Source: Halostagnicola sp. A-GB9-2 (GTDB taxonomy: Archaea > Halobacteriota > Halobacteria > Halobacteriales > Natrialbaceae). Taken from it: 64,000 nucleotides of DNA. Under the pieces are notes generated by a model. That model did no database searches, was not told where the DNA came from, and saw nothing but the letters and a program-made list of their open reading frames with translations. Positions 1 through 64,000 of this stretch are shown here, piece by piece. The stretch covers positions 62,001 to 126,000 of the forward strand of contig NZ_JASJOC010000003.1 in the NCBI RefSeq assembly GCF_030068615.1. The letters run 5' to 3'. The translations under genes were made by a program, and so were the position numbers. The stretch's first letter is position 1; every line of letters starts with the position of its first letter.

Positions 1-195
1 TGGAGCTGGCGGATCGCGATGGCGTTGCGTAACGGAGCCTTCGTCTTGCTCCCGGTCGGCTTCATCGGTCTCACGGTCACCGATACGTGGCTCACCCCCG
101 AGGAGTCGCCGTACTCGCTGGTCTTCGCCGGCGGGATCATCTGTGCCATCGCCTCGATTTATCTGGCGATCTACCAGCACGAGATCGACGACTGA
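1..195 (+). CDS. C-terminal end of an unknown membrane protein (cut by window edge)
   Basis: Frame 1 is open from the first base to a TGA at 193-195 and gives 64 residues. Two hydrophobic stretches are visible, one around residues 9-26 and one around 41-58, ending in an acidic tail (HEIDD). It is therefore the end of a multi-pass or two-pass membrane protein. The start and the family cannot be seen. It is co-directional with the carboxypeptidase gene 74 bp downstream, but that gap has room for a separate promoter. Confidence 0.6.
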   Translation, partial: WSWRIAMALRNGAFVLLPVGFIGLTVTDTWLTPEESPYSLVFAGGIICAIASIYLAIYQHEIDD

Positions 196-269
196 GAACG
201 AAACGCTATCCCACTTTTTGCTCTCCGGAACCCGGACGTTGATGGGTCCGGCTCGAGTACCCCATTCTA

Positions 270-1799
270 ATGGCAACGGATCAGACACAGACGACTGACG
301 CGGCCGAGGCCTACGGCCGCCTCGAGGAACGCGTCGAGCGGATTTCGAACGTCGGCAACGCCGCGGGCATCTTGCGCTGGGATCAGGAAGTCATCATGCC
401 CGAAGCGGGGACGCCGGCGCGGGCGAAACAGCTCTCAACGCTGTCCTCGCTCAGCCACGAACTGCTGACCGCCGAGGAGACGGGACAGCTTCTCGAGGAG
501 TTAGAAGCCGTGAGCGACGAACTCTCCGGGGATCAGCGGGCGGTCGTCCGCGAGGTTCGCCGGACGCACGACCGCGCGATGAGCGTCCCACAGGAGCTCG
601 TCGAAGAAATCTCGGAGACGACTTCCAACGCGCACCCAACGTGGACCCAGGCCCGCGAGGAAGACGACTTCGAGCAGTTCGCGCCGACTCTGGAGACACT
701 CGTCGAACTCAAACGTGAGTACGCCGAACACATCGATCCCGACGCGGACCCATACGCGGTTCTGTTCGCGGAGTACGAACCGTACCTCGACCTCGAGACC
801 GCAGAGGAGATCCTCGAGCGATTGCGGGACGAACTCGTGCCGTTGATCGAGGCGATCGACGACAGCGATGCTGCCCTCGCGACCGCCGCCTTCTCCGGGC
901 AGTTCGACGACGACGATCAAGAGGCGCTGGCCCGTGACGTCCTCGACGCGCTGGGCTACGACTGGAGCCGCGGTCGACTCGACACCGCGCCGCATCCGTT
1001 CTCCTCGGGGACCCAGTTCGACGCCCGGGTTACGACCCGCTTCGACGAGGAGGACCTGCTTGGCTCGATCACGTCGGTCATCCACGAGTTCGGCCACGCC
1101 AACTACACCATCGGCCTGCCCGACGAGGAGTACGGCACGCCGCTTGGCGAATCGCGGGACCTCTCGGTCCACGAATCCCAATCCCGTCTCTGGGAGAACC
1201 ACGTCGGGCGCTCCCGGCCGTTCTGGGAGCACTTCCTCCCGACGGCTCGAGAGCGGTTCCCCGAACTCGAGGAGGTGTCCCCGCGGGAGGCCTACGAGGC
1301 CGCGAATCAGGTGTACGACGACAACCTGATTCGGGTCGAAGCCGACGAGTTGACCTACCACCTCCACATCGTGATCCGCTTCGAGATCGAGCGCGCGCTC
1401 ATCTCGGGCGACCTCGAGGTCGAAGACGTTCCCGAGGTCTGGAACGACAAGTACGAGGAGTACCTCGGCGTGCGACCCGAAACCGACGCCGAGGGCTGTC
1501 TGCAGGACATCCACTGGAGCCACGGCTCGTTCGGCTACTTCCCGACCTACTCGCTTGGCTCGGTCCTGGCCGCACAGCTGTACGCGGCCGCGGAGGACGA
1601 GCTGGGAGATCTCGACGACCGCACTCGAGACGGCGAGTTCGACGACCTGAACGGCTGGCTCCGCGAGAACGTCCATGCCCACGGCAAACGCTATACGACG
1701 CCCGACCTGATCGAGGAAGCGACGGGCGAGTCGTTCACGGCCGACTACTTCCTCGAGTACGTCGATTCGAAGTACGGCGCGCTGTACGATCTCGAGTAA
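270..1799 (+). CDS. Metallocarboxypeptidase, family M32 (Taq type)
   Basis: The 509-residue length is normal for M32 carboxypeptidases, which remove C-terminal amino acids from peptides in the cytoplasm using a metal ion. The HEFGH metal-binding/catalytic motif lies at residues 272-276. A downstream HESQS motif (His301, Glu302) supplies the third ligand region typical of the family. N-terminal helices rich in Glu and a WDQE segment (around residue 36) also fit M32. There is no signal peptide, so the protein is cytosolic. The ATG at 270 is the first one after an AT-richer segment. The long antisense frame opposite is a GC-skew shadow. Confidence 0.95.
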   Translation: MATDQTQTTDAAEAYGRLEERVERISNVGNAAGILRWDQEVIMPEAGTPARAKQLSTLSSLSHELLTAEETGQLLEELEAVSDELSGDQRAVVREVRRTHDRAMSVPQELVEEISETTSNAHPTWTQAREEDDFEQFAPTLETLVELKREYAEHIDPDADPYAVLFAEYEPYLDLETAEEILERLRDELVPLIEAIDDSDAALATAAFSGQFDDDDQEALARDVLDALGYDWSRGRLDTAPHPFSSGTQFDARVTTRFDEEDLLGSITSVIHEFGHANYTIGLPDEEYGTPLGESRDLSVHESQSRLWENHVGRSRPFWEHFLPTARERFPELEEVSPREAYEAANQVYDDNLIRVEADELTYHLHIVIRFEIERALISGDLEVEDVPEVWNDKYEEYLGVRPETDAEGCLQDIHWSHGSFGYFPTYSLGSVLAAQLYAAAEDELGDLDDRTRDGEFDDLNGWLRENVHAHGKRYTTPDLIEEATGESFTADYFLEYVDSKYGALYDLE

Positions 1800-1897
1800 C
1801 CTGTCTTCGTTGAGTTAGGTAGACTCCACCGAGCTCATCCGTTTTTGCTGAATTTGTCGGGAAAAGGTACAACTCGTTTCCCCTCGAGAGCGTACCC

Positions 1898-2704
1898 ATG
1901 ACGCCTGATCGACACGCTCAGGAGCCGACCGCGGACACCAAGGAATCGTCCACGGAAATCGACGGATCGGCCGCCAGACTCGAGGGACAGACGGTGATCG
2001 TCACCGGAGCGAGCGCGGGAATCGGAGCGGCGACGGCTCGAGCGCTCGCGGCTGAGGGTGCGAACGTCGTCCTCGCGTCCCGGAGCGAGGACCGACTCGA
2101 GGAGTTGGCGGGCGAACTCGAGGGCGACCACGACGTTGAAACGCTCGTCGCACCGACGAACGTCCGAGAGGAGTCTCAAGTTGACTCGCTCATCTCGGAG
2201 ACCGTCGACCGCTTCGGCGGGATCGACGTGCTGGTGAACAATGCGGGTCTCGCTCGCGGGAGCGCCGTCGAGGACCTCGAGACCGAGGCGTTCGAGACGA
2301 TGCAGGAGACCAACGTCGAGGGCGTCTTCTACGCGACGCGGGCAGCGATCCCCCACGTTCGAGAGCGCGACGGCCACCTGATCTTCGTCGGGAGCTTCGC
2401 GGGGCAGTATCCCCGTCCGTTCAACCCCGTCTACGCGGCGACGAAATGGTGGGTTCGGGGATTCGCCAAAAGCGTCGCCGCACAGGTCGGTGACGACGAT
2501 ATCGGCGTCACGATCGTCAATCCCTCCGAAGTTCGCTCGGAGTTCGAGACGACCGACGGCGACACCTTCGCCGAGCGCTTCGATCCCGACGAGGCGACCG
2601 AGCCGCGGGAGATCGCCGAGGCAATCGCCTTCGCGGCGACGCGCGAGTCCTCGAGCGTGAGCGAGATCGACCTCTTCAGGCGGGACAAGTTCAGCGGCTT
2701 TTGA
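1898..2704 (+). CDS. Short-chain dehydrogenase/reductase (SDR), NAD(P)-dependent
   Basis: This is a classical SDR of 268 residues. The cofactor-binding TGxxxGxG motif (TGASAGIG) is at residues 36-43, the NNAG stabilising motif sits near residue 113, and the catalytic Tyr179-x3-Lys183 (YAATK) follows a GSFAG serine segment. It would oxidise or reduce an alcohol/carbonyl substrate with NAD(P)(H). The substrate cannot be deduced. The first 28 residues are an acidic, Thr/Glu-rich extension before the Rossmann fold. Neighbours give no pathway clue. Confidence 0.93.
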   Translation: MTPDRHAQEPTADTKESSTEIDGSAARLEGQTVIVTGASAGIGAATARALAAEGANVVLASRSEDRLEELAGELEGDHDVETLVAPTNVREESQVDSLISETVDRFGGIDVLVNNAGLARGSAVEDLETEAFETMQETNVEGVFYATRAAIPHVRERDGHLIFVGSFAGQYPRPFNPVYAATKWWVRGFAKSVAAQVGDDDIGVTIVNPSEVRSEFETTDGDTFAERFDPDEATEPREIAEAIAFAATRESSSVSEIDLFRRDKFSGF

Positions 2705-2809
2705 GCCGCTCGCTCGAGTCGATCGCTTCGAGCGTCGTACTCCCCCCGCTAAAACGGGGTTGGATGTGCCGGGTATACACTCTCGAGCGGAGCCCCCTAG
2801 GATCGTCCC

Positions 2810-3295
2810 ATGAAAGTACCAATTCCGGGCTTCAAGGGGGTCTACTACGACACAAGCGCCGAGAACACGGCTGCGACGGTCGCGCTAACGGCCGCCGGGC
2901 GGCGAGCGCCGAAACCCCACGGCTACGCCGTCCAACTGCTGCCGTACCTGTGGTCGTTCGATGTCGACTTGCAGGAGGTTCCGAACAACCACCCCATTCA
3001 GTATCTCCATCCGGAGGGTGCACAGAGTCTCGCCGAACTCGCGGACGACCACGCCGGGCGCGCCGCCGGCACCGACTTCGAGACCGTTCTGCGATTCGTC
3101 TGGGAGGTAAACGCGGAAACCGAGGCCGCGGCCAAGCGCGTCTTCGGACGCGACGACCCGTCGAAGGACGGAACTATCATCGAAATCGAAGACGGCACCG
3201 TCGACGTCGACGGTAACGAACTCGAGACCGACGAATTCGATATCGATGAGGAAGCCAACGAGTTCGACACCGACGAGGAGTCCGGCAAGCGGTAG
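2810..3295 (+). CDS. Conserved-looking hypothetical protein with acidic tail
   Basis: A 161-residue cytosolic protein with no signal peptide or membrane segment. Residues 1-115 look globular (MKVPIPGFKGVYYDTSAEN start, several aromatic residues). Residues about 120-161 are an Asp/Glu-rich tail of repeated DGxxDxDxNE and DEExNEFD patterns, likely disordered. I do not recognise the family. It has its own ATG after an AT-poor leader and is followed by the BtuF-like gene 98 bp later. Confidence 0.7.
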   Translation: MKVPIPGFKGVYYDTSAENTAATVALTAAGRRAPKPHGYAVQLLPYLWSFDVDLQEVPNNHPIQYLHPEGAQSLAELADDHAGRAAGTDFETVLRFVWEVNAETEAAAKRVFGRDDPSKDGTIIEIEDGTVDVDGNELETDEFDIDEEANEFDTDEESGKR

Positions 3296-3393
3296 ATCGC
3301 TCTCGAGGAGCGAAGCTGTTTGGTAGTAGCCAATTACGCCCGAAGCCACCTCGAGCGACTCCGTTTTTAATCTTCCAGCCCGACTAGCCAGTT

Positions 3394-4332
3394 ATGCGAA
3401 TCGTCACGACCCTTCCGTCGGCGACCGAGATCGTTTCCGCGCTCGATCTCGAGCCGGTCGGGGTTTCCCACGAATGCGATTATCCACCGTCAGTACGGGA
3501 CATTCCGTCGATTACGGCCTCGAGCGTCGACGTCGACGCCGCGAGTTCCGAGATCGACCGACAGGTGCTCGAGTCGGTGGCGGACGGCGACGGCGTCTAC
3601 GACGTCGACCTCGAGACGCTCGCGGAACTCGACCCCGATCTCGTCCTGACCCAGGGGATCTGCGACGTCTGTGCGGTCGACGAGGTGGTGATCGAGGAAG
3701 CCGTCGAGCATATCCCCGCCGAGCCGGCGGTGCTGACGACCGACCCCCACACCGCGGGTGACGTTCTGCACGATATCGAGCGCGTCGGCGAGGCAACGGG
3801 TCGCGGTCGGCGAGCGAGTACGGTCGTCAATGGCCTCGAGAACCGAATCGAATCGGTTCGATCCCGAACGCGGGAGGGCCTCGCCGATGCGGGTTCGCGT
3901 CCCCGCGTCGCCATCTTCGACTGGACCGATCCCGTCATGATCGCCGGCCACTGGACGGCCGAACTCGTCGAGTGGGCCGGGGGCTCCTACGGACTGGCCG
4001 ATCCCGGCGAGCGCTCGAGACCCCGCGAGTGGGAGGAGATCCGCGCGTATGATCCCGAGGTTATCGTCGTTGCTCCTTGCGGATTCGACCTCGAGCAGAC
4101 GGCCGCGAACCTCGAGGATCTGACGGCTCTCGAGGGGTGGGCGGAGCTTTCGGCCGTCAAAGCGGGGCAAGTCTGGGCGATGGACGGCAATCACTACCTC
4201 AACCGACCCGGCCCGCGGCTGGTCGACACGCTCGAGGCGCTCGCCCAGATTATTTCGCCCGACCCATTCGAGGGATCGCCCGAGGAATCAGTTGCACTGC
4301 CGCTCGAGCGCCTCGAGGGAGTTCCGGCGTGA
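3394..4332 (+). CDS. Cobalamin/Fe-siderophore receptor-like protein (BtuF/TroA fold)
   Basis: The 312 residues begin directly with MRIVTTLPSATEIVSAL, the hallmark start of helical-backbone periplasmic-type binding proteins (BtuF-like). Two lobes are expected on either side of a long helix near residues 140-155. A second-lobe signature (GGSYGLADPG, then a WEEIRAYDPEVIVVAPCG strand) and the late GQVWAMDGNHYLNRPGPR segment match cobalamin-binding homologues. Unlike ABC-importer receptors it has no signal peptide or lipobox, so it may act in the cytosol. No permease or ATPase gene is adjacent. Confidence 0.85.
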   Translation: MRIVTTLPSATEIVSALDLEPVGVSHECDYPPSVRDIPSITASSVDVDAASSEIDRQVLESVADGDGVYDVDLETLAELDPDLVLTQGICDVCAVDEVVIEEAVEHIPAEPAVLTTDPHTAGDVLHDIERVGEATGRGRRASTVVNGLENRIESVRSRTREGLADAGSRPRVAIFDWTDPVMIAGHWTAELVEWAGGSYGLADPGERSRPREWEEIRAYDPEVIVVAPCGFDLEQTAANLEDLTALEGWAELSAVKAGQVWAMDGNHYLNRPGPRLVDTLEALAQIISPDPFEGSPEESVALPLERLEGVPA

Positions 4333-4371
4333 GTCGCTACTCATGAACGAAATCGGTTTTCTTCGAGACGA

Positions 4372-4959
4372 ATGATCGAACTCCCAGCCGACATCCGCGA
4401 GGAAATCGTGGCGGCCGCTCGAGCCGGCGTGCCGGACGAAATCTGTGGCGTTCTGGGCGGGTCGTTCGGCGTCGACGAGAGTCGCGTCCGATCCCATTAC
4501 CCCGCCGAAAACGCCGCCCGGAACACCCGGACGCGGTACCGACTCGATCCCGAGGAACAGCTCGAGATTTTCGATCAACTGGAAGCGCGGGGCGAAGAAA
4601 TCGTCGGGTTCTATCACTCCCACCCGCGCGGCCCGCTCGAGCCGAGCGAGACGGACGCGGCGTGGGCGACCTGGCCCGATCGGTCGTATCTCATCGTCTC
4701 GCTTGAGGCGGACGGTTCGGGTGACGACGGCGGGGAGTCGAATGGGGATGACGACTTGACCGGTGAGGGCGACTCGAGCGCTGACGACACGCGGCGAACA
4801 CGGCTCGGTTCCTGGCGATGGCGCGACGGAGCCGACGCCAAAGCTCCTGACGCCGAAGTTATTGATGGTAGTGTATCTGACGATAAGAATGGGTCCAGCG
4901 ACAGGGGTGAGTTCGGCGACGAGGGATACTTCGAGCGCGAACGGATCGTCCTCGAGTGA
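4372..4959 (+). CDS. JAMM/MPN+ metalloprotease (desampylase-like)
   Basis: A 195-residue protein with a complete JAMM zinc motif: Glu23 (DEICGVLGG), then His82-x-His84 (YHSHPRG) followed seven residues later by Ser92-x2-Asp95. In haloarchaea such enzymes (HvJAMM1) cut ubiquitin-like SAMP proteins off their targets, so a desampylase role is likely by family. Residues about 110-145 hold a Gly/Asp/Ser-rich low-complexity insertion before a basic patch, which makes it longer than the minimal domain. It starts 39 bp after the BtuF-like gene and converges on the large surface protein gene. Confidence 0.88.
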   Translation: MIELPADIREEIVAAARAGVPDEICGVLGGSFGVDESRVRSHYPAENAARNTRTRYRLDPEEQLEIFDQLEARGEEIVGFYHSHPRGPLEPSETDAAWATWPDRSYLIVSLEADGSGDDGGESNGDDDLTGEGDSSADDTRRTRLGSWRWRDGADAKAPDAEVIDGSVSDDKNGSSDRGEFGDEGYFERERIVLE

Positions 4960-5004
4960 GCTTTCTCGGGATCTCGCGCTGTTTCGGACCGGTTCGTCCC
5001 GATA

Positions 5005-7593
5005 TCAGAGTTCTGCGATCGTAATGCCATCCGGTTGGAGCACGACTCCCACGCTGTCGATTGGCCCCTGGAAGACTTCCGAGTGCGAGGCGACATCGTC
5101 GACGCCGACGCCGACCTCGAACTGACCGCCGTCGGGGAGCGACGGGAACTCCCGCTGTTCGCCGTCCGCGAGCTGGAGATCCTCCTGAAAGACGACGCCG
5201 TTGGCGTCCTTTACCTGTATTCGAACCGTCGAGTCCCTCGGCAGTCCGTTTTCGACGATGACCGATCCGCCGCCGCCGACAACACCCTGGACGGTACTCT
5301 GAACGGTCGATTTCGCCGTCGCGATGCGGCGTTTGAACGCCTGCGGATCATCCCGGTATTTGAGAGCAATAACGCCGATCACCAGGAGTCCGAGAAGCAA
5401 GAGCGGGAGCGCCAACGACGAGAGTCGATCGAGGAGCGACGTTCCGGAGACGTTGATCTCTGCGCTTCCTTCGGCGGACTCGCCCGCGGTCGCAGTTTCG
5501 TTGTTCGCCGTCATTCCAAACCCGTACTCACCGTCTTCTTCGGGCGGGTCGATATCGGCCGAGACCGTTTCAGACTCGTCGGGGTCGAGCGTCACGTTCT
5601 TCTCGGTGACCAGTTCTCCGTCCAGCGTGAACTGGATGGTCTGGGTGTCCGGAATCTCGCCCGTGTTCGTTACGTTTCCGCTCATGGTGAGCCCCGATCC
5701 GGCGTCGTCCGCTCCCTCGAGTTCGACGGTTTCGATCTTGAACATTGGACGATTCGTCGTCGCCGTCTCGCTCGAGTCATCCGTCTCCGCCGTCACCTCG
5801 ATCTGGGAGGAGGCGTGATCGGTCGGTTCGAAGGTAAATTCCGCCTCGATCGTTTCGGATGCGTTCACCGATAGTTCCCGGGATTCGCTTCCATCCGATT
5901 TCACACTGGCCGGATCGTCGACGGACACCGTGACGTTCACCACCTCCGGCGTGTCGCCGTCGTTTTCGATCTCGACTATCGCCTCGAGGGATTCGTTCGA
6001 CGCGAACGGATCGTTCACGCTGACATCGGTCGTAACCGCTCGAGCGAACTCGACCGTGTCACTCCGGCCGGGCGTTTCGACAGTTACGCTCGTCACCGGA
6101 ACGGTATCCTCGTCGAGTTCCGTCGCGAACGTCACGTCCGTCGGCGCGCCGTCCTCGACCGTCACGTTCGTTTCGTTCGCGACCGAACCGTCGACGAGGA
6201 ACGTCGTCGGAACGACGGTTTCGCCGTCCGGAACGTCCCCGTGGTAGTCGATTTCCGTCTCGACCTCGAGTTCTTCGGAGAGGTTGGCTGCCGGCTCGTT
6301 GGTGATGTTTGCGGACATGCTCTCGTTGTGCTCTTCCTGAGAGACGAGGGGAACGTCGGTTCGTTCCACATTTGAGTCCCCTGGAACTTCGACTTCGATG
6401 TCGAGTGCCGAGCCGTCGTCGCTGCTCGTCTCGTAGACGAACTCCTCGCTCGTCGTTTCGGTGGGAACGAGATTCAGAGCCGTCGATTCTTGTTCCTCGC
6501 CATCGACCGAGAACGTCGCCTCCCGATAGCCAAGGTCCAGTTCACCGAACCGCTCGAACTCGGCTTCGACCACGAGATCTTCGCCCTCGATCGGTTCGTT
6601 CGTCTCGAACTCCGTGATCGCGATTTCGGCCTCGGTCACGTTGATCGATTCCGTGAACTGCTCGCTGTCGAGATCGAATCGGAGCTCGTCTATTTGGTGG
6701 TCTCCCTCCTCGAGGTTGCGTTCGAACGTTTCAGGGCCGGCTGATTCACCACCAGGTATGTTGAACATCTCTACTCCACCAATCCGTACATTATCGTAAC
6801 TTCCGTCGGTATCGACGCCATAGAGTTTCCCCCCAGTTTCTGTATCATCGTAACCGACGTTCGTCACCTCAATGTTGGCCGAGAGCCGTTCTCCCTCGGA
6901 AATATTATCGGTGCCGTCGAATTCGACCACGAACTCACTCTCATCGTAGTGTTCGTATTCTACTAGCGTTCCATCAGCTTCGGCTGACACAGGATCCCCG
7001 TTTTCGTCTTCGGCCTGGATGGTCCCATCGTCGCCAACGAATAGTTCCTGGCCACCGTTTTCGCCGGATGTTACCATTGTCGTCCCGTCATTGGATATTT
7101 CGACCGGATCACCGTCGACAGTGACTGGAACATCGCTTTCTATCTTTGCCACCCCTCCGCTAAAAATTCTAACGGGCTCTCCATCGGCCGTTATTGTTGG
7201 CTCAACTGGTGTTTCTTCAGCGCTTGCCTGTTCACCAGGTATCACGTTCCCATGAAACGTCACGACGATATCGGGATCGTCATAATCCGAGTCGTCGAAG
7301 GTAGATTCAGCGAGCATTATCTCAGTCTGAGTCTCGTTTCCATCGGAAAGTGATCCCCACGACTTGAGGTCGCCAGCGGTGTCACTATCTGCCGCTCCCA
7401 CGGTCACGCCAGCCCCCAGTCCGAGGACCAGTCCACAGAGAACGACACAGAGCACGGTTAGTGCTGGCAAGATAGTGCGAGTCCCTCGAGTAAAAACAGT
7501 CCAACCCGGGTGCGTCCGAAATCGGAAACACGTCTGTAAAGAGAGGTACCTATCGGAACTGACTAGCGAGTGCGAGAGCGGATTCGTTTTCAT
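5005..7593 (-). CDS. Large surface protein with CARDB-like repeats, C-terminal membrane anchor
   Basis: About 862 residues from the ATG at 7593; an in-frame ATG at 7620 would add nine. A hydrophobic signal segment (PALTVLCVVLCGLVLGL) is followed by about 650 acidic residues built of beta-rich modules. These carry FEP, DGE and NVTVSVDD-type strands resembling CARDB/APHP extracellular domains, with many N-x-S/T sequons. A strong transmembrane segment (LALPLLLLGLLVIGVIAL) lies about 120 residues before the end. The last 118 residues are a basic linker plus a small beta domain that should face the cytoplasm. The protein is thus exported and membrane-anchored. The start is uncertain because the n-region is unusually long. 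It is divergent from the lipoprotein gene, with an AT-rich TATA-like block at 7658-7675 between them. Confidence 0.75.
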   Translation of the reverse strand: MKTNPLSHSLVSSDRYLSLQTCFRFRTHPGWTVFTRGTRTILPALTVLCVVLCGLVLGLGAGVTVGAADSDTAGDLKSWGSLSDGNETQTEIMLAESTFDDSDYDDPDIVVTFHGNVIPGEQASAEETPVEPTITADGEPVRIFSGGVAKIESDVPVTVDGDPVEISNDGTTMVTSGENGGQELFVGDDGTIQAEDENGDPVSAEADGTLVEYEHYDESEFVVEFDGTDNISEGERLSANIEVTNVGYDDTETGGKLYGVDTDGSYDNVRIGGVEMFNIPGGESAGPETFERNLEEGDHQIDELRFDLDSEQFTESINVTEAEIAITEFETNEPIEGEDLVVEAEFERFGELDLGYREATFSVDGEEQESTALNLVPTETTSEEFVYETSSDDGSALDIEVEVPGDSNVERTDVPLVSQEEHNESMSANITNEPAANLSEELEVETEIDYHGDVPDGETVVPTTFLVDGSVANETNVTVEDGAPTDVTFATELDEDTVPVTSVTVETPGRSDTVEFARAVTTDVSVNDPFASNESLEAIVEIENDGDTPEVVNVTVSVDDPASVKSDGSESRELSVNASETIEAEFTFEPTDHASSQIEVTAETDDSSETATTNRPMFKIETVELEGADDAGSGLTMSGNVTNTGEIPDTQTIQFTLDGELVTEKNVTLDPDESETVSADIDPPEEDGEYGFGMTANNETATAGESAEGSAEINVSGTSLLDRLSSLALPLLLLGLLVIGVIALKYRDDPQAFKRRIATAKSTVQSTVQGVVGGGGSVIVENGLPRDSTVRIQVKDANGVVFQEDLQLADGEQREFPSLPDGGQFEVGVGVDDVASHSEVFQGPIDSVGVVLQPDGITIAEL

Positions 7594-7825
7594 CCAAACG
7601 ACACCAATCGTATGTTTCAAACTGTTTGGATGGGGTATTGAAATACTCTCTGGGCGATTATTATATTATAATTGATATGTTGGGCTCGGACGGCCAACGC
7701 GCTTTTCACGTAGTTGGTACTACGCTGACGTATAGATGTCACGGGAAGCCGGCTCTCCCAGTAGGGACGCCGACGACGATCGCGAGTTGGAGTTCGATTC
7801 CGGATCGTCACGAACAACGCGAACG

Positions 7826-8572
7826 ATGCAGTCGAGACGCACGACTCGATCGGATCGAACGTTCAGCCGTCGCGAAGCACTTGCGACCGCCGGAACGCTG
7901 TCGTTGGGAGCGGTTGCCGGCTGTTTGAGTTCCGTTCCCGGTCTCGAGGGTAACGGCCAGGAATTGGTCGAACCGACGGACCCCGGTGACGATCCGGACG
8001 GGACTCCAGAAGAGTTCCACTACTGGCTCGAGGACAACGGGATCGCCGTCGACGAACTGTATCTCGACCAGGACGACAACAGTTTGCACCTCTTCTATGA
8101 GTCGACTGCCGAGGAGGAGATCGAGTCGAACGACGAGATCGTCATCATCATGCAGGTATACACCGACGGCCTCATCGAACACGGCTCCGATATCGAGAAC
8201 CTGTTCACGGAAATCCGAGGCGGCTTCGACGGGCAGGCCGAAGGGTGGGGAATCCAGACGGAGTGGGCCGACCAGTATCTCGCCGAGGAAATCTCCTGGG
8301 AGGCGCTGTTCCAGACGATTATGCAAACCAGAGATTACGGCGGTGATGGTGAAACCGGTGACGACGATTCGCTAAACGAGAGCGATCTCTCGGAAGACGA
8401 CGCCGGCGACCTTTCCGACGATGGAGACGAGCCGACCGAAGGCGAATCGAGCGACGGTACCGAAACCGAAGATGACGACGAGTCCGACGACGGGTCTACT
8501 GACGAAGATGAATTCGACGACGGAAGCGATTCGACGACAGATTCGGAAGGGAACGAAACCGATGCAGAATGA
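7826..8572 (+). CDS. Tat-exported lipoprotein with acidic low-complexity tail
   Basis: From the ATG at 7826 the product has a Tat motif (SRREALATAG) and a lipobox ending AVAGC, so it is exported folded and lipid-anchored. An in-frame ATG at 7736 would add 30 residues. A globular segment of about 120 residues follows (EEFHYWLEDNGIAVDELYLD onward). The last 80 residues are Asp/Glu/Ser/Thr repeats, probably a disordered cell-wall spacer. I do not recognise the family. It is followed by the HEAT-repeat gene 158 bp downstream. Confidence 0.72.
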   Translation: MQSRRTTRSDRTFSRREALATAGTLSLGAVAGCLSSVPGLEGNGQELVEPTDPGDDPDGTPEEFHYWLEDNGIAVDELYLDQDDNSLHLFYESTAEEEIESNDEIVIIMQVYTDGLIEHGSDIENLFTEIRGGFDGQAEGWGIQTEWADQYLAEEISWEALFQTIMQTRDYGGDGETGDDDSLNESDLSEDDAGDLSDDGDEPTEGESSDGTETEDDDESDDGSTDEDEFDDGSDSTTDSEGNETDAE

Positions 8573-8730
8573 CGTTTCGAGCTGTGTTCGGGCAGTTCGC
8601 CGTTCAATTGGAAATCCTAACATTCCAAGTTCGTTGAAAATCAACGGAAACAGTAAGTACAGGTGGGGGAGATAGTTGGCCATGCATCGGATGGTGGGAC
8701 ATTCCCCTCGAGGAAGGTGAAAACGCAACA

Positions 8731-9993
8731 ATGACGCTATTCGAACTCGAGCGGAACGCGGAATTCGAGAAACTCGTCGAGCATCTCGAGACGAGCTCGA
8801 ATCCCAAGGTACGGAGCCGAACGGCGGAGATACTCGGTAGTCTCGAATCCGAGGAAGCCGACAGTCGGTTTCCGAGACAGGATATCGTCGACGCGCTGGT
8901 GGCGGCGGCGAACGACGACGAGAGCCAAGCCGTACGCGCCGCCGCGATCGACGCCCTCGACCAGTACGGACAGGAGGCTCTAGAGCAACTTATCGGGGAG
9001 ATTATCGGCCAGAAACTCGACGACGTTGCGGAGTGGAAAAAGGCCCAGGCGCTCGCACAGAGCCTGAACGACGATCGACCAGAACTGCGGATGGCCGCGG
9101 CGACCGGCCTCGGCCGGATCGGCGAGGACAACGTCGTGGGGCCGCTGGTCAACCAGTTGAACGACCCCAGCGCGAGCGTGAGAAAACGCGTCGCTCGAGC
9201 CTGCGGTCGCATCGGGGCCGCAGAAAGCGTTCCCGGGCTCTCACAGCTCCTCCATGAGGATCAGTACGACGTTCGCGTCGAGGCCGCGTACGCGCTCGCG
9301 GATATCGGGACCGACAACGCGATCCGCGAGCTCTCGAGTGTCACCGACGCTGAGGACGAGACCTTGCGACGGATCGCCGTTGACGCGCTGGGACGGCTCG
9401 GAAGCGTCGAGGCGGTCGCACTCCTCGCGGAGGCGTTGCGCGACGACTCCGAGACGGTTCGCCGGACGGCGATGTTCTCGTTGGTGCAGTTGCTCTCTGA
9501 AGCCCCGGCGGATGCGAGCCATCAGGTTCGCGAAAAGATCGTCGGCGAGTTAGAGCAGGCCAACGCGAGCGAATCGGTCCAACCGTTGGTCGACATCTTA
9601 GAGCAGAGCACGGAGACCGCCCAGCGCCGGAACGCGGCCTGGTTGCTCGGTCGGGTTGCGGATACCGAACATCGGAGCGAGGCACAGGACGCGTTGATCG
9701 AGACGCTGGGCGACGAGGATACGATGACCTCGAAGTTCGCCGCGACGAGTCTCTCGATGCTCGACGGAAACGGGTTAGAAAAGCGTCTGCTCGATCTCGT
9801 CGAAAACGGCCATGTCGACGTGGAGACCCGCGTCAAGGCGCTTTTCGTCCTCGGAAAGGTCGGCGGCGATCCGTCGCGCAAACGGCTTTCTGGATTCGTC
9901 GATCGAGTAGAGAACGACCGACTGCGCAAGCGCGGTTTCTCCGCGCTCTCGAAACTCGGCGGTGTTGGCGCACCGACCGGTGACTTCGCATGA
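8731..9993 (+). CDS. HEAT-repeat (PBS-lyase type) taxis-associated protein
   Basis: The 420 residues consist almost wholly of 30-31 residue alpha-helical HEAT repeats; segments of the type VRAAAIDALDQYG, LRMAAATGLGRIG and VRVEAAYALADIG recur. It overlaps the following cheF by four bases (ATGA), so the two are translationally coupled. In Halobacterium salinarum a HEAT-repeat protein is encoded beside cheF and interacts with Che proteins, so a scaffold role in the CheY-to-archaellum relay is likely. This part of the taxis system is 7 kb away from the archaellum island. Confidence 0.88.
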   Translation: MTLFELERNAEFEKLVEHLETSSNPKVRSRTAEILGSLESEEADSRFPRQDIVDALVAAANDDESQAVRAAAIDALDQYGQEALEQLIGEIIGQKLDDVAEWKKAQALAQSLNDDRPELRMAAATGLGRIGEDNVVGPLVNQLNDPSASVRKRVARACGRIGAAESVPGLSQLLHEDQYDVRVEAAYALADIGTDNAIRELSSVTDAEDETLRRIAVDALGRLGSVEAVALLAEALRDDSETVRRTAMFSLVQLLSEAPADASHQVREKIVGELEQANASESVQPLVDILEQSTETAQRRNAAWLLGRVADTEHRSEAQDALIETLGDEDTMTSKFAATSLSMLDGNGLEKRLLDLVENGHVDVETRVKALFVLGKVGGDPSRKRLSGFVDRVENDRLRKRGFSALSKLGGVGAPTGDFA

Positions 9994-10853
9994 GCAAATC
10001 CGAGACGAAACTCGCCGACGTGACGGGCCAGTTCACCCAGGTCGTCAAGGAGGGCCGGAAGCTCTCCGATACCGACTGGTCGAACGGCCGAATCGTCCTC
10101 TCGAACAAGCGATTGGTGATCGCGAGCAACAGCGGGAAGCAAACGATCCCGCTGGGGAAAATCCAGTCGATCCGCGGCCGGTACGACGTCAACCAGACGA
10201 TCGCGAAAGTCTCGGACTATATCAGCATCAACGCCGGCCAGAACGTGTTTCTGGTCTCGATGGGCGAGGTCGAGGCGTTCGAACTGCAGATCCAGAAGGC
10301 GATCCTGGACGGCGAAATCGTGCTGGTCAAACACCCCGCGGTGAAAGGCGGAGTGGTTCAGGACTCCTCGTGGAAGAAAGCCCGCGTCAAGATCAATGAG
10401 GGCGTCGCGAACTTCGCCGTCGAGAACGGCAACTTCGTCCAGATCGAAGTCGACGACGTCGGCACCGTCGAAAACGACGAACGAGGGGTTCGCGGACAGC
10501 AACGGCCGGTTATCGAAGCCGAACACACTGAAGAGGGCACCAGCGTCCAGACGTACCTCTCGGGCGGCGGGCAGAACTGCGCGATACTCAAGTCCGTTCT
10601 CGACCGGGGTGCCGAAAAGAACGCCTCCCAGATCGACCTCTCGAGTCAGGAACAGGAGGTGCTGATGGCGATTTACTCGGGCGTCTCGCCGTTCGAGGTG
10701 CCGGAATTTCTCGATATCGACACTGACGACGTCGAGGAGATGTACGAGCGGATGATCGAACTTGATGTCTTAGAGGAGGTCCGTGTTCGCCGCGAGGTCG
10801 CGTTGAAACCGCGCGGCCGGAACATCGCGAGCGAGTCGATGAACAGCAAGTAG
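9990..10853 (+). CDS. cheF1: Archaeal taxis protein CheF (first copy)
   Basis: A 287-residue member of the CheF (DUF439) family, the archaea-specific adaptor that carries the CheY-P signal to the ArlCDE switch. It starts MSKSETKLADVTGQF. The central region (GRIVLSNKRLVIASNSGKQTIPLGKI) forms a PH-like beta domain, and the C-terminal winged-helix-like part (EQEVLMAIYSGVSPFEVPEFL) matches the second copy at 38827-39708. It overlaps the HEAT gene stop and ends 36 bp before a convergent membrane protein gene. Confidence 0.88.
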   Translation: MSKSETKLADVTGQFTQVVKEGRKLSDTDWSNGRIVLSNKRLVIASNSGKQTIPLGKIQSIRGRYDVNQTIAKVSDYISINAGQNVFLVSMGEVEAFELQIQKAILDGEIVLVKHPAVKGGVVQDSSWKKARVKINEGVANFAVENGNFVQIEVDDVGTVENDERGVRGQQRPVIEAEHTEEGTSVQTYLSGGGQNCAILKSVLDRGAEKNASQIDLSSQEQEVLMAIYSGVSPFEVPEFLDIDTDDVEEMYERMIELDVLEEVRVRREVALKPRGRNIASESMNSK

Positions 10854-10889
10854 CGGACGCGGTTGCGTTCCGCCTCGAGCTGTTCTCGG

Positions 10890-11597
10890 TCACTCTTCTT
10901 TCCACTCGCCGGGCTCCGTTCCGTGTATCTCACCCTTGGCCTTTCGCGCGTTCGGCCACTTCGCGAGCACGACGAGACCGAGATAAAAGAGTCCGAGCAA
11001 CCCGGCGACCGCAGTTCCCGGAATGCCCGGCAACTCGGCCGCTTCCGTCCACTGGGCTTCCGGGGTGAACAGTGTCACTTTCGCGACCCACGCCATGCCG
11101 AGCACCGCGAACAGGAGCCCGTAGATGCGCCGTACGCGTCGGGACAGCGCCTCGATCTCGGTGACTTTGAACGTCGGGGAGCGCAGATCTTCACCCAATT
11201 CTTCGCGCCACCGGGGATGTTCGACGCCGGTCGGATCGAGGGCGTTCGCGAAGACGTTTTCCTGGAAAAAGCGCACTCGAGATCGGTAGACGTCGTAGAA
11301 CCGATACCGTCGAACTTCGAACGAGAGGAAAATCGAGAGGATGACGATGCCGACCAAAAGCAGGTACGCGGGCATATCCGGACTCGAGAAGACGACCGAA
11401 AGGAGGGCCGCCAGAACCGTGATCGCCCAGTTCGTCGTCTGGTCGATCCGATCCTGGGCGGTCGTCGCGTGGGCGACTTCGCCTCGGTAGTAGTGGGGCA
11501 GGGCACCGAGAAGCGATTCCGCGTCGCCCGCGATTTCGGCGGCGATTTCCTCGTCTTCACGCTCGAGCGGTTCGTTGTCGCGGTGGTCGTCGGGCAT
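10890..11597 (-). CDS. DUF2270-type integral membrane protein
   Basis: About 235 residues from the ATG at 11597; a TTG at 11624 would add nine. An acidic N-terminus is followed by a conserved-looking segment (LPHYYRGEVAHATTAQDRIDQ). Two close membrane helices come next (around AITVLAALLSVVFSS and AYLLLVGIVILSIFLSF), then a cytosolic loop with RYRFYDVYRSRVRFFQ, and two more helices near the C-terminus. This architecture matches the DUF2270 family, whose function is unknown. It converges on cheF1. Confidence 0.8.
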   Translation of the reverse strand: MPDDHRDNEPLEREDEEIAAEIAGDAESLLGALPHYYRGEVAHATTAQDRIDQTTNWAITVLAALLSVVFSSPDMPAYLLLVGIVILSIFLSFEVRRYRFYDVYRSRVRFFQENVFANALDPTGVEHPRWREELGEDLRSPTFKVTEIEALSRRVRRIYGLLFAVLGMAWVAKVTLFTPEAQWTEAAELPGIPGTAVAGLLGLFYLGLVVLAKWPNARKAKGEIHGTEPGEWKEE

Positions 11598-11868
11598 ACG
11601 ATTCGGTTCGGTACGGACGGCCAAAATCCCGTAGCGGAACTGTGAGGAGTCGGAACTGTCTGCTCTTCGGAGACGCTCTGTAAGGGATACTTATCTCGAG
11701 GAACTGACGTTCGTCGATCTACAGCCGGAATAAGCGAGTGCCTCAGGATTGTCCGAAAATCGAAAATTCTCGAACGGCTAGACCCCCGGCGATTCACGGG
11801 TCGCTGAGTGTGACGTATCGAACGGGACACCCCTCGTTTTCAGTGAACGAACTCTTTTAGTGTTTGAA

Positions 11869-12138
11869 CTATCGTTCAGAAGACATTCCAGCTTCATCTA
11901 GCTTCGACCGAATTCGGTCTTCGATGTCGGTTGGATGTGACTGCAATGACTTTTGTTCGTCGGGATGGAGAAGGACCGTTGCCATCTGTCAGTAGACAAC
12001 TGGCTCGATAACGACGTGTTTGTGCTTGAGAACTGGCCGCTTTGGCTCACAGTTCCCATCCCCTTCATATTCGACGACGTCGAGTGTCGCGAGTCGTCGA
12101 ATATCCTTGCTCACACGTTCTTCTCGGAGCCGATAAAC
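11869..12138 (-). pseudogene. Remnant of a winged-helix regulator (HVO_A0114-like) and flanking ORF
   Basis: On the minus strand 12138-11989 encodes VSKDIRRLATLDVVEYEG followed by KRPVLKHKHVVIEP and a stop. This reads like the recognition helix and C-terminal strands of haloarchaeal HVO_A0114-type DNA-binding proteins. No start codon or N-terminal half exists, because an in-frame TGA lies just upstream at 12139-12141. Directly after its stop, an ATG at 11985 opens a 38-codon frame ending at 11869 that I cannot assign. The 570 bp between the membrane gene and the lipoprotein gene hold nothing else convincing. This is most simply a decayed regulator left by past rearrangement. Confidence 0.5.
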
Positions 12139-12170
12139 TCAAATAAATGAGACAGAGATTCCTTTTCACA

Positions 12171-12911
12171 ATGAATCGAAGACCCCTTCTCGCCAGCGCT
12201 GGGACGGTGTCCCTCGCAGGTCTTGCAGGTTGCTTGGGCCTTGCTGGACTCGACGAGCATTCCTCGGAACCGGGCGGTGTCGAACAAAGCGTGCTCGAGG
12301 AGACGGAGTACGAAAGCGTCGGTATCGAGGAGATACCCGTCGAAGAGGAGGTTGATTTGCTACTTTACGAAGAGAGCGTGTCCGTCACCAATCAGCTAAC
12401 CGAATACGAAAAATCGGTTGATATGGGACCGCTCGGCGACCGGCGCGGTGCCGTCTTTCTCGTGCTTACGACGCCACAGGTGAGTGTCTTCGGTCGAGAG
12501 TTCAATCCCGTCGAGGAGATGGATGCCGAAGAGTTAGTCGAACTCGTCGAAGATAACTACGATGACATCAGTAATATCTCACGCGAGGAAGACGATGCCA
12601 TCACTATTCTCGATCAGGACACGATGCAGTCGCGATTCAGTGCCGACGCGCGATTTGACGGGGAGGATGTCGATGTCTATCTTCACGTGACTGAAGCGAT
12701 CGAGAGCAACGACGATCACCTCGTGACTATCGGTGTCTATCCGGAGCCGGTGCGGATCGCAGAGGAAGAGAACGTGCTCACGCTTATGGAAAGTGTCATC
12801 GAAGAATTCGATGCGGCGGACGGTGGGGCGTCTACCAACGAGTCGGGTGACGAAGCGAACGGCGACACTCACGAGGACGATATAGCAAATGATGACGACG
12901 TTGACCTTTGA
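12171..12911 (+). CDS. Haloarchaeal lipoprotein (DUF6517-like)
   Basis: About 246 residues from ATG 12171; ATG 12147 would add eight. The signal region MNRRPLLASAG ends in a lipobox (GLAGC), so the mature protein is a membrane-anchored lipoprotein on the outer face. The body (VLEETEYESVGIEEIPVEEE, then VFLVLTTPQVSVFGREFNP) resembles the haloarchaeal DUF6517 lipoproteins of unknown function. The family call is from memory. The C-terminus is acidic. After the TGA the same frame stays open for 53 codons and encodes a hydrophobic segment (see findings). Confidence 0.7.
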   Translation: MNRRPLLASAGTVSLAGLAGCLGLAGLDEHSSEPGGVEQSVLEETEYESVGIEEIPVEEEVDLLLYEESVSVTNQLTEYEKSVDMGPLGDRRGAVFLVLTTPQVSVFGREFNPVEEMDAEELVELVEDNYDDISNISREEDDAITILDQDTMQSRFSADARFDGEDVDVYLHVTEAIESNDDHLVTIGVYPEPVRIAEEENVLTLMESVIEEFDAADGGASTNESGDEANGDTHEDDIANDDDVDL

Positions 12912-13200
12912 GACCGTTATCGGGCCGTCCAATGGGGTTCTGCGATTCTCTGGGCGCTTCCTGTTGTCTACGGAATCGTCACCGGTTTCTCGTCGCGATC
13001 GGCGGTTTGGGTTGGGGAACTCGGTGAGGAGGGGTTCCGGATCCGCCTAAGAGAACGCTATTTATTGTTCTAAGTTGATATTTGAATCAGTCAACTCTCT
13101 CAAATGGGCAATATCATTACTTATAGGGCTTATGGCCCCATTCAATTGAAAGTTCCTGTCTTTCGAATATTTTATACGAAGCTCTTCACACAGTGGTCGT

Positions 13201-14265
13201 ATGGACGTTCGCGTAGGGGTAATCGTTTTTCTCGTAATGGGTGCGGCCGTGGTGGGTGGACCGACCGTGACTGCAGACGCCGCCCAATCAGATCCACTGG
13301 TCTCACAACCCGAGGACATCGACACAGACGAAGTCAGAATGAATATCGCGGTCGAATCCGATGGATCGGCTGAGTGGACGATCGAACTCTGGGTTCACCT
13401 CGACGATGCCGAGACGGTCGATGCGTTCGAATCGCTCGAGGACGATATCGACGAGGACCCAGCCGCACACACACAGGAGTTCGCAGACCGGATCGAGGCC
13501 ACGGTCGACGGGGCAAGTGCGACAACGGAGCGGGAGATGTCGGCGAACGACTTTCACATCGAGACTGATCGTCAATCGTTCGCACGCGAGTACGGCGTTA
13601 TCAGCTATTCGTTCCAGTGGACAGGCTTTGCCGCCGTCGAAGCTGAACGATTACACGTCGGTGATGCGATCGACGGAATAAACATCGACGACGGAACGCG
13701 ATTGTTGATCGAATGGCCCGAGGAACACGAACCCGAGTCGATTTCTCCTGATCCAGACGATCAACGCCACCAGGCAGCGCTTTGGCACGGGGACGAAACC
13801 GACTTCATCTCCGGCGAGCCGAGTCTCGTTGTCTCGCCCGCCGACGATGGACTGAACACCATAGTCGCCGCAGTCAGTGTTGGGGTCGTCGGTGTGGTCG
13901 TGGTCGGTATCGGCTGGTGGTATCGAACTCGTCAAGGCGAGTCCGAGCAAGCGGTTATCGACAGCGCGCCAGCTGAATCTGCAGATGAGACGTCCGATAG
14001 CTCGGACCCCAGTAGCGAACCATCGACCCTCCAACCGGAACTCATGAGCAACGAGGAGCAACTCCTGCATTTGCTCGAGGAAAACGGTGGGCGAATGAAA
14101 CAACAAGCGGTCGTGGAATCCCTCGAGTGGACGGACGCAAAGACGAGCAAAGTCGTGAGTGGGTTGCGAGAGGAGGGGACCCTCGAGTCGTTCCGACTCG
14201 GTCGTGAGAACGTGCTTTCGTTTCCCGATGAGGGTGAGGAGGTGTCGACCGACCAATCGACGTGA
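13201..14265 (+). CDS. Membrane-tethered winged-helix protein with exported sensor domain
   Basis: The 354 residues comprise an N-terminal signal/membrane segment (VGVIVFLVMGAAVVGG) and an extracellular acidic domain at about 30-215 (SDGSAEWTIELWVHLDD). One transmembrane helix lies at about 220-241 (VSVGVVGVVVVGIGWWY), followed by a Ser/Pro/Asp linker. A cytosolic winged helix occupies about 282-345 (NEEQLLHLLEENGGRMKQQ, then SKVVSGLREEGTLES). This is a one-protein signal path from outside the cell to DNA. The exported domain is paralogous to the protein at 15409-16131. A TATA-like ATATTTTATAC at about 13167-13177 precedes the ATG by about 30 bp. Confidence 0.8.
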   Translation: MDVRVGVIVFLVMGAAVVGGPTVTADAAQSDPLVSQPEDIDTDEVRMNIAVESDGSAEWTIELWVHLDDAETVDAFESLEDDIDEDPAAHTQEFADRIEATVDGASATTEREMSANDFHIETDRQSFAREYGVISYSFQWTGFAAVEAERLHVGDAIDGINIDDGTRLLIEWPEEHEPESISPDPDDQRHQAALWHGDETDFISGEPSLVVSPADDGLNTIVAAVSVGVVGVVVVGIGWWYRTRQGESEQAVIDSAPAESADETSDSSDPSSEPSTLQPELMSNEEQLLHLLEENGGRMKQQAVVESLEWTDAKTSKVVSGLREEGTLESFRLGRENVLSFPDEGEEVSTDQST

Positions 14266-14448
14266 TGGTTTGTGGTATCTCGTTGTAGATCCTGATATAC
14301 GATTGATGGATAGGGGAGAGCACCGTCCGTCTGGCGGAATCGCCAGCAGGCGGCGGGACGAAAACCGAGTTAAACCGTCGAAAACGTCGTTGAACCGCCG
14401 ATAGTATCGTGATAGTCTATTAGTGGAGACTGTCTGGGGTTGAGTACA

Positions 14449-15405
14449 ATGAGCAAAATCACACCGATCGTGCTGGCCGTGGCACTCGTTGTCTCGCTGG
14501 CTGTACTACCACTGGGGGCGGCGGGAGCCCTTGCGGATGATTCCGATCAAAGTGCACAGGACGCACAGGAACCGAACGAATCCATTGCCCCCGGAGAACG
14601 GCTAAACGGCGTTATCGGAGTGCAGGAGGCCGAGGTCGACGCTGAGGTCTCGGATCGCGCGTACGGTATCAAGATTGCGAGCGCTCAGACCAACGAAACG
14701 AAAGCGGCCGTTGTTGGCGAGCAACTTGCTGATGTTGACGAACGACTTGCGTCCCTCGAGGAGCGACAGGAATCACTTGAAGCGGAGCGTGAGGCTGGGA
14801 ACATTAGCGAGGGAGAGTACCGGGCCGCAATTGCGACAATCGAAGCGGAAACCCGAACCGCCGACCGACTGGCTAACAGTACGGCGACCAATGCAAGCGA
14901 AATCCCAGCGGACACACTCGAAGAACGCGGTATCAACACCAGCGCTATTCAGGAACTCAGCGACCGTGCGAACGAGCTTAGTGGGCCAGAAACGGCTGAA
15001 ATCGCACGATCAATCGCTGGCAATTCGGTTGGTCACTCGGTTGTGAGTGATCGGGCCCCAGGCGGTCCAGTCGACGCTCCGAACGAGGGCGTCGACGGGA
15101 ACGAAACGCCAGACGCAGCCGGGAACCCGGCTGGTCTGGAACGAGAAAACGGCACTAATGACACTGCTTTTGCTGGCCCCGGGAACGGAGCTGCTGAAGA
15201 AACTCCCGGAGAGCAGGCCGAAGATAGCGATGCGGACACGGTCGGAGCGGAAGACGCTGACGGGAACGAATCCACGGATGGCGGTTCTGACGGCGGATCT
15301 TCGAGTGAAGACAACAGCGGATCCGATGTATCCACCTCGGACGACAGCTCGGACACTCACCCGTCGGATAGCGGCTCTGGCAACGCGCGACCGACACTCG
15401 CCTAA
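14449..15405 (+). CDS. Exported coiled-coil protein of unknown function
   Basis: From the ATG at 14449 (a TTG at 14440 is also in frame) the product has a signal peptide (ITPIVLAVALVVSLAVLPLG). A domain starting IAPGERLNGVIGVQEAEVDAE follows, then a coiled coil at about 80-125 (LADVDERLASLEERQESLEAE). The long C-terminal Asp/Gly/Ser/Asn tail is low-complexity, and no C-terminal anchor is visible. It sits between two related exported-domain genes and ends three bases before the next ATG, so it is cotranscribed with 15409-16131. The family is found in haloarchaea as I remember it, but has no known role. Confidence 0.7.
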   Translation: MSKITPIVLAVALVVSLAVLPLGAAGALADDSDQSAQDAQEPNESIAPGERLNGVIGVQEAEVDAEVSDRAYGIKIASAQTNETKAAVVGEQLADVDERLASLEERQESLEAEREAGNISEGEYRAAIATIEAETRTADRLANSTATNASEIPADTLEERGINTSAIQELSDRANELSGPETAEIARSIAGNSVGHSVVSDRAPGGPVDAPNEGVDGNETPDAAGNPAGLERENGTNDTAFAGPGNGAAEETPGEQAEDSDADTVGAEDADGNESTDGGSDGGSSSEDNSGSDVSTSDDSSDTHPSDSGSGNARPTLA

Positions 15406-15408
15406 ATC

Positions 15409-16131
15409 ATGCGGGGAACAGTCGCTGTGGTGGGATTGGTGTCGCTGGTTCTGTTGAGTGCAGTAGCCACACCAGTCGCCGGTTCGAGCGGCACGCAGGA
15501 CATCGCCGACCCTGCAGGTAGCGAGGAGCCGTCTCTTCACGTCCAACTTTCCGATGACGGCGATGCAACAGTGACGCTCGTTTCGGTTTACGACATTACT
15601 GACTCGGACGAACGCGAGTCGTTCGAATCGATTCGAGCGGACGAGGAGACACAAGACGAACTACTCGAGCGATTCACCGATCGAATAGAAACCGTCTCGG
15701 CTGAGATCGATACGTCCGACAATATGTCGATTGCCGGGGACGAGGTCAACCTCCGGTCCGCTGACGATCGCGGTATCGTGTCGCTCTCGGTAACCTGGCA
15801 CGAGTTGGCGGCTGTCGATGGTGACTCGCTCGTCGTCGACGAACCGTTTGCGAGCGGTTTCGAGACGGATCGGCCGCTCGTACTCGAGGGCCCAACAGGG
15901 TCCACACTCGAGTCGTCGACACCCGAACCGACTGTCGCGGACGGCGAACGGGCGCTGTGGGAGACGGAGACCGAACTGGACGGATTCGAAGCGGTCGTCG
16001 CTCCGGCGAGCGAGGAATCCGAGAAAGAGGTGTCCGACGGCGAGGAGACGGAGTCTGATGGGACACCCGGATTCGGCGGGGTCGTTGCAGTCGGTTCGAT
16101 CGTCGTTCTCCTCGGCCTTCGGTTACGGTAA
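15409..16131 (+). CDS. Exported protein with PGF-CTERM-like archaeosortase tail
   Basis: The 240 residues start with a signal peptide (GTVAVVGLVSLVLLSAVA). A domain at about 40-175 is related to the exported part of 13201-14265: both have DDxDATV/AEWT strands, a DxxERESFES-like helix and an RxIxTVxAEID stretch. The C-terminus is GTPGFGGVVAVGSIVVLLGLRLR-like: a TPGFG motif, a hydrophobic helix and terminal arginines. That is the layout of PGF-CTERM substrates processed by archaeosortase A and lipid-anchored. It may be the free surface partner of the tethered regulator two genes upstream (inference). Confidence 0.75.
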   Translation: MRGTVAVVGLVSLVLLSAVATPVAGSSGTQDIADPAGSEEPSLHVQLSDDGDATVTLVSVYDITDSDERESFESIRADEETQDELLERFTDRIETVSAEIDTSDNMSIAGDEVNLRSADDRGIVSLSVTWHELAAVDGDSLVVDEPFASGFETDRPLVLEGPTGSTLESSTPEPTVADGERALWETETELDGFEAVVAPASEESEKEVSDGEETESDGTPGFGGVVAVGSIVVLLGLRLR

Positions 16132-16233
16132 CTCGAGTCGGTTTCAAACCCCTTCGGGTGTGATCTGTTTACCGAAGCGGCGGAGTCCGTCTGCACCCGC
16201 CGAGATTGTGAGAACGGGATCGTCGGAAGGGAA

Positions 16234-16461
16234 CTACTCGAGTAGGTTCCCGCTCACCCGACAGCCACACGGACTCGCGGTGTGGTCGGCGGGACCGGTG
16301 CTGGTCACTCGAGTAACGGGTCGGCCACAGTGGGGACAGAGCGGGAACGGACAGTCCGCCGGATCCAGGTCCGTCTCGTTCGCCCAGTCGGGGGCCGAAT
16401 CGGGGGCGCTCTCGAGGTCTGACTCACAATCGGTACTCGAGTCGCGCTCGGAGTCGCTCAC
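16234..16461 (-). CDS. Small zinc-binding protein
   Basis: 75 residues with an acidic Ser/Asp-rich first half. A zinc-ribbon-like second half carries Cys37, Cys42-x2-Cys45 (CPHCGRPV) and Cys65-x-Cys67, ending GCRVSGNLLE. The start overlaps the stop of 16458-16673 by four bases (ATGA), so it is translationally coupled. Small CPxCG-type proteins of this kind are common in haloarchaea, and most have no assigned role. Confidence 0.7.
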   Translation of the reverse strand: MSDSERDSSTDCESDLESAPDSAPDWANETDLDPADCPFPLCPHCGRPVTRVTSTGPADHTASPCGCRVSGNLLE

Positions 16462-16673
16462 GTCGAAACCACCCGTGGACCGTCGGCGGTGACGACCAGC
16501 GGAATTTCTCGAACCGAACAGCGGACCGAGGTCCGTGGCCCGCCGGACTCGAGAACGCGCTCGATCGCCTCGGGGTCGATTTCGTCGGCCAGCCGGTAGG
16601 CATCTCGCGAGAGTCCGTGGGCCTCGAGCGTTTCGACGATTTTGACGGTGAGGGGGGCACTCGAGGCGGTCAT
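16458..16673 (-). CDS. Small hypothetical protein, possibly a HalOD1-like domain
   Basis: 71 residues. The pattern VKIVETLEAHGLSRDAYRLAD, then DPEAIERVLES and a C-terminal beta part (REIPLVVTADGPRVV) resembles the small haloarchaeal output-type domain found alone or fused to response regulators. The likeness is moderate and I do not assign a function. It is the first gene of a two-gene minus-strand operon with the zinc-binding protein. Confidence 0.6.
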   Translation of the reverse strand: MTASSAPLTVKIVETLEAHGLSRDAYRLADEIDPEAIERVLESGGPRTSVRCSVREIPLVVTADGPRVVST

Positions 16674-17333
16674 CGCGGCTGACCTCCGGACCGGGCGGTC
16701 TGGGCTGGCAATCGCTCGAGGGCGCTGGTATCTGGTATTCGATTCAGGTGTCGGACGGGATGTTTAAGCCCGCGGAGAATAAATCCGAACATGGTTGACA
16801 AACCCTCTCGGGTTTGGAAGCCACGTCTCGGGTGCTTGGCTCACCCGGGGCATTTCAATACAAAACGCCCCCGTGCGCGGAGTCCATGACTTCCATTTGG
16901 GCTGATGTGCTGTAGTGTCATATAATTACTGTTATCGAGTGAAAATAACGTCCGACGAGACTCCCTTTTCTGTACCACTTTCCGTGTAGATTCATATTAG
17001 ATCCTGCACGCGAGGCACGCTCGAGGCGTCACGCGACCATCCGTTTCGGGTGGAACCTCCCGCGGCGCTTGTGGGCGTGAATCACGCTCACGTCCTGTGT
17101 TTTGGGAACTATTCTCGAGTCGAAGCGAACGGGTTCGAATTTAGGTCCGATTCGCCGGAATTCAGGTTCGAAATGGGGGTGAAACTGCCGTTCTATATAT
17201 CTCTTCCCACGACTTTCACTCACAGACGAGTACTCGTGAGTGCTCGAGTAGTGTGGGGGCTCGAGTCACTGCTCGAGCCGACGGCTCGTCGACGTGCACT
17301 CGAGATCCAGAAGAGGAGGTCGACCGGCGGTGC
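16674..17333. other. 660-bp intergenic stretch with two strong hairpins and a possible minus-strand promoter
   Basis: No convincing long gene. At 16803-16818 AAACCC and GGGTTT pair across a TCTC loop. About 10 bases further on, at 16829-16847, CGGGTG and CACCCG pair across CTTGGCT. A 32-codon frame (ATG at 16791) runs over both hairpins. A minus-strand TATA-like GATATATAG lies near 17195-17205, followed by a weak 64-codon frame with unusual His/Arg/Lys composition (17223-17029), which I do not call a gene. The block could encode a structured RNA. Confidence 0.4.
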
Positions 17334-17546
17334 TCAGGAGTGGGTTTCGTTCGAGTTCTGCTTGAGGTAGCTCACGTCGCGCTCGAGTTCGTACCCGCGC
17401 GGGACGCCGATCCCGTCGAGGCAGTCGTCACAGACCGGTTTCGCGTACGTTCGATTGTTCCGTTTCCCCAGTACGTTGACGTCGTCAAGTGATGTAAGTT
17501 CGTCACAGCGACTACACTCGACTTTGTCCCCGTCGATGATGTCCAT
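17334..17546 (-). CDS. Small CxxC...CxxC zinc-ribbon protein
   Basis: 70 residues with Cys11-x2-Cys14 and Cys39-x2-Cys42, a rubredoxin/zinc-knuckle arrangement, and the segment YAKPVCDDCLDGIGVPRGYE. It is probably a small nucleic-acid- or protein-binding zinc protein; the partner is unknown. It is divergently oriented to the archaellin genes, with 278 bp of promoter DNA between. Confidence 0.72.
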   Translation of the reverse strand: MDIIDGDKVECSRCDELTSLDDVNVLGKRNNRTYAKPVCDDCLDGIGVPRGYELERDVSYLKQNSNETHS

Positions 17547-17622
17547 GGGGAAGAAATTCAGGCCAGTGGGCTTAAGTGTCCCGCCCGAATCAAGTGATAG
17601 CTAGCTTAGATTTTGGCCAATT

Positions 17623-17730
17623 GGCGAGTAGAATTATATACTAAAACCCAGGTACGGCAAGTAGATTTAAGCCGTAGCGTCATCGGCAAGTAGAGTTATA
17701 TAGTGTCAGATATGGCGAATAGTCTTATTA
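17623..17730 (+). promoter_or_regulatory. Four direct repeats in the promoter of the first archaellin gene
   Basis: Four copies of a motif close to GGCRAGTAGANTTAWA begin at 17623, 17656, 17685 and 17714, at spacings of 33, 29 and 29 bp. The copies at 17623 and 17685 run into TATATA-type boxes. The last two copies correspond exactly to the pair upstream of each of the next two archaellin genes. The repeats are long enough to be regulator sites overlapping the core promoter elements. Confidence 0.7.
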
Positions 17731-17824
17731 GGGGGCGCTAAAAAACGCAAGACACGACCCGGCGGTTGCTGGCAGACGTGCGGGAATCTCTGACGGTGGG
17801 TGCCGGGCGCAAACACAGATAATA

Positions 17825-18823
17825 ATGTTCGAACGAATCACAGACGAAGAAGAGCGCGGTCAGGTGGGAATCGGTACACTCATCGTGTTCATCGCGATGG
17901 TACTTGTCGCAGCGATTGCGGCAGGGGTTCTTATCAACACTGCGGGTCTTCTCCAGTCGCAGGCAGAGGCAACGGGTCAAGAAAGTACAGCGCAGGTTTC
18001 GAATGTCGTCCAGATAGACTCGGCGACGGGACACGTCGCACCTGCTTCGGACATCGTCTCCGAAACGTATGACGGGGTCGACGTTAGTTTCGCAGGAGCC
18101 ACTGAAAATGACGATCTTCAGGGTGAAGATATATATGTAACCATCAATGGTGCGGAAGATTCCAGTGGAGAGGCTATCGAGGATGAAACTGTTACCCTCG
18201 ATGCCTCGGCTGACGGATCCTTAGACGGCATCTCTATTGATAACGTTACGACTATTGATATTGAAGTCCCTGACAGTGTTACTAATGTCGGTGGCGCAAC
18301 AGCATCTCTCGACGTGGACATTCAGGATGAAAGTACCTTCACCATCGAGATTGAGGATAACGATGCCAACGACGACATCGAACTTGTCGCAGGTACCAAC
18401 GTTGAAGAGTTCGAAGACGAAAACGGTCTCCTCGAGGCAGATAGCGAACACGTCGTCTACGAGGCCTCGATGATGGTCTCGCTCGGCCCGGGTTCGGATC
18501 CGGTTGACCTGAGCGCGGCGACGTTCGAGTACGTCAACTCACACACCGAGCGCGGTACCGCCGAGGAGCTTGAAGACCTCGACCTCCTCGAAATCGGTGG
18601 CGAGGAACAAGTCTACGGTGAGGACGACGACTTCGGTGCGATCCTCGAGTCCGACAACCAGATTGCGATCGACATCGCTCTCGCCGGAACCGATGACCAG
18701 TTCTCGCCCATCATGTCCGGCGGCTCGGCTGAGTTCCTGATCACGACGGCTGACGGTGCACAGACCGTCGAACTGCTGATGGCGCCGTCGACGCTGACGG
18801 AGTCCTCTGCAGTCACGCTCTAA
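17825..18823 (+). CDS. arlA1: Archaellin (first of three large paralogues)
   Basis: 332 residues, the structural subunit of the archaellum filament. The class III signal [11 protein letters not shown] is cut before Gln, and the hydrophobic assembly helix [20 protein letters not shown] follows. Residues 1 to about 63 and about 214 to 332 are almost identical to the next two genes. Residues about 64-213 (acidic, with an N-V-T sequon) are unique and surface-exposed by position. The C-terminal part has [20 protein letters not shown] and [19 protein letters not shown]. The gene has its own four-repeat promoter, a leader of about 100 nt and a hairpin/T-run downstream. Confidence 0.95.
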
Positions 18824-18868
18824 GGTCGCTTCTCTCTTTCATAGCATCACTTCCTAATGAAGGTTTAA

Positions 18869-18900
18869 ATTATATGTCTTCATTAGACATATAATGCTTT
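18869..18900 (+). terminator. Perfect AT-rich hairpin after first archaellin gene
   Basis: ATTATATGTCT (18869-18879) and AGACATATAAT (18885-18895) are perfect complements around a five-base loop. A CTTTTTAG tract follows directly. It is a plausible transcript end or mRNA 3-prime stabiliser, 45 nt after the stop codon. Confidence 0.55.
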
Positions 18901-18968
18901 TTAGTACGATATATTTTAGAGAAAACACTACACAGCTCTAAACCGGCATTTTCGGATTTAACTGGATC

Positions 18969-19013
18969 GGCAAGTACCTTTATATAGTGTCGAAATGGCG
19001 AGTAGACTTAATA
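18969..19013 (+). promoter_or_regulatory. Two-site promoter of the second archaellin gene
   Basis: GGCAAGTA begins at 18969 and runs into a TTTATATAG TATA box; GGCGAGTAGACTTAATA begins at 18997, 28 bp later. The pair aligns base for base with the last two sites of the first gene and with the pair at 20214/20242. Initiation about 26 bp after the first TATA box would give a leader of about 100 nt. Confidence 0.65.
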
Positions 19014-19105
19014 CAGGTCCGTCAGAATCACTTGACACGTACCGGTAGTTACCAGCAAAAGTACAGTATGGCTTGCGGTAACGCCGGGCGCAAACACAGA
19101 TAATA

Positions 19106-20068
19106 ATGTTCGAACGAATCACAGACGAAGAAGAGCGCGGTCAGGTCGGAATTGGGACACTCATCGTGTTCATCGCGATGGTACTTGTCGCAGCGATTGC
19201 GGCAGGGGTTCTGATCAACACTGCGGGTCTTCTCCAGTCACAAGCACAGGCAACAGGTGAAGAGAGTACGGCACAGGTGTCGAACGTTGTCCAAATCGAT
19301 TCGGCAACGGGACAGGTTGAAGAAATCGAAACTTACGACGCCTATGAAGATGTGGACGTGACATTTAGTGACGCCCAAACTACGATTACGGAGGCCGAGG
19401 TTGAGATAGATGGTGAAACGTTCACTATTGTTGATCTTGACGGAGCCACTACAGATTCCATATCAACTGACATCACTAATGGATCCGAGGTGACTGTCAC
19501 TGTCACTGATACAGATGATGGTGATGGGACCACTTATACCCACGGTGAGGAATCTGACGCATTCGAGATTGGCATTGTTGACGAAGGCGATGTTGAACTC
19601 GTAATTGAGGACACTCAAGGCAACCAAATTCCGGAACTTAGCGCCGATAGTGCTGGCGTCGAAGCATACGATGACAGCTACACTGAATCTGAGCATATGG
19701 TTCACGAGGCTTCGATGATGGTCTCGCTCGGCCCGGGTTCGGATCCGGTTGACATGAGCGCGGCGACGTTCGAGTACGTCAACTCCCACACCGAGCGCGG
19801 TACCGCCGAGGAGCTCGACGACCTCTACCTCGCCGAAATCGGTGGCGAGGAACAAGTCTACGGTGAGGACAACGACTTCGCCGCGATTCTCGAGTCCGAC
19901 AACCAGATCGAGATCAACATTAATCTTGCAGGCGACGAGGACGACTTCTCACCGATGCAATCCGGTGGCTCCGCCGAGTTCCTGATTACGACGGCTGACG
20001 GTGCACAGACCGTCGAACTGCTGATGGCACCGTCGACGCTGACGGAGTCCTCTGCAGTCACGCTCTAA
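19106..20068 (+). CDS. arlA2: Archaellin (second large paralogue)
   Basis: 320 residues. The N-terminal class III signal and helix are the same as arlA1, as are the last 110 residues. The central region (about 67-205) is different: Asp/Thr/Val-rich beta strands, with an N-G-S sequon in [10 protein letters not shown]. The core is visibly AT-richer and uses rarer codons than its flanks, which suggests an exchanged cassette. It is flanked by its own promoter and a hairpin-type end, so it can be expressed apart from its neighbours. Confidence 0.95.
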
Positions 20069-20113
20069 GGCCGCTTCTCTCTTTCATAGCATCACTACCT
20101 AATGAAGATCTAA

Positions 20114-20147
20114 ATTATATGTCTTCCATAGATACATAACATTTTTT
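20114..20147 (+). terminator. Degenerate copy of the archaellin terminator hairpin
   Basis: ATTATATGTCT (20114-20124) is retained, but the partner arm (AGATACATAAC, 20130-20140) carries mismatches relative to the first copy. It is followed by ATTTTTTAG. The position relative to the stop codon is the same as at 18869. Confidence 0.4.
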
Positions 20148-20213
20148 AGTGCGATGGGTTTTGTAGAGTACACCATACAGCCGTCTAACCGGTAATTTCG
20201 TATTTAACGGGAC

Positions 20214-20258
20214 AGCAAGTAACTTTATATAGTGTCGAAATGGCGAGTAGACTTAATA
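20214..20258 (+). promoter_or_regulatory. Two-site promoter of the third archaellin gene
   Basis: AGCAAGTAACTTTATATAG begins at 20214 and GGCGAGTAGACTTAATA at 20242, a 28-bp step. The first base of the upstream site differs (A for G); otherwise it is the same arrangement as for the second gene. Confidence 0.65.
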
Positions 20259-20353
20259 CGGATCCGTTAGAATTGACTGACACGTTCCGGTAGTTACCAG
20301 CGGAAGTGCAGTGCAACTCACGGTAATGTCGGGCGCAAATACACAAACAAACA

Positions 20354-21337
20354 ATGTTCGAACGAATCACAGACGACGAAGAGCGCGGTCAGGTGGGAAT
20401 CGGTACACTCATCGTGTTCATCGCGATGGTGCTTGTCGCGGCGATTGCGGCAGGTGTACTGATTAACACCGCTGGTCTGCTGCAGTCGCAGGCAGAGGCA
20501 ACGGGTCAAGAAAGTACAGCGCAGGTCTCGAATGTCGTCCAGATAGACTCGGCGACGGGACAGGTAGAAGAGGTCCAGTTGGAGGGCGACTTGAGTGATG
20601 TCGATGTCGTCTTCGAGGACAATATCGAAGCAGCCGACGGTGAGAATATCGAAGAGTTGGACTTCACTATCGAACTACAGGATAGTGACGATAATGCTGT
20701 GGAAACCATCGATATTGGAGCTAGCGAGCACCTCGACACTGAGACAGATCTCTTCGAGAGTCAAGATCTGTCCAGTGAGGACTGGACTGTTTACGTCCAA
20801 GACGATACTAATTCTGCGAGCGGTGAGACGACTGAAATCACTGCAGAAGATGTTGAAGATGGCGAAGTTGTGGTCGACATCGATGCGTTGCAGGATGGCA
20901 CTACCACATCTGATTTCGCCGACAACCCAGACGTCTCCATCGCTTCCAACGCTGGAACCGAACACATGGTCCAGCATGCTTCGATGATGGTCTCGCTCGG
21001 CCCGGGTTCGGATCCGGTTGACCTGAGCGCGGCGACGTTCGAATACGTCAACTCTCACACCGAACGCGGTACCGCCGAGGAACTCGGGGACCTCGAGATA
21101 CAGGAACTCGACGGTGAGCAACGTATCCTCAGCGAGGACAACGACTTCGGCGCGATCCTCGAGTCCGACAACCACCTCGAGATCAACATTAACCTCAACG
21201 GCGACGAAGACGACTTCTCGCCAATCCAGTCCGGCGGTTCGGCTCAGTTCCTGATCACGACGGCTGACGGTGCACAGACCGTCGAACTGCTGATGGCACC
21301 GTCGACGCTGACCCAGGAGTCCGCAGTCTCGCTGTAA
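20354..21337 (+). CDS. arlA3: Archaellin (third large paralogue)
   Basis: 327 residues with the conserved ends of the family. The private core (about 66-212) is rich in Asp/Glu, for example [20 protein letters not shown]. The C-terminus reads [11 protein letters not shown] instead of [11 protein letters not shown]. Its stop is only 28 bp before the ATG of the fourth, short archaellin, and no terminator hairpin intervenes. These two are therefore likely cotranscribed, unlike the first two genes. Confidence 0.95.
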
Positions 21338-21365
21338 ACAACCACACGTTCAGTTTCATTATTTG

Positions 21366-21920
21366 ATGTTCAAGACGGCCTCTGACGAAGATAGACGCGC
21401 ACAAGTAGGCATTGGAACACTCATCATGTTCGTAGCGATGGTGCTCATCGCCGTCGTCGCGGCGGGTGTTCTCGTGAACACTGCTGGCGTCCTTCAGTCA
21501 CAGGCCGAAGCGACCGGGCAGGAGAGTACGGCGGAGGTCTCGAACACCCTCGAGGTGTACACCTCGGTCGGGACCCTCGACGAAAACGGACACATCGAGA
21601 CAGTCGATATGACGGTCAGTTTAGGCCCCGGCTCCAACCCCATCGACCTCGGGAATATCGTCATCGACTATCTCGGGCCGAACGACCACGCCTACGTCAA
21701 AGGCGAGCACGTCGCCGTCGACGGCTCCGAGGGCACGGTGCTCGAGGACGGCTCCGACCGCGGGACGATCACGCTCGAGCTCGAGGAGAAAGCCCAACCG
21801 CTCGAGCCGGGCGACGGTGCGGCGATTACGATCATCACCAACGACGGAGCCCAGATCAGCCAGGAACTCATCGTGCCGACCACCCTCGACGGCGAAGCAG
21901 GCGAGAAGATCCGCCTCTGA
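21366..21920 (+). CDS. arlA4: Short divergent archaellin lacking the variable domain
   Basis: 184 residues from the ATG at 21366 (a TTG at 21363 is also in frame). The signal is FKTASDEDRRA before [21 protein letters not shown], so the residue before the cut is Ala rather than Gly. After the assembly helix it passes almost directly from the EVSNTLEVYTSVG segment into VDMTVSLGPGSNPIDLGNIV, omitting the 130-150 residue core of the other three. It is likely a minor or base-proximal filament subunit (inference). Confidence 0.9.
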   Translation: MFKTASDEDRRAQVGIGTLIMFVAMVLIAVVAAGVLVNTAGVLQSQAEATGQESTAEVSNTLEVYTSVGTLDENGHIETVDMTVSLGPGSNPIDLGNIVIDYLGPNDHAYVKGEHVAVDGSEGTVLEDGSDRGTITLELEEKAQPLEPGDGAAITIITNDGAQISQELIVPTTLDGEAGEKIRL

Positions 21921-21969
21921 GCGCCCGCCTCGACCGCTGCGTTTGGATTTTGCGGCCTCCCCGTCCCTC

Positions 21970-22014
21970 CTCGAGTATTCATTTGTCCTCCCCCTCGAGT
22001 ATTCATTTGTCCTC
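21970..22014. repeat. 21-bp direct repeat, two copies 24 bp apart
   Basis: CTCGAGTATTCATTTGTCC plus two more bases occurs at 21970-21990 and again at 21994-22014, separated by CCC, just after the last archaellin gene. No palindrome or known site is evident. Confidence 0.7.
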
Positions 22015-22241
22015 TTCGAGTACCCCACTCGGTGAGCGCGCGACCACCTCGAGATTCGCGCCTGTCTCACCGGCAGAACTATTTCTTGAAAGACATTTCT
22101 TGTGAAGACTCAACCCACGAACTAGCAATAAGTTTCATAGTGGTATCCTCGAAACCCCGGAACGGGGTCAGGGAGCGACCGATTACGGATGTGAGAGGCA
22201 CCAAAAATCGACTCCTGCAGCGCCCCGAACTGATATCTACC

Positions 22242-22266
22242 AAAAAGGCCATCCCCCGGCCTTTTT
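22242..22266. terminator. Strong bidirectional hairpin with A/T runs
   Basis: AAAAAGGCC (22242-22250) and GGCCTTTTT (22258-22266) pair perfectly across ATCCCCC. With GC-rich inner stem and terminal T-run it looks like an intrinsic-type terminator for either strand, about 320 nt after arlA4. The rest of 21921-22484 shows no supportable gene. Confidence 0.6.
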
Positions 22267-22484
22267 CCGACACAACTATCACTCCTTGCTATCGGACTGT
22301 CGCTCTCTTACCACCGGCTGTCGCCCGCTTACCGGGTGACTATCAACACTCCTCGCGGCGACGTTACTCGAACGACACTAACGACCGTTCTCGAGTCGCA
22401 CCGTTCCCCGTCCTCGTACGCGTTGGGGTGGCCGATAGTTCGCGGTAGTCGCCAGTCGGTCTCGAGAACCAGGGCTGTTGTCCG

Positions 22485-22862
22485 TTACCCGTTGGTTTCG
22501 TTCCCGTCCTCGTCATCGTCCGTTTCGTTCCCGTCCTCGTCGTCGTCCGTTTCGTTCCCATTCTCCGGATCCTCTTCCTCTTCATCCGGATCCTCTTCCT
22601 CTTCATCCGGATCCTCTTCCTCTTCAGCCGGGTCCTCTTCCTCCTCAGCCGGGTCCTCTTCCTCCTCAGCCGGGTCCTCCTCTGCTGGATCTTCCTCCTC
22701 CTCAGCCGGATCCTCTTCCTCCGGCGGTTCCTCGTCTTCGGGAGCCGCTGGATCCTCTTCTTCGGGGTCCTCTCCGTCGTCGTTGCAACCGGCCAGCGCA
22801 ACCGCGAGACCGGATCCGGCGAGTACGGTCAACCGTCGTCGTGTAAGCGTGGGTTCTGTCAT
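22485..22862 (-). CDS. Tat lipoprotein with acidic EEEEDPA repeats
   Basis: 125 residues. A Tat-type signal (LTRRRLTVLAGSGLAVALAGC) ends in a lipobox cysteine. All the rest is low-complexity: repeats of EEEEDPA, EEEEDPD and NGNETDDDED. The acidic tail begins about eight residues after the Cys, and no folded domain is possible. It is the only gene between the archaellins and arlF and reads against them. It may form an acidic surface brush (inference). Confidence 0.75.
   Translation of the reverse strand: MTEPTLTRRRLTVLAGSGLAVALAGCNDDGEDPEEEDPAAPEDEEPPEEEDPAEEEEDPAEEDPAEEEEDPAEEEEDPAEEEEDPDEEEEDPDEEEEDPENGNETDDDEDGNETDDDEDGNETNG
22530..22720. repeat. Tandem trinucleotide-rich repeats inside the acidic lipoprotein gene
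   Basis: On the plus strand, CATCCGGATCCTCTTCCTCTT-like 21-bp units and CAGCCGGGTCCTCTTCCTCCT-like units alternate, with an 18-bp shorter unit near 22680. A separate pair of 24-bp units near the C-terminus encodes ETDDDEDGN. All are multiples of three, so copy-number changes would stay in frame. Confidence 0.75.
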
Positions 22863-23372
22863 GCTGCACTCGAGTCTGAGTCTGTGAGGGGGAATAATAC
22901 GGTTTGATCGTCCAAGCCGTTAACTCAACCTACCTGTAGTTCAGTCGAATTAAGGACTCTGAATCGCTGATAAGTCGCCCGCACTACTGGAAATAGGCTC
23001 GTATTCACCTTCCGATCGAAACCCCTAGACGGAGTCGTGCTGAAAGGGGCATTCTCCCCGAAAAAATGTTAAGTTGAAGTTTATCGACTACCTGCCCTCC
23101 AGAATCCTCTCACTACGCATTCGTTCGCCAACTAGAGGTACCCCGTCAACAGACTTTTAATTGGTACCATTTCACAATAAACGTTCTCGAGCGGCGAATG
23201 CTCGAGTTCGCTCGATCCGCGAGCACACCGCGGCTCCGGTCGAGCGGAAATTACCCCCTGTAGACTCTCGTTTCCGAGACGCCGTCCCTGCTTTTGTGCC
23301 TGATTGTCCTGACACTTGCTATCATTCGATGGCCAGAGCGTTTTTGCACGTGCATTGTGTCTCGGAGAACTA
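22863..23372. other. 510-bp intergenic region upstream of arlF
   Basis: It holds the divergent promoter of the lipoprotein gene (left) and the arlF leader (right). A TATA-like CTTTTAATTGG at about 23154-23164 would give an arlF leader of about 190 nt. I see no gene here: the frames present have the composition of shadows. Confidence 0.4.
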
Positions 23373-23861
23373 ATGGGGTTTAGCACGAGCGCTGCGGTTG
23401 CGGTTATGCTCATCGGCTTTCTCCTAGCGGCGGGTGTTCTGTTTCCGGCGGTGTTTGCGGCCGGTAGCGATACCGGCAGTGCGTTCTCGGCCCAGGCGGA
23501 TCAAACTCGAGACCAGATAAACACCGCTATCGACATCTCGACGTTCTCCGAAATCGACGGCGAACCGACGGTCGTCGCGAGCAACGACGGAACGACGACC
23601 ATCGACGTGATGAAAGTCGACGTCTTGGTCAACGGAGTGTACGTTCACTACGATCACTATACGACCGCCGTCGTGACCGAAACGGCCGGCGGAGAGACCG
23701 AATCGAACGGCGAAACCGATATCTGGCATCCGGGCTCGGACCTCGAGATCGTACTCGATTTCGACGACGTCTCCGCTATCGACGAGGAAGACGTAGAGCG
23801 TGTCAAACTCGTCACCGAGTACGGAATCACGGACAGCGCCGAATACGAGGGGAGTGAGTAG
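23373..23861 (+). CDS. arlF: Archaellum stator protein ArlF
   Basis: About 162 residues from the ATG at 23373. The N-terminal membrane helix is MGFSTSAAVAVMLIGFLLAA. The exterior beta-sandwich domain reads VASNDGTTTIDVMKVDVLVNG, then HPGSDLEIVLDFDD. ArlF binds the S-layer and, with ArlG, anchors the motor as a pseudo-stator outside the membrane. The gene abuts arlG directly (stop then ATG with no gap), so the two are cotranscribed. It is the first core motor gene after the archaellins. Confidence 0.92.
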   Translation: MGFSTSAAVAVMLIGFLLAAGVLFPAVFAAGSDTGSAFSAQADQTRDQINTAIDISTFSEIDGEPTVVASNDGTTTIDVMKVDVLVNGVYVHYDHYTTAVVTETAGGETESNGETDIWHPGSDLEIVLDFDDVSAIDEEDVERVKLVTEYGITDSAEYEGSE

Positions 23862-24368
23862 ATGGCAAGCGTTTCAGCGACACATCTTATTCTGTTTATC
23901 GCGAGTATCGTGGTCGCGGCGGGTATCGCGGGCACGCTCGTCATCGAGGTCGACAACTTGAGCGGGGCGATCGAAACGCAGGGCTCGGCGACGTCCACGG
24001 AGATCGAAACGGAGATCAATATCGTTAGCGACGCCGGCCAACCGGATTCGATCTACGACGCCGGCGACGAAGAAACCAACGAGCGGATAACCCTCTACGT
24101 CAAGAACATCGGCTCCGAGCACCTCGAGGCCCATCATTCGGCCGTCGATATCCTGGTCAACGGCCAGTACGTCTCGAGCGATCACACGGAACTCGAGCAC
24201 CTCTACGCCGATAGTAGCTCCTGGCAGACGGGTGACGTGGTCGAACTGACGATCGATCTCGAGGAGGCAAACGGCGATATCGTGATCGATGGCGACACGA
24301 GCACGACGGTGATCGTCAACGACAACGAGGATAGCATCGACTTCCACGTCGAGAACGGCGGAGAATAA
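23862..24368 (+). CDS. arlG: Archaellum stator protein ArlG
   Basis: 168 residues. The N-terminal helix LILFIASIVVAAGIAGTLVI is followed by an exported beta domain (ERITLYVKNIGSEHLEAHHS, then GQYVSSDHTEL). It pairs with ArlF to link the motor to the envelope. The ATG directly follows the arlF stop. The 21-bp gap to the first arlCE suggests a shared operon arlF-arlG-arlCE-arlJ. Confidence 0.92.
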   Translation: MASVSATHLILFIASIVVAAGIAGTLVIEVDNLSGAIETQGSATSTEIETEINIVSDAGQPDSIYDAGDEETNERITLYVKNIGSEHLEAHHSAVDILVNGQYVSSDHTELEHLYADSSSWQTGDVVELTIDLEEANGDIVIDGDTSTTVIVNDNEDSIDFHVENGGE

Positions 24369-24389
24369 CTCTGATGCGGTGACTCACAC

Positions 24390-25481
24390 ATGGTACTGGA
24401 CTTCAGCGGACTCGGTGGCGATGACGAATCGGACGACGTGAGCGGCGGCGACGACCTGATGGGTGGTGCCGACGACGGGCTGATGGGCGACGAGACGATG
24501 TTCGCCGACGACGAGGACGACGATTCGGAGATGGAAATTACCTATCAGCTCGACGAAATCGAGAAGGAGGTCGAATCCCTCGAGAACAAAGTCGAGACCG
24601 TTCGCGGCGAGAACGAGCAGATCAGTGACTCCATCACGACCGTCGAGAAGAACGTCGACAAACTCGTCGACCTCTATGAAATCGTCACCGAGGGCGTCAA
24701 CCCCTTCGCCGCCGACCAGGAGATCGGCAACGCCTTCGACACGGAAGAGGGCGGGATGTTCGGCGGCGATGACGACGACCTCGGCGGTGAGATCGACGAG
24801 GAGATCGTCGACGCGGAGGCGAACGATTTCCTCGACGACGAGATCGAAGACGAGGACGAAGACGACGGGTTCGGCGACGAGTTCGACGAGGACGGCTCGC
24901 TCGAGGACGATGAGTTTACAGACGACGGACTCGAGGACGATGCGTTCTCCGACACGCTCGGTGACGACGAGGATGCGTCGGGAGACGACTCGGAACTCGA
25001 CGACGAAATCGAGACATCCGCGCTCGAGGACGATGTCTCTGAAGAGACACAACCCGATCCGTCCGCCCAGTCTGCAGTCAACGGGATCGATATCGGCGAA
25101 AACGGCCAGGTTGGCGATCCGCCGTATCTCGCCGTCCAGCCCTCGAGAAGCGACGCGGAGCTGGTGACAATCGAGTGGCTCACCTTCCTCGTCGAGACGG
25201 TTGGCGTTCCCGGTGCGGCCCAGACGATCGCGTATTACGAGTCGGTCGGCTGGATCTCGCCGCCGGTCGAGACGTACTTACAATCGATGCTCAACGGCTT
25301 CGGCGACGACTCACAGCCGGCGACGGAGATCGCTTCGGACCCCGAACCGAAGTCGGTCCTCGAGACCGACGAACACAAGCAAAGCTTGCAGTACATCGCC
25401 TGGATCGCGACGCCGGAGCAGGCACCGGAGCTGCTGACCGATGGCTCCGCCCAGGAGGCGATAACCCAGCCGGAGCAGTAG
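24390..25481 (+). CDS. arlCE: Archaellum switch protein ArlCE (first copy)
   Basis: 363 residues: a Gly/Asp/Met-rich start (residues 1-45) and the ArlC-type coiled-coil part at about 50-108 (YQLDEIEKEVESLENKVETV, ending VTEGVNPF). A long Asp/Glu linker follows to about 235, then the ArlD/E domain at about 244-350 (VTIEWLTFLVETVGVPGAAQ, LQSMLNGFG, LQYIAWIATPEQ). These proteins form the cytosolic ring below ArlI/ArlH that receives CheF and CheY-P. A second, much larger copy lies at 28905-31946. Confidence 0.92.
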   Translation: MVLDFSGLGGDDESDDVSGGDDLMGGADDGLMGDETMFADDEDDDSEMEITYQLDEIEKEVESLENKVETVRGENEQISDSITTVEKNVDKLVDLYEIVTEGVNPFAADQEIGNAFDTEEGGMFGGDDDDLGGEIDEEIVDAEANDFLDDEIEDEDEDDGFGDEFDEDGSLEDDEFTDDGLEDDAFSDTLGDDEDASGDDSELDDEIETSALEDDVSEETQPDPSAQSAVNGIDIGENGQVGDPPYLAVQPSRSDAELVTIEWLTFLVETVGVPGAAQTIAYYESVGWISPPVETYLQSMLNGFGDDSQPATEIASDPEPKSVLETDEHKQSLQYIAWIATPEQAPELLTDGSAQEAITQPEQ

Positions 25482-25740
25482 GCGACTGGCCGGTAATTTT
25501 GTATACAGCGCACCGACACGTACCAATAACGAACGGTGATGGTCACGGCTCCGACACGGCGATCACTTTCACCGGGTCGGTGTCCGTCAGGGACCCTCCT
25601 CGGCGGCCGTGACTGCGTCGATGCGTCGGGTGACCGTCTCAGCGTGGTGTCCTGCGCAGTAGTGCTACGGGGCGCTGTAGTGCTACGGTGTCGACACCGC
25701 ACGCGACGAAACTGGCGGACGAAAACGGTTGACGAAGATT

Positions 25741-27462
25741 ATGGGAATCGCAGATAACACGGCGGCGGCGGCCAACGTTAGCGGATCCATCATCCGCTCG
25801 TACGAGGAGATGGAACTCCCGGCGAAGTACTACGTGCTGGGGGTCTTGGTCCCCGCCTTCCTGTTTTTCCTCGGGACGTTCGTCGTTGCCTTCCTGCTGG
25901 ACATCTTTCTGTTCGTCCGGTTGCTGGTTCCCGTTCTCGGGCTGTTGGTCTTCGCGACAGCGCTCGGCTATCCGCGTCTCGCCGTGGACAGTCGCCGAAT
26001 CGAGATGGAACAGCGGTTCCACCTGCTCGTAATTCACATGACGGTCCTGTCGACGACCAACATCGACCGGATGGAGGTTCTTCGCCAGCTCGCAAGGGAG
26101 GATCAGTACGGCGAGCTGGCCGACGAGATTCAGCGAATCGTCGACCTGGTCGACGTCTGGCACCTGAGCCTCGGGGACGCATGCCGCCGCCGAGCCAAGG
26201 CCGTCCCGAGCGAGTCGGTGACGGACCTGTTCGAACGGATGGCCTACACCTTGGAAGCCGGCCAGGAGTTGGACAAGTTCCTGCTCGAGGAACAGGAGGT
26301 CCTGATCGAGCAGTACTCGACGGTCTACAGGCAGTCGATGAACAACTTAGACGTCATCAAGGACCTCTACCTGTCGATGATTATTTCGATGACGTTCGCG
26401 CTCGTGTTCGCGATCGTGCTCCCGCTGTTGTCGGGGACGAACCCGACGCTGACCGTTTCGCTCGTTATCGTCATGTTCATGTTCGTCCAGATTGGCTTTT
26501 TCTTCGTCATTCAGGCGGTCGTCCCGAACGATCCGATCTGGTACCTCGAGGAGGGCTACCGGACGAAAACGAAACAGCGGATGCTCGCGTCGACGATCGC
26601 CGGGTTTTCGCTCAGCCTCTTTTTCGTCGTCATGATGACGCTCGTCTTCTTCCGATTGATCCCGTCGCTGTTCCCGGTGCGGTCGATTCCGCTGTTGTTG
26701 TATATGCCTATCGCGACGCTCCCGATGTTGATTCCCGGACTCGTGTTCTGGTACGAAGAGAAGAACACCTTCGAGCGGGATCGGGAGTTCCCGAACTTTA
26801 TCCGGGCGCTCGGGACGACCGAGAGCGCAAAGCAAGCCACGACAGGAGAGGTACTCGACACGCTCCGAACGAAAGATTTCGGGCCGTTGTCCGAGAACAT
26901 CGACAACCTCTATCGGCGGCTGAACATGCGACTGAGCACGGAGAAGTCCTGGCGGTATTTCACCGGCGAGGCGAACTCGTTCCTGATCCAGAAGTTCAGT
27001 AACATGTACCTGATCGGTCGGGAGATGGGTGGCGGCCCGAAACGTCTCGGCGAACTCATCAGCACGAACATGAACGTCATTCTCAACCTTCGCGAGGAGC
27101 GAAAACAGAAGGTGACGACGCTCGTCGGCGTCGTGTACGGGATCTCGGTCGCCGCGACGTTCGCGTTGTTCATCGGATTGGAACTGGCCGTGATGCTCTC
27201 GGGCTTCGATATCGACACCGGCGAGAACATCGTTTCTGGATCGTTGATTCATACGGATCAGTACAACGTCTACGTCCTTCGGTACCTGATCGTCCTCGTC
27301 CTGATCTTCAATGCGTTCATCTCGTCGCTCGTGTTGCGACTGGCCGACGGCGGTCACTTCGGGAACTCTTACCTCCACTTCACGGCGTTGCTCTGGATCG
27401 GCGGCGTCACCGGCGCGCTCACCCAGCGATTGATCGATATGCTCATCTCAGTCGATATGTGA
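25741..27462 (+). CDS. arlJ: Archaellum membrane platform protein ArlJ
   Basis: About 573 residues from the ATG at 25741 (a TTG at 25729 is in frame). Around nine membrane helices are arranged as two T2SSF-like halves (LAVDSRRIEMEQRFHLLVIH and NMYLIGREMGGGPKRLGELI are cytoplasmic segments). ArlJ is the integral-membrane core on which ArlI assembles archaellins. Here it follows arlCE by 259 bp instead of lying after arlI, as it does in most archaellum clusters. The terminal segment (WIGGVTGALTQRLIDMLI) is complete. Confidence 0.93.
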   Translation: MGIADNTAAAANVSGSIIRSYEEMELPAKYYVLGVLVPAFLFFLGTFVVAFLLDIFLFVRLLVPVLGLLVFATALGYPRLAVDSRRIEMEQRFHLLVIHMTVLSTTNIDRMEVLRQLAREDQYGELADEIQRIVDLVDVWHLSLGDACRRRAKAVPSESVTDLFERMAYTLEAGQELDKFLLEEQEVLIEQYSTVYRQSMNNLDVIKDLYLSMIISMTFALVFAIVLPLLSGTNPTLTVSLVIVMFMFVQIGFFFVIQAVVPNDPIWYLEEGYRTKTKQRMLASTIAGFSLSLFFVVMMTLVFFRLIPSLFPVRSIPLLLYMPIATLPMLIPGLVFWYEEKNTFERDREFPNFIRALGTTESAKQATTGEVLDTLRTKDFGPLSENIDNLYRRLNMRLSTEKSWRYFTGEANSFLIQKFSNMYLIGREMGGGPKRLGELISTNMNVILNLREERKQKVTTLVGVVYGISVAATFALFIGLELAVMLSGFDIDTGENIVSGSLIHTDQYNVYVLRYLIVLVLIFNAFISSLVLRLADGGHFGNSYLHFTALLWIGGVTGALTQRLIDMLISVDM

Positions 27463-27514
27463 TTCCGGTGGCCACAAGAGCAATAACCTTCTCATCGAAA
27501 AAACCGCACAGAGA

Positions 27515-27649
27515 ATGACCCAGGGACCACGACACTTCGGAATGCGTTCGCGTGCGGTCGAATCGGTACACAGCGGAATGTTGTTGTTCGGCTACGCGCT
27601 CGTGCTCGCGTTTTTCATGGCCGGCGTAATCTTCCTCAACGGCTCGTAG
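27515..27649 (+). CDS. 44-residue single-pass membrane protein
   Basis: ATG 27515 to TAG 27647-27649. A short basic N-terminus (MTQGPRHFGMRSRAVESVHS) is followed by one helix, GMLLFGYALVLAFFMAGVIF, and ends LNGS. The hydrophobic segment, positive-inside start and position 52 bp after arlJ on the same strand make it a credible small gene. It may be a subunit or leftover of the archaellum operon. No family is recognised. Confidence 0.6.
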   Translation: MTQGPRHFGMRSRAVESVHSGMLLFGYALVLAFFMAGVIFLNGS

Positions 27650-27766
27650 AACGGGCCGCTCGTCCCTCGATTCGATCCCGGTACGTTCTCGGTTTCAGAT
27701 CGTTCTCGAGGCTACCGAGGCCGAATGTTGATCGCGGAGAAGCCGTGTTTTAACTGCACATCGCCG

Positions 27767-28399
27767 CTACTCGAGTTCTGCGAGCAACTCGCCGATCGTA
27801 CTTGACTCGCTGAGTCCGTGTTTCCCGAGCGCTTGCCGGATCCGATTCTCGGTCAGTGGCGCGTTGAACTCGGATCTGGCGAGCAAGATCGAGACTGCAC
27901 GAGTCGTCGGCGTGTTCTGTGAGACGCTCTGGGCGTACCAGAGGACGAGGTTGTCGAACGTTCCGACGACATCGTCCGAGGCGGTCCGGTGTCGGACAGT
28001 GTTGTCGTCGAACTGCGAGATGAGATCGATCGCGTACCTCGAATCGAGTCGATCGAGCTCGTCGGCGAGGACGGTCCGAGCGGCTTCGGGGCTCCGTATC
28101 TCTCCCCGTGTCCCCGACCGGTCGGTTCCCCCGCTTCCGTGGCTGGCCCCCGAGCGGGCTGGTTCGGTTGATCGGGACCGGGGCTCGAGTGACTCTTCTT
28201 GTGACACGTTCGGCGGGCTCTTGTTCGGCGAGACGACGTACCGACTGTCCGAAATCTCTGCCACGTACGGGCTCTCGGAGATATCCAGATCGTCGGGCGA
28301 GAGAATTCCCCCGCTATCAGCGGGTGCTTGCTGTTCCTCGGGCAGAACAGGCGGAACGTCTGCGTTTTCTTTCGGGTCGTCGGTGTTACCGTCTGTCAT
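27767..28399 (-). CDS. Hypothetical protein in the archaellum island
   Basis: 210 residues. The N-terminal 105 are Pro/Ser/Glu-rich and likely disordered. The C-terminal part is a compact helical domain (AARTVLADELDRLDSRYAID, then FDNLVLWYAQSVSQNTPTTR and a final KHGLSESSTIGELLAELE). There is no signal or membrane segment. It reads against the archaellum genes, between arlJ and the giant switch gene. I do not recognise it; an adaptor role in motility is only positional inference. Confidence 0.65.
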   Translation of the reverse strand: MTDGNTDDPKENADVPPVLPEEQQAPADSGGILSPDDLDISESPYVAEISDSRYVVSPNKSPPNVSQEESLEPRSRSTEPARSGASHGSGGTDRSGTRGEIRSPEAARTVLADELDRLDSRYAIDLISQFDDNTVRHRTASDDVVGTFDNLVLWYAQSVSQNTPTTRAVSILLARSEFNAPLTENRIRQALGKHGLSESSTIGELLAELE

Positions 28400-28904
28400 G
28401 GCCCATCCCTCTACACTGGACTTCGAGCCGGGGGAGAAAGAATCCTTCGCCCAATCTGATTGTATGAAAATATGAACTGTCTGTCGGGATATCAGCGCTG
28501 TTACTCGGTGAATACCCGTCCCTTATCAGTCATCTCACAGTTCTACATGCGCAGATGTAACCTCTGTTGGCGTTTCTCTTTCGTCGTTTCCGACGATCCA
28601 TCTCAGTATCCCAGCTTCGACCGACCAACCCTCATATTAATTCCTATAAATTTTAACGCATTTAAGGGCGCGGTGCCGACTGTTTCGGTCGACAGATGGC
28701 GGAGTAGACGCTCTATACGGTCGATTTTGTATGTTGGCGAGCTTGAATATAGTCGGCCACAATAACTTAATACATACGTTCATAGTTACATACCATATGG
28801 GTACCTTCGTCGTCGAGCAACACGGAGATCTGACGGGTTCTCCTTTGACACGCGGACCAGAACGCTGGGGCGACGAGGGACACAACGACCCGCTTGAGGG
28901 ATGA
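28400..28904. other. Intergenic region upstream of the giant ArlCDE gene
   Basis: About 400 bp without a long gene. It is AT-rich near 28630-28665 (ATTAATTCCTATAAATTTTA) and 28740-28800. Weak matches to the archaellin promoter motif lie at 28698 (GGCGGAGTAGACGCTCTATA) and 28736 (GGCGAGCTTGAATATA). It ends with the short frame 28797-28904 listed separately. Confidence 0.4.
28797..28904 (+). CDS. Possible 35-residue leader peptide before the giant ArlCDE gene
   Basis: ATG 28797 (in CATATGGG) to TGA 28902-28904, whose last base directly precedes the ATG of the switch gene. The product begins MGTFVVEQHGDLTGSPLTRG and is polar. The zero-base junction would permit translational coupling. There is no known homologue, so it could be chance. 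Confidence 0.35.
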   Translation: MGTFVVEQHGDLTGSPLTRGPERWGDEGHNDPLEG

Positions 28905-31900
28905 ATGGTCATGCTATCTATAATCGGAGATATGTTCAGCGGCGGTGACGACGACGGCTCCGGAGGCGGTGATTCCAGTTTGATGGGAGACGATAATATC
29001 TCCGGGAGTACGAGCGATGGCGGCTTGATGCCCGAATCAAGCACGGATGGCGGTGGCGGCATGGGAGGCGGTGATGACCTCCTCGGCGGTGGTGGCGGCG
29101 GCGGCGATATGATGGGTGGCGGTGACGATATGATGGGCGGTGGCGACGATATGATGGGCGGCGATGACATGATGGGCGGTGGTGGCGAGATGTCCTTCGA
29201 CGAGATGGACGAGGGCGGCGGTGACGGCGATGGCGCGTCGAACGAAATCGAAGCTCGCGTCGAGGAGATGGAAAACGACGTTGGGTCGCTTTCCTCGACG
29301 GTGAACACGGTCCAGAGCGAGAACGAGAAAATCAGCGAATCGCTCGAGGATATCGAAGAGAACATTCGGAAACTGCTGGAAGTCTACGAGATGGTTACAC
29401 AGGGGGTAAACCCCTTCGTCGAAGGAGATTCGCTGAGCGAGTCGTTCGACGATGGCAGCGGCGGCGCACAAGGAACCGGCAATTTCGGAGATAGTAGCAT
29501 TTTCGACGGCGATGACGAGGAGGAAGCGGCAGTCGACGATTCTGTCTCCGATGCAGACGCGGAAGACTTCCTCGACGAGGACGTCATCGAGGACGATACG
29601 GACGACGGGTTCGGTGACGAGTTCGACGACGCTGACGACGAGTTCGAGGACGATACCGGCTCGGACGACGATGTCGGGGGCGGCGACCTCTCGTTCGACG
29701 ACCTCAAGGACGAATACGAGTCGGGCGCTGCGGAGTGGGACGGCGAGGGAGATGAGATGTCCGACGACCTCGAGACTGGCGAAACTGGGACGGAGATGGA
29801 TACCGAGTCGGCGGAGACGACCACCGCGGGTGACGTCTTCGACTCGGATGTCACCCAGCCAGAGACGGCCGGATCCGCGGCCAACGATCACATCGAAAAC
29901 GCCTGGAACGACGGCGGCAGACCGTACCTCGAGTCGCTCCCCTCCGAATACGATACGGAGTTTCTCGTCATGGAGTGGCTGGACTATCTGGTCGAGGAGG
30001 TCGGCCTCGAGGGAGCAGCCCAGACGGTTCGGTTCTACGGCTCGATTCACTGGGTCGACGACCCCGTCGAAGAGTACCTGCAGACGATGCTCAACGGCTT
30101 CGGTGGCGGCCCCGACGTCGATGACCCGCAGCCGAACTCCTCGCTCGGTATCGACCACCGCCGGAGTCTGTGGTGGATCAGTCAGGTCGCATCGCCGAAG
30201 AAAAAACAGCGGACGTTCGGCGAGTGGGTCCGGGAAGAGGGGATTCCGACGAGCCGGCTGGAGACCGAACTGGATGTCGACGCGATCGAAGAGCGGGCGA
30301 CGGCCGCCGAAACGGAGTCCGAATTCGACCGCGATGATGCGTTCGAATCGGCGACCGAGAGCGAGGTGCCAGAAGAGCCGCTCGAGGCGGACTCCTCTGC
30401 CGCCGTTTCAGCGGCGACGGACGCCGGTGACGACCGGTCCGGTGGTCCGAGCACCGGTACGGAGTTTACCTTTGTGAGTTATATCGGCGTCGAGAACGAC
30501 GACGGCTCGCTGGCACCGGCTTCGAACGGGTGGGTTATCGAGGGCGAATCGGAGCGCGAGCAACCCGAAGCGGACCAGTCCTCTACTCACGACTCGAGTG
30601 AACAAGTGACTGCGAGCGAAGATGACTCGAGCGGTGGCGAACCCCTCTCGACTGCTGTCGACGCTGACGCCGCCGAAGAGACGATGGCTACCGGTTCGAC
30701 TGACTCCGGTGAAGAGACGGAAACCCCACTCGGGAGCATAGAAGAGACTTCTGCCCGCGGAGACATCGGGACTGTCGAAGAGGTTTTAGAGACAGGTGAA
30801 GCCGAACCCGAGATAGCGTCCCCTGAGACGGAGACCCCAGCCGCAACCGAAACTGGTGTCGTTGGGGAAGCTCTATCTGCGGCTGAAACTGAGGCTGTTG
30901 AAGACGAGGTTGTTGGAGACGAGGTTGTTGGAGACGAGGTTGTTGGAGACGAGGTTGTTGAAGGCGAAGCTGTTGAAGGCGAAGCTGTTGAGGACGAGGT
31001 TGTTGGAGACGAGATCGTCGAAGAGCTGGCCGTCGACAACGGTGCAACTGACGCGATTCCAGCTACGGATAACTCGCCGTCTCCGGTTGCAGGTGACTCG
31101 CCGTCTTCGGACGACTCGTCGGCCCCGGTTGTAGACGAACCGGCGGCGACAGTTTCGGACGATTCACCGCCCGCGGATGACCGGGATGAGACGGCGTCCG
31201 AGACGGCAGAACAGGAACTCGAGTGGCAGGAATCCGACGTCGACGAGGCTGGGTCGACCGGACTCGAGCACATCGAGCCCGAATCGGTCGAGGCCGAATC
31301 AACTGATGCCGAATCGGGCCAGACTGAATCAGCCAAAGCCGAATCAACTGATGCCGAATCGGTCGAGGCCGACCTGACCGAATTCGACCCGGCCGATACC
31401 GAACCGGCGGCGGATGTCGTCGAATCGACCGACTCCGAATCGGTGGAACAGGCGTTCGACTGGGAGGAATCGGACGAATCGGATGCTTCCCAAGCCGGCG
31501 GTAACGATGATTCGGACGCTTCGCAAGCGAACGATTCCGACGATGAGATCGACTGGCTCGACGATTCCGACGATGACCCGTCGGACGGCGACGACGATCC
31601 CGGCGATCTCTGGAGCGACTCGGAGTCCGGAGGAAACGGTGCGCTCTGGGACGAGTCCGGAACGGAGTCGTCCCCTCAGGACGACGACGATGGCTTCTGG
31701 AACCCGGCAGATGAGTCGGGAGACGGGCCTGAGGCGTCCGGACCCGACGGCGAACCACGCGCTCGAAACACGGCCGATGTCGCTCCACAGGGCGTGGACA
31801 CTGACGGCGGTCAGGCGCTGTGGGAGACAGCGGGCGATTCGTCGGCTTCCGCCGACGGCTCCTGGGAGACAAACCAAGACGGGATGTCCGAGAGCCACGA

Positions 31901-31946
31901 CGACGTATCGGTTTCCGAAGAATCGCCGGACGCGGAGGAACAATGA
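28905..31946 (+). CDS. arlCDE: Giant ArlCDE-type switch protein with repetitive acidic tail
   Basis: 1013 residues, against about 350-500 for usual haloarchaeal ArlCE/ArlD proteins. Residues 1-100 hold Gly/Asp/Met repeats (GGDDMMGG units). The ArlC coiled-coil part is at about 112-172 (NEIEARVEEMENDVGSLSST, then VTQGVNPF), and the ArlD/E domain at about 340-430 (LVMEWLDYLVEEVGLEGAAQ, LQTMLNGFGG, SLWWISQVASPKKKQ). After that come about 580 residues of acidic low complexity, including EVVGD pentad repeats near 665-705 and AESTDAES-type repeats near 785-830. A short VSYIGVENDDGSLAPASNGW segment near 522-545 looks folded. Its stop overlaps the arlH start (ATGA). Confidence 0.9.
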   Translation: MVMLSIIGDMFSGGDDDGSGGGDSSLMGDDNISGSTSDGGLMPESSTDGGGGMGGGDDLLGGGGGGGDMMGGGDDMMGGGDDMMGGDDMMGGGGEMSFDEMDEGGGDGDGASNEIEARVEEMENDVGSLSSTVNTVQSENEKISESLEDIEENIRKLLEVYEMVTQGVNPFVEGDSLSESFDDGSGGAQGTGNFGDSSIFDGDDEEEAAVDDSVSDADAEDFLDEDVIEDDTDDGFGDEFDDADDEFEDDTGSDDDVGGGDLSFDDLKDEYESGAAEWDGEGDEMSDDLETGETGTEMDTESAETTTAGDVFDSDVTQPETAGSAANDHIENAWNDGGRPYLESLPSEYDTEFLVMEWLDYLVEEVGLEGAAQTVRFYGSIHWVDDPVEEYLQTMLNGFGGGPDVDDPQPNSSLGIDHRRSLWWISQVASPKKKQRTFGEWVREEGIPTSRLETELDVDAIEERATAAETESEFDRDDAFESATESEVPEEPLEADSSAAVSAATDAGDDRSGGPSTGTEFTFVSYIGVENDDGSLAPASNGWVIEGESEREQPEADQSSTHDSSEQVTASEDDSSGGEPLSTAVDADAAEETMATGSTDSGEETETPLGSIEETSARGDIGTVEEVLETGEAEPEIASPETETPAATETGVVGEALSAAETEAVEDEVVGDEVVGDEVVGDEVVEGEAVEGEAVEDEVVGDEIVEELAVDNGATDAIPATDNSPSPVAGDSPSSDDSSAPVVDEPAATVSDDSPPADDRDETASETAEQELEWQESDVDEAGSTGLEHIEPESVEAESTDAESGQTESAKAESTDAESVEADLTEFDPADTEPAADVVESTDSESVEQAFDWEESDESDASQAGGNDDSDASQANDSDDEIDWLDDSDDDPSDGDDDPGDLWSDSESGGNGALWDESGTESSPQDDDDGFWNPADESGDGPEASGPDGEPRARNTADVAPQGVDTDGGQALWETAGDSSASADGSWETNQDGMSESHDDVSVSEESPDAEEQ
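29106..29191 (+). repeat. Tandem GATATGATGGG-type repeats in the giant ArlCDE gene
   Basis: Four units of 18-24 bp built on GAYATGATGGGYGG encode D-D-M-M-G-G-G. All are multiples of three. Confidence 0.75.
30903..31015 (+). repeat. 15-bp tandem repeats GAGGTTGTTGGAGAC
   Basis: Three perfect copies in a row from about 30907, then variant units (GAAGGCGAAGCTGTT twice) and another GAGGTTGTTGGAGAC, encoding D-E-V-V-G and G-E-A-V-E pentads. The base identity between units points to recent slippage or recombination. Confidence 0.8.
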
Positions 31947-32701
31947 GTCAACTCAATAATATCTTCTCTATCGGCCTCGACGATCGCGACCGACTGAACA
32001 AGGAACTTGGTGGCGGCATTCCGACCGGAAGTATCGTCCTCATGGAAGGGGACTACGGTGCCGGAAAAAGTGCGCTGTCCCAGCGGTTTGCCTACGGCCT
32101 CTGTGAAACCGGAAAATCGGTTTCCTTTCTCTCGACCGAACTCGAGGTACAGGGCTTTGTCAAACAGATGCACTCGTTGAACTACAACGTCGAAGAGCAT
32201 CTCCTGTTCGAGAACATGCTGTTTTTACACGGCGACCTCGACAGCGGGAGCGTGTTATCCGCCAGCGACGACGAACAGAACCGACAGGATCTGCTGACCG
32301 ACCTGATGGAAGAAGAAACCATTTGGACAGCCGATGTTGTGATCGTCGACACCTTCGATGCGATCTTGCGAAACGATCCGAAGTTCGAAGCGCTGGTCAA
32401 ACAGAACGAGGAACGCCAGGCCGCCCTCGAGATAATCTCGTTCCTCCGGGATATCATTTCCCAGGGGAAAGTCGTCGTGTTGACGGTCGACCCCTCGACC
32501 GTCGGCGAGGAGGCGATCGGGCCGTTCAGATCGATCGCGGACGTTTTCATGGAGCTAGAGATGATCGAAGTTGGGAACGATATCCGACGACAGTTGTTCA
32601 TCAAGCGGTTTGCGGGGATGGGTGAACAGGTCGGTGACCGCATCGGCTATTCGGTCCGTTCGGGCACAGGAATCGTGATCGAAAACCGGAGTGTTGCCTA
32701 A
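31943..32701 (+). CDS. arlH: Archaellum ATPase-regulator ArlH
   Basis: 252 residues of the RecA/KaiC-like ArlH family. The Walker A motif is GDYGAGKS (36-43), and the Walker B-type strand ADVVIVDTFDA follows. ArlH binds but hardly hydrolyses ATP and controls the ArlI motor. The start at 31943 (MSQLNNIFSIGLDDRDRLNK) is chosen because it overlaps the ArlCDE stop by four bases and fits the family start. arlI follows after 11 bp. Confidence 0.94.
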   Translation: MSQLNNIFSIGLDDRDRLNKELGGGIPTGSIVLMEGDYGAGKSALSQRFAYGLCETGKSVSFLSTELEVQGFVKQMHSLNYNVEEHLLFENMLFLHGDLDSGSVLSASDDEQNRQDLLTDLMEEETIWTADVVIVDTFDAILRNDPKFEALVKQNEERQAALEIISFLRDIISQGKVVVLTVDPSTVGEEAIGPFRSIADVFMELEMIEVGNDIRRQLFIKRFAGMGEQVGDRIGYSVRSGTGIVIENRSVA

Positions 32702-32712
32702 GCGAGTTAGCA

Positions 32713-34386
32713 ATGACAGAGCTGGGAACACCAAAGCCGTCGGACGAGCTTCGAGAACTTGCCGCGCGTCGACCGCACCTCCGTGAACATTTAAAGAAGT
32801 TCAGACAGATCACGGGCGAATTTCCGGTCCTGATTGACGAGCCATCCGCAGAGTACGAGACGGATCATCCGAACGTCCTGTACCCGGTCGGTGGCCCGAT
32901 TTTCAGCCACATTTACGGCGACGTCGGCGCGAAGATGCAGTACTTCGCCGTCGAGCCGACGCTTTCAGAAGAGGAACAAGAGGTCTTTCAGGCGGTCAAA
33001 GACTCCCTGTTGCGCCGGAGTACGAGCAAGACCGCACCCGAAAATGACGCCGAGTACGACGACCAGATCGAGGAGTTGCTCCAGGAGGCGACACATATCA
33101 AGGGCGACGACCTGAACAATTTCCTCGACCGACTCAAGGTCCAGTTTCATCCGGGCATCCAGGAGATTCCACAGGAGACTTACGAGAACATTAGGTACCG
33201 GTTGAACCGCGATATCGTCGGCCTCGGCCCGCTCGAACCGGTCATGCGCGACCCGGAGAACGAGGACATTCACGTGATCGGCCCCAACGAGTGTTATGTC
33301 GATCACGGCACCTACGGCATGGTCGAGACGACCGTCGACTTCGGGACTCAAGAGGAGTTCGATAGCTGGCTGAGCAATATGGGCGAACGGATCGGGAACC
33401 CGATGACGGACGCCGAGCCGATTATCGACTCGACGCTTCCGGACGGCTCCCGTCTGAACGTGATTTACAGCGACGATGTGAGTGTGAAAGGGCCCAGCCT
33501 CACGATCCGTCAGGGCGACGAGGTTCCGCTGTCGGTCACCCAGATTACGAACTGGGGAACGCTCTCGCCCCAGCTCGCGGCGTATCTCTGGTTGTGTCTC
33601 GAGAACGAGCGAACGGTGTTCGTCGTCGGCGAGACGGCGTCGGGGAAGACGACGACGCTGAACAGCATCATGTCGTTCATTCCGCGCGACTCGAAGATTT
33701 ACACCGCGGAGGACACCGCCGAGGTGCTTCCCCCTCACGACACCTGGCAACAGCTACTGACTCGAGAGAGTCGGAGCGAGGACAGTGCGGACGTCGACAT
33801 GTTCAATCTGGTCGAGGCGGCGCTTCGTTCCCGTCCGGAGTACATCGTCGTGGGCGAGGTTCGTGGTGAGGAGGGTCGGATGGCGTTCCAGGCGGCCCAG
33901 ACCGGCCACCCGGTTATGCTTACCTTCCACGCGAGCGATATCGTTTCGATGATTCAGCGATTTACCGGGGACCCGATCAACGTCCCCGAGACGTTCATGG
34001 ACAACGCCGACGTGGCACTGTTCCAGAACCGGGTGAAACAGGGCGACGACGTCCTGCGTCGGGTCACGAGCGTTCAGGAGATCGAGGGCTACTCCGACCA
34101 GATGGACGGCGTCGTCACCCGGCAGGTGTTCTACTGGGACCCCGTCGAGGACGAGATCGTCTTCCAGGGGATGAACAACTCCTACGTCCTCGAAGAACAG
34201 ATTGCGACGCTGCTCGGGTACGCGGACACACGAGACATCTACGACGATCTGGAGTTCCGGGCAGATATCATCGAACGGATGATTCAGGAAAACATCCTCG
34301 AGTATCACGAGGTAAACTCCACGATCGATCAGTTCCAGCGTGACGGCGTCGAGGGGCTTCCGTTCCATATCACCCGTCCGGATTGA
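32713..34386 (+). CDS. arlI: Archaellum motor ATPase ArlI
   Basis: 557 residues of the type II/IV secretion ATPase superfamily. The N-terminal domain covers about 1-290. The Walker A motif GETASGKTTT starts near residue 306, the Asp/His box region (YTAEDTAEVLPPHDTWQQLL) follows, and Walker B lies in the EYIVVGEVRGEEGRMAFQA segment. ArlI powers both assembly of the filament and its rotation. The final segment GVEGLPFHITRPD ends the operon arlCDE-arlH-arlI. A 196-bp gap with a motility-type promoter site separates it from the transducer gene. Confidence 0.95.
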   Translation: MTELGTPKPSDELRELAARRPHLREHLKKFRQITGEFPVLIDEPSAEYETDHPNVLYPVGGPIFSHIYGDVGAKMQYFAVEPTLSEEEQEVFQAVKDSLLRRSTSKTAPENDAEYDDQIEELLQEATHIKGDDLNNFLDRLKVQFHPGIQEIPQETYENIRYRLNRDIVGLGPLEPVMRDPENEDIHVIGPNECYVDHGTYGMVETTVDFGTQEEFDSWLSNMGERIGNPMTDAEPIIDSTLPDGSRLNVIYSDDVSVKGPSLTIRQGDEVPLSVTQITNWGTLSPQLAAYLWLCLENERTVFVVGETASGKTTTLNSIMSFIPRDSKIYTAEDTAEVLPPHDTWQQLLTRESRSEDSADVDMFNLVEAALRSRPEYIVVGEVRGEEGRMAFQAAQTGHPVMLTFHASDIVSMIQRFTGDPINVPETFMDNADVALFQNRVKQGDDVLRRVTSVQEIEGYSDQMDGVVTRQVFYWDPVEDEIVFQGMNNSYVLEEQIATLLGYADTRDIYDDLEFRADIIERMIQENILEYHEVNSTIDQFQRDGVEGLPFHITRPD

Positions 34387-34479
34387 CTGAACGCATCAGG
34401 AAAACTCGTCGTGCTCGCCGACCGAATTGGCTGTGTCCATCCGGCCGGCTCGAGCGGCCACGGAAACCGTCTCTGTTAC

Positions 34480-34511
34480 GGCGAGAAGAATTAACTGCTT
34501 GTAGAATTATT
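34480..34511 (+). promoter_or_regulatory. Archaellin-type promoter motif upstream of the transducer operon
   Basis: GGCGAGAAGAATTAAC begins at 34480 and differs from the archaellin repeat GGCGAGTAGAATTATA at only a few positions. A second partial copy, TGCTTGTAGAATTATTT, begins at 34496. The transducer ATG is about 85-100 nt downstream, as in the archaellin genes. Confidence 0.5.
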
Positions 34512-34582
34512 TGGATAGTTAACACGTAGTGTTCGAACCGTGGTCGGTGTGCGTGTAACCGCGAATCAACGGAAGGATAACA

Positions 34583-36340
34583 ATGAATTATGGGTCTTTA
34601 GGGGCAGAACGAATTCGGAGCCAGTATAGTGCGAAACTCGCTGTGGTCTTCGCTGGTATACTCGTCACGACAATTATAGCCGGCTTGATCTTTCGCCTTC
34701 ATATCGTTTCGGGCCCGACCGAAACCGTCGTCGAGCGCTCGATTGCATCGTTGGCCGGCCTGATGATGGTGACGTTCATCAACCTCGGCGTCGCCTGGAT
34801 CGTCGTCGGCGGGAACGTCGGGATGGAGTTGCGCCAACTCGAGTCCGGGGCGGAACGGATCGGCAACGGCGACTTCGATGTCGATCTGGAAACCGAGCGA
34901 ACCGACGAGATCGGCGCGCTGTACATCTCGCTCGCCGATATGCGCGATTCCCTCGAGACGACTCTCGAGGAAGTGACGGAGAAAGAACGACTGGCACAGG
35001 AGGCAAAAGAAGACGCCAGAGGTCGCTCGGAAGAACTCGAGGTACAACAGGAAAAGCTTCGGGAGGCCCAGCAGGAGGCCAAACGACGCAATCAGGAGCT
35101 GATCGACGAGGCACAGCGGTTCTCCGAGGTGATGGAGGCGTGTGCCGACGGAGATCTGAACAACCGACTGGAACCACGGATCGAAAACGAAGCGATCGAA
35201 GCGATCGCCGACTCGTTTAACGACATGCTCGAGGAGATCACTGGCGTCCTCGAGAACGTACAGACGATGAGTTCGACCGTCGACGACATGGCGGTCGATC
35301 TCGAGGCCTCGAGCGAACAGATTCGAGACGCGAGCGGTGACGTTTCCGAATCGATGCAAGAGATCTCCGAGGGGGCAACGACACAGAGCGAGCAACTCGA
35401 TATCGCGAGTTCGAACGTCAGCGAGCTGTCGGCGGGGAGCGAAGAGGTCGCAGCCGCGACGAGCGACATCGCCGAAACGTCCGAAGACGTGACCGCGAGT
35501 GCGAGCGAGGGACAGGAACACGCCCAACAGGTCGAAGCCAACATCGAGCGGCTGGTCGAGATGACCGATTCGGTCGTCGAGACCGTCGAGGCGCTCACCA
35601 ACGAAGCTGAACAGATCGGCGAGATTACGGAACTCATCGAAGACGTTGCCGATCAGACGAATCTGCTGGCGCTGAACGCGAATATCGAGGCCTCGAGCGC
35701 GGGCCAGAGCGGCGAGCGGTTTTCGGTCGTCGCGAACGAAATCAAGCAGTTGGCCGAGGAAACGATGGACGGCGTCGACGATATCGATCGGAGACTTAGC
35801 GCGATTCAGGAACAGGCGGAGATGACCGCCGAGGAGGTCCACTCGGTCGACGGCGAATTGAAACAGACCTCGCAACTGGTTCGACAGTTGAACGAACAGC
35901 TGACCGCGGTCAACGAGGGAATCGAGCAGGTGGATATGCGAATTCAGGAAATCGATTCGACGGCCGACGATCAGGCCGAAGCCGCACAGGAACTCTCCTC
36001 GGTACTCGCGGACGTGACGAACGTGTCGGCCGAGACGAGCAACCAATCGGAGAAAGTCGCCGCGGCGTCCGAAGAAACGACGGCGACGATCGAACAGGTC
36101 TCGAGCTCGGCGGATTCACTCGGCAATCAGGCGGAGAACCTGGCCTCGATGATGAGCGAGTTCGACCTCGGAACCGGATCCAAGTCGGCTTCCGGACGGG
36201 CCAAGCTAGAAGCGGACGGTGGCTGGACGGATGATGCGATGCGGGAAGACGATGGTGTGCGAGGGGGCGAGGGGGCACGAAGCGACGACGAACGGGCAAC
36301 GGACGACGTTGTTCGAACTGACGGGGAGGTGGGCCGATGA
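34583..36340 (+). CDS. HtrII-like methyl-accepting transducer
   Basis: 585 residues. TM1 is at about 18-37 and TM2 at about 52-76, with only a short loop outside, so there is no ligand-binding domain, as in sensory-rhodopsin transducers. TM2 contains FINLGVAWIVVGG, aligning with GINLGL of HtrII; Asn67 matches the transducer Asn that bonds to SRII. Two HAMP units follow (NGDFDVDLETERTDEIGALY; FSEVMEACADGDLNNRLEP), then the coiled-coil signalling domain with QTNLLALNANIEASSAG. The usual EAARAG at the tip is EASSAG (Glu369, Ser372). The C-terminus is a charged tail. The stop overlaps the ATG of the rhodopsin homologue. Confidence 0.92.
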   Translation: MNYGSLGAERIRSQYSAKLAVVFAGILVTTIIAGLIFRLHIVSGPTETVVERSIASLAGLMMVTFINLGVAWIVVGGNVGMELRQLESGAERIGNGDFDVDLETERTDEIGALYISLADMRDSLETTLEEVTEKERLAQEAKEDARGRSEELEVQQEKLREAQQEAKRRNQELIDEAQRFSEVMEACADGDLNNRLEPRIENEAIEAIADSFNDMLEEITGVLENVQTMSSTVDDMAVDLEASSEQIRDASGDVSESMQEISEGATTQSEQLDIASSNVSELSAGSEEVAAATSDIAETSEDVTASASEGQEHAQQVEANIERLVEMTDSVVETVEALTNEAEQIGEITELIEDVADQTNLLALNANIEASSAGQSGERFSVVANEIKQLAEETMDGVDDIDRRLSAIQEQAEMTAEEVHSVDGELKQTSQLVRQLNEQLTAVNEGIEQVDMRIQEIDSTADDQAEAAQELSSVLADVTNVSAETSNQSEKVAAASEETTATIEQVSSSADSLGNQAENLASMMSEFDLGTGSKSASGRAKLEADGGWTDDAMREDDGVRGGEGARSDDERATDDVVRTDGEVGR

Positions 36341-37074
36341 TCAGTGAACTCGTCCTGTACAGATGGTTCGGCTTGCTGTTGATAGTCGCTTCTCTCGCGA
36401 TCATCGGGGCATCGCAGTGGCTTTCCTCGGATATTCGTAAGTACGGCTACCTTCCGGGACTCGCCGCGGCGGGAATGGGTATCTCGTACGTGCTCATGTC
36501 GGTCGAGTTCCTGATGATCGAGGTCGAACCCGGCGTCGAAACGTCGGGTGCCCGTTTCATCGGATACACGATCCTGTGGCTCGCGTTCGCCTACGTGTTG
36601 AAACAATCAGCCGGTGTCGGTCTTCGAACGACTGGCGCCCTGGTCGTCGCCCTGTTGTGGGCGAACTGGAGTACGCTCGGCGGCTGGCTGACCGACGGGC
36701 TTTCCCAGCTTGTTATCATGGCACTGATGGTGGCCATGATCGGGGTCATGGTCTATCTGCTCACGAAGCCGTTTAGACGGCGGGCCGGTCAGCGAACTGA
36801 CGAACGACAGCTGTTGTATGTGAAAATAATGTACCTCACTATTCTCACGTGGGTTGCGATGCTCCTCTCGGGTGTGCTGGCCGAGTACAACCTCGAGGTG
36901 ACCGACACGTTCGTCGGCTCGAGCATCGCGATTTATGCCGACGTCGTGTTGATACTCGGGTTTACCGTCATCCTCTTTGGCGGCCGCGAAGCGCTTTCCC
37001 ATATCGACGAAGCGGATCCGGTGCGGACGGAAGAGAACCGAGTAGACGGTGTTCGGGATCCGGCAGGTTCCTGA
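36337..37074 (+). CDS. Microbial-rhodopsin homologue lacking the retinal lysine
   Basis: 245 residues with seven predicted helices. By eye it aligns with SRII over its length: MGISYVLMSV (helix B), ARFIGYTILWLAFAYVL (helix C; Arg73 kept), VAMIGVMVYLLTKPF into LYVKIMYLTILTW (E/F; Trp172 kept), and IAIYADVVLILGFTVILF (helix G). Tyr200 and Asp202 match SRII Tyr199 and Asp201, but the Schiff-base lysine is Ile206. The helix C counterion Asp is Gly76, and the retinal-pocket Tyr-Pro of helix F is Met175-Leu176. No other lysine lies within a helix core. It cannot hold retinal by the usual bond. It is coupled (ATGA overlap) to the HtrII-like gene, as sopII is to htrII. The ligand or stimulus is unknown. 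Confidence 0.85.
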   Translation: MISELVLYRWFGLLLIVASLAIIGASQWLSSDIRKYGYLPGLAAAGMGISYVLMSVEFLMIEVEPGVETSGARFIGYTILWLAFAYVLKQSAGVGLRTTGALVVALLWANWSTLGGWLTDGLSQLVIMALMVAMIGVMVYLLTKPFRRRAGQRTDERQLLYVKIMYLTILTWVAMLLSGVLAEYNLEVTDTFVGSSIAIYADVVLILGFTVILFGGREALSHIDEADPVRTEENRVDGVRDPAGS

Positions 37075-37213
37075 TCGAATCTCCGCAATTGAGCGACGAT
37101 TTCTTCGACCGAACCTCCTGAGCCCTGCTCGGAACTCGCGCTGGCGACCTTCCTCCAACCGGAACCGAGAGACGGCCAATTTTATTAAGTAAACTGAGTG
37201 TGTCGGACCGCGC

Positions 37214-37570
37214 ATGGACGTATTAATTACGGACGATTCCGGATTCATGCGGGATCTTCTCAGGGAAATTCTCGAGGAGGAACACAACATCGTGGGGGAA
37301 GCCGAAAACGGCGTCGAAGCCGTCGAATTGTATCAACAGGAAGAGCCGGATATCGCTTTCATGGATATCGTCATGCCGATCAAAGACGGGATCGAGGCGA
37401 CCGACGAGATCACCGATCTCGATCCTGATGCGACCATCGTCATGTGTACGAGCGTCGAGCAGGCCGAGCAGATGAAAGACTCGATCAAAGCCGGTGCGGA
37501 CGGCTACATCACGAAACCGTTCCAGAAGGAAAGCGTGCTCGAGGAAGTCAACAGCATCACCGCCGGGTAA
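37214..37570 (+). CDS. cheY: Chemotaxis response regulator CheY
   Basis: A 118-residue single receiver domain. The acidic pocket is Asp7/Asp8, the phospho-acceptor Asp51 (FMDIVMP), the switch Thr79-Ser80, and the conserved Lys101 (YITKPF) before a short final helix. CheY-P passes through CheF to the archaellum switch. It has its own AT-rich promoter (TTTTATTAAGTAAAC at about 37180-37194) and a leader of only about 10 nt or none. cheC follows six bases after the stop. Confidence 0.94.
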   Translation: MDVLITDDSGFMRDLLREILEEEHNIVGEAENGVEAVELYQQEEPDIAFMDIVMPIKDGIEATDEITDLDPDATIVMCTSVEQAEQMKDSIKAGADGYITKPFQKESVLEEVNSITAG

Positions 37571-37576
37571 TTTTTC

Positions 37577-38785
37577 ATGGAAATCGATATTCAGGCCCTC
37601 GAGACGTACAACAAGCTCGCTCACGACGGCGCACAGTCGGCGGTCAAATCGCTGTCTCAGCTCACGGGGATCAACACTCGAGTCGAAGTGACCGACGTTT
37701 CGTTGATGTCGCCGTCTGATCTCCAGTACGAGTTCATTGGCAACGAGTACGCGGGTGTCAGCATCGATCTGACGGGAGAGATACAGGGAGAGACGGTCCT
37801 CGCGTTCGACGAGCAAGCGCGGACGGCGGTTACGGACGTGCTCGTTCCGGCCGACGACCCCGAGATGAAAAAGAGCAGCATCAAAGAGGTCGGCAACATC
37901 ATGACCAGCGGCTTCATCGACGGCTGGGCAAATCACCTCAATACGAAGATCAAGAGTTCGCCGCCGACCTATATCGAAGGAACCGGGACGGACGTTCTCC
38001 CGCGGTCCGCGACGGAGGGTGACAGCCACCTGCTCGTCTTCCGAAGCCGAGTCGAAGCCTCCCGCGGCGGCGTGAACGAACCCGTCGACTTCCGAATCCT
38101 CCTCGTTCCCGATCAGGCATCGCTCGAGACGGCTCTTGAGCCCCGAACTGAGACGAGCATCTCTTTCGAGAAACTCGAGGTGTTCAACGAGATGACCAAG
38201 GAGGGAGCGGAGAAATCGGCCGACAACATCACCTCGATGACTGGCATCGAGACGAGCGTCAACATCAGTCGGCTGAGCCTCGTTCCGCTCGAGGACATTC
38301 CCGCCGAAGTCGGCAACAAACGCTACGTCGGGACCGTCATGGAGTTCGAGGGCAAACTCAGCGGCTACCTGATCATCCTCTTCGATCAGCCGTCGGGCCG
38401 TGCGGTCGTCGATTCGCTCGTGCCGATGGAAACCGAAGGCGAGTGGGGCGAGATGGAACAGGGTGCCTTACAGGAACTGGGTAACATCATGACCAGCGGC
38501 TTCATCGACGGCTGGGCGAACGTGTTAAACGCGGAGATCAAACACTCGCCGCCGAAGTTCGTCGCCGACATCGGGTCGTCGATCATGAGCCCGATCATCG
38601 CCCAGATCGCCCAGACCGACGACCACGCGTTCATGCTCGACTCGAGCATCGAAACCGACAGCGATCGGGTGTTCACCTGTCAGATGCTCGCCTTGCCACG
38701 TCGAGACGAACTCGAGGAGGCTTTGGACGAAATCTTGATCGAAAACTCCGGTAACACGAAAGTCGACCCTGACGACCTGTTCTGA
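37577..38785 (+). CDS. cheC: CheC-type CheY-P phosphatase, two-domain form
   Basis: 402 residues made of two CheC domains in tandem, about 1-200 and 200-400. Each carries the catalytic helix ExxNIMTSGFIDGWAN followed by a Pro about 22 residues later (KEVGNIM near 102; QELGNIM near 299). The Ser/Asp four residues before the Glu is Ser in the first copy but Gly in the second, so the second site may be weaker. It removes phosphate from CheY. It lies six bases after cheY, in one operon, and converges on cheF2. Confidence 0.9.
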   Translation: MEIDIQALETYNKLAHDGAQSAVKSLSQLTGINTRVEVTDVSLMSPSDLQYEFIGNEYAGVSIDLTGEIQGETVLAFDEQARTAVTDVLVPADDPEMKKSSIKEVGNIMTSGFIDGWANHLNTKIKSSPPTYIEGTGTDVLPRSATEGDSHLLVFRSRVEASRGGVNEPVDFRILLVPDQASLETALEPRTETSISFEKLEVFNEMTKEGAEKSADNITSMTGIETSVNISRLSLVPLEDIPAEVGNKRYVGTVMEFEGKLSGYLIILFDQPSGRAVVDSLVPMETEGEWGEMEQGALQELGNIMTSGFIDGWANVLNAEIKHSPPKFVADIGSSIMSPIIAQIAQTDDHAFMLDSSIETDSDRVFTCQMLALPRRDELEEALDEILIENSGNTKVDPDDLF

Positions 38786-38826
38786 AACTAGTGCTTTCGT
38801 CCGAGAAATCGACTGCTGCGCTTTTG

Positions 38827-39708
38827 TTAAGCGTTGACGTCTTCGATGCGTTGACTCACGACGATTCGACCCTGGGGTGTCAGCGAGAGCCCCTCGCCGT
38901 TCTCGACGACCAGTTGTTTGTTTCGAACCGAGTTCAAGACGTTCGTCACGTAGGCCGGATCGCCGTCTAACATGTTCGTAAAGTCGATGTCGCCACCCGT
39001 GGCGTGGACCCCGACCAACACGCGTTTTTCCGGATTGGTCAGTTCGATCTCTTCGACCTCTTCGCGAACCTCGTCGTACTCGAGCCTGAAGTATCGTGCC
39101 AGCAGATTCACGTACTGGCTCTTTGCGGGCGCGATCTGCGAGGTTTGGGTCATACCGGACTCCTGATCGGTGTGTTTGACGACCAGGGTCACTCGGTCGT
39201 CGCTGTCGCCGATCTGGTTCGTTCGGTCGATGTTCATCACCGTCGCGACGTCGATACTGAAGCCGCTGTTTTTCGTCCTGACTTCGACCTGCCTGTTTTT
39301 GATGTGAAGGGTTCCGAGAACGACGCTCGAGTCCGTTAGTCGGCCGCCGACCCGCGCCGGGTGTTTGACGGCGACTTTCCGGCCGTCGAGCAGGCAGCGA
39401 AACAGGATCCCGACAAATTTTTCAACCTTTTCGTCCGAGCTTTCGATGACCGCGCTTTGAGTGCCCTCATCCGTCCGGTAACCGATCGTTGCCGTGTCTC
39501 CGAAGAACCGTTTGACGTGCTGGGGAACCGTTCCCACGTTCACGTCGATAACTTTGGACAACGGGATCGTTTCCTTCGTTTTCCCCGTCGCAAGCACGAC
39601 CCGTTTTTCGGTCATAATGATCCGCCCCTCGACCGGTTTGCCCGCGTTCTCACCACCGTTGCTCAAGATAAAGCGACCAGTGATATCCGCGACGACATCC
39701 TCGTCCAT
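38827..39708 (-). CDS. cheF2: Archaeal taxis protein CheF (second copy)
   Basis: 293 residues of the CheF (DUF439) family: MDEDVVADITGRFILSNGGE start, PH-like beta segment (GRIIMTEKRVVLATGKTKET) and a C-terminal part ending LTPQGRIVVSQRIEDVNA that is winged-helix-like. It shares the VKHPA/GG..DSS segment with CheF1 at 9990-10853. It converges on cheC. Two different CheF proteins interacting with CheY, CheD and the archaellum are known in Halobacterium salinarum. Confidence 0.88.
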   Translation of the reverse strand: MDEDVVADITGRFILSNGGENAGKPVEGRIIMTEKRVVLATGKTKETIPLSKVIDVNVGTVPQHVKRFFGDTATIGYRTDEGTQSAVIESSDEKVEKFVGILFRCLLDGRKVAVKHPARVGGRLTDSSVVLGTLHIKNRQVEVRTKNSGFSIDVATVMNIDRTNQIGDSDDRVTLVVKHTDQESGMTQTSQIAPAKSQYVNLLARYFRLEYDEVREEVEEIELTNPEKRVLVGVHATGGDIDFTNMLDGDPAYVTNVLNSVRNKQLVVENGEGLSLTPQGRIVVSQRIEDVNA

Positions 39709-39834
39709 GGCAATTGCTACTGACTGGATTCTCTTAGCTTTTCGGACATTCTCGAGGCCCGATTGGACGGTCGCACGCGCGCTCGCTGGCGGTCAATGAC
39801 GGCCTTTTTCCCACTCGAGACCCGTTGTCGAGCT

Positions 39835-40272
39835 ATGAGTGATCCACGTGCGGAGTTTCTGGCGGGCGAGCGGCCCGACGACGTCGCGCTGTTTCTGGCC
39901 GAATCCTACGTCGAAGACGACAGGTTAGAACAGTTCGGCGAGGAGGTCGAAGGCGGCGTGTTGATTGTCGTCGACGGCGAAAGCGGGCGCAACGCGTTCA
40001 AGGCCGCGACCGGCACGGACGCGATGGCCTTCGCGAAATCGGCGATGGCGACCGAGAGCCCGATCGACGACGATCTCACGGACGGCGTTTGTCCCGACGC
40101 TGACGGTTCCGGCGATGAGACGAACGAGCACAGCGTTCAGTACATCTTCGCGTTCGCTGAAGAGCAAAACGAGGAGGTCGGCGGTGTGTACGCCGATGGG
40201 GATGTCGTCCACGCGTACGCGCAGTGTACCTGCGGAACGGCGTACTCGGACCGCTGGGTTGCCGAGCCGTAG
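39835..40272 (+). CDS. Haloarchaeal hypothetical protein (DUF5807-like)
   Basis: 145 residues from the ATG at 39835. It starts MSDPRAEFLAGERPDDVALF; the middle has VLIVVDGESGRNAFKAATG and the end has a CxC pair (YAQCTCGTAYSDRW). There is no signal peptide. It resembles a small haloarchaeal family of unknown function that I remember as DUF5807, with moderate confidence. It is single, with its own promoter region opposite cheF2. Confidence 0.7.
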   Translation: MSDPRAEFLAGERPDDVALFLAESYVEDDRLEQFGEEVEGGVLIVVDGESGRNAFKAATGTDAMAFAKSAMATESPIDDDLTDGVCPDADGSGDETNEHSVQYIFAFAEEQNEEVGGVYADGDVVHAYAQCTCGTAYSDRWVAEP

Positions 40273-40384
40273 TCGCTCCCGTTTTTTGTCGCCGTCCCAA
40301 CGGTTTCTCTTTGCTCGAGGCGATATCCGCTTTTGAACCCTGATAAAGGACATATTTATCCGTCCTAGAGGGGTACGGCCGCCT

Positions 40385-41077
40385 ATGAGTTCCTTCGAAA
40401 CGCCACACGAGACCGACCGCGGATTCGGCATCTCGAGTCGCGAAGCTCGCGTGATCGGCGGGGCGAGCATCCTGATGGCGATCAACATCGCTCTGATGGC
40501 CGTCTTCGTCGAGACGCCCCTCGCGGTGGTCAACGACTACTTGTTTCAGGCACCCATCATCGGCGTGATCGTCTACGGCGCGGCGATCATGGTCGGTGAA
40601 CTGATCGCCGAACGGGGCATCGAGGGCGGTGACTTCGGTATCGCGTTCGTCGGAATGGTGGTTTTGCAACTCGCGTTCGGCACGTTCGGCGCGGGCGTCC
40701 TCTCGTTCGCACCGTCGGAGAGTCAACTCGCGATTCTCGGCGTGACGGCGATCATCGTCGCGATCATGACCGCACTGATATCAGGATACGTCTACGCGCG
40801 TTCGAAGACCTTCGAGAGTTGGGGATCGTACGCCAACTACTCGTTCATCGGCGGCGTGATCGCCATCGGTATCGGGACGTTCTTCGCGCCGGTCCTGCCG
40901 GTCGGGTTCGTCCTGATCTTCCTCGGGTTCATCTTGCGGCTCGGTTGGGAGATCTGGCGGATTCGAGACAAGCGAAACATGTCCGTCGGTCTGCAGACTA
41001 TCGGCGTCTACATCGCCGTCGCCGGCGTCTTCGTCCACGTCCTGCAGCTCGTTATCCGCTTTTTCGCTCGAGAATAG
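40385..41077 (+). CDS. Six-helix membrane protein of unknown function
   Basis: 230 residues. After a 25-residue cytosolic start there are about six hydrophobic helices (GGASILMAINIALMAVFV; APIIGVIVYGAAIMVGEL; GIAFVGMVVLQLAFGTF; LGVTAIIVAIMTALISG; IGGVIAIGIGTFFAPVL; VGLQTIGVYIAVAGVFV). A conserved-looking LRLGWEIWRIRDKRNMS loop sits before the last helix. TATA-like TATTTATCC lies about 30 bp before the ATG. The family is not recognised. Confidence 0.75.
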   Translation: MSSFETPHETDRGFGISSREARVIGGASILMAINIALMAVFVETPLAVVNDYLFQAPIIGVIVYGAAIMVGELIAERGIEGGDFGIAFVGMVVLQLAFGTFGAGVLSFAPSESQLAILGVTAIIVAIMTALISGYVYARSKTFESWGSYANYSFIGGVIAIGIGTFFAPVLPVGFVLIFLGFILRLGWEIWRIRDKRNMSVGLQTIGVYIAVAGVFVHVLQLVIRFFARE

Positions 41078-41107
41078 TCGATAAATTCGACCGGTGCGTT
41101 CTCCTTC

Positions 41108-42316
41108 TTACTCGTCTGCTTCGTCCGCTTCGCTCGCTTCGTCCTCGACGACGGCACCGAACGCGTCCAAGATTACCTGCTTCGCGACGGATCCTCGAGT
41201 CGTCCAGTGGTTGGCGTAGTCGAGCATGTCGTCGTAGATGTCGGGCTTACAGCCCGCGGCCTTGGGGTGACCGCCGCCATTTACCTTCCCGGCGACCTCG
41301 TGACACAGATCGAATTCGTCGGTCCCTCGGATCGAGGCCGAGCCGGCGGGTTTGACGACGATGGAGGCGTCGGCTCCCTGCTCACGCATGGCTTCGGCGA
41401 CCTCGTTTTGCGAGCACCGGCCGTAGGTGATCCCGACGGTGTAGTCGCCGACTTCCCGGAGCTCCGAGCGGGCGACGGCTCGGTCGATCAGGGCCTCTTT
41501 CTCGACTCGACGTTCGGCGATGTACTCTTCGACCCACTCGGGGAAGTCCGCGCCGTACTCGCGGACGACTTCGACGTACTCCGCTGGGTCGGTCCAGTAG
41601 GCGTAATCGGCGAGGTCGTCGCTTCGGGGATCCTCCCGAAGCCAGAGGTCGTGATCCCGCGTCACCGCGGCAAGTTCCTCGAACTTCTCGTCGAAGTCGT
41701 ACTCGAGCGAACGGTAGACGACGTCCGCCGTGCACTCCTCGTCCGAATCGCCGACGACGAGTGTCACGCCAGCGTCCCGAACCGACGCCGCAACGTTGTC
41801 GTCCCACTGGTGGTGATCGTACCACTCGACGCTTCCTGCAGTCTCTTTGGCCGCCTCGAGTTCGTCCTCGACGTACTCGTATCGGTCCGGACAGAGGTCA
41901 CAGACGTAGAGGTCGATCCCGTCTTTTCCGTGGTCGGCAACCTGCTGGAGCGAGTCCTCGAGATTGTGCGGGCTTCCCGGAACGAGCGCGACGCTGTGGG
42001 GCGTCGGTTCGGGCTCCTCGAGAAGGTCGTCCTCCGCGTCGAGATCTGGTTCGTCGTCGGCCGCTCCCTCGCCGTCCTCCGTTGGCTCCGGAATATTTTG
42101 AACGTCGCCGTACACCTCGCGCAACAGCGCGACGCAGGCGAGGCCGTCCGCGTCGGGGTCGGCGACGACGGCGACATCCGCACCTTCGAGGGCGGATTTG
42201 GCTTCCTGTTCCTCGAGGTCCTCCTCGAGGGTGTCGGGCATAAAAAAGCCCGTCCCCGGCAGGACGGACTTGCGAGCGAGCGATAACTCGCCGCTCTCGA
42301 TAATATCTTCGTACAT
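41108..42316 (-). CDS. DHH-family phosphoesterase
   Basis: 402 residues. The N-terminal catalytic part has ADPDADGLACVALLREVYG, a metal-binding VCDLCPD segment and the DHH motif (WYDHHQWDD). The C-terminal DHHA1-like half has the glycine-rich VNGGGHPKAAGCK. Such enzymes use Mn ions to cleave phosphodiester bonds in short oligonucleotides or cyclic dinucleotides. An acidic insertion lies between the first two motifs. Single gene, convergent with the membrane protein gene. Confidence 0.88.
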   Translation of the reverse strand: MYEDIIESGELSLARKSVLPGTGFFMPDTLEEDLEEQEAKSALEGADVAVVADPDADGLACVALLREVYGDVQNIPEPTEDGEGAADDEPDLDAEDDLLEEPEPTPHSVALVPGSPHNLEDSLQQVADHGKDGIDLYVCDLCPDRYEYVEDELEAAKETAGSVEWYDHHQWDDNVAASVRDAGVTLVVGDSDEECTADVVYRSLEYDFDEKFEELAAVTRDHDLWLREDPRSDDLADYAYWTDPAEYVEVVREYGADFPEWVEEYIAERRVEKEALIDRAVARSELREVGDYTVGITYGRCSQNEVAEAMREQGADASIVVKPAGSASIRGTDEFDLCHEVAGKVNGGGHPKAAGCKPDIYDDMLDYANHWTTRGSVAKQVILDAFGAVVEDEASEADEADE

Positions 42317-42534
42317 ACCGTCAGTTGAGAGACGCTATGGGAAGAACCCGCCGGTATCGATGCTCGAGCGGACCGGCCCAGCAACCCCTTCATTTGGGAG
42401 CGGTTTCGGGCGTCTCGCTTGTAACTACTTCCAGTTTCGATTCTCGAATTCGGATTACATATCGGCGCTCGATAACCTAATTTAGTTACGTCCTTGCCCA
42501 TACCTTTTTCAGGAACGCGTTCTTCGTGGTATCT

Positions 42535-43461
42535 ATGTCGATACAACGACGAGCGTTTCTCGCTACTGTGGGGAGTAGCGCCGGCGTCGGGCTCGCCGGC
42601 TGTCTCAGCGGGGACGACCAGGGCGGGGAAGCGGGGATCAGCGGCACGACGCTGACGCTCACGACGACGACGAGCACCTACGACACGGGCTTGCTCGACG
42701 AGATCAACCTCCCGTTCGAGGAACGCTACGGCGTCACCGTCGACACCGTTTCCCAGGGGACGGGTGCGGCCCTCGAAACCGCCCGATCCGGCGACTCGGA
42801 CGTCGTGATGGTCCACGCCCGATCGCAGGAAGACGAGTTCCTCCAGGACGGCTACGGCATGAACCGACGCGATATCATGTTTAACGACTTCGTCGTCGTC
42901 GGGGATTCCGACGACCCGGCGGGGATCGGCGGGGGCGAAGACGCGGTCGAGGCTTTCCAAGCGATCGCCGACTCCGAGGAACTGTTCGTTTCGCGCGGAG
43001 ACAACTCCGGAACGCACACGAAGGAACTCGAGCTCTGGGACGAGGCGGGGGTCGCCGTCGAAGAATCCGGCGACTGGTACGTAGACGGCGGCGGCGGGAT
43101 GGGAGAGATACTGACCGAAGCCGACATGCAAGGCGGGTACACGCTCGCCGATCGGGGGACCTACATTTCGATGCAAGGCGATATCGCCCTCGAGATTCAC
43201 GTCGAGGGGCCGATCGAGGACGGCCCCGAGTTGCTCGCGAACCCCTACGGGATCGTCGCCGTCAATCCCGAGGTACACGACAACGTCGAGTACGATCTGG
43301 CGATGGCCTACATCGGCTACATCACGAGTCCCGAGGCCCAGGAGATCATCGAAGAGTACACCATCGAGGACGAGCGGTTGTTCTTCCCCGAGGCGCTCTC
43401 GGAGGATCCGAACTTCCAGCAATACGTTCCCGAAGAGTGGACCGGAGGCGACGGTGAGTAG
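42535..43461 (+). CDS. tupA: Tungstate ABC transporter, substrate-binding lipoprotein (TupA-like)
   Basis: 308 residues from the ATG at 42535 (a GTG at 42526 is in frame). A Tat signal ([11 protein letters not shown]) ends in the lipobox LAGC. The mature part begins with [20 protein letters not shown] and has the oxyanion-binding [20 protein letters not shown] and [16 protein letters not shown] segments typical of TupA. It captures tungstate outside the membrane for the permease and ATPase encoded next. Start of a four-gene set ending in a ModE-like regulator. Confidence 0.9.
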
Positions 43462-43628
43462 CTGTCGGGTTGCTGTGCGATGATGATCGCGCGTATCTCG
43501 CGCTTCGAGGAATCGCGACGCCGGGCTGAGAAACGTCTGTTAGCCGCGTCCGCGACGGCGCTCCGTTTCGAACACTACTTCCCGACGGAGTCGAGCTATT
43601 CGGACACGAGAACACCGGTGCGTTCGCC

Positions 43629-44339
43629 ATGATATCCGACACCTTGCTCCCCCTCGTGGCCGCGTTTCCCTTCGAGTGGACCTACGTTCGGAGCATCATC
43701 GAGGTCTCGCTGTACGTAAGCCTCACCGCCGTTTTCCTCAGCACGATCGTGAGCGTCCCGATCGCGTTGCTCGTCGGATTCAGGGACTTTCGCGGCAAGA
43801 ACTTCCTCACGTCGATCATCACGACCGGGATGGGATTCCCCAGCGTCGTCGTAGGACTGGTCGTGCTCTTTGCGGTCTCGAACGAGGGACCGCTCGGTTC
43901 GTTCGATCTCGTCTTCACGACGGAAGCGATGATCCTTTCCCAGATCGTCCTCGCGGTACCGGTTATCACCGGCGTGAGCCTGGCCGCAGTCTCGAGCGTC
44001 GAACAGCAGGTCAGGGACGCGGCGTTCGCGATGGGCGGCACGCGCTATGACGTCGCGCTCGTGACGATCAAGGAAGCTCGGTACGGGCTCGCGACCGCAG
44101 TTCTCGCGGGTTTCGGACGGGCGATCAGCGAGGTCGGCGGCGTCCTCATCGTCGGCGGCAACATCGCGGGCGCGGACGGCGAATCCGTCACCCGAACGCT
44201 GACGACGGCGATCCAACTCGAGGCCAGGCAGGGCCGCTTCGAGACGGCGATGATCCTCGGCGCGATCCTCGTCGCGCTCGTCCTGCTCGTAAACGCGATC
44301 GTGGTTCGCCTCGGCGACGACGGGGGTGGGTACCGCTGA
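43629..44339 (+). CDS. tupB: Tungstate ABC transporter permease (TupB-like)
   Basis: 236 residues with five to six membrane helices. The ABC permease EAA loop reads [20 protein letters not shown], then [18 protein letters not shown]. The early [19 protein letters not shown] segment is typical of Tup/Wtp permeases. Its TGA stop shares bases with the CTG that probably starts the ATPase gene. The GTG 167 bp after tupA is not needed, because ATG 43629 is well placed. Confidence 0.9.
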
Positions 44340-45103
44340 CTCTTCGAACCGTCGGCGTCGAGCACGGCTACGACGGCGAGGCAATCCTCGAGGACGTGTC
44401 GCTCGACGTTCCACCCGGTGAAATCGTCGCGATCATTGGCCCCTCCGGCGTCGGGAAGACGACGCTCCTGCGCTTGCTCGCGATGTTCGAGCGGCCCCTC
44501 GGCGGCTCGCTCGAGTACGGCGGCACCGACGTGTGGGACGCATCTGAACAACGCCGACTCGAGTACAGACGCGATATCGGGATGGTGTTCCAGGAGGCGA
44601 GCCTCTTTGACGCGAACGTCCGGCGGAACGCCGAGTACGGCCTCCACATTCGCAGGTCGTGGCGAGACCGGCTCCGTCGCGAGTTCGCGGACCTCCTCGG
44701 GCTCCGAAACGGGACGAGCCCGGCGATGGAGGCGCTCGAGGTCGTCGGCCTCGAGGAGAAACTCGAGCAACACGCCGAGTCGCTCTCGGGCGGCGAAGCC
44801 CAGCGGGTGGCGTTCGCCCGCGCGCTCGCGTACGAACCCGATTTCCTCCTGCTCGACGAGCCGACGTCTGACCTCGACCCCCGAAACACCGCGGTGATCG
44901 AGGAGGCGGTCCGCGAGGCCGGAGATCGCGGTATCGGCGTCGCGATTGCGACCCACGACATGAACCAGGCCGAGCGGATCGCCGATCGAGTCGCCGTCAT
45001 TCTCGGCGACGGAATCATCGAGGTCGGCGAGACCGAGACGATTTTCGAGGATCCGTCGGACCAGCGCACACAGAAATTTATTGATGGCGAGTTGATTTAT
45101 TGA
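44336..45103 (+). CDS. tupC: Tungstate ABC transporter ATPase (TupC-like), likely CTG start
   Basis: An ABC ATPase with Walker [11 protein letters not shown]-loop VFQEAS, signature LSGGEAQR, Walker [12 protein letters not shown] and switch His (ATHDMNQ). The first usual start codon, GTG 44396, would remove the strand/A-loop segment [20 protein letters not shown] that every ABC ATPase has. No ATG, GTG or TTG lies in frame before it. CTG at 44336, inside CTGA with the tupB stop, gives a normal start ([13 protein letters not shown]) and 255 residues. It drives tungstate import. Confidence 0.85.
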
Positions 45104-45202
45104 AAGACGAACTCGGCCCGACCAGGTTTGGCGGAGCCGCGAGAACCGACGGCTCATCGAACGACTCACCGACGAACGACTCACCGACGACCGAATACAC
45201 CG

Positions 45203-45979
45203 ATGACACTCGAGAAAGAGTACAAGACGGAACTGGCCGTAGACGGCAAAACGATCGACCGGCGCGACATCGAGATGCTCGAGGCGATCGACGAGCACGG
45301 CTCGATGCACGCGGCCGCCGACGCCCTCGGGCGATCGTACGCCCGGCTTCAGGGCCGGGTCGTCGAACTCGAGGAGTCGCTCGGCGACCTCACGGAGCGA
45401 CGCCGCGGCGGCAAAGGCGGCGGCGGGACCGACCTCACCCAAACCGCACTCGAGGTCTGCCAGCAGTTCGAGCGCCACCAGACGGAACTCGACGGCGTCG
45501 CTCGAGCGACCGAATCGGTGTTTCCGGGAACGGTTCGAGAGCGGACGGGAGCCCTCGGCACCGTCGAGACGGCCGTCGGCCCCGTCGTGGCGCTCGTTCC
45601 GGAGGGGACGACCGACGTCCAGGTCGGCGTTCGATCCGACGCTGTCGTCCTCTCCGACCTCGAGGAATCCCCTGCGGGCGGGGAGACGAGTTTCCGCAAC
45701 CAGTTCACCGGGACGGTTTCCTCGGTCGACGCGAGCGACGGGATCGCGAGGGTTACGCTCGCGCTCGAACGGGCTCGTGATTCGGCGCTCGACTCAGACG
45801 CCGCGGACGACTCCAGTGATCCGTTCGAACTCGAAACCATCGTTACGCAGACGAGCGTCGACACGTTGGATATCGACCCCGGAACGCGAATGCGCGCCTC
45901 ATTTAAAGCGACGGCCGCTCGAGCGATTCCGAGAGCTGTCGCCCCGTCTAGCGGTGGCCAGCCTGATCAGCTGGATTGA
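45203..45979 (+). CDS. ModE-like molybdate/tungstate-responsive regulator
   Basis: 258 residues from ATG 45203. An N-terminal LysR-type winged helix (IDRRDIEMLEAIDEHGSMHA, then LGRSYARLQGRVVELEESLG) is followed by a Gly-rich wing (RRRGGKGGGGT). The C-terminal TOBE-like beta half (TSFRNQFTGTVSSVDASDGI) is the usual oxyanion-sensing part. It lies 99 bp after tupC, so it most likely controls the tungstate transporter. Upstream in-frame starts would add only a Thr/Arg-rich stretch and are not preferred. Confidence 0.85.
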   Translation: MTLEKEYKTELAVDGKTIDRRDIEMLEAIDEHGSMHAAADALGRSYARLQGRVVELEESLGDLTERRRGGKGGGGTDLTQTALEVCQQFERHQTELDGVARATESVFPGTVRERTGALGTVETAVGPVVALVPEGTTDVQVGVRSDAVVLSDLEESPAGGETSFRNQFTGTVSSVDASDGIARVTLALERARDSALDSDAADDSSDPFELETIVTQTSVDTLDIDPGTRMRASFKATAARAIPRAVAPSSGGQPDQLD

Positions 45980-46006
45980 AAACGAACTATCGGCTTCGCC
46001 GCAGAA

Positions 46007-46483
46007 TCAGGTGTTGACGGCGTCTTTTGCGGCCGAACCGCCACTCGAGGGATCCTCTGAGGGCTCGAGCTGTCGAACCGTGAGCACGGGAACGGGCGAG
46101 GTTCGGACGACGCGCTCGGCGACGCTTCCAAGAAGCAGACGGTTCTCGCCGTGGCGACCGCGCGTTCCGGTTACGACGAGGTCGGCGTCGATGTCGCGCG
46201 CGTACGAACATATTTCTGCGGCGGGACGGCCGTCGCGAACGTCGGTCGTGAGCTCGAGGTTCGAGCGCTCTTCGACGGTGGCGAGTGCGGCGTCAGCGTG
46301 GGTCTCGAGGGCCGTCTCGAGTTCCTCGCGAAGCTGTTCGGGCGAAGCGTCGACTTCGCCGACGTCGATGACTGAGAGGGCGTGGACCGTCGCGTCGAAG
46401 CGATTCGCAAGGTCGATCCCGACGTCGACGGCACGTTTCACGCTCTCGGAGCCGTCAGTTGCGACGACGACCGTTTCGAACAT
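46007..46483 (-). CDS. Universal stress protein UspA, ATP-binding type
   Basis: 158 residues. It starts MFETVVVATDGSESVKRAVD and carries the nucleotide-binding G-x2-G-x9-G-S motif in GTRGRHGENRLLLGSVAERV, so it should bind ATP. It extends about 15 residues past the domain with a Ser/Gly-rich tail. It is divergent from the second Usp gene 108 bp away, and the pair shares a promoter region. Confidence 0.9.
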   Translation of the reverse strand: MFETVVVATDGSESVKRAVDVGIDLANRFDATVHALSVIDVGEVDASPEQLREELETALETHADAALATVEERSNLELTTDVRDGRPAAEICSYARDIDADLVVTGTRGRHGENRLLLGSVAERVVRTSPVPVLTVRQLEPSEDPSSGGSAAKDAVNT

Positions 46484-46590
46484 ACGGAGACATTACGGCC
46501 GTGTCGATATAAACGTACAGCAGAAGCGGAGGCGGCAACGCACGGGAAATAGGAGGGGGCTTTTTGAAGTCCGGGTACGCACTCACGAGT

Positions 46591-47049
46591 ATGGACGCCA
46601 GCGATCCCGTCACCGTCGATACCGTCCTCGCCCCGGTCGACGGCAGTGTCGAGTCGGCTACCGCTTCCGAGTACGCCGTCGCCGTCGCCGATCGATACGA
46701 CGCGTCGGTCCACACGCTGTACGTGCTGGGACGTGGCGTCGTCCGCGGCATGGACGCCGGAACCGTCGATGAGTCCGATATCGCAGAAAGCACACAGGAC
46801 TTTCTCGAGGATATCGGCCAACTCGCCGCCGACTCCGACGTCCAGTTCTCACGGTCGGTGACACACGGCTTTTCACAAATCCAGAAGACGCGCCACCCGG
46901 GCAGTGCCGTCCTCGATGCAGCCGACGAAATCGGTGCGGACTTCATCGTCCTCCCGCGGGAGTCAGTCACCGATTCGGATGCTGATATCCTCGAGAAAGC
47001 GGCCGAATACGTGCTCGCGTACGCGAGTCAACCCGTGTTATCTGTCTGA
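46591..47049 (+). CDS. Universal stress protein UspA, degenerate nucleotide site
   Basis: 152 residues from ATG 46591. The N-terminus (VDTVLAPVDGSVESATASEY) and alternating beta/alpha pattern are UspA. At the place of the ATP motif it has VLPRESVTDSDADILEKAAE, without G-x2-G-x9-G-S/T, so it probably does not bind ATP in the usual way. Paired head-to-head with the ATP-binding Usp gene. Confidence 0.85.
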   Translation: MDASDPVTVDTVLAPVDGSVESATASEYAVAVADRYDASVHTLYVLGRGVVRGMDAGTVDESDIAESTQDFLEDIGQLAADSDVQFSRSVTHGFSQIQKTRHPGSAVLDAADEIGADFIVLPRESVTDSDADILEKAAEYVLAYASQPVLSV

Positions 47050-47313
47050 ATTCGTGTTGTCTGTCTAAATTATATTTCGACTTCGTTGGGACGCCTGATT
47101 GATCCGCGGTGCGCCTGCGCGTCGATTGAAGTCAACGCTACCTGTTCAATGCGCTCGAGCCTCACTCTGTCCATAATTGGTGGTAATATAACTATATCCA
47201 AAACATACAAAAGCTTGCAAACTGAAACAGTAAGCAAGAAGTAAGTTAATTCTCAGTGGTAACTATTTTCTGGTAGCTCCAGCTATCTACAGTCGTCGGA
47301 GGAGCATATCAAA

Positions 47314-48021
47314 ATGAGTGACTCACTGTATGATGGCACTATTGATTGGACGAGATACTGGGAAGATGCCGATAGGAACGACCGCAAAGATGCGAGTGCA
47401 AGCGCTGACCTAATCGTCGGGCCGCTTCGTGAGTTTTTCGAACAGCGTGGTGTCCCAGGTTCGTACGCAGATGTCGGCTGTGGACCGGGAGCGGCAGTCT
47501 TTGAAACTGCAGAGTGGTATCCGGAGACAACCGTCGTCGGATACGATTCGGCCGAACCGATTCTCGAAGAAAACCGCGAAAAAGCACACCGGGGGTTGCG
47601 TGGAAACATCTCCTTCGAACGGACCGTTCTCCCCGAGTTCGATCCCGATCAGCAGTTCGACGTTATTTCTGCGTTTTACACGCTCTGTTACGTTGATGAG
47701 GTAGATCAGGCACTGGTGAATTTATTCGATGCGGTCGCACCTGGCGGCTATCTTCTCTTCACGTATCACAACCGATACGCACAGTCGATATTCGAGTCCA
47801 TTGCTGAGTCGCCTCACGAGTATCTGGACGAGACTTCGCCCTGGGATCCGGACCATTTCGCTGATCGATTCGAACTCCTTCTTGCTGGCGAGAATCTATT
47901 GTCCTACCGACGAATACACGACGTTCTTGAAACGTGGCCCCAGAGTATCTGGTCAATCGCCGGAAAAGCAGACCGTTACGACGCCTGGCGGCAAAACCCG
48001 CTTGTGTTTGTTCCGAAGTGA
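47314..48021 (+). CDS. Class I SAM-dependent methyltransferase
   Basis: 235 residues with SAM motif I YADVGCGPGAAVFE, an acidic residue at the end of the second strand (VVGYDSAEP) and motif IV DVISAFYTLCYV. The substrate is unknown. The N-terminal WTRYWEDAD and C-terminal AWRQNPLVFVPK are family features. Base composition is lower in GC than the neighbours, and a 264-bp AT-rich region (GTAATATAACTATATCC) precedes it, so it may be acquired. Confidence 0.85.
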   Translation: MSDSLYDGTIDWTRYWEDADRNDRKDASASADLIVGPLREFFEQRGVPGSYADVGCGPGAAVFETAEWYPETTVVGYDSAEPILEENREKAHRGLRGNISFERTVLPEFDPDQQFDVISAFYTLCYVDEVDQALVNLFDAVAPGGYLLFTYHNRYAQSIFESIAESPHEYLDETSPWDPDHFADRFELLLAGENLLSYRRIHDVLETWPQSIWSIAGKADRYDAWRQNPLVFVPK

Positions 48022-48068
48022 TTTTTGCGGCGTTCGTGGAACGTGATGTTTGGCAAACGGACCACCGC

Positions 48069-48635
48069 TCACTCGAGTCGGATCGTCATCTCCTGTTCGA
48101 AGCTCTCGCTTCCCGTCTGATCGAACCCGACCCGTTCGTAGAGTGCGATCGCTGGGCCGTTCCACCGTTCGACGGTGAGCCAGACCCGTCCGATCCCGAC
48201 ATCGCTCGCGTGGCCCAGCAGGTGCTCGAGCAACTGGGTACCGATTCCCGCTCGCTGGTAGTCCTGCAGGACGAAAATAGCGAGTTCCCACTCGATATCG
48301 GCGGGATCGTCGACGTCAGCGGGGTCGTCTGCGTCCGGGACGAGCGTCGCGTGACCGACGGCGTCGCCGTCGTGGCTGGCGATGACGTTCACCCCGATGT
48401 CGACGATGGACTCAAGCCAGTTGCGAATCCGCTCCTCGCCCGTCGGTGGGATACCCTGTGCGCGGTCGACTGGGTCGAACGCATCGTACATTCCAACCAG
48501 GTTCTCGAGCACCTCGTCGTCGACTTCGCCCGGAGCCCGGAGGTCGATCGTCCGTCCGTCGCCGTCTTCGAACGAACCGGGCGGCTTCGGAAACGGCCCG
48601 GAGGGTTCGTCCGAATACTCTCGTGTTCGTTCCAT
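48069..48635 (-). CDS. GNAT-family N-acetyltransferase
   Basis: 188 residues. The acetyl-CoA-binding segment is QDYQRAGIGTQLLEHLLGHA, followed by ALYERVGFDQTG near the end. The substrate is not clear. Its stop-side neighbour on the same strand is a Usp gene just two bases upstream (48638), so the two form an operon with the Usp gene first. Confidence 0.87.
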   Translation of the reverse strand: MERTREYSDEPSGPFPKPPGSFEDGDGRTIDLRAPGEVDDEVLENLVGMYDAFDPVDRAQGIPPTGEERIRNWLESIVDIGVNVIASHDGDAVGHATLVPDADDPADVDDPADIEWELAIFVLQDYQRAGIGTQLLEHLLGHASDVGIGRVWLTVERWNGPAIALYERVGFDQTGSESFEQEMTIRLE

Positions 48636-48637
48636 CG

Positions 48638-49006
48638 TTATCGAACCAGTTTGACAGTCGTCGGTGCGTTCAACAGGACGAACTCGGCGATCGGACCGAG
48701 TCTGATCTTCCCCATCGGGCTGACGGTTCCGCCCCCGATGACCAGCTGATCGAACTCGCCTTGTTCCGAAAAGTTGACGAGCGCGCTTCCGGGATCGCCC
48801 TCGAGGGTCTTGACCTCCGTCTCGATGCCGGCCTCGGTGAGGAGCTTCGTCGCCTGTTCGCGCATCTCTTCTTGGGATCGCTTGGACTCGGGTTTGTCGA
48901 CGACAACGACGGTGAGGTCATCGCCGACGTCCGACGTTCGCTCGATCGTTCGCCGAAGCGTTTTTATCGACTCGTCGCTCCCGGCGAGACCCAGCAGTAC
49001 CTTCAT
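48638..49006 (-). CDS. Small universal stress protein
   Basis: 122 residues. It starts MKVLLGLAGSDESIKTLRRT; the last part GGGTVSPMGKIRLGPIAEFV occupies the position of the ATP loop in a form common to short haloarchaeal Usp proteins. It is cotranscribed with the GNAT gene that follows two bases later. Confidence 0.87.
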   Translation of the reverse strand: MKVLLGLAGSDESIKTLRRTIERTSDVGDDLTVVVVDKPESKRSQEEMREQATKLLTEAGIETEVKTLEGDPGSALVNFSEQGEFDQLVIGGGTVSPMGKIRLGPIAEFVLLNAPTTVKLVR

Positions 49007-49188
49007 GCTTCCGTGTGTGTGCCGACGGACGAAAATGATTGTGCCCGGACGCTCGCGCTGACACGCACTTGGTGAGATCGTCCACCGTCAAGGAGATAGG
49101 CTAAACTGTGCATGGGACTCTCAGACGCATATCGCACAACATGTGCGTGACGACGGCGTTAAGACCGTGTGGCCAATAGGCTCACGGA

Positions 49189-50604
49189 ATGAGTGATGCG
49201 GCGCTCGATGTCGTCGAGTTCTTGCTCACGACGAGCGTATATTCAGACGACAGATCGCTAGACGAGAACGACTTGCAACCCGACGTCCGGCAGGTGTTCT
49301 GGACCAGCGGCTCGGGGGACGAGGACGAACAGAGCGGTAATCGACAGGGTGGAATCACCCGTCCGCTGTCGGCGACCAACCAGACGATTCGCGAGGCGAC
49401 CGGCGTGGAGGCTCCGTGGAACGCTGTCGGCGATCTCATGTTCACCGATCGCGACGAGTTCTCCGGAACCGTCTCGCTCACCCAGCAGGACATGGCCGAG
49501 GACTGGTTCGCCGAACGCGCGAGCGACGAGCGGGTTCTCGAGAATCCGACCCTCGCAAAGCACTTCGAGGACCACGAGGGCCTCGACGTAGACCACGAGG
49601 AGGCGCGGGATCGAAATCGCCCGATTCAGGCCGATCGGGTCTGGATCGACGGCCTGCTCGAGGAGTACTTCGACGAGGAAGAGGACGATGACATGCTCGA
49701 CCTCGTCGAGATCCGCGCGCCCGAAGAGGTCGATATCACGCTTGACGACCTGGTGTTGACCGGGAGTCAGGAGGACGAGATCGACAAGATCGCGAAGGCC
49801 ATCGAACATCGCGATTACCTCGCGAATATCGGCCTCCGCGAGATCGGCAAGCTCCTGTTCGTCGGGCCGCCGGGGACGGGGAAAACGTCGACGGCACAAG
49901 CGCTGGCTCGGGACATGGACTTGCCGTTCGTCGAGGTCAAACTCTCGATGATCACGAGCCAGTACTTGGGTGAGACGGCTAAAAACGTCGACAAGACCTT
50001 CGAGGTCGCAAAGCGACTCTCGCCGTGTATCCTCTTTATCGACGAGTTCGACTCCGTCGCGAAGACTCGTCGGAGCGACGAACACGCGGCGCTCAAGCGC
50101 GCGGTCAACACGCTCTTGAAGAGCATCGACAACATCTCGCTGATTCAGGACGACGTATTGTTGATCGGGGCGACGAACCACCCCGACCAGCTCGACGCGG
50201 CGGCGTGGCGGCGCTTCGATGAAATCGTCAACTTCCCGAAGCCCGACTCCGGAATGCGCTCGGACATCCTGCAAGTGATCACGAGCACGATGGATATCGA
50301 GGAGTTCGACCCGGGCGTCATCGCTGAGGCGACCGAAGGGCTCACCGGAAGTGACCTCCGGATGGTGCTTCGCGAAGCCGTTCTCGAGGCGCTAACCGAG
50401 AATCGCCGTGATCTCACCCAGACGGACCTCCTCAACGCCGTCGAGGAGTTCGAAGAGCGCGACAACTTGAAGAACATGGACATGATCGACGGCGACCACG
50501 ACGCGCTGGTTGCCGGCGGCGACGTGGGCGGTGGCGATAGTGGTAACTCACACGATCACGATCATGACCACGATCACGCACACGACCACAGCCACGACGA
50601 TTAG
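49189..50604 (+). CDS. AAA ATPase with histidine-rich C-terminus
   Basis: 471 residues. The first 180 are an acidic domain of unknown fold. One AAA module follows: Walker A GPPGTGKTST near 226, Walker B CILFIDEFDSV, sensor 1 ATNHPD, and a second region of homology with AAWRRFDEIVNFPKP. A helical lid comes next (GLTGSDLRMVLREAVLEALT). The end is HDHDHDHDHAHDHSHDD, a likely Zn/Ni/Co-binding tail. It resembles single-module Cdc48/FtsH-type unfoldases; the partner protease or client is unknown. Confidence 0.88.
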   Translation: MSDAALDVVEFLLTTSVYSDDRSLDENDLQPDVRQVFWTSGSGDEDEQSGNRQGGITRPLSATNQTIREATGVEAPWNAVGDLMFTDRDEFSGTVSLTQQDMAEDWFAERASDERVLENPTLAKHFEDHEGLDVDHEEARDRNRPIQADRVWIDGLLEEYFDEEEDDDMLDLVEIRAPEEVDITLDDLVLTGSQEDEIDKIAKAIEHRDYLANIGLREIGKLLFVGPPGTGKTSTAQALARDMDLPFVEVKLSMITSQYLGETAKNVDKTFEVAKRLSPCILFIDEFDSVAKTRRSDEHAALKRAVNTLLKSIDNISLIQDDVLLIGATNHPDQLDAAAWRRFDEIVNFPKPDSGMRSDILQVITSTMDIEEFDPGVIAEATEGLTGSDLRMVLREAVLEALTENRRDLTQTDLLNAVEEFEERDNLKNMDMIDGDHDALVAGGDVGGGDSGNSHDHDHDHDHAHDHSHDD

Positions 50605-50697
50605 TGTGGGTTCGTCTGATTCGGCCAGCCGGGCACGTTGACTCCCGCGCAACCGCTGACGCCACTCTTTTCGTCCCCCCGTTCGATAGCTGTACGT

Positions 50698-51186
50698 ATG
50701 TCCACTGATCGGAACGTCTACGGAACCGAACTCCAGCCCTGTAGCACCGATCCGGAGACCGGCTTTCTCCGCGACGGCTGTTGTCAGCGCGTCGAGGGCG
50801 ACCGCGGTCGGCACGAACTCTGTGCCGTGATGACCGAGGAGTTTCTCTCCTTCAGTAAGGCGCAGGGAAACGACCTCACGACGCCCAAACCACAGTTCGA
50901 GTTCCCCGGCCTCGAATCCGGCGATCGTTGGTGTCTCTGTCTCGGCCGCTGGCTCGAGGCCGAAGAGGCCGGCCACGCACCGCCGGTGATCCTCGAGGCG
51001 ACCAACGAGGCTGTCCTTCGCGACATCGAACCCGACCTGTTGCGCGAGCACGAACACGAACGCGAGAGCGGTAGCGCCTGGAGAACCGGTGATCGAGGAT
51101 CGGTCGAGAACGACCGAGACAATTCCACCGACGACGGCCGAGGAAGTACCGACGACGAACGCGGGACTATCGACGGCGAGACGTGA
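50698..51186 (+). CDS. DUF2237 family protein with acidic tail
   Basis: 162 residues from ATG 50698. Residues about 3-115 match DUF2237: VYGTELQPCSTDPETGFLRD, then LCAVMTEEFLSFSKAQGNDL and DRWCLCLGRWLEA. The conserved cysteines (Cys in QPCSTD, CC, CAVMTEEF, CLC) are present. Function unknown. The last 45 residues are an Asp/Arg/Gly-rich tail. It is followed at once by the MBL-fold gene: a GTG at 51183 overlaps its stop, and ATG 51189 is three bases after it. Confidence 0.88.
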   Translation: MSTDRNVYGTELQPCSTDPETGFLRDGCCQRVEGDRGRHELCAVMTEEFLSFSKAQGNDLTTPKPQFEFPGLESGDRWCLCLGRWLEAEEAGHAPPVILEATNEAVLRDIEPDLLREHEHERESGSAWRTGDRGSVENDRDNSTDDGRGSTDDERGTIDGET

Positions 51187-51188
51187 CG

Positions 51189-52016
51189 ATGCGAATCACG
51201 CTACTCGGAACCGGCGATACGACGGGAACGCCGACCGTCGGATGTGACTGTGATACCTGTGAGGCCGCTCGAGACCGCGATGTCGAACGCACCCGGTTTT
51301 CGGTCCACGTCGAGAACGAACGGACGAACGAGTCGCTCCTGATCGATTTCAGCCCGGACTTTCGGTACCAGTTTTTGCGCGAGGACGTTCCGTTGCCCGA
51401 CGCTGCGATCATCACGCACATCCACTTCGACCACCTCGACGGATTGGGCAACGTCTTTCGAGTGCTCGACGAACTCGATGTCTACGCGGCGGACGAGACC
51501 GATCCCGAGACGGGAAAGAGCGTCGCCGAAACCGTCGACAGCGATTACGACTATCTCGACCCGGTGACGGTCCATCCGACGACGCCGCTCGAGCCGGTTC
51601 GCATCTGTGGCTTCGACGTGACGCTCGTCCCCGTTTTACACCCGCCGCTAGTCTGTTACGGCCTGGCGATCGAGGACCCCGAGACGGGCGCGAAGCTCTC
51701 GATTTCGGGCGACACGAGCTACGCCGTCCCCGACGATTCTCGAGCGGTGCTCGCCGACCCTGATCTCCTGCTCGCCGATGGAATCGTTCCGGCACACCTC
51801 TGTGAGTTTCACCCCATCGGCGGCCGCCACGAAAATTCCGACGGTGTCCCCCGGACGTTCGGAACGAAACACATGACTCGAGAGGGAGCGCTCGAGTTGG
51901 CCGACGAATTGAATGCCGACGAGACGCGGCTAGTACACATCGCCCATTACTATCCGGCCGAGGAGGCGTTCGAGGAACCGTTGGCGCTCGACGGCGAGCA
52001 ATACGTCCTCGAGTAG
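51189..52016 (+). CDS. MBL-fold hydrolase, PhnP-like
   Basis: 275 residues from ATG 51189 (a GTG at 51183 is in frame). The beta-lactamase-fold motif THIHFDHLDG gives HxHxDH; later ligands lie in GDTSYAVPDD and HIAHYYPAEE. The early CDCDTCEAARDRD cysteine cluster is typical of PhnP-like phosphodiesterases (cyclic phosphate ring opening). No phosphonate genes are nearby, so the substrate is open. Cotranscribed with the DUF2237 gene. Confidence 0.87.
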   Translation: MRITLLGTGDTTGTPTVGCDCDTCEAARDRDVERTRFSVHVENERTNESLLIDFSPDFRYQFLREDVPLPDAAIITHIHFDHLDGLGNVFRVLDELDVYAADETDPETGKSVAETVDSDYDYLDPVTVHPTTPLEPVRICGFDVTLVPVLHPPLVCYGLAIEDPETGAKLSISGDTSYAVPDDSRAVLADPDLLLADGIVPAHLCEFHPIGGRHENSDGVPRTFGTKHMTREGALELADELNADETRLVHIAHYYPAEEAFEEPLALDGEQYVLE

Positions 52017-52046
52017 TGGGGCCCAAGAAGTCGTCGCCAAACGGGC

Positions 52047-52904
52047 TTAGAGCCCGCGTCGGGCTGCTTCGCCGCGAACCGTCCACGTGAATACGTCGCC
52101 GAGTTCGCTCAGCGGTCGGTCGCTTCGAAGCTCCAGCAGGCCTTTTGCGGCCAGGGAACTCGAGGTATCCGCCTCGAGCGAGACTGTTACGGTTTCGTCG
52201 TCGCGTTCGGCGGCGATCGTTCCCTCGCCTGCCGGCCAGTACTGTTCGTAGCCGGCCGCCCACCCGCTGTCAAGTTCGGTCGAGAACCCCATCTCGCAGA
52301 CGCCGCCGTCGGGTGCGATCGGTCGTTCCGGGAGCACCGACCGAATCTCGATAGCCGAGTCGACGACGAGTTCGTGCTCGAGCCGTCGAAGCCGCAACTG
52401 CTCGAGACGAGCGCTCTCGACGTGACACAGCGAGTACAGACGTACGCCGTAGCAGTACGAGCCGTCGACGCGATCCGAGGCCTTCTCGAGAGACAGCGAG
52501 TTCTGGACGTCGACGCCGCTCGCGTCGCTTCCCTCGATATCACCGGTTTCAGTGCTCGAGTCCGCCTCGTCGCTCCAGATCCTGTATCGTTCATTCCACG
52601 CGTCGATCATCGTGAGGTTGGCGATGTGACTGCCCGATCGCAACCGATCCGGGTCAGGTTCGCAGCGCTGAAACGAGCCGTCGGGGCGGTCGGGTTCGTG
52701 GTCGTCGGGGGCGGGTTCGGGTGGATTCTCGTCGACGTCGAACTCCTCTCCGACGGTCAGCGTTCGCTTGAGGTTGACATCCTCGCGCACTTCGGAGAGG
52801 GCTCGGTAGCCGGAGACGGTCCCGATGCCCGCGAGACCGACGACGCCGGCACCCAGGAAATGTCGTCTTCGGAGGGGCGAAGAATCGTCGTCTTCGAAAG
52901 GCAT
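52047..52904 (-). CDS. Tat-exported hypothetical protein
   Basis: 285 residues. The Tat motif LRRRHFLGAGVVGLAGIG is clear and has no lipobox cysteine, so the product is probably secreted or anchored by the uncleaved signal. The mature part is acidic beta/alpha (DGSYCYGVRLYSLCHVESAR; AAGYEQYWPAGEGTIAAERD). The family is not recognised. Convergent with the MBL gene. Confidence 0.75.
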   Translation of the reverse strand: MPFEDDDSSPLRRRHFLGAGVVGLAGIGTVSGYRALSEVREDVNLKRTLTVGEEFDVDENPPEPAPDDHEPDRPDGSFQRCEPDPDRLRSGSHIANLTMIDAWNERYRIWSDEADSSTETGDIEGSDASGVDVQNSLSLEKASDRVDGSYCYGVRLYSLCHVESARLEQLRLRRLEHELVVDSAIEIRSVLPERPIAPDGGVCEMGFSTELDSGWAAGYEQYWPAGEGTIAAERDDETVTVSLEADTSSSLAAKGLLELRSDRPLSELGDVFTWTVRGEAARRGL

Positions 52905-53030
52905 GCGTCGATACTATCAACGAAAATACTAATACCTATCGTCGGTCGGCGACCGCGACGTCCGCGTCGGCGTCCGAGAACGATCGTGCTGGTCTCGGAG
53001 CGACGACGGGGCTCGAGTGACGCGACCCGA

Positions 53031-54053
53031 TCAGCCGAACTGATCTAGTCCCGACTGCCGTCGGCGCTCGCCGCTCGGCTCGCGCCGCCACGGCGTTCGG
53101 CGGTCGCGTTCGGCCTCGAGATCGATTTCCAGGCCGCTCGCCGGATCGTGACCCGCACACGAAGCGCCGCACTCCGACTCGGCGTCGACGATTCGCCCCT
53201 TCCAAGAACAGAACGGGAGCGGCGTCGAAAACTCTTCGCCGGACGGCTCGCAGGCTTCGCAGTCGGGAAACCGGAACGTCCGCCACCCCTTTCCGAACGC
53301 GCGCTCCGCGATTCGCCGCCGCGTCCGGGCTTTCCGCTCGGGCGAGACGACCGCCACGTCGGTGTGGCCCGGGTGGTACTCGAGCGGTTCGATTCCCGAC
53401 TCGTCCGTCGAGAGTGACATCGGTTCGCGGACTACTTCGATCTCGAGCTTGCGGTTTCCGACGCCATCGCTCGTATCTCCCCTCGAGACGCGCCAGACGC
53501 CGATCTCCCCGGGAATCCGGTTCAGGTGCGCGCCGGTGACGTAGCTCTCCGTTGCGAGGATCGCTTCGTCCACGAGCCCGAGACTCGCGTCGGTCCGGAG
53601 CTGGGCCTCGAGGTCGCCGGGCGTTCCGAGATCCGGCTTGTTCTCGATGCCGACGATTCGTGAGTACCAGTCGGGATAGCGCGCGACCTGCCGGACGTAC
53701 TCGCGGCCGTTTCGCAGTTCGGATTCGAAAAAGTCAATCTTGAGGGCGCGTTCGAGCGCGCTTTTCGCCCGCTCTGGGTGACAGTCGTCGGCGAAGGCGT
53801 CCTTCCAGTAACGGGCCGTTCCCGGACCCACGTCGGCCTCAATGGCGGCGTCAGGGATCGTCTCGCCCGTCAGCGCCAGCCGCTGGTCGAACTCCGGCCC
53901 CGGCTCGACGCAGACGATATCGAGGATCCGCCCGCCCGGCTCGGCGACGGCTCCGCCGAGCTGTCGGGCCACAATGGCGTTGCTAGATGCCCCCGGTCGG
54001 CCGGATGACTCGAGGTGGGCACACAGTTCGAGCTCGAACGCGAACTCAGACAC
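53031..54053 (-). CDS. Haloarchaeal protein, DUF5787-like (possibly nuclease-related)
   Basis: About 340 residues from the GTG at 54053 (MSEFAFELELCAHLES), which fits better than the longer in-frame ATG at 54080. The middle has PDWYSRIVGIENKPDLGTPG, which in pattern (E-x-K after a strand) resembles the catalytic part of PD-(D/E)xK nucleases; that is inference. The Cys-rich end (DCEACEPSG, CSWKGRIVDAESECGASCAG) may bind zinc. The family name is from memory. Confidence 0.72.
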   Translation of the reverse strand: MSEFAFELELCAHLESSGRPGASSNAIVARQLGGAVAEPGGRILDIVCVEPGPEFDQRLALTGETIPDAAIEADVGPGTARYWKDAFADDCHPERAKSALERALKIDFFESELRNGREYVRQVARYPDWYSRIVGIENKPDLGTPGDLEAQLRTDASLGLVDEAILATESYVTGAHLNRIPGEIGVWRVSRGDTSDGVGNRKLEIEVVREPMSLSTDESGIEPLEYHPGHTDVAVVSPERKARTRRRIAERAFGKGWRTFRFPDCEACEPSGEEFSTPLPFCSWKGRIVDAESECGASCAGHDPASGLEIDLEAERDRRTPWRREPSGERRRQSGLDQFG

Positions 54054-54136
54054 GATAGAACAGAGCGAACGGATCGACAAAAGCTGTCGGAATCTACCGG
54101 TCCGACGGCCGCGTATGCGCTGAGACGGGTTCCGCT

Positions 54137-54481
54137 TCAGATTCGACCTCGTTGCCGATTCGCGAGGTTCCCCTCGTTCTCAGCGCAACGGTTCTCTTGC
54201 TGGTTCGTTTGACGGTCCTCGAGACCCGTCGACAGTGTTCCTGTAAACGCACGGACGAGCACCCGTCCCGCGATCGGAACGCCGACGAGAACGACGAATC
54301 CGGTAGCTAACGCGGCCGAATATACGGCCGGTGCCGGCCCGTCAGCGACGGCGATGGTGGTTAAGACACTGGCGAGGACGACGAGCAGGAGAGCGGTGGT
54401 CACGATACTATGGAACAACTCGGCGAACACGCTTCGAGACGTGGTCGGTTCGACGGGATCTGGTGCTGAACGGGGGAACAT
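54137..54481 (-). CDS. Small two-helix membrane protein
   Basis: About 114 residues from the ATG at 54481 (MFPRSAPDPVEPTTSRSVFA). Two hydrophobic helices follow (IVTTALLLVVLASVLTTIAVA; SAALATGFVVLVGVPIAGRVL), and the polar end is NQQENRCAENEGNLANRQRG. The ATG at 54532 is in frame, but an AT-rich TATA-like block at 54540-54552 sits too close to it. Longer frames upstream are shadow-like. Unknown function. Confidence 0.55.
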   Translation of the reverse strand: MFPRSAPDPVEPTTSRSVFAELFHSIVTTALLLVVLASVLTTIAVADGPAPAVYSAALATGFVVLVGVPIAGRVLVRAFTGTLSTGLEDRQTNQQENRCAENEGNLANRQRGRI

Positions 54482-54669
54482 GACTCGAAGTGGCTCCTCG
54501 AGTAGGCGAACGCTCCGGCCGAGAATAAGCATAATCTGAAAAACATTTTTGTAAGGTGCTGGACTGAAAATCGGTTGCGTAGCGGCGGGAAAACAGGGAA
54601 CCGAGGAAAACGACGACATCGCTTGAGCGGGTGTACAGTGGGTTCTGCTATGGACGTCTCTCCGGGTCG

Positions 54670-55617
54670 TTATTCGACTACCGTCTCGAGGACGTCCAGA
54701 TCGTCGTCGAGCGTGATCCGGAGGCGGTCCTCGGCCAGCGGAATGTCGACCTCGAGTCGGTACGGATCGCGCTCGAGAACCGTGGTTTGCTGGTCGGAGA
54801 CACACCACGGTAGCGTCCAGTACGGACGTTCATCGAGCGAGACGCCCCGCTCGCGGTGGAAGCTGACGACCGCTGAGTGATCGAGCAGTTGCAGTCCGAC
54901 GGCCGAACACAGGCTGTGGCCACACTGCTGGCAGTCGTGGTCGACGCGGACGCCGGCACCCAGACAGCACTCGCCGTCGGCGTCCTCGACGATGGTCGAC
55001 TCCGTTCGGCCGTTACACTCCGGACACACCCCGTCGGCCGCCAGACAGTGCAGATGCCGAACCCGCTGGTCGAACGCCTCGGCCACCTCCTCGAGTGTGC
55101 GGTCGTTCAATCCGCCGGGCGGGAATGAGTACTCGCCGTGGCGCTGGCCGCAGTCGGTGCACTCGATGGCTAACTGCTCGTCGACGTACTCGGCTTGTAG
55201 CGGACCGCCGCAGGTGACACACCCGCCCTGGACGGGAAACGGCTCGATCGTCGGCGTTTCGGTAAACGAGCCGGCGATAACCGACCGCACGACTTTCTCG
55301 CCGGCGTGTTTGAACTCGTAGCCGCTGTTCGCGGTCGAGGCGGAGGCGCCGTCAAGCGAGCCCTCAACGTTTCTGATGAAGTGACCGGTCAGCTTCTGAA
55401 GGTGGTAGTTGAACTGCGCGGAATCGCGCATCCCGACCTCGCGCCTGAGTTCGGAGAACGAGACGGGCCGTTCGCCGGCGGCCCACAGCGCCTCGAGGAT
55501 CGCTAGGCGCGTTTCGTTTCCGATCAGCGCAAACGCGTCGGCGGGATCCAGGCAGTCGGTACACTCGAGGATCCCCTCGGAATCCCCTGATTGTAACGAT
55601 GCGTTTGATCGACTCAT
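54670..55617 (-). CDS. Winged-helix (ArsR-like) regulator with zinc ribbons
   Basis: 315 residues. An N-terminal Cys pair (LECTDCLDP) is followed by the winged helix DAFALIGNETRLAILEALWA and SAQFNYHLQKLTGHF. Then come CVTCGG...CTDC and a third set, CPECNG...CQQCGHSLC, giving up to three zinc ribbons around a beta domain. The pattern matches haloarchaeal winged-helix proteins with a zinc-containing C-terminal domain. The promoter is shared with the divergent aIF2-gamma operon. Confidence 0.8.
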   Translation of the reverse strand: MSRSNASLQSGDSEGILECTDCLDPADAFALIGNETRLAILEALWAAGERPVSFSELRREVGMRDSAQFNYHLQKLTGHFIRNVEGSLDGASASTANSGYEFKHAGEKVVRSVIAGSFTETPTIEPFPVQGGCVTCGGPLQAEYVDEQLAIECTDCGQRHGEYSFPPGGLNDRTLEEVAEAFDQRVRHLHCLAADGVCPECNGRTESTIVEDADGECCLGAGVRVDHDCQQCGHSLCSAVGLQLLDHSAVVSFHRERGVSLDERPYWTLPWCVSDQQTTVLERDPYRLEVDIPLAEDRLRITLDDDLDVLETVVE

Positions 55618-55861
55618 GGGGTTAATTCACGCGGCCGACTGACAAAGCCATTCCCTTGGCCGAATTTTTGTAGCCTTTCTAACTTATTTGACCGGTCCGC
55701 CTGAACCGTCCACGAAATACAGCCGCAAATACGTGCGGACGAACTACCAGTTGGGGTGACCAATAGCCACTCGAGTACGTTTCCGGCGGGGAATTCGCTC
55801 CTAGAACAGTAGGTTTATCAAGCGCACACGGGAAGTCATATTCAAGATTACTCATCGTCTT

Positions 55862-57094
55862 ATGGCAGGAAATCAACAACCGGAGGTGAACATCGGGCTC
55901 GTCGGCCACGTCGACCACGGCAAGACGACGCTGGTACAGGCGCTCAGCGGCTCGTGGACGGACCAACACAGCGAGGAGATGAAACGCGGGATCTCCATCA
56001 GACTGGGCTATGCGGACGCGACGTTCCGTACGTGTCCCGGAATGGACGAACCCGAGTGTTACACCGTCGAAGAGGAGTGTCCAGACGGCTCCGAAAGCGA
56101 ACCGCTCCGGACCGTTTCGTTCGTCGATGCGCCGGGTCACGAGACCCTGATGGCAACGATGCTTTCGGGAGCATCGCTGATGGACGGTGCGGTGTTGGTG
56201 GTCAGCGCCAACGAACCCGTCCCACAGCCCCAGACCGAAGAACACCTGATGGCGCTGGATCTCATCGGCATCGAGAACATCGTCATCGCACAGAACAAGG
56301 TTGACCTCGTCGACGGCGAGACGGCTCGAAACAACTTCGAACAGATTCAAGAGTTCGTCGAAGGGACCGTCGCCGAAGACGCTCCCGTCGTCCCCGTCAG
56401 CGCGGGACAGGACGTGAACATGGATCTGCTCATCGGCGCTATCGAGGAGGAGATCCCGACGCCCGACCGTGATCCGGGAACCGATGCTCGGCTCCACGTC
56501 GCCCGCAGCTTCGACATCAACAAGCCGGGAACGACCTTCGAAGATCTGGCCGGCGGCGTCCTCGGCGGCAGTCTGGTCGCCGGAGACCTCGAGGTCGAGG
56601 ACGATCTCGAGGTCAAACCCGGCCGCGAGGTCGAAGAGGGTGGCCAGAGCGAGTACGTGCCGATCGAAACAACGATCCGATCGCTGCAGGCGGGCGGCGA
56701 AAACGTCGATACCGTCACGCCCGGCGGCCTGCTTGGCGTCGGAACCGGTCTCGACCCGTCCCTGACGAAAGGTGACGCCCTGGCCGGGCAGATGGCCGGT
56801 CCTCCCGGGACCCTTCCGCCGACGTGGGAGAAGTTCACGATGGACGTGGATCTGCTCGAGCGCGTCGTCGGCGTCGACGGCGGCGAAACCGTCGACGAGA
56901 TCAGTACGGGCGAACCCCTCATGATGACCGTCGGCACGTCGACAACCGTCGGTGCGGTCACGAGCGCGCGCGAGGGCGAGTGCGAGGTCAAGCTCAAACG
57001 TCCCGTCTGTGCGGACCCGGGTGCGAAAATCGCGATCAACCGCCGGATCGGCGCTCGATGGCGGCTGATCGGCCTCGGTACGTTGACGGAGTAA
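55862..57094 (+). CDS. eif2g: Translation initiation factor aIF2, gamma subunit
   Basis: 410 residues, the normal length. The GTPase P-loop is GHVDHGKTT (15-23), followed by DAPGHE (G3) and NKVD (G4). A zinc-knuckle segment ([20 protein letters not shown]) has three cysteines, and two beta-barrel domains end with [16 protein letters not shown]. With aIF2-alpha/beta it brings Met-tRNAi to the ribosome. It is the first gene of a five-gene informational operon: PIN protein, RpoE1, Spt4 and dephospho-CoA kinase follow within 12 bp of each other. Confidence 0.97.
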
Positions 57095-57100
57095 GTCACA

Positions 57101-57487
57101 ATGAGTTCGCGGGTTGCCCTCGATACGAGTGCGTTGATGATGCCGGTCGAACTCGATGTGCGGTTGTTCGACGAACTCGATCGCCTGCTCGGCGAATTCG
57201 AGCCGACGGCGCCACAACCCGTCGTCGAAGAACTTCGACGCCTGTCGGAGAAAGGCGGCACGGAGGGCACTGCGGCGAACGTCGGCCACGACCTGGCGAC
57301 CGATCGCTGTCTCGTAGTCGACACGGAGGAATCGTACGCAGACGACGCCCTGGTCGAACTTGCCCGCGAGGGCGCGGTCGACTACGTCGTCACGAACGAC
57401 CGCCCGCTGCGCGACCGGGTGCTTGAGGCGAGTAGACCGGTAATTGCATTACGCGGGAGAAACAAGTTGGCAGTAACTCAACCATAG
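57101..57487 (+). CDS. PIN-domain ribonuclease-like protein
   Basis: 128 residues. Acidic catalytic residues sit in the usual places: Asp8 (VALDTSALM), Glu in QPVVEELRRL, Asp in ESYADDALVEL and Asp in VVTNDRPLRDR. Genes of this type between aIF2-gamma and RpoE1 are common in archaea, and the Fcf1/Utp23-like branch suggests rRNA processing. It abuts rpoE1 with no gap. Confidence 0.88.
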   Translation: MSSRVALDTSALMMPVELDVRLFDELDRLLGEFEPTAPQPVVEELRRLSEKGGTEGTAANVGHDLATDRCLVVDTEESYADDALVELAREGAVDYVVTNDRPLRDRVLEASRPVIALRGRNKLAVTQP

Positions 57488-58060
57488 ATGTACAAACGGG
57501 CTAGATTAACGGACACCGTAGAAGTACCGCCAGAGGAACTCGGCGACGTTTCGCCGCTCCTCGTCAAGCGACTGCTCCAGGACAAGCTGGAAGGACGAAT
57601 GGACGAGGAAGTCGGAAGCGTCGTCTCTGTCACCGATGTTATCGATATCGGTGAGGGAACGGTTCTTCCGAACGAGCCGGGCGTCTACTACGAGGCCGAG
57701 TTCGACGCGATCACGTTCGACCCACAGATGCAGGAGGTCGTCGACGGCACCGTCGTCGAAGTCGTCGAGTTCGGTGCCTTCGTCGGCATCGGTCCCGTCG
57801 ACGGACTCCTCCACGTCTCCCAGATCAGCGACGAGTATCTCGCGTTCGACGGGGAGAACCAGCAACTCGCCTCGAACGAGTCAAATCGCACGCTCGGCGT
57901 CGACGACGCCGTCCGCGCGCGAATCGTCACCAAGAGCATCGACGAGCGCAACCCGCGTGACTCGAAGATCGGCCTGACCGCGAAACAGCCCGGTCTCGGA
58001 AAACATGGCTGGCTCCAGGAAGATCGAGAGCAACGCGAAGAAGCCGCGGCGGGTGAATAA
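57488..58060 (+). CDS. rpoE1: RNA polymerase subunit E1 (RpoE/Rpb7)
   Basis: 190 residues. The N-terminal RNP-like tip domain is YKRARLTDTVEVPPEELGDV. The S1/OB domain is EVVDGTVVEVVEFGAFVGIG, then GLLHVSQISDEYL, and the C-terminal tail is acidic. It forms the stalk of RNA polymerase with RpoF. Located between the PIN gene and spt4, two bases before the latter. Confidence 0.96.
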   Translation: MYKRARLTDTVEVPPEELGDVSPLLVKRLLQDKLEGRMDEEVGSVVSVTDVIDIGEGTVLPNEPGVYYEAEFDAITFDPQMQEVVDGTVVEVVEFGAFVGIGPVDGLLHVSQISDEYLAFDGENQQLASNESNRTLGVDDAVRARIVTKSIDERNPRDSKIGLTAKQPGLGKHGWLQEDREQREEAAAGE

Positions 58061-58062
58061 CG

Positions 58063-58260
58063 ATGGCATCGAATCGTCTCGTCTGTCGAGAGTGCCACCG
58101 TGTCAATGACGCCGACGCCGAAACCTGCGAAAGTTGTGCGTCGTCGTCGCTGACCGAGGATTGGGCGGGCTACGTTGTCATTGCCCACCCCGAGGAGAGC
58201 CAGATCGCAACAGAGATGCAGGTCACCGAATCCGGCGCGTACGCGCTCAAGGTTCGGTGA
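58063..58260 (+). CDS. spt4: Transcription elongation factor Spt4 (RpoE2)
   Basis: 65 residues. The zinc site is Cys8-x2-Cys11 and Cys22-x2-Cys25, followed by the WAGYVVIAHPEESQIA strand region that pairs with Spt5. It completes the usual rpoE1-spt4 pair. Confidence 0.95.
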   Translation: MASNRLVCRECHRVNDADAETCESCASSSLTEDWAGYVVIAHPEESQIATEMQVTESGAYALKVR

Positions 58261-58272
58261 CGCGGTAGGACC

Positions 58273-58923
58273 GTGACTCGAACTGGCCCGGATGGCGAAG
58301 ACGACACGGAAACGGGCCATACCGCCGGTAATACCGGTGAGGAAGCCGAATCTCCTCCACCAACTGACGCCGATTCCTCGAGCGACGACCACTCCTCGCT
58401 CTCGCTCCCGGTCGACGCTCGAGGCGACCTGAAGGATCCGTTCGGGCCGATCGAGACCGACGCCGACGTGTTGCTGGCGTCCGTCTCGGGACCGCTCGTC
58501 GCCGTCGGCGATGTCGTTACGTATCACTTTTTGCAGGCTGGCCACCAGCCGGATGTCGCTCTCGTCGACGGCCGAACAAAACGAAGCGCCGTCGACGAAG
58601 AGATCGAACGCGCCGTCACCGACGGCGTCAACCTCGAGGTCGAGAACCCGCCGGGGGTCATCACCGAGGAACTCGTCGGCGCGCTAGTAGAGGCACTCGT
58701 GGCCGACGACCCCATCACGATCCTCGTCGACGGCGAGGAGGATCTCGCCGCGCTCCCTGCGATCGTCGCCGCACCCGCCGGCGCGAGCGTCGTCTACGGC
58801 CAGCCCGACGAGGGGATGGTCCACGTCCGCGTCGACGATGACGTTCGAAGTCGCGTTCGAGCGTTGCTCGAGCGCTTCGAGGGCGAGGGCGACGCGATAT
58901 GGGCTCTCCTTGAAGATGCCTAA
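58273..58923 (+). CDS. GTP-dependent dephospho-CoA kinase (DUF359)
   Basis: 216 residues from a GTG start. After an acidic 50-residue extension the DUF359 domain runs LKDPFGPIETDADVLLASVS, then VGDVVTYHFLQAGHQPDVAL, VDGRTKR, NPPGVIT and DDPITILVDGEEDLAALPAI. The archaeal enzyme adds the last phosphate in coenzyme A synthesis with GTP. The 12-bp gap after spt4 places it in the same operon, as in many archaea. The rps24e and rps27ae genes that often follow are absent here. Confidence 0.9.
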   Translation: MTRTGPDGEDDTETGHTAGNTGEEAESPPPTDADSSSDDHSSLSLPVDARGDLKDPFGPIETDADVLLASVSGPLVAVGDVVTYHFLQAGHQPDVALVDGRTKRSAVDEEIERAVTDGVNLEVENPPGVITEELVGALVEALVADDPITILVDGEEDLAALPAIVAAPAGASVVYGQPDEGMVHVRVDDDVRSRVRALLERFEGEGDAIWALLEDA

Positions 58924-59009
58924 TACGTCGATTGGGGTCCTAAAACATTGATTCAGATACTCAGCGAGAGTCGAGAAACTATTTATTCGGCGGCGTGAAC
59001 GTGACGAAC

Positions 59010-60101
59010 ATGTACGATTTCGTCGTCGTCGGCGTCGGGCCGCCGGGAGCGCGCTTTGCCCGACGAGCAGCCAAGAACGGCCACGACGTGCTCGCCCTCG
59101 AGAAAGGATCGATCGGCGAGCCGCTGGCCTGTTCGGGACACGTCAGCACTGACGTCTGGAACTTTACCGGGGAGGGCGCTCGCGAGGAACTCCTCCAGAA
59201 CGAGGTTCGGGGAGCGCGGTTTCACGTGCAAGGGCCAGGAAGCGACTCCTATCCCTTCTACAAAGACGAGGTCGTCTCGAACGTAATCGACCGCGTGGGG
59301 CTGGATCGTCACCTCGCCGAGCTCGCGCGGGACGCAGGCGCGGACGTCCGCGACGAACACACCGTAACTGCCGTTCGCGAGTCCGCAGACTCCGTCGAAA
59401 TCGACGCGAAAGGCCCCGACGGCGAGCGGACGTTCGAGGCGAAGATGGTCGCCGGCTGCGACGGTCCGCGCTCGAGGGTTCGCGAGGCGCTGTCGCTCCC
59501 GGAACCGGACGAACTGCTCCACGGCGTGCTCGCGTTCTCGGACGAGGCCGACGACGAGGATTTCGTCGACGTTCACCTCACCGCGCCGCGATTTTTTGCG
59601 TGGCGGATTCCCCGAGGCGATGCCGGCGTCGAGTACGGCCTCGCCGCGCCGCCGGGCGTGCAGGTGAACAAACACTTCGAGGAACTCGTTGACGGCTACG
59701 AGGTCGACGTCTCTCACCGCTGTTCGGGGGCGATCCCGATCGGGCCGCCGGACCGGGTCACGACGCGTCGAGGCTTCCTGCTCGGCGACGCCGCCGGGCA
59801 GACGAAACCGTTCACCGGTGGCGGCATCCTTTATAGTATGACCTGTGCCGACCACGCCGCCCGTGAGATCGATCCCGACCGTCCGACCTCGCTCGCGGCC
59901 TACGAGCACACCTGGCGCGAGGAACTCGAGCGCGAACAGCGATTCGGCCACCTTATCCGTCGCGCTTACTCGCTTCCCGAACCCGTCCAGCGGATCGGGC
60001 TCACCGCTCTCTCGGGCGAAATCGGTGTTCACATGGACCGGCCGACATCGGCGTTCTCGCTCGAGCACGCACAGGCGATGGTCTCGAGTCTGCGACGGTG
60101 A
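59010..60101 (+). CDS. Geranylgeranyl-reductase-family flavoprotein
   Basis: 363 residues from ATG 59010 (GTG 58995 and GTG 59001 are in frame). The FAD-binding GxGxxG-type motif reads VVVGVGPPGARFARRA (third Gly kept, Pro-Pro in the middle). It is followed by PLACSGHVS, VAGCDGPRSRVREAL and GFLLGDAAGQTKPFTGGGI, all typical of the family that saturates isoprenoid chains of archaeal lipids or quinones. Which isoprenoid is reduced is not visible. Single gene with its own AT-rich promoter (AACTATTTATTCGG). Confidence 0.88.
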   Translation: MYDFVVVGVGPPGARFARRAAKNGHDVLALEKGSIGEPLACSGHVSTDVWNFTGEGAREELLQNEVRGARFHVQGPGSDSYPFYKDEVVSNVIDRVGLDRHLAELARDAGADVRDEHTVTAVRESADSVEIDAKGPDGERTFEAKMVAGCDGPRSRVREALSLPEPDELLHGVLAFSDEADDEDFVDVHLTAPRFFAWRIPRGDAGVEYGLAAPPGVQVNKHFEELVDGYEVDVSHRCSGAIPIGPPDRVTTRRGFLLGDAAGQTKPFTGGGILYSMTCADHAAREIDPDRPTSLAAYEHTWREELEREQRFGHLIRRAYSLPEPVQRIGLTALSGEIGVHMDRPTSAFSLEHAQAMVSSLRR

Positions 60102-60535
60102 CCGGATAGGGGACGATTCTTCTCGGGTTGGGCTGCTCTCAGTTCTTGTACCGCCCCTCGAGCAGAGGTTCGGAAGGTGAGTAGCTACAGATCATTATAT
60201 TTCTGTCATGGTGGGTCGTATATTTAATCACTCCAGTGGGAAGCAGTCCGGGGGACCACAAACCTGATCGCTATTTACTCCAGTAGGGAGTAGCGAGACT
60301 ATTTTTGTAAAATCTCGCTGGACTCTTCAAACAGGTCGATAACTCGCTGTTCGATTTCATCGCGAATTTCATGCATGTAGTCTAGATTCTGTCTTTTGAG
60401 GTCATCAAGCGCCCACTCACGTCAACGTCGCTCTCGCTAAGTATTGTGCTGAAGCGTGACCATGCAAATCCTCTTCTCAACTGCGAGGCTAAACCTGTGC
60501 CACCATAACCTTCATATGAATCGAGAAAATACGAT
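60102..60535. other. Intergenic region before the arsenic cluster
   Basis: Besides the remnant at 60299-60421, it holds two related inverted motifs, CACTCCAGTGGGA (near 60230) and TACTCCAGTAGGGAGTA (near 60277). An AT-rich block (ATTATATTTCTGTC, GTATATTTAATC) lies near 60193-60230. It could be a promoter or a recombination scar. No full gene is seen. Confidence 0.4.
60299..60421 (-). pseudogene. C-terminal remnant of an unknown gene
   Basis: Minus-strand reading from 60421 to a TAG at 60299 gives 40 coding-like residues (WALDDLKRQNLDYMHEIRDE, then a helix of similar Glu/Ile/Leu pattern ending EILQK). There is no start codon in the proper place, and a TGA lies at 60422-60424. The amphipathic, acidic composition is haloarchaeal. 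It looks like the tail of a lost gene at the edge of the arsenic cluster. Confidence 0.45.
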
Positions 60536-60688
60536 ATGATGGTGATGGCTCAGAGTACCCTTAACCGAATCTGGAATCGTCTCGCAAACCGATACAGGCA
60601 GGATGAGGGGTCCGAATGTTGTGGAACGGCTATCGAAGAAGTCCAATCTGATTCGACAGAAACCGAGTCCGAAAGCTGTTGCAAATAA
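60536..60688 (+). CDS. Small Cys-pair protein in the arsenic cluster
   Basis: 49 or 50 residues: adjacent ATG codons at 60536, 60539 and 60545, stop TAA 60686-60688. A basic N-terminal helix (LNRIWNRLANRYRQ) is followed by an acidic half with two vicinal Cys pairs, SECCGT (Cys27-28) and ESCCK (Cys47-48 at the end). It lies 21 bp before arsR on the same strand. Vicinal thiols bind As(III), so a metalloid chaperone or buffer is a reasonable guess. No family is recognised. Confidence 0.6.
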   Translation: MMVMAQSTLNRIWNRLANRYRQDEGSECCGTAIEEVQSDSTETESESCCK

Positions 60689-60709
60689 CTCGGACCGAGA
60701 AAATCAAAT

Positions 60710-61093
60710 ATGTCTAAGACAGATTCGCTACCCGACGAAGCCTACAGCGCACTCGAACGGCTGTACGACGACCCAGAAGAACGAATCGCCACCTTACAGG
60801 ATATCCGACCATCTGAACAAGATGTCGCCGGTCAGGAGACCGTCTTCAAGGCCCTCGGGAATGAGGATCGCCTCCGAATTCTGAGTGCACTCCGCGAATC
60901 CGAGTGCTGTGGTTGTGAGTTACAGATCGTGCTCGACGCACCCCAATCGACGGTCGCCACCCACCTCCGGAAGCTGAAAGAGGCAGGACTGGTCAAATCC
61001 CGGAAGAAGGGTAAGTGGAGCTATTATCGCATCGCCGATACCGCAGTCTTCGAACTGCTCGACCTCGCCCACGCCATTCAAGAGGACGTTTGA
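60710..61093 (+). CDS. arsR: ArsR-family metalloregulator
   Basis: 127 residues. The winged helix is [20 protein letters not shown], then [20 protein letters not shown] and a wing WSYYRIAD. Three cysteines (Cys66, Cys67, Cys69 in ECCGCEL) sit at the start of the recognition region, as in As(III)-sensing repressors. It should repress this operon and release it when arsenite binds. The permease gene starts one base after its stop. Confidence 0.92.
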
Positions 61094-61094
61094 A

Positions 61095-62051
61095 ATGCTT
61101 CCACCAGGCCTTACCAACGCACTCCTCGACTCGTGGGATTACTTTCTGCACCTCGCCGTCGTTCTCGTACCGCTGTTCATTGGGGCCTCCTTCCTCGTGG
61201 GCCTTGCACAGGAGTATCTCCCCCCAGAGAAGGTCGAACGCAAGCTCCATGGTCATGACGAAGGGACTGGCAACGTTGCTGCAGCTGGCTTCGGTGCGGT
61301 AACTCCGTTTTGTTCGTGTTCGACTGTCCCTATCCTCGCTGGTTTGTTGCAAGCAGGTGCGCCGCTTGGACTCGCGTTCTCGTTTCTACTTGCATCGCCC
61401 CTGGTCAACTGGATTGCAGTGGTTCTGCTTCTCGGCCTCTTCGGAATTGGGGTGACTGCCTACTACGTTACGATCACCTTCGTTGCCGCTGTCGTCGGTG
61501 GTATCATCATCGGACGGCTCGGATTAGTTGACCACGTCAAAGAGGTCCGCATTACGGATAGTACGAGTCAGGCCGTAGCGGACGGCGGGACCGTTGATTG
61601 CTGTGCCGGAGGGACAGCGAATGTAGAGCAGACGCATCGACAGCATTTCGAATTGGCCGCGCGTGAAGCGTGGTCGTTCTTCGTCGATACACTTCCATAT
61701 CTTATACTCGGAATGACGATCGGTGCGCTGATTCACGGCGCCGTTCCGGTTGATCTGCTTCATACCGTCGTTGGTCCGGAGAACCCACTTGCCGTGCCGT
61801 TAGCGGCGTTGGCAGGTGCCCCGGTCTACATTAGCCTCAGCGGTATGCTTCCCATCGCCGCCTCGCTCAGCGAACAGGGGATTGCAATCGGGACCGTTCT
61901 TGCGTTCGTCATCGGTGGCGCAGGTGTGAGCATCCCGAATCTAATTCTCCTAAACAAGCTGTTCAAACGCCGGCTATTGCTCGTCTACGCTGGAACCGTC
62001 GTCACAATCGGTATTACCGTTGGCGTCGTGTTCAATCTCTTCATCGTCTGA
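61095..62051 (+). CDS. arsP: ArsP-type permease (DUF318), organoarsenical efflux
   Basis: 318 residues, about eight membrane helices in two halves. The family hallmark [11 protein letters not shown] is in the first half, and [18 protein letters not shown] comes late in the second. A cytosolic loop carries DCCAGG. ArsP exports trivalent methylated arsenicals, which fits the methyltransferase gene next to it. The related SO_0444 metal exporters are an alternative. Operon with arsR (one-base gap). Confidence 0.85.
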
Positions 62052-62135
62052 CATCCAAAATATGAGAGACCAACAGTCGACACAATTCTCGTCGCAGTGG
62101 GCTCCAAAAAAGTGACACCTACCCGACAAACAACA

Positions 62136-63026
62136 ATGACTGAAAACACAACCGCTCCAGAAGAGTCGACTTTCACTGACGATGAACAGCACGAGACAGT
62201 CCGCGACCGATACGCGGAGGTGGCATCTGATGACACGGGCTGTTGCGAATCGAGTTCGAACGCTGATTGTAGCAGTAGCACGGAGTCACCAACAAGTGAC
62301 GATACCGACACAGAGACACTAACTGGGTGCTGTACAAACGATGAAACATCAACAACATGGGCGGAACAAGTTGGGTATAGTTCTGAAGAGATCGAGTCGG
62401 TTCCGACTGATGCGAACCTCGGACTTGGGTGTGGCAATCCGACCGCTATCGCAAACCTGACCCAAGGGCAGACGGTTCTAGACCTCGGCTCCGGCGGAGG
62501 GTTCGACTGTTTCCTCGCTGCAAACGAGGTTAGCACGGATGGACACGTCATCGGAGTCGATATGACACCCGAGATGATCGAAAAAGCCCGTACAAATAGT
62601 GAGGAAAACGACACTGAAAACGTTGAATTCCGACTCGGTGAGATAGAACATCTCCCTGTTAGTGACGATACCATCGACGTCATCATCTCGAACTGCGTAA
62701 TCAATCTCTCACCCGACAAGCGCCAAGTGTTTGAAGAGGCCTATCGAGTGCTTCGACCCGGCGGTAGGCTGGCTATCTCGGATGTCGTTTTGACGGCTAA
62801 ACTCCCTGACGAGTTGCGTGCAGATCTCGACTCAATCGCGGAGTGCGTTGGCGGTGCAACACGAATTAGGGAATTAGAGGGTCTTCTCGAAGAGGCGGGA
62901 TTCCAAGACGTCCAAATCGAACCTCAGGACGAAACCCAAGACTTCATCCGCGAGTGGGGTGACGACCGCGACTTAGACGAGGTGCTCGTTTCGGCGACTA
63001 TCCGGGCACACAAACCGAGCAATTAG
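62136..63026 (+). CDS. arsM: Arsenite methyltransferase ArsM
   Basis: 296 residues from ATG 62136 (an upstream in-frame start at 62097 is less likely). The N-terminal 85 residues are acidic with Cys pairs (TGCCESSS, TGCCTNDE). The SAM domain has VLDLGSGGGFDCF and IGVDMTPEMIEKAR, and the As-binding cysteines in SNCVINLSPDKR and AECVGGATR. It makes methylarsenicals from As(III), which ArsP can then export. The third family Cys, in the N-terminal part, may be one of the GCC pairs or Cys in GLGCGNP. Confidence 0.92.
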   Translation: MTENTTAPEESTFTDDEQHETVRDRYAEVASDDTGCCESSSNADCSSSTESPTSDDTDTETLTGCCTNDETSTTWAEQVGYSSEEIESVPTDANLGLGCGNPTAIANLTQGQTVLDLGSGGGFDCFLAANEVSTDGHVIGVDMTPEMIEKARTNSEENDTENVEFRLGEIEHLPVSDDTIDVIISNCVINLSPDKRQVFEEAYRVLRPGGRLAISDVVLTAKLPDELRADLDSIAECVGGATRIRELEGLLEEAGFQDVQIEPQDETQDFIREWGDDRDLDEVLVSATIRAHKPSN

Positions 63027-63170
63027 CCACTACGGTGGAATTTGCTCGTAACCCTTTCTGAATAAGTACCAGCGAGTAGCGATTCGAACTCGCTGTTTCC
63101 CCCTGTTCACCGCTCGAAAAACCGCCTGTTCTCGTTCGTAGATTCGTTATCCTTCGAACTTGTACGCAAC

Positions 63171-63581
63171 TCACTCGTCCGGTTCGTCGGCCGCGCCGAC
63201 CATCCCGCAGACGATGTTCTCGGGTTCGAGAATTTCCTCGCCCGACACGGCGTCCGGATCGAGCAGTAAAATCGTGTCCTCGGGCATCCCCTCTTCGACG
63301 CGAACCTCGTGGCCCAGCCGGTCCTCGAGATCCTCGGTGTCGTCGATGTCGGCCTCGTCGGTCTCGAACACCAGTTCCGCGTTGAGCGACGAAAGGACGA
63401 GCACGAGATCCTCCGTGTCGGTGTTTTCGACCGCGTACACCTCGAGCAGCGATTTGATCCCGTCGTAGCTCACCTCCTCGAGCGATCTGATCGTCACTCG
63501 TTCCGTGTCCGAACCCGCGGCGTCTTCGGACTGGGTTCGCATGCGTGCAGACAGCTCTTCGAAATCCGTACTCGAGTCCAT
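63171..63581 (-). CDS. Hypothetical acidic protein
   Basis: 136 residues with no signal peptide. After a polar start, EEVSYDGIKSLLEVYAVENT and DLVLVLSSLNAELVFETDEA suggest an alpha/beta domain, and the end has EPENIVCGMVGAADEPDE. The family is not recognised. It is likely real because codon use is strongly haloarchaeal in this frame. Divergent from the last gene. Confidence 0.65.
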   Translation of the reverse strand: MDSSTDFEELSARMRTQSEDAAGSDTERVTIRSLEEVSYDGIKSLLEVYAVENTDTEDLVLVLSSLNAELVFETDEADIDDTEDLEDRLGHEVRVEEGMPEDTILLLDPDAVSGEEILEPENIVCGMVGAADEPDE

Positions 63582-63737
63582 ACCGGATTGTTACCGTGTG
63601 GGACCAAGTCGCTATGCCTGGCCAGTACAGGCGGCCGACATTTCGTTCCCGAAATCTGGCTTCGAGATGCTATGCTGCCGCTTCCGTTCTGACAAAAGCT
63701 TTAAAGGTCGCTCTCGAACGTCTTCCAACTGAATATC

Positions 63738-64000
63738 ATGAGGGATTATCTGTCGACGGCGGCCGTGCTGTCGGGCTCGCTGTTGCTGTTCGTTCCGTTG
63801 ACTTTCCTGACGGTCCTCGCTGCGGCTGATACCCTCCGGATCGTCGCGGGTCTCGGCCCGATCCAGAACGGGTTCGTCCACGCGACGGTCCTGTTCTCGT
63901 CGTTGGTTCTCGGGTACGTCACCGCGATGGAGATCTGTCGGGTTCGTTTGCACGGGTTCTCGGAACTCCATAGGGGGACCCGTTCGCGGCAACTGGCCCG
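63738..64000 (+). CDS. N-terminal part of a membrane protein (cut by window end)
   Basis: ATG 63738 opens a frame that runs off the end. The 87 visible residues start MRDYLSTAAVLSGSLLLFVP and hold a long hydrophobic helix (LLLFVPLTFLTVLAAAD) and a second one (VHATVLFSSLVLGYVTAM) with a basic loop after it. The family cannot be told from this piece. TATA-like GCTTTAAAGG lies about 40 bp upstream. Confidence 0.6.
   Translation, partial: MRDYLSTAAVLSGSLLLFVPLTFLTVLAAADTLRIVAGLGPIQNGFVHATVLFSSLVLGYVTAMEICRVRLHGFSELHRGTRSRQLA

Follow-up and report, generated by a model that had tools for sequence, protein, structure and literature searches.

A divergent lysine-less opsin-related protein and its HtrII-type transducer in the archaellum locus of Halostagnicola sp. 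A-GB9-2: a likely retinal-independent taxis receptor

The window analysed here is a stretch of 64,000 nucleotides from Halostagnicola sp. A-GB9-2 (contig NZ_JASJOC010000003.1, positions 62,001 to 126,000). Two adjoining genes on its forward strand encode a 585-aa HtrII-type transducer (34583-36340, +) and a 245-aa lysine-less opsin-related protein, or ORP (36337-37074, +). The stop codon of the transducer and the start codon of the opsin gene overlap in the sequence ATGA (36337-36340, +), suggesting translational coupling. Archaellin genes, arlJ, arlCDE, arlH and arlI lie upstream of the pair, and cheY, a cheC-like gene and cheF lie downstream. The immediate upstream neighbour is arlI, the archaellum motor ATPase (32713-34389, +), named by gene order and paralogues; three of four congeners have a copy with 97% identity to it. 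The immediate downstream neighbour is cheY (37214-37570, +), and cheF, the archaeal chemotaxis-archaellum adaptor, lies further on (38827-39708, -; Pfam CheF-arch, 1.2e-69). Coordinates, reading frames, overlap and the position between arlI and cheY all agree with a preliminary description of this DNA made from the sequence alone.

The archaellum cluster itself contains two arlCDE-type fusions (FlaC_arch plus Arch_fla_DE) at 24390-25481 and 28905-31946, with arlJ and a DUF7500 gene between them. The second fusion is 1013 aa long and has long acidic repeats. Six ORFs with Arch_flagellin matches are found at 17825-24365, with an unmatched ORF among them (22336-22887).

In the congener G018, arlI (97% identical) is directly followed by cheY, representing an empty site, while in the window genome and in G019 the transducer-ORP cassette is located between these two genes. 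All three of these genomes share a conserved block just 5' of cheY, and the two with the cassette share another one upstream of the transducer. From these two blocks we infer that the cassette is probably transcribed from a promoter of its own. The locus comparison fits a gain of the cassette in one lineage and its loss from the other alike. In a further congener, G020, the archaellum locus is rearranged (L171, G020:C16:86444-104970): arlI lies ~9 kb from arlH/arlCDE, a piece of arlI 48 residues long is found downstream, and the locus gave no match to cheY. The ORP of G020 belongs to another lineage and occupies another site.

The ORP was compared with all PDB sequences using phmmer. Seven Natronomonas pharaonis SRII sequences were matched (best E 2.5e-6, residues 9-216), and the single further match was a weak one to the rhodopsin 6kfq (E 1.3). 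No match of the window ORP to Pfam PF01036 was observed even at E<=10. The AlphaFold2 model, calculated from an alignment of 56 natural relatives, has a pLDDT of 91.2 and displays seven helices and an extracellular BC hairpin. SRII and SRII/HtrII crystal structures were the top matches of this model in a Foldseek search of the PDB, with TM-scores of 0.8-0.9. Since there are 79 lysine-less relatives in 51 genomes of the same family and the model matches SRII first, the homology to opsins is not a chance resemblance. The preliminary description had read the gene as a seven-helix SRII homologue, and the rhodopsin fold obtained by structure prediction bears this out.

The residue at the position of the retinal-binding Lys205 of SRII is Ile206 (ATA, 36952-36954, +), and none of the 79 family members has a lysine there. 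The four lysines of the ORP (35, 88, 144 and 163) are all at helix ends, leaving the membrane core without one. A retinal lysine moved to another core position was ruled out by this reading of the sequence, and a lysine masked by misalignment was ruled out by helix G, which is gap-free across the 79 members. The alignment also revealed Gly76 for Asp75 of SRII, Tyr77 for Trp76, Met175-Leu176 for Tyr174-Pro175 and Leu205 for Thr204, with Arg73, Trp172, Tyr200 and Asp202 retained. The replacements of the lysine, Asp75 and Tyr-Pro and the retention of Arg73, Trp172 and Asp202 had been noted before by eye and are all confirmed. Arg73, Gly76 and Tyr77 lie in the RFxGY motif of helix C (36553-36567, +), and Asp202 (SRII Asp201; 36940-36942, +) forms with Arg73 a retained buried acid-Arg pair. 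Two tryptophans are new: Trp81 (SRII Thr80; 36577-36579, +), conserved in 50 of the 62 group-B-type ORPs defined below, and Trp117 (SRII Ala116; 36685-36687, +), conserved in 54. Gly at position 76 is common to 58 of the 62. The altered positions are mostly signatures of the family, not peculiar to the window gene. Collectively, the former retinal cavity is remodelled around Arg73-Asp202 by Trp178->Gly, Trp76->Tyr and Gly112->Thr together with Trp81 and Trp117, and the window ORP has Met at the positions of SRII Tyr174 and Phe127.

Relatives were searched for in 125 genomes of the same archaeal family. This search gave 80 loci in 52 genomes, one of which is a true SRII (L070). The 79 others, in 51 genomes, have Leu, Arg, Val, Phe, Ile or His at position 205. 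The absence of lysine that the preliminary description had singled out is thus constant, but the residue in its place varies and ~40% of the sampled ORPs have no adjacent transducer. More lysine-less members were found in other families of the class (L151-L155 and L157), and searches of plasmid and viral collections returned no relatives. The sole ortholog of the window ORP found in the 125 genomes is that of G019, which is about 74-78% identical. In a quick maximum-likelihood tree with long branches, the lysine-less proteins form a single clade of 63 rows beside the sensory rhodopsins (SH-aLRT 100). A 44-row subset (SH-aLRT 99) contains the window ORP, which together with that of G019 forms a long branch inside the Leu/Ile group. 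The tree carried no published group B sequence by name.

Opsins of this kind have been described previously. According to Becker et al. 2016 (PMC4915679), haloarchaeal ORPs number 48 in 28 of 80 genomes, and have Arg (group A) or Leu or another hydrophobic residue (group B) at the lysine position. Of the group B ORPs, 17 of 32 adjoin HAMP/MCP transducers; nine ORPs are near chemotaxis and archaellum genes, ORPs are transcribed, two that were heterologously expressed had no retinal-dependent absorbance, and taxis to a non-light stimulus was proposed. Since the class was described there, the window pair is an additional, divergent member of a known family, a group-B-type ORP with its transducer, and not a first. 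The preliminary description missed this family, for which essentially the same hypothesis has been in print since 2016. The pair shares with group B ORPs a hydrophobic residue at Lys205, sensory rhodopsins as nearest relatives, an adjacent HAMP/MCP transducer, an archaellum/chemotaxis neighbourhood, no requirement for retinal genes and the hypothesis of non-light taxis. What sets it apart is the long branch of the lineage shared with G019, which PF01036 fails to match, the Met at the Tyr174 and Phe127 positions, and a genome whose single ORP and single transducer of this kind lie between arlI and cheY. The fungal ORPs cited in PMC4915679 are likewise homologues of type 1 opsins that have no Schiff-base lysine, but according to that paper they lost it independently.

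No match to the retinal synthase family PF15461 was found in the window genome, which is 99.97% complete, and a PF01036 search at E<=10 found no other opsin in it. Among the 125 genomes, PF15461 is present in 63, all of which have a lysine-bearing rhodopsin (Fisher p 3e-26). Here, a true rhodopsin was scored when the best PF01036 match was below about 1e-30, in agreement with a residue check on sampled loci. In contrast, ORPs are independent of PF15461 (p 0.37): the synthase is missing from 28 of the 51 ORP genomes, and 26 of these, including the window genome, have neither synthase nor true rhodopsin. PF15461 therefore tracks true rhodopsins and not ORPs, which is new here and extends the eight species considered in PMC4915679. 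These data bear on light sensing by a non-covalently bound or different chromophore (free retinal, carotenoid or other), with which the rhodopsin fold and the retained Trp172, Arg73 and Asp202 would be consistent. We consider this very unlikely, because the genome has no retinal synthase, the substitutions W178G, W76Y, F127M and Y174M remove residues that hold the ring and chain of retinal and, according to PMC4915679, the two expressed ORPs gave no retinal band.

The two cassette genomes were used to estimate selection. The dN/dS values (NG86, window genome versus G019) are 0.24 for the ORP and 0.16 for the transducer, compared to 0.02-0.07 for arlH, arlI, cheY, cheC and cheF; the ORP and transducer thus evolve faster than the arl and che genes. 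The two ORPs have diverged by 26% in amino acids, yet none of 25 pocket positions differs, these being positions chosen from the retinal site of SRII and taken to line the pocket. The 15 BC-loop positions are also unchanged, and differences amount to 11% in helix F and 7% in helix G. The changes are concentrated in helices A and D-E, the loops and the C-terminus. A decaying relic of a sensory rhodopsin might be expected to lie, as this pair does, among the fastest-evolving genes of its locus, and a visibly broken ORP does occur, in genome G036. Even so, decay is extremely improbable: the frames are intact in two species, the family has 79 open members, and we reject this reading on the dN/dS and the conserved pocket. 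The unchanged pocket and BC loop and the nearly unchanged helices F and G fit a maintained receptor.

The transducer has two membrane helices placed by hydropathy (TM1 at residues ~14-44 and TM2 at ~53-79) with a short extracellular loop between them, followed by a HAMP domain (83-125) and an MCP signalling domain (316-481). HAMP (5.2e-12) and MCPsignal (3.8e-32) were the only Pfam domains detected, with no ligand-binding domain, and residues 1-130 match the HtrII of SRII/HtrII crystals (E 1.9e-19). The gene is therefore, as had been proposed, an HtrII-like transducer without a ligand-binding domain. With only two membrane helices and a short loop ahead of HAMP and MCP, it probably does not sense external signals by itself. 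The pair has in common with NpSRII-NpHtrII the fold, the transducer-opsin order with the ATGA overlap, the two-helix transducer with HAMP and MCP domains, Arg72, Asp201 and the Tyr199-Asn74 contact. It differs from NpSRII-NpHtrII in the absence of Lys205, Asp75, Thr204 and Tyr174-Pro175, in the remodelled retinal pocket, in an Asp-His pair in place of Thr189-Glu43 and in a genome without retinal synthesis.

The affinity of SRII for HtrII is set by two hydrogen-bond contacts, Tyr199-Asn74 and Thr189-Glu43/Ser62 (PMC3274258). On the receptor side, the window ORP has the invariant Tyr200 (SRII Tyr199; 36934-36936, +) and Asp190 (SRII Thr189; 36904-36906, +). On the transducer side, Asn67 in an INLG motif is at the position of NpHtrII Asn74 (34781-34783, +), and His40 is at that of NpHtrII Glu43 (34700-34702, +). 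Tyr200 is the predicted partner of Asn67, and Asp190 that of His40. In six of six true SRII pairs, Thr/Ser189 is accompanied by Glu/Asp43 of HtrII. Among 46 ORP pairs, Tyr199 is present in all and Asp/Asn189 in 41, and all 41 have His or Tyr at position 43 of the transducer. Covariation of the two sites inside the ORPs is weak, and the swap appears to be close to a single joint change at the ORP base. As one evolutionary change it supports matched docking, yet it does not amount to repeated evidence. The docking contacts are thus either kept or changed on both sides together, and at the level of residues docking of the ORP on the transducer is well supported. Asp189 of ORPs was already remarked upon in Becker et al. 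2016 (PMC4915679); no mention of the transducer side of the swap was found in the text consulted, and relative to that text the matching change at position 43 is new here.

The swapped contact could itself be the sensor, with pH or ion activity acting on Asp190-His40 at the extracellular end of the interface. HtrII Glu43 is replaced by His/Tyr and SRII Thr189 by Asp in nearly all ORP pairs, the resulting pair is titratable and near the outside, and pH and salt vary in haloarchaeal habitats. We regard such an interface sensor as unlikely, as it leaves unexplained why 25 of 25 inner-cavity positions are unchanged and why Trp81 and Trp117 were acquired, and several paralogues per genome would be redundant.

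The distribution of transducers was examined across the 125 genomes. A group-B query was used to define short HtrII-like transducers (E < 1e-33), and ORPs with neither Lys nor Arg at 205 were counted as group-B-type, including one His205 genome (G113). Of the 28 genomes with group-B-type ORPs, 27 encode such a transducer, against 0 of the 97 others (p 1.5e-26). The one that lacks it, G082, is a draft with 85% completeness. In many genomes, and in most of those with more than one group-B-type ORP, several ORPs are accompanied by a single short transducer (up to 5 to 1), and ORPs without a neighbouring transducer still have Tyr199 in 33 of 33 cases and Asp189 in 27 of 33. The window genome has exactly one ORP and one short transducer of HtrII type; its other MCP matches span the TM2/HAMP or HAMP region only. 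This pattern suggests that several receptors may share one transducer. The near-perfect co-occurrence might also be expected if the ORP were a silent structural partner that only folds or clusters a transducer which, having no sensor domain, may need a 7TM partner, with sensing elsewhere (HAMP, the cytoplasmic domain or membrane state). This seems improbable, since the several diverged ORPs often found per transducer suggest different inputs and the pocket residues are under stronger constraint than the rest of the ORP. A tentative extension of receptor sharing, which we hold to be possible but not the likelier outcome, is that lysine-less opsins correspond in archaea to the 7TM chemoreceptors, as exchangeable receptors for ligands that plug onto a common two-helix MCP. 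Different ORPs could then share or compete for the same transducer, and the window pair, a cassette inserted between arlI and cheY, would be the simplest arrangement, with one receptor to one transducer.

Transducers of this type were also seen apart from an intact ORP. The ORP-type transducer of L174 (G036:C3:3402266-3408640) is intact, and after it comes a broken remnant of an ORP, reduced to helices F-G and with stops upstream; G036 has two other ORPs elsewhere in its genome. L175 (G079) and L176 (G080) have ORP-type transducers with no ORP within ~6 kb around, and both genomes have ORPs elsewhere.

Together, these comparisons make it likely that the pair is a group-B-type ORP and HtrII-type transducer acting as a retinal-independent, ligand-gated taxis receptor that probably guides swimming in response to a stimulus other than light. 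The ORP would dock on the two-helix transducer in the SRII-HtrII geometry, with Tyr200 against Asn67 and Asp190 against His40. The most likely stimulus would be a small molecule or an ion that enters the former retinal cavity, which in its remodelled form would be lined by Tyr77, Trp81, Thr113, Trp117, Trp172 and the Arg73-Asp202 pair. Its arrival may shift helices F and G and thereby move TM2 of the transducer, and HAMP and the MCP hairpin would relay this movement to CheA/CheW and on to CheY and CheF, with archaellum switching as the outcome. The preliminary description had proposed both a re-use of a rhodopsin-type complex beyond ordinary photosensing and an output to archaellum switching. 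The re-use is supported by the absence of another opsin and of a synthase, by docking contacts that are kept or matched and by published ORPs without retinal binding (PMC4915679), while the free-chromophore option it included is disfavoured because residues lining the retinal site are replaced. The output to the archaellum is suggested by the position between arlI and cheY and by the MCP domain.

Light is taken to be the only stimulus of microbial rhodopsins, whereas animal GPCRs serve many others as well. If the pair is a working non-light receptor, a rhodopsin fold would have been turned into a chemoreceptor with its old signalling partner kept, much as in GPCRs. The window genome, in which a single ORP is paired with a single HtrII-type transducer and neither another opsin nor a retinal synthase was found, and which has a congener with the same site empty, is a clean test bed for what ORPs sense.

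Another group of the same family retains more of the SRII residues. ORPs with Arg in place of Lys205 were found in 23 genomes (L065, L099, L056, L096 and 19 other loci). Like the published group A ORPs (PMC4915679), they are lysine-less and lie beside an MCP transducer, and they share the Asp189-His/Tyr43 swap with the window pair. They differ from it in Arg205 and in keeping Asp/Glu75, Tyr174 and mostly Thr204; Arg72, Asp201 and Tyr199 are also kept, as if the retinal anchor alone had changed. Their adjacent transducers are longer by ~225 extracellular residues, which lie between TM1 and TM2 and gave no Pfam match in the one transducer scanned. Finally, two deep ORP lineages (L059:4920-6257 and L154:4977-5825) retain Tyr174 and carry His where the retinal lysine would be.
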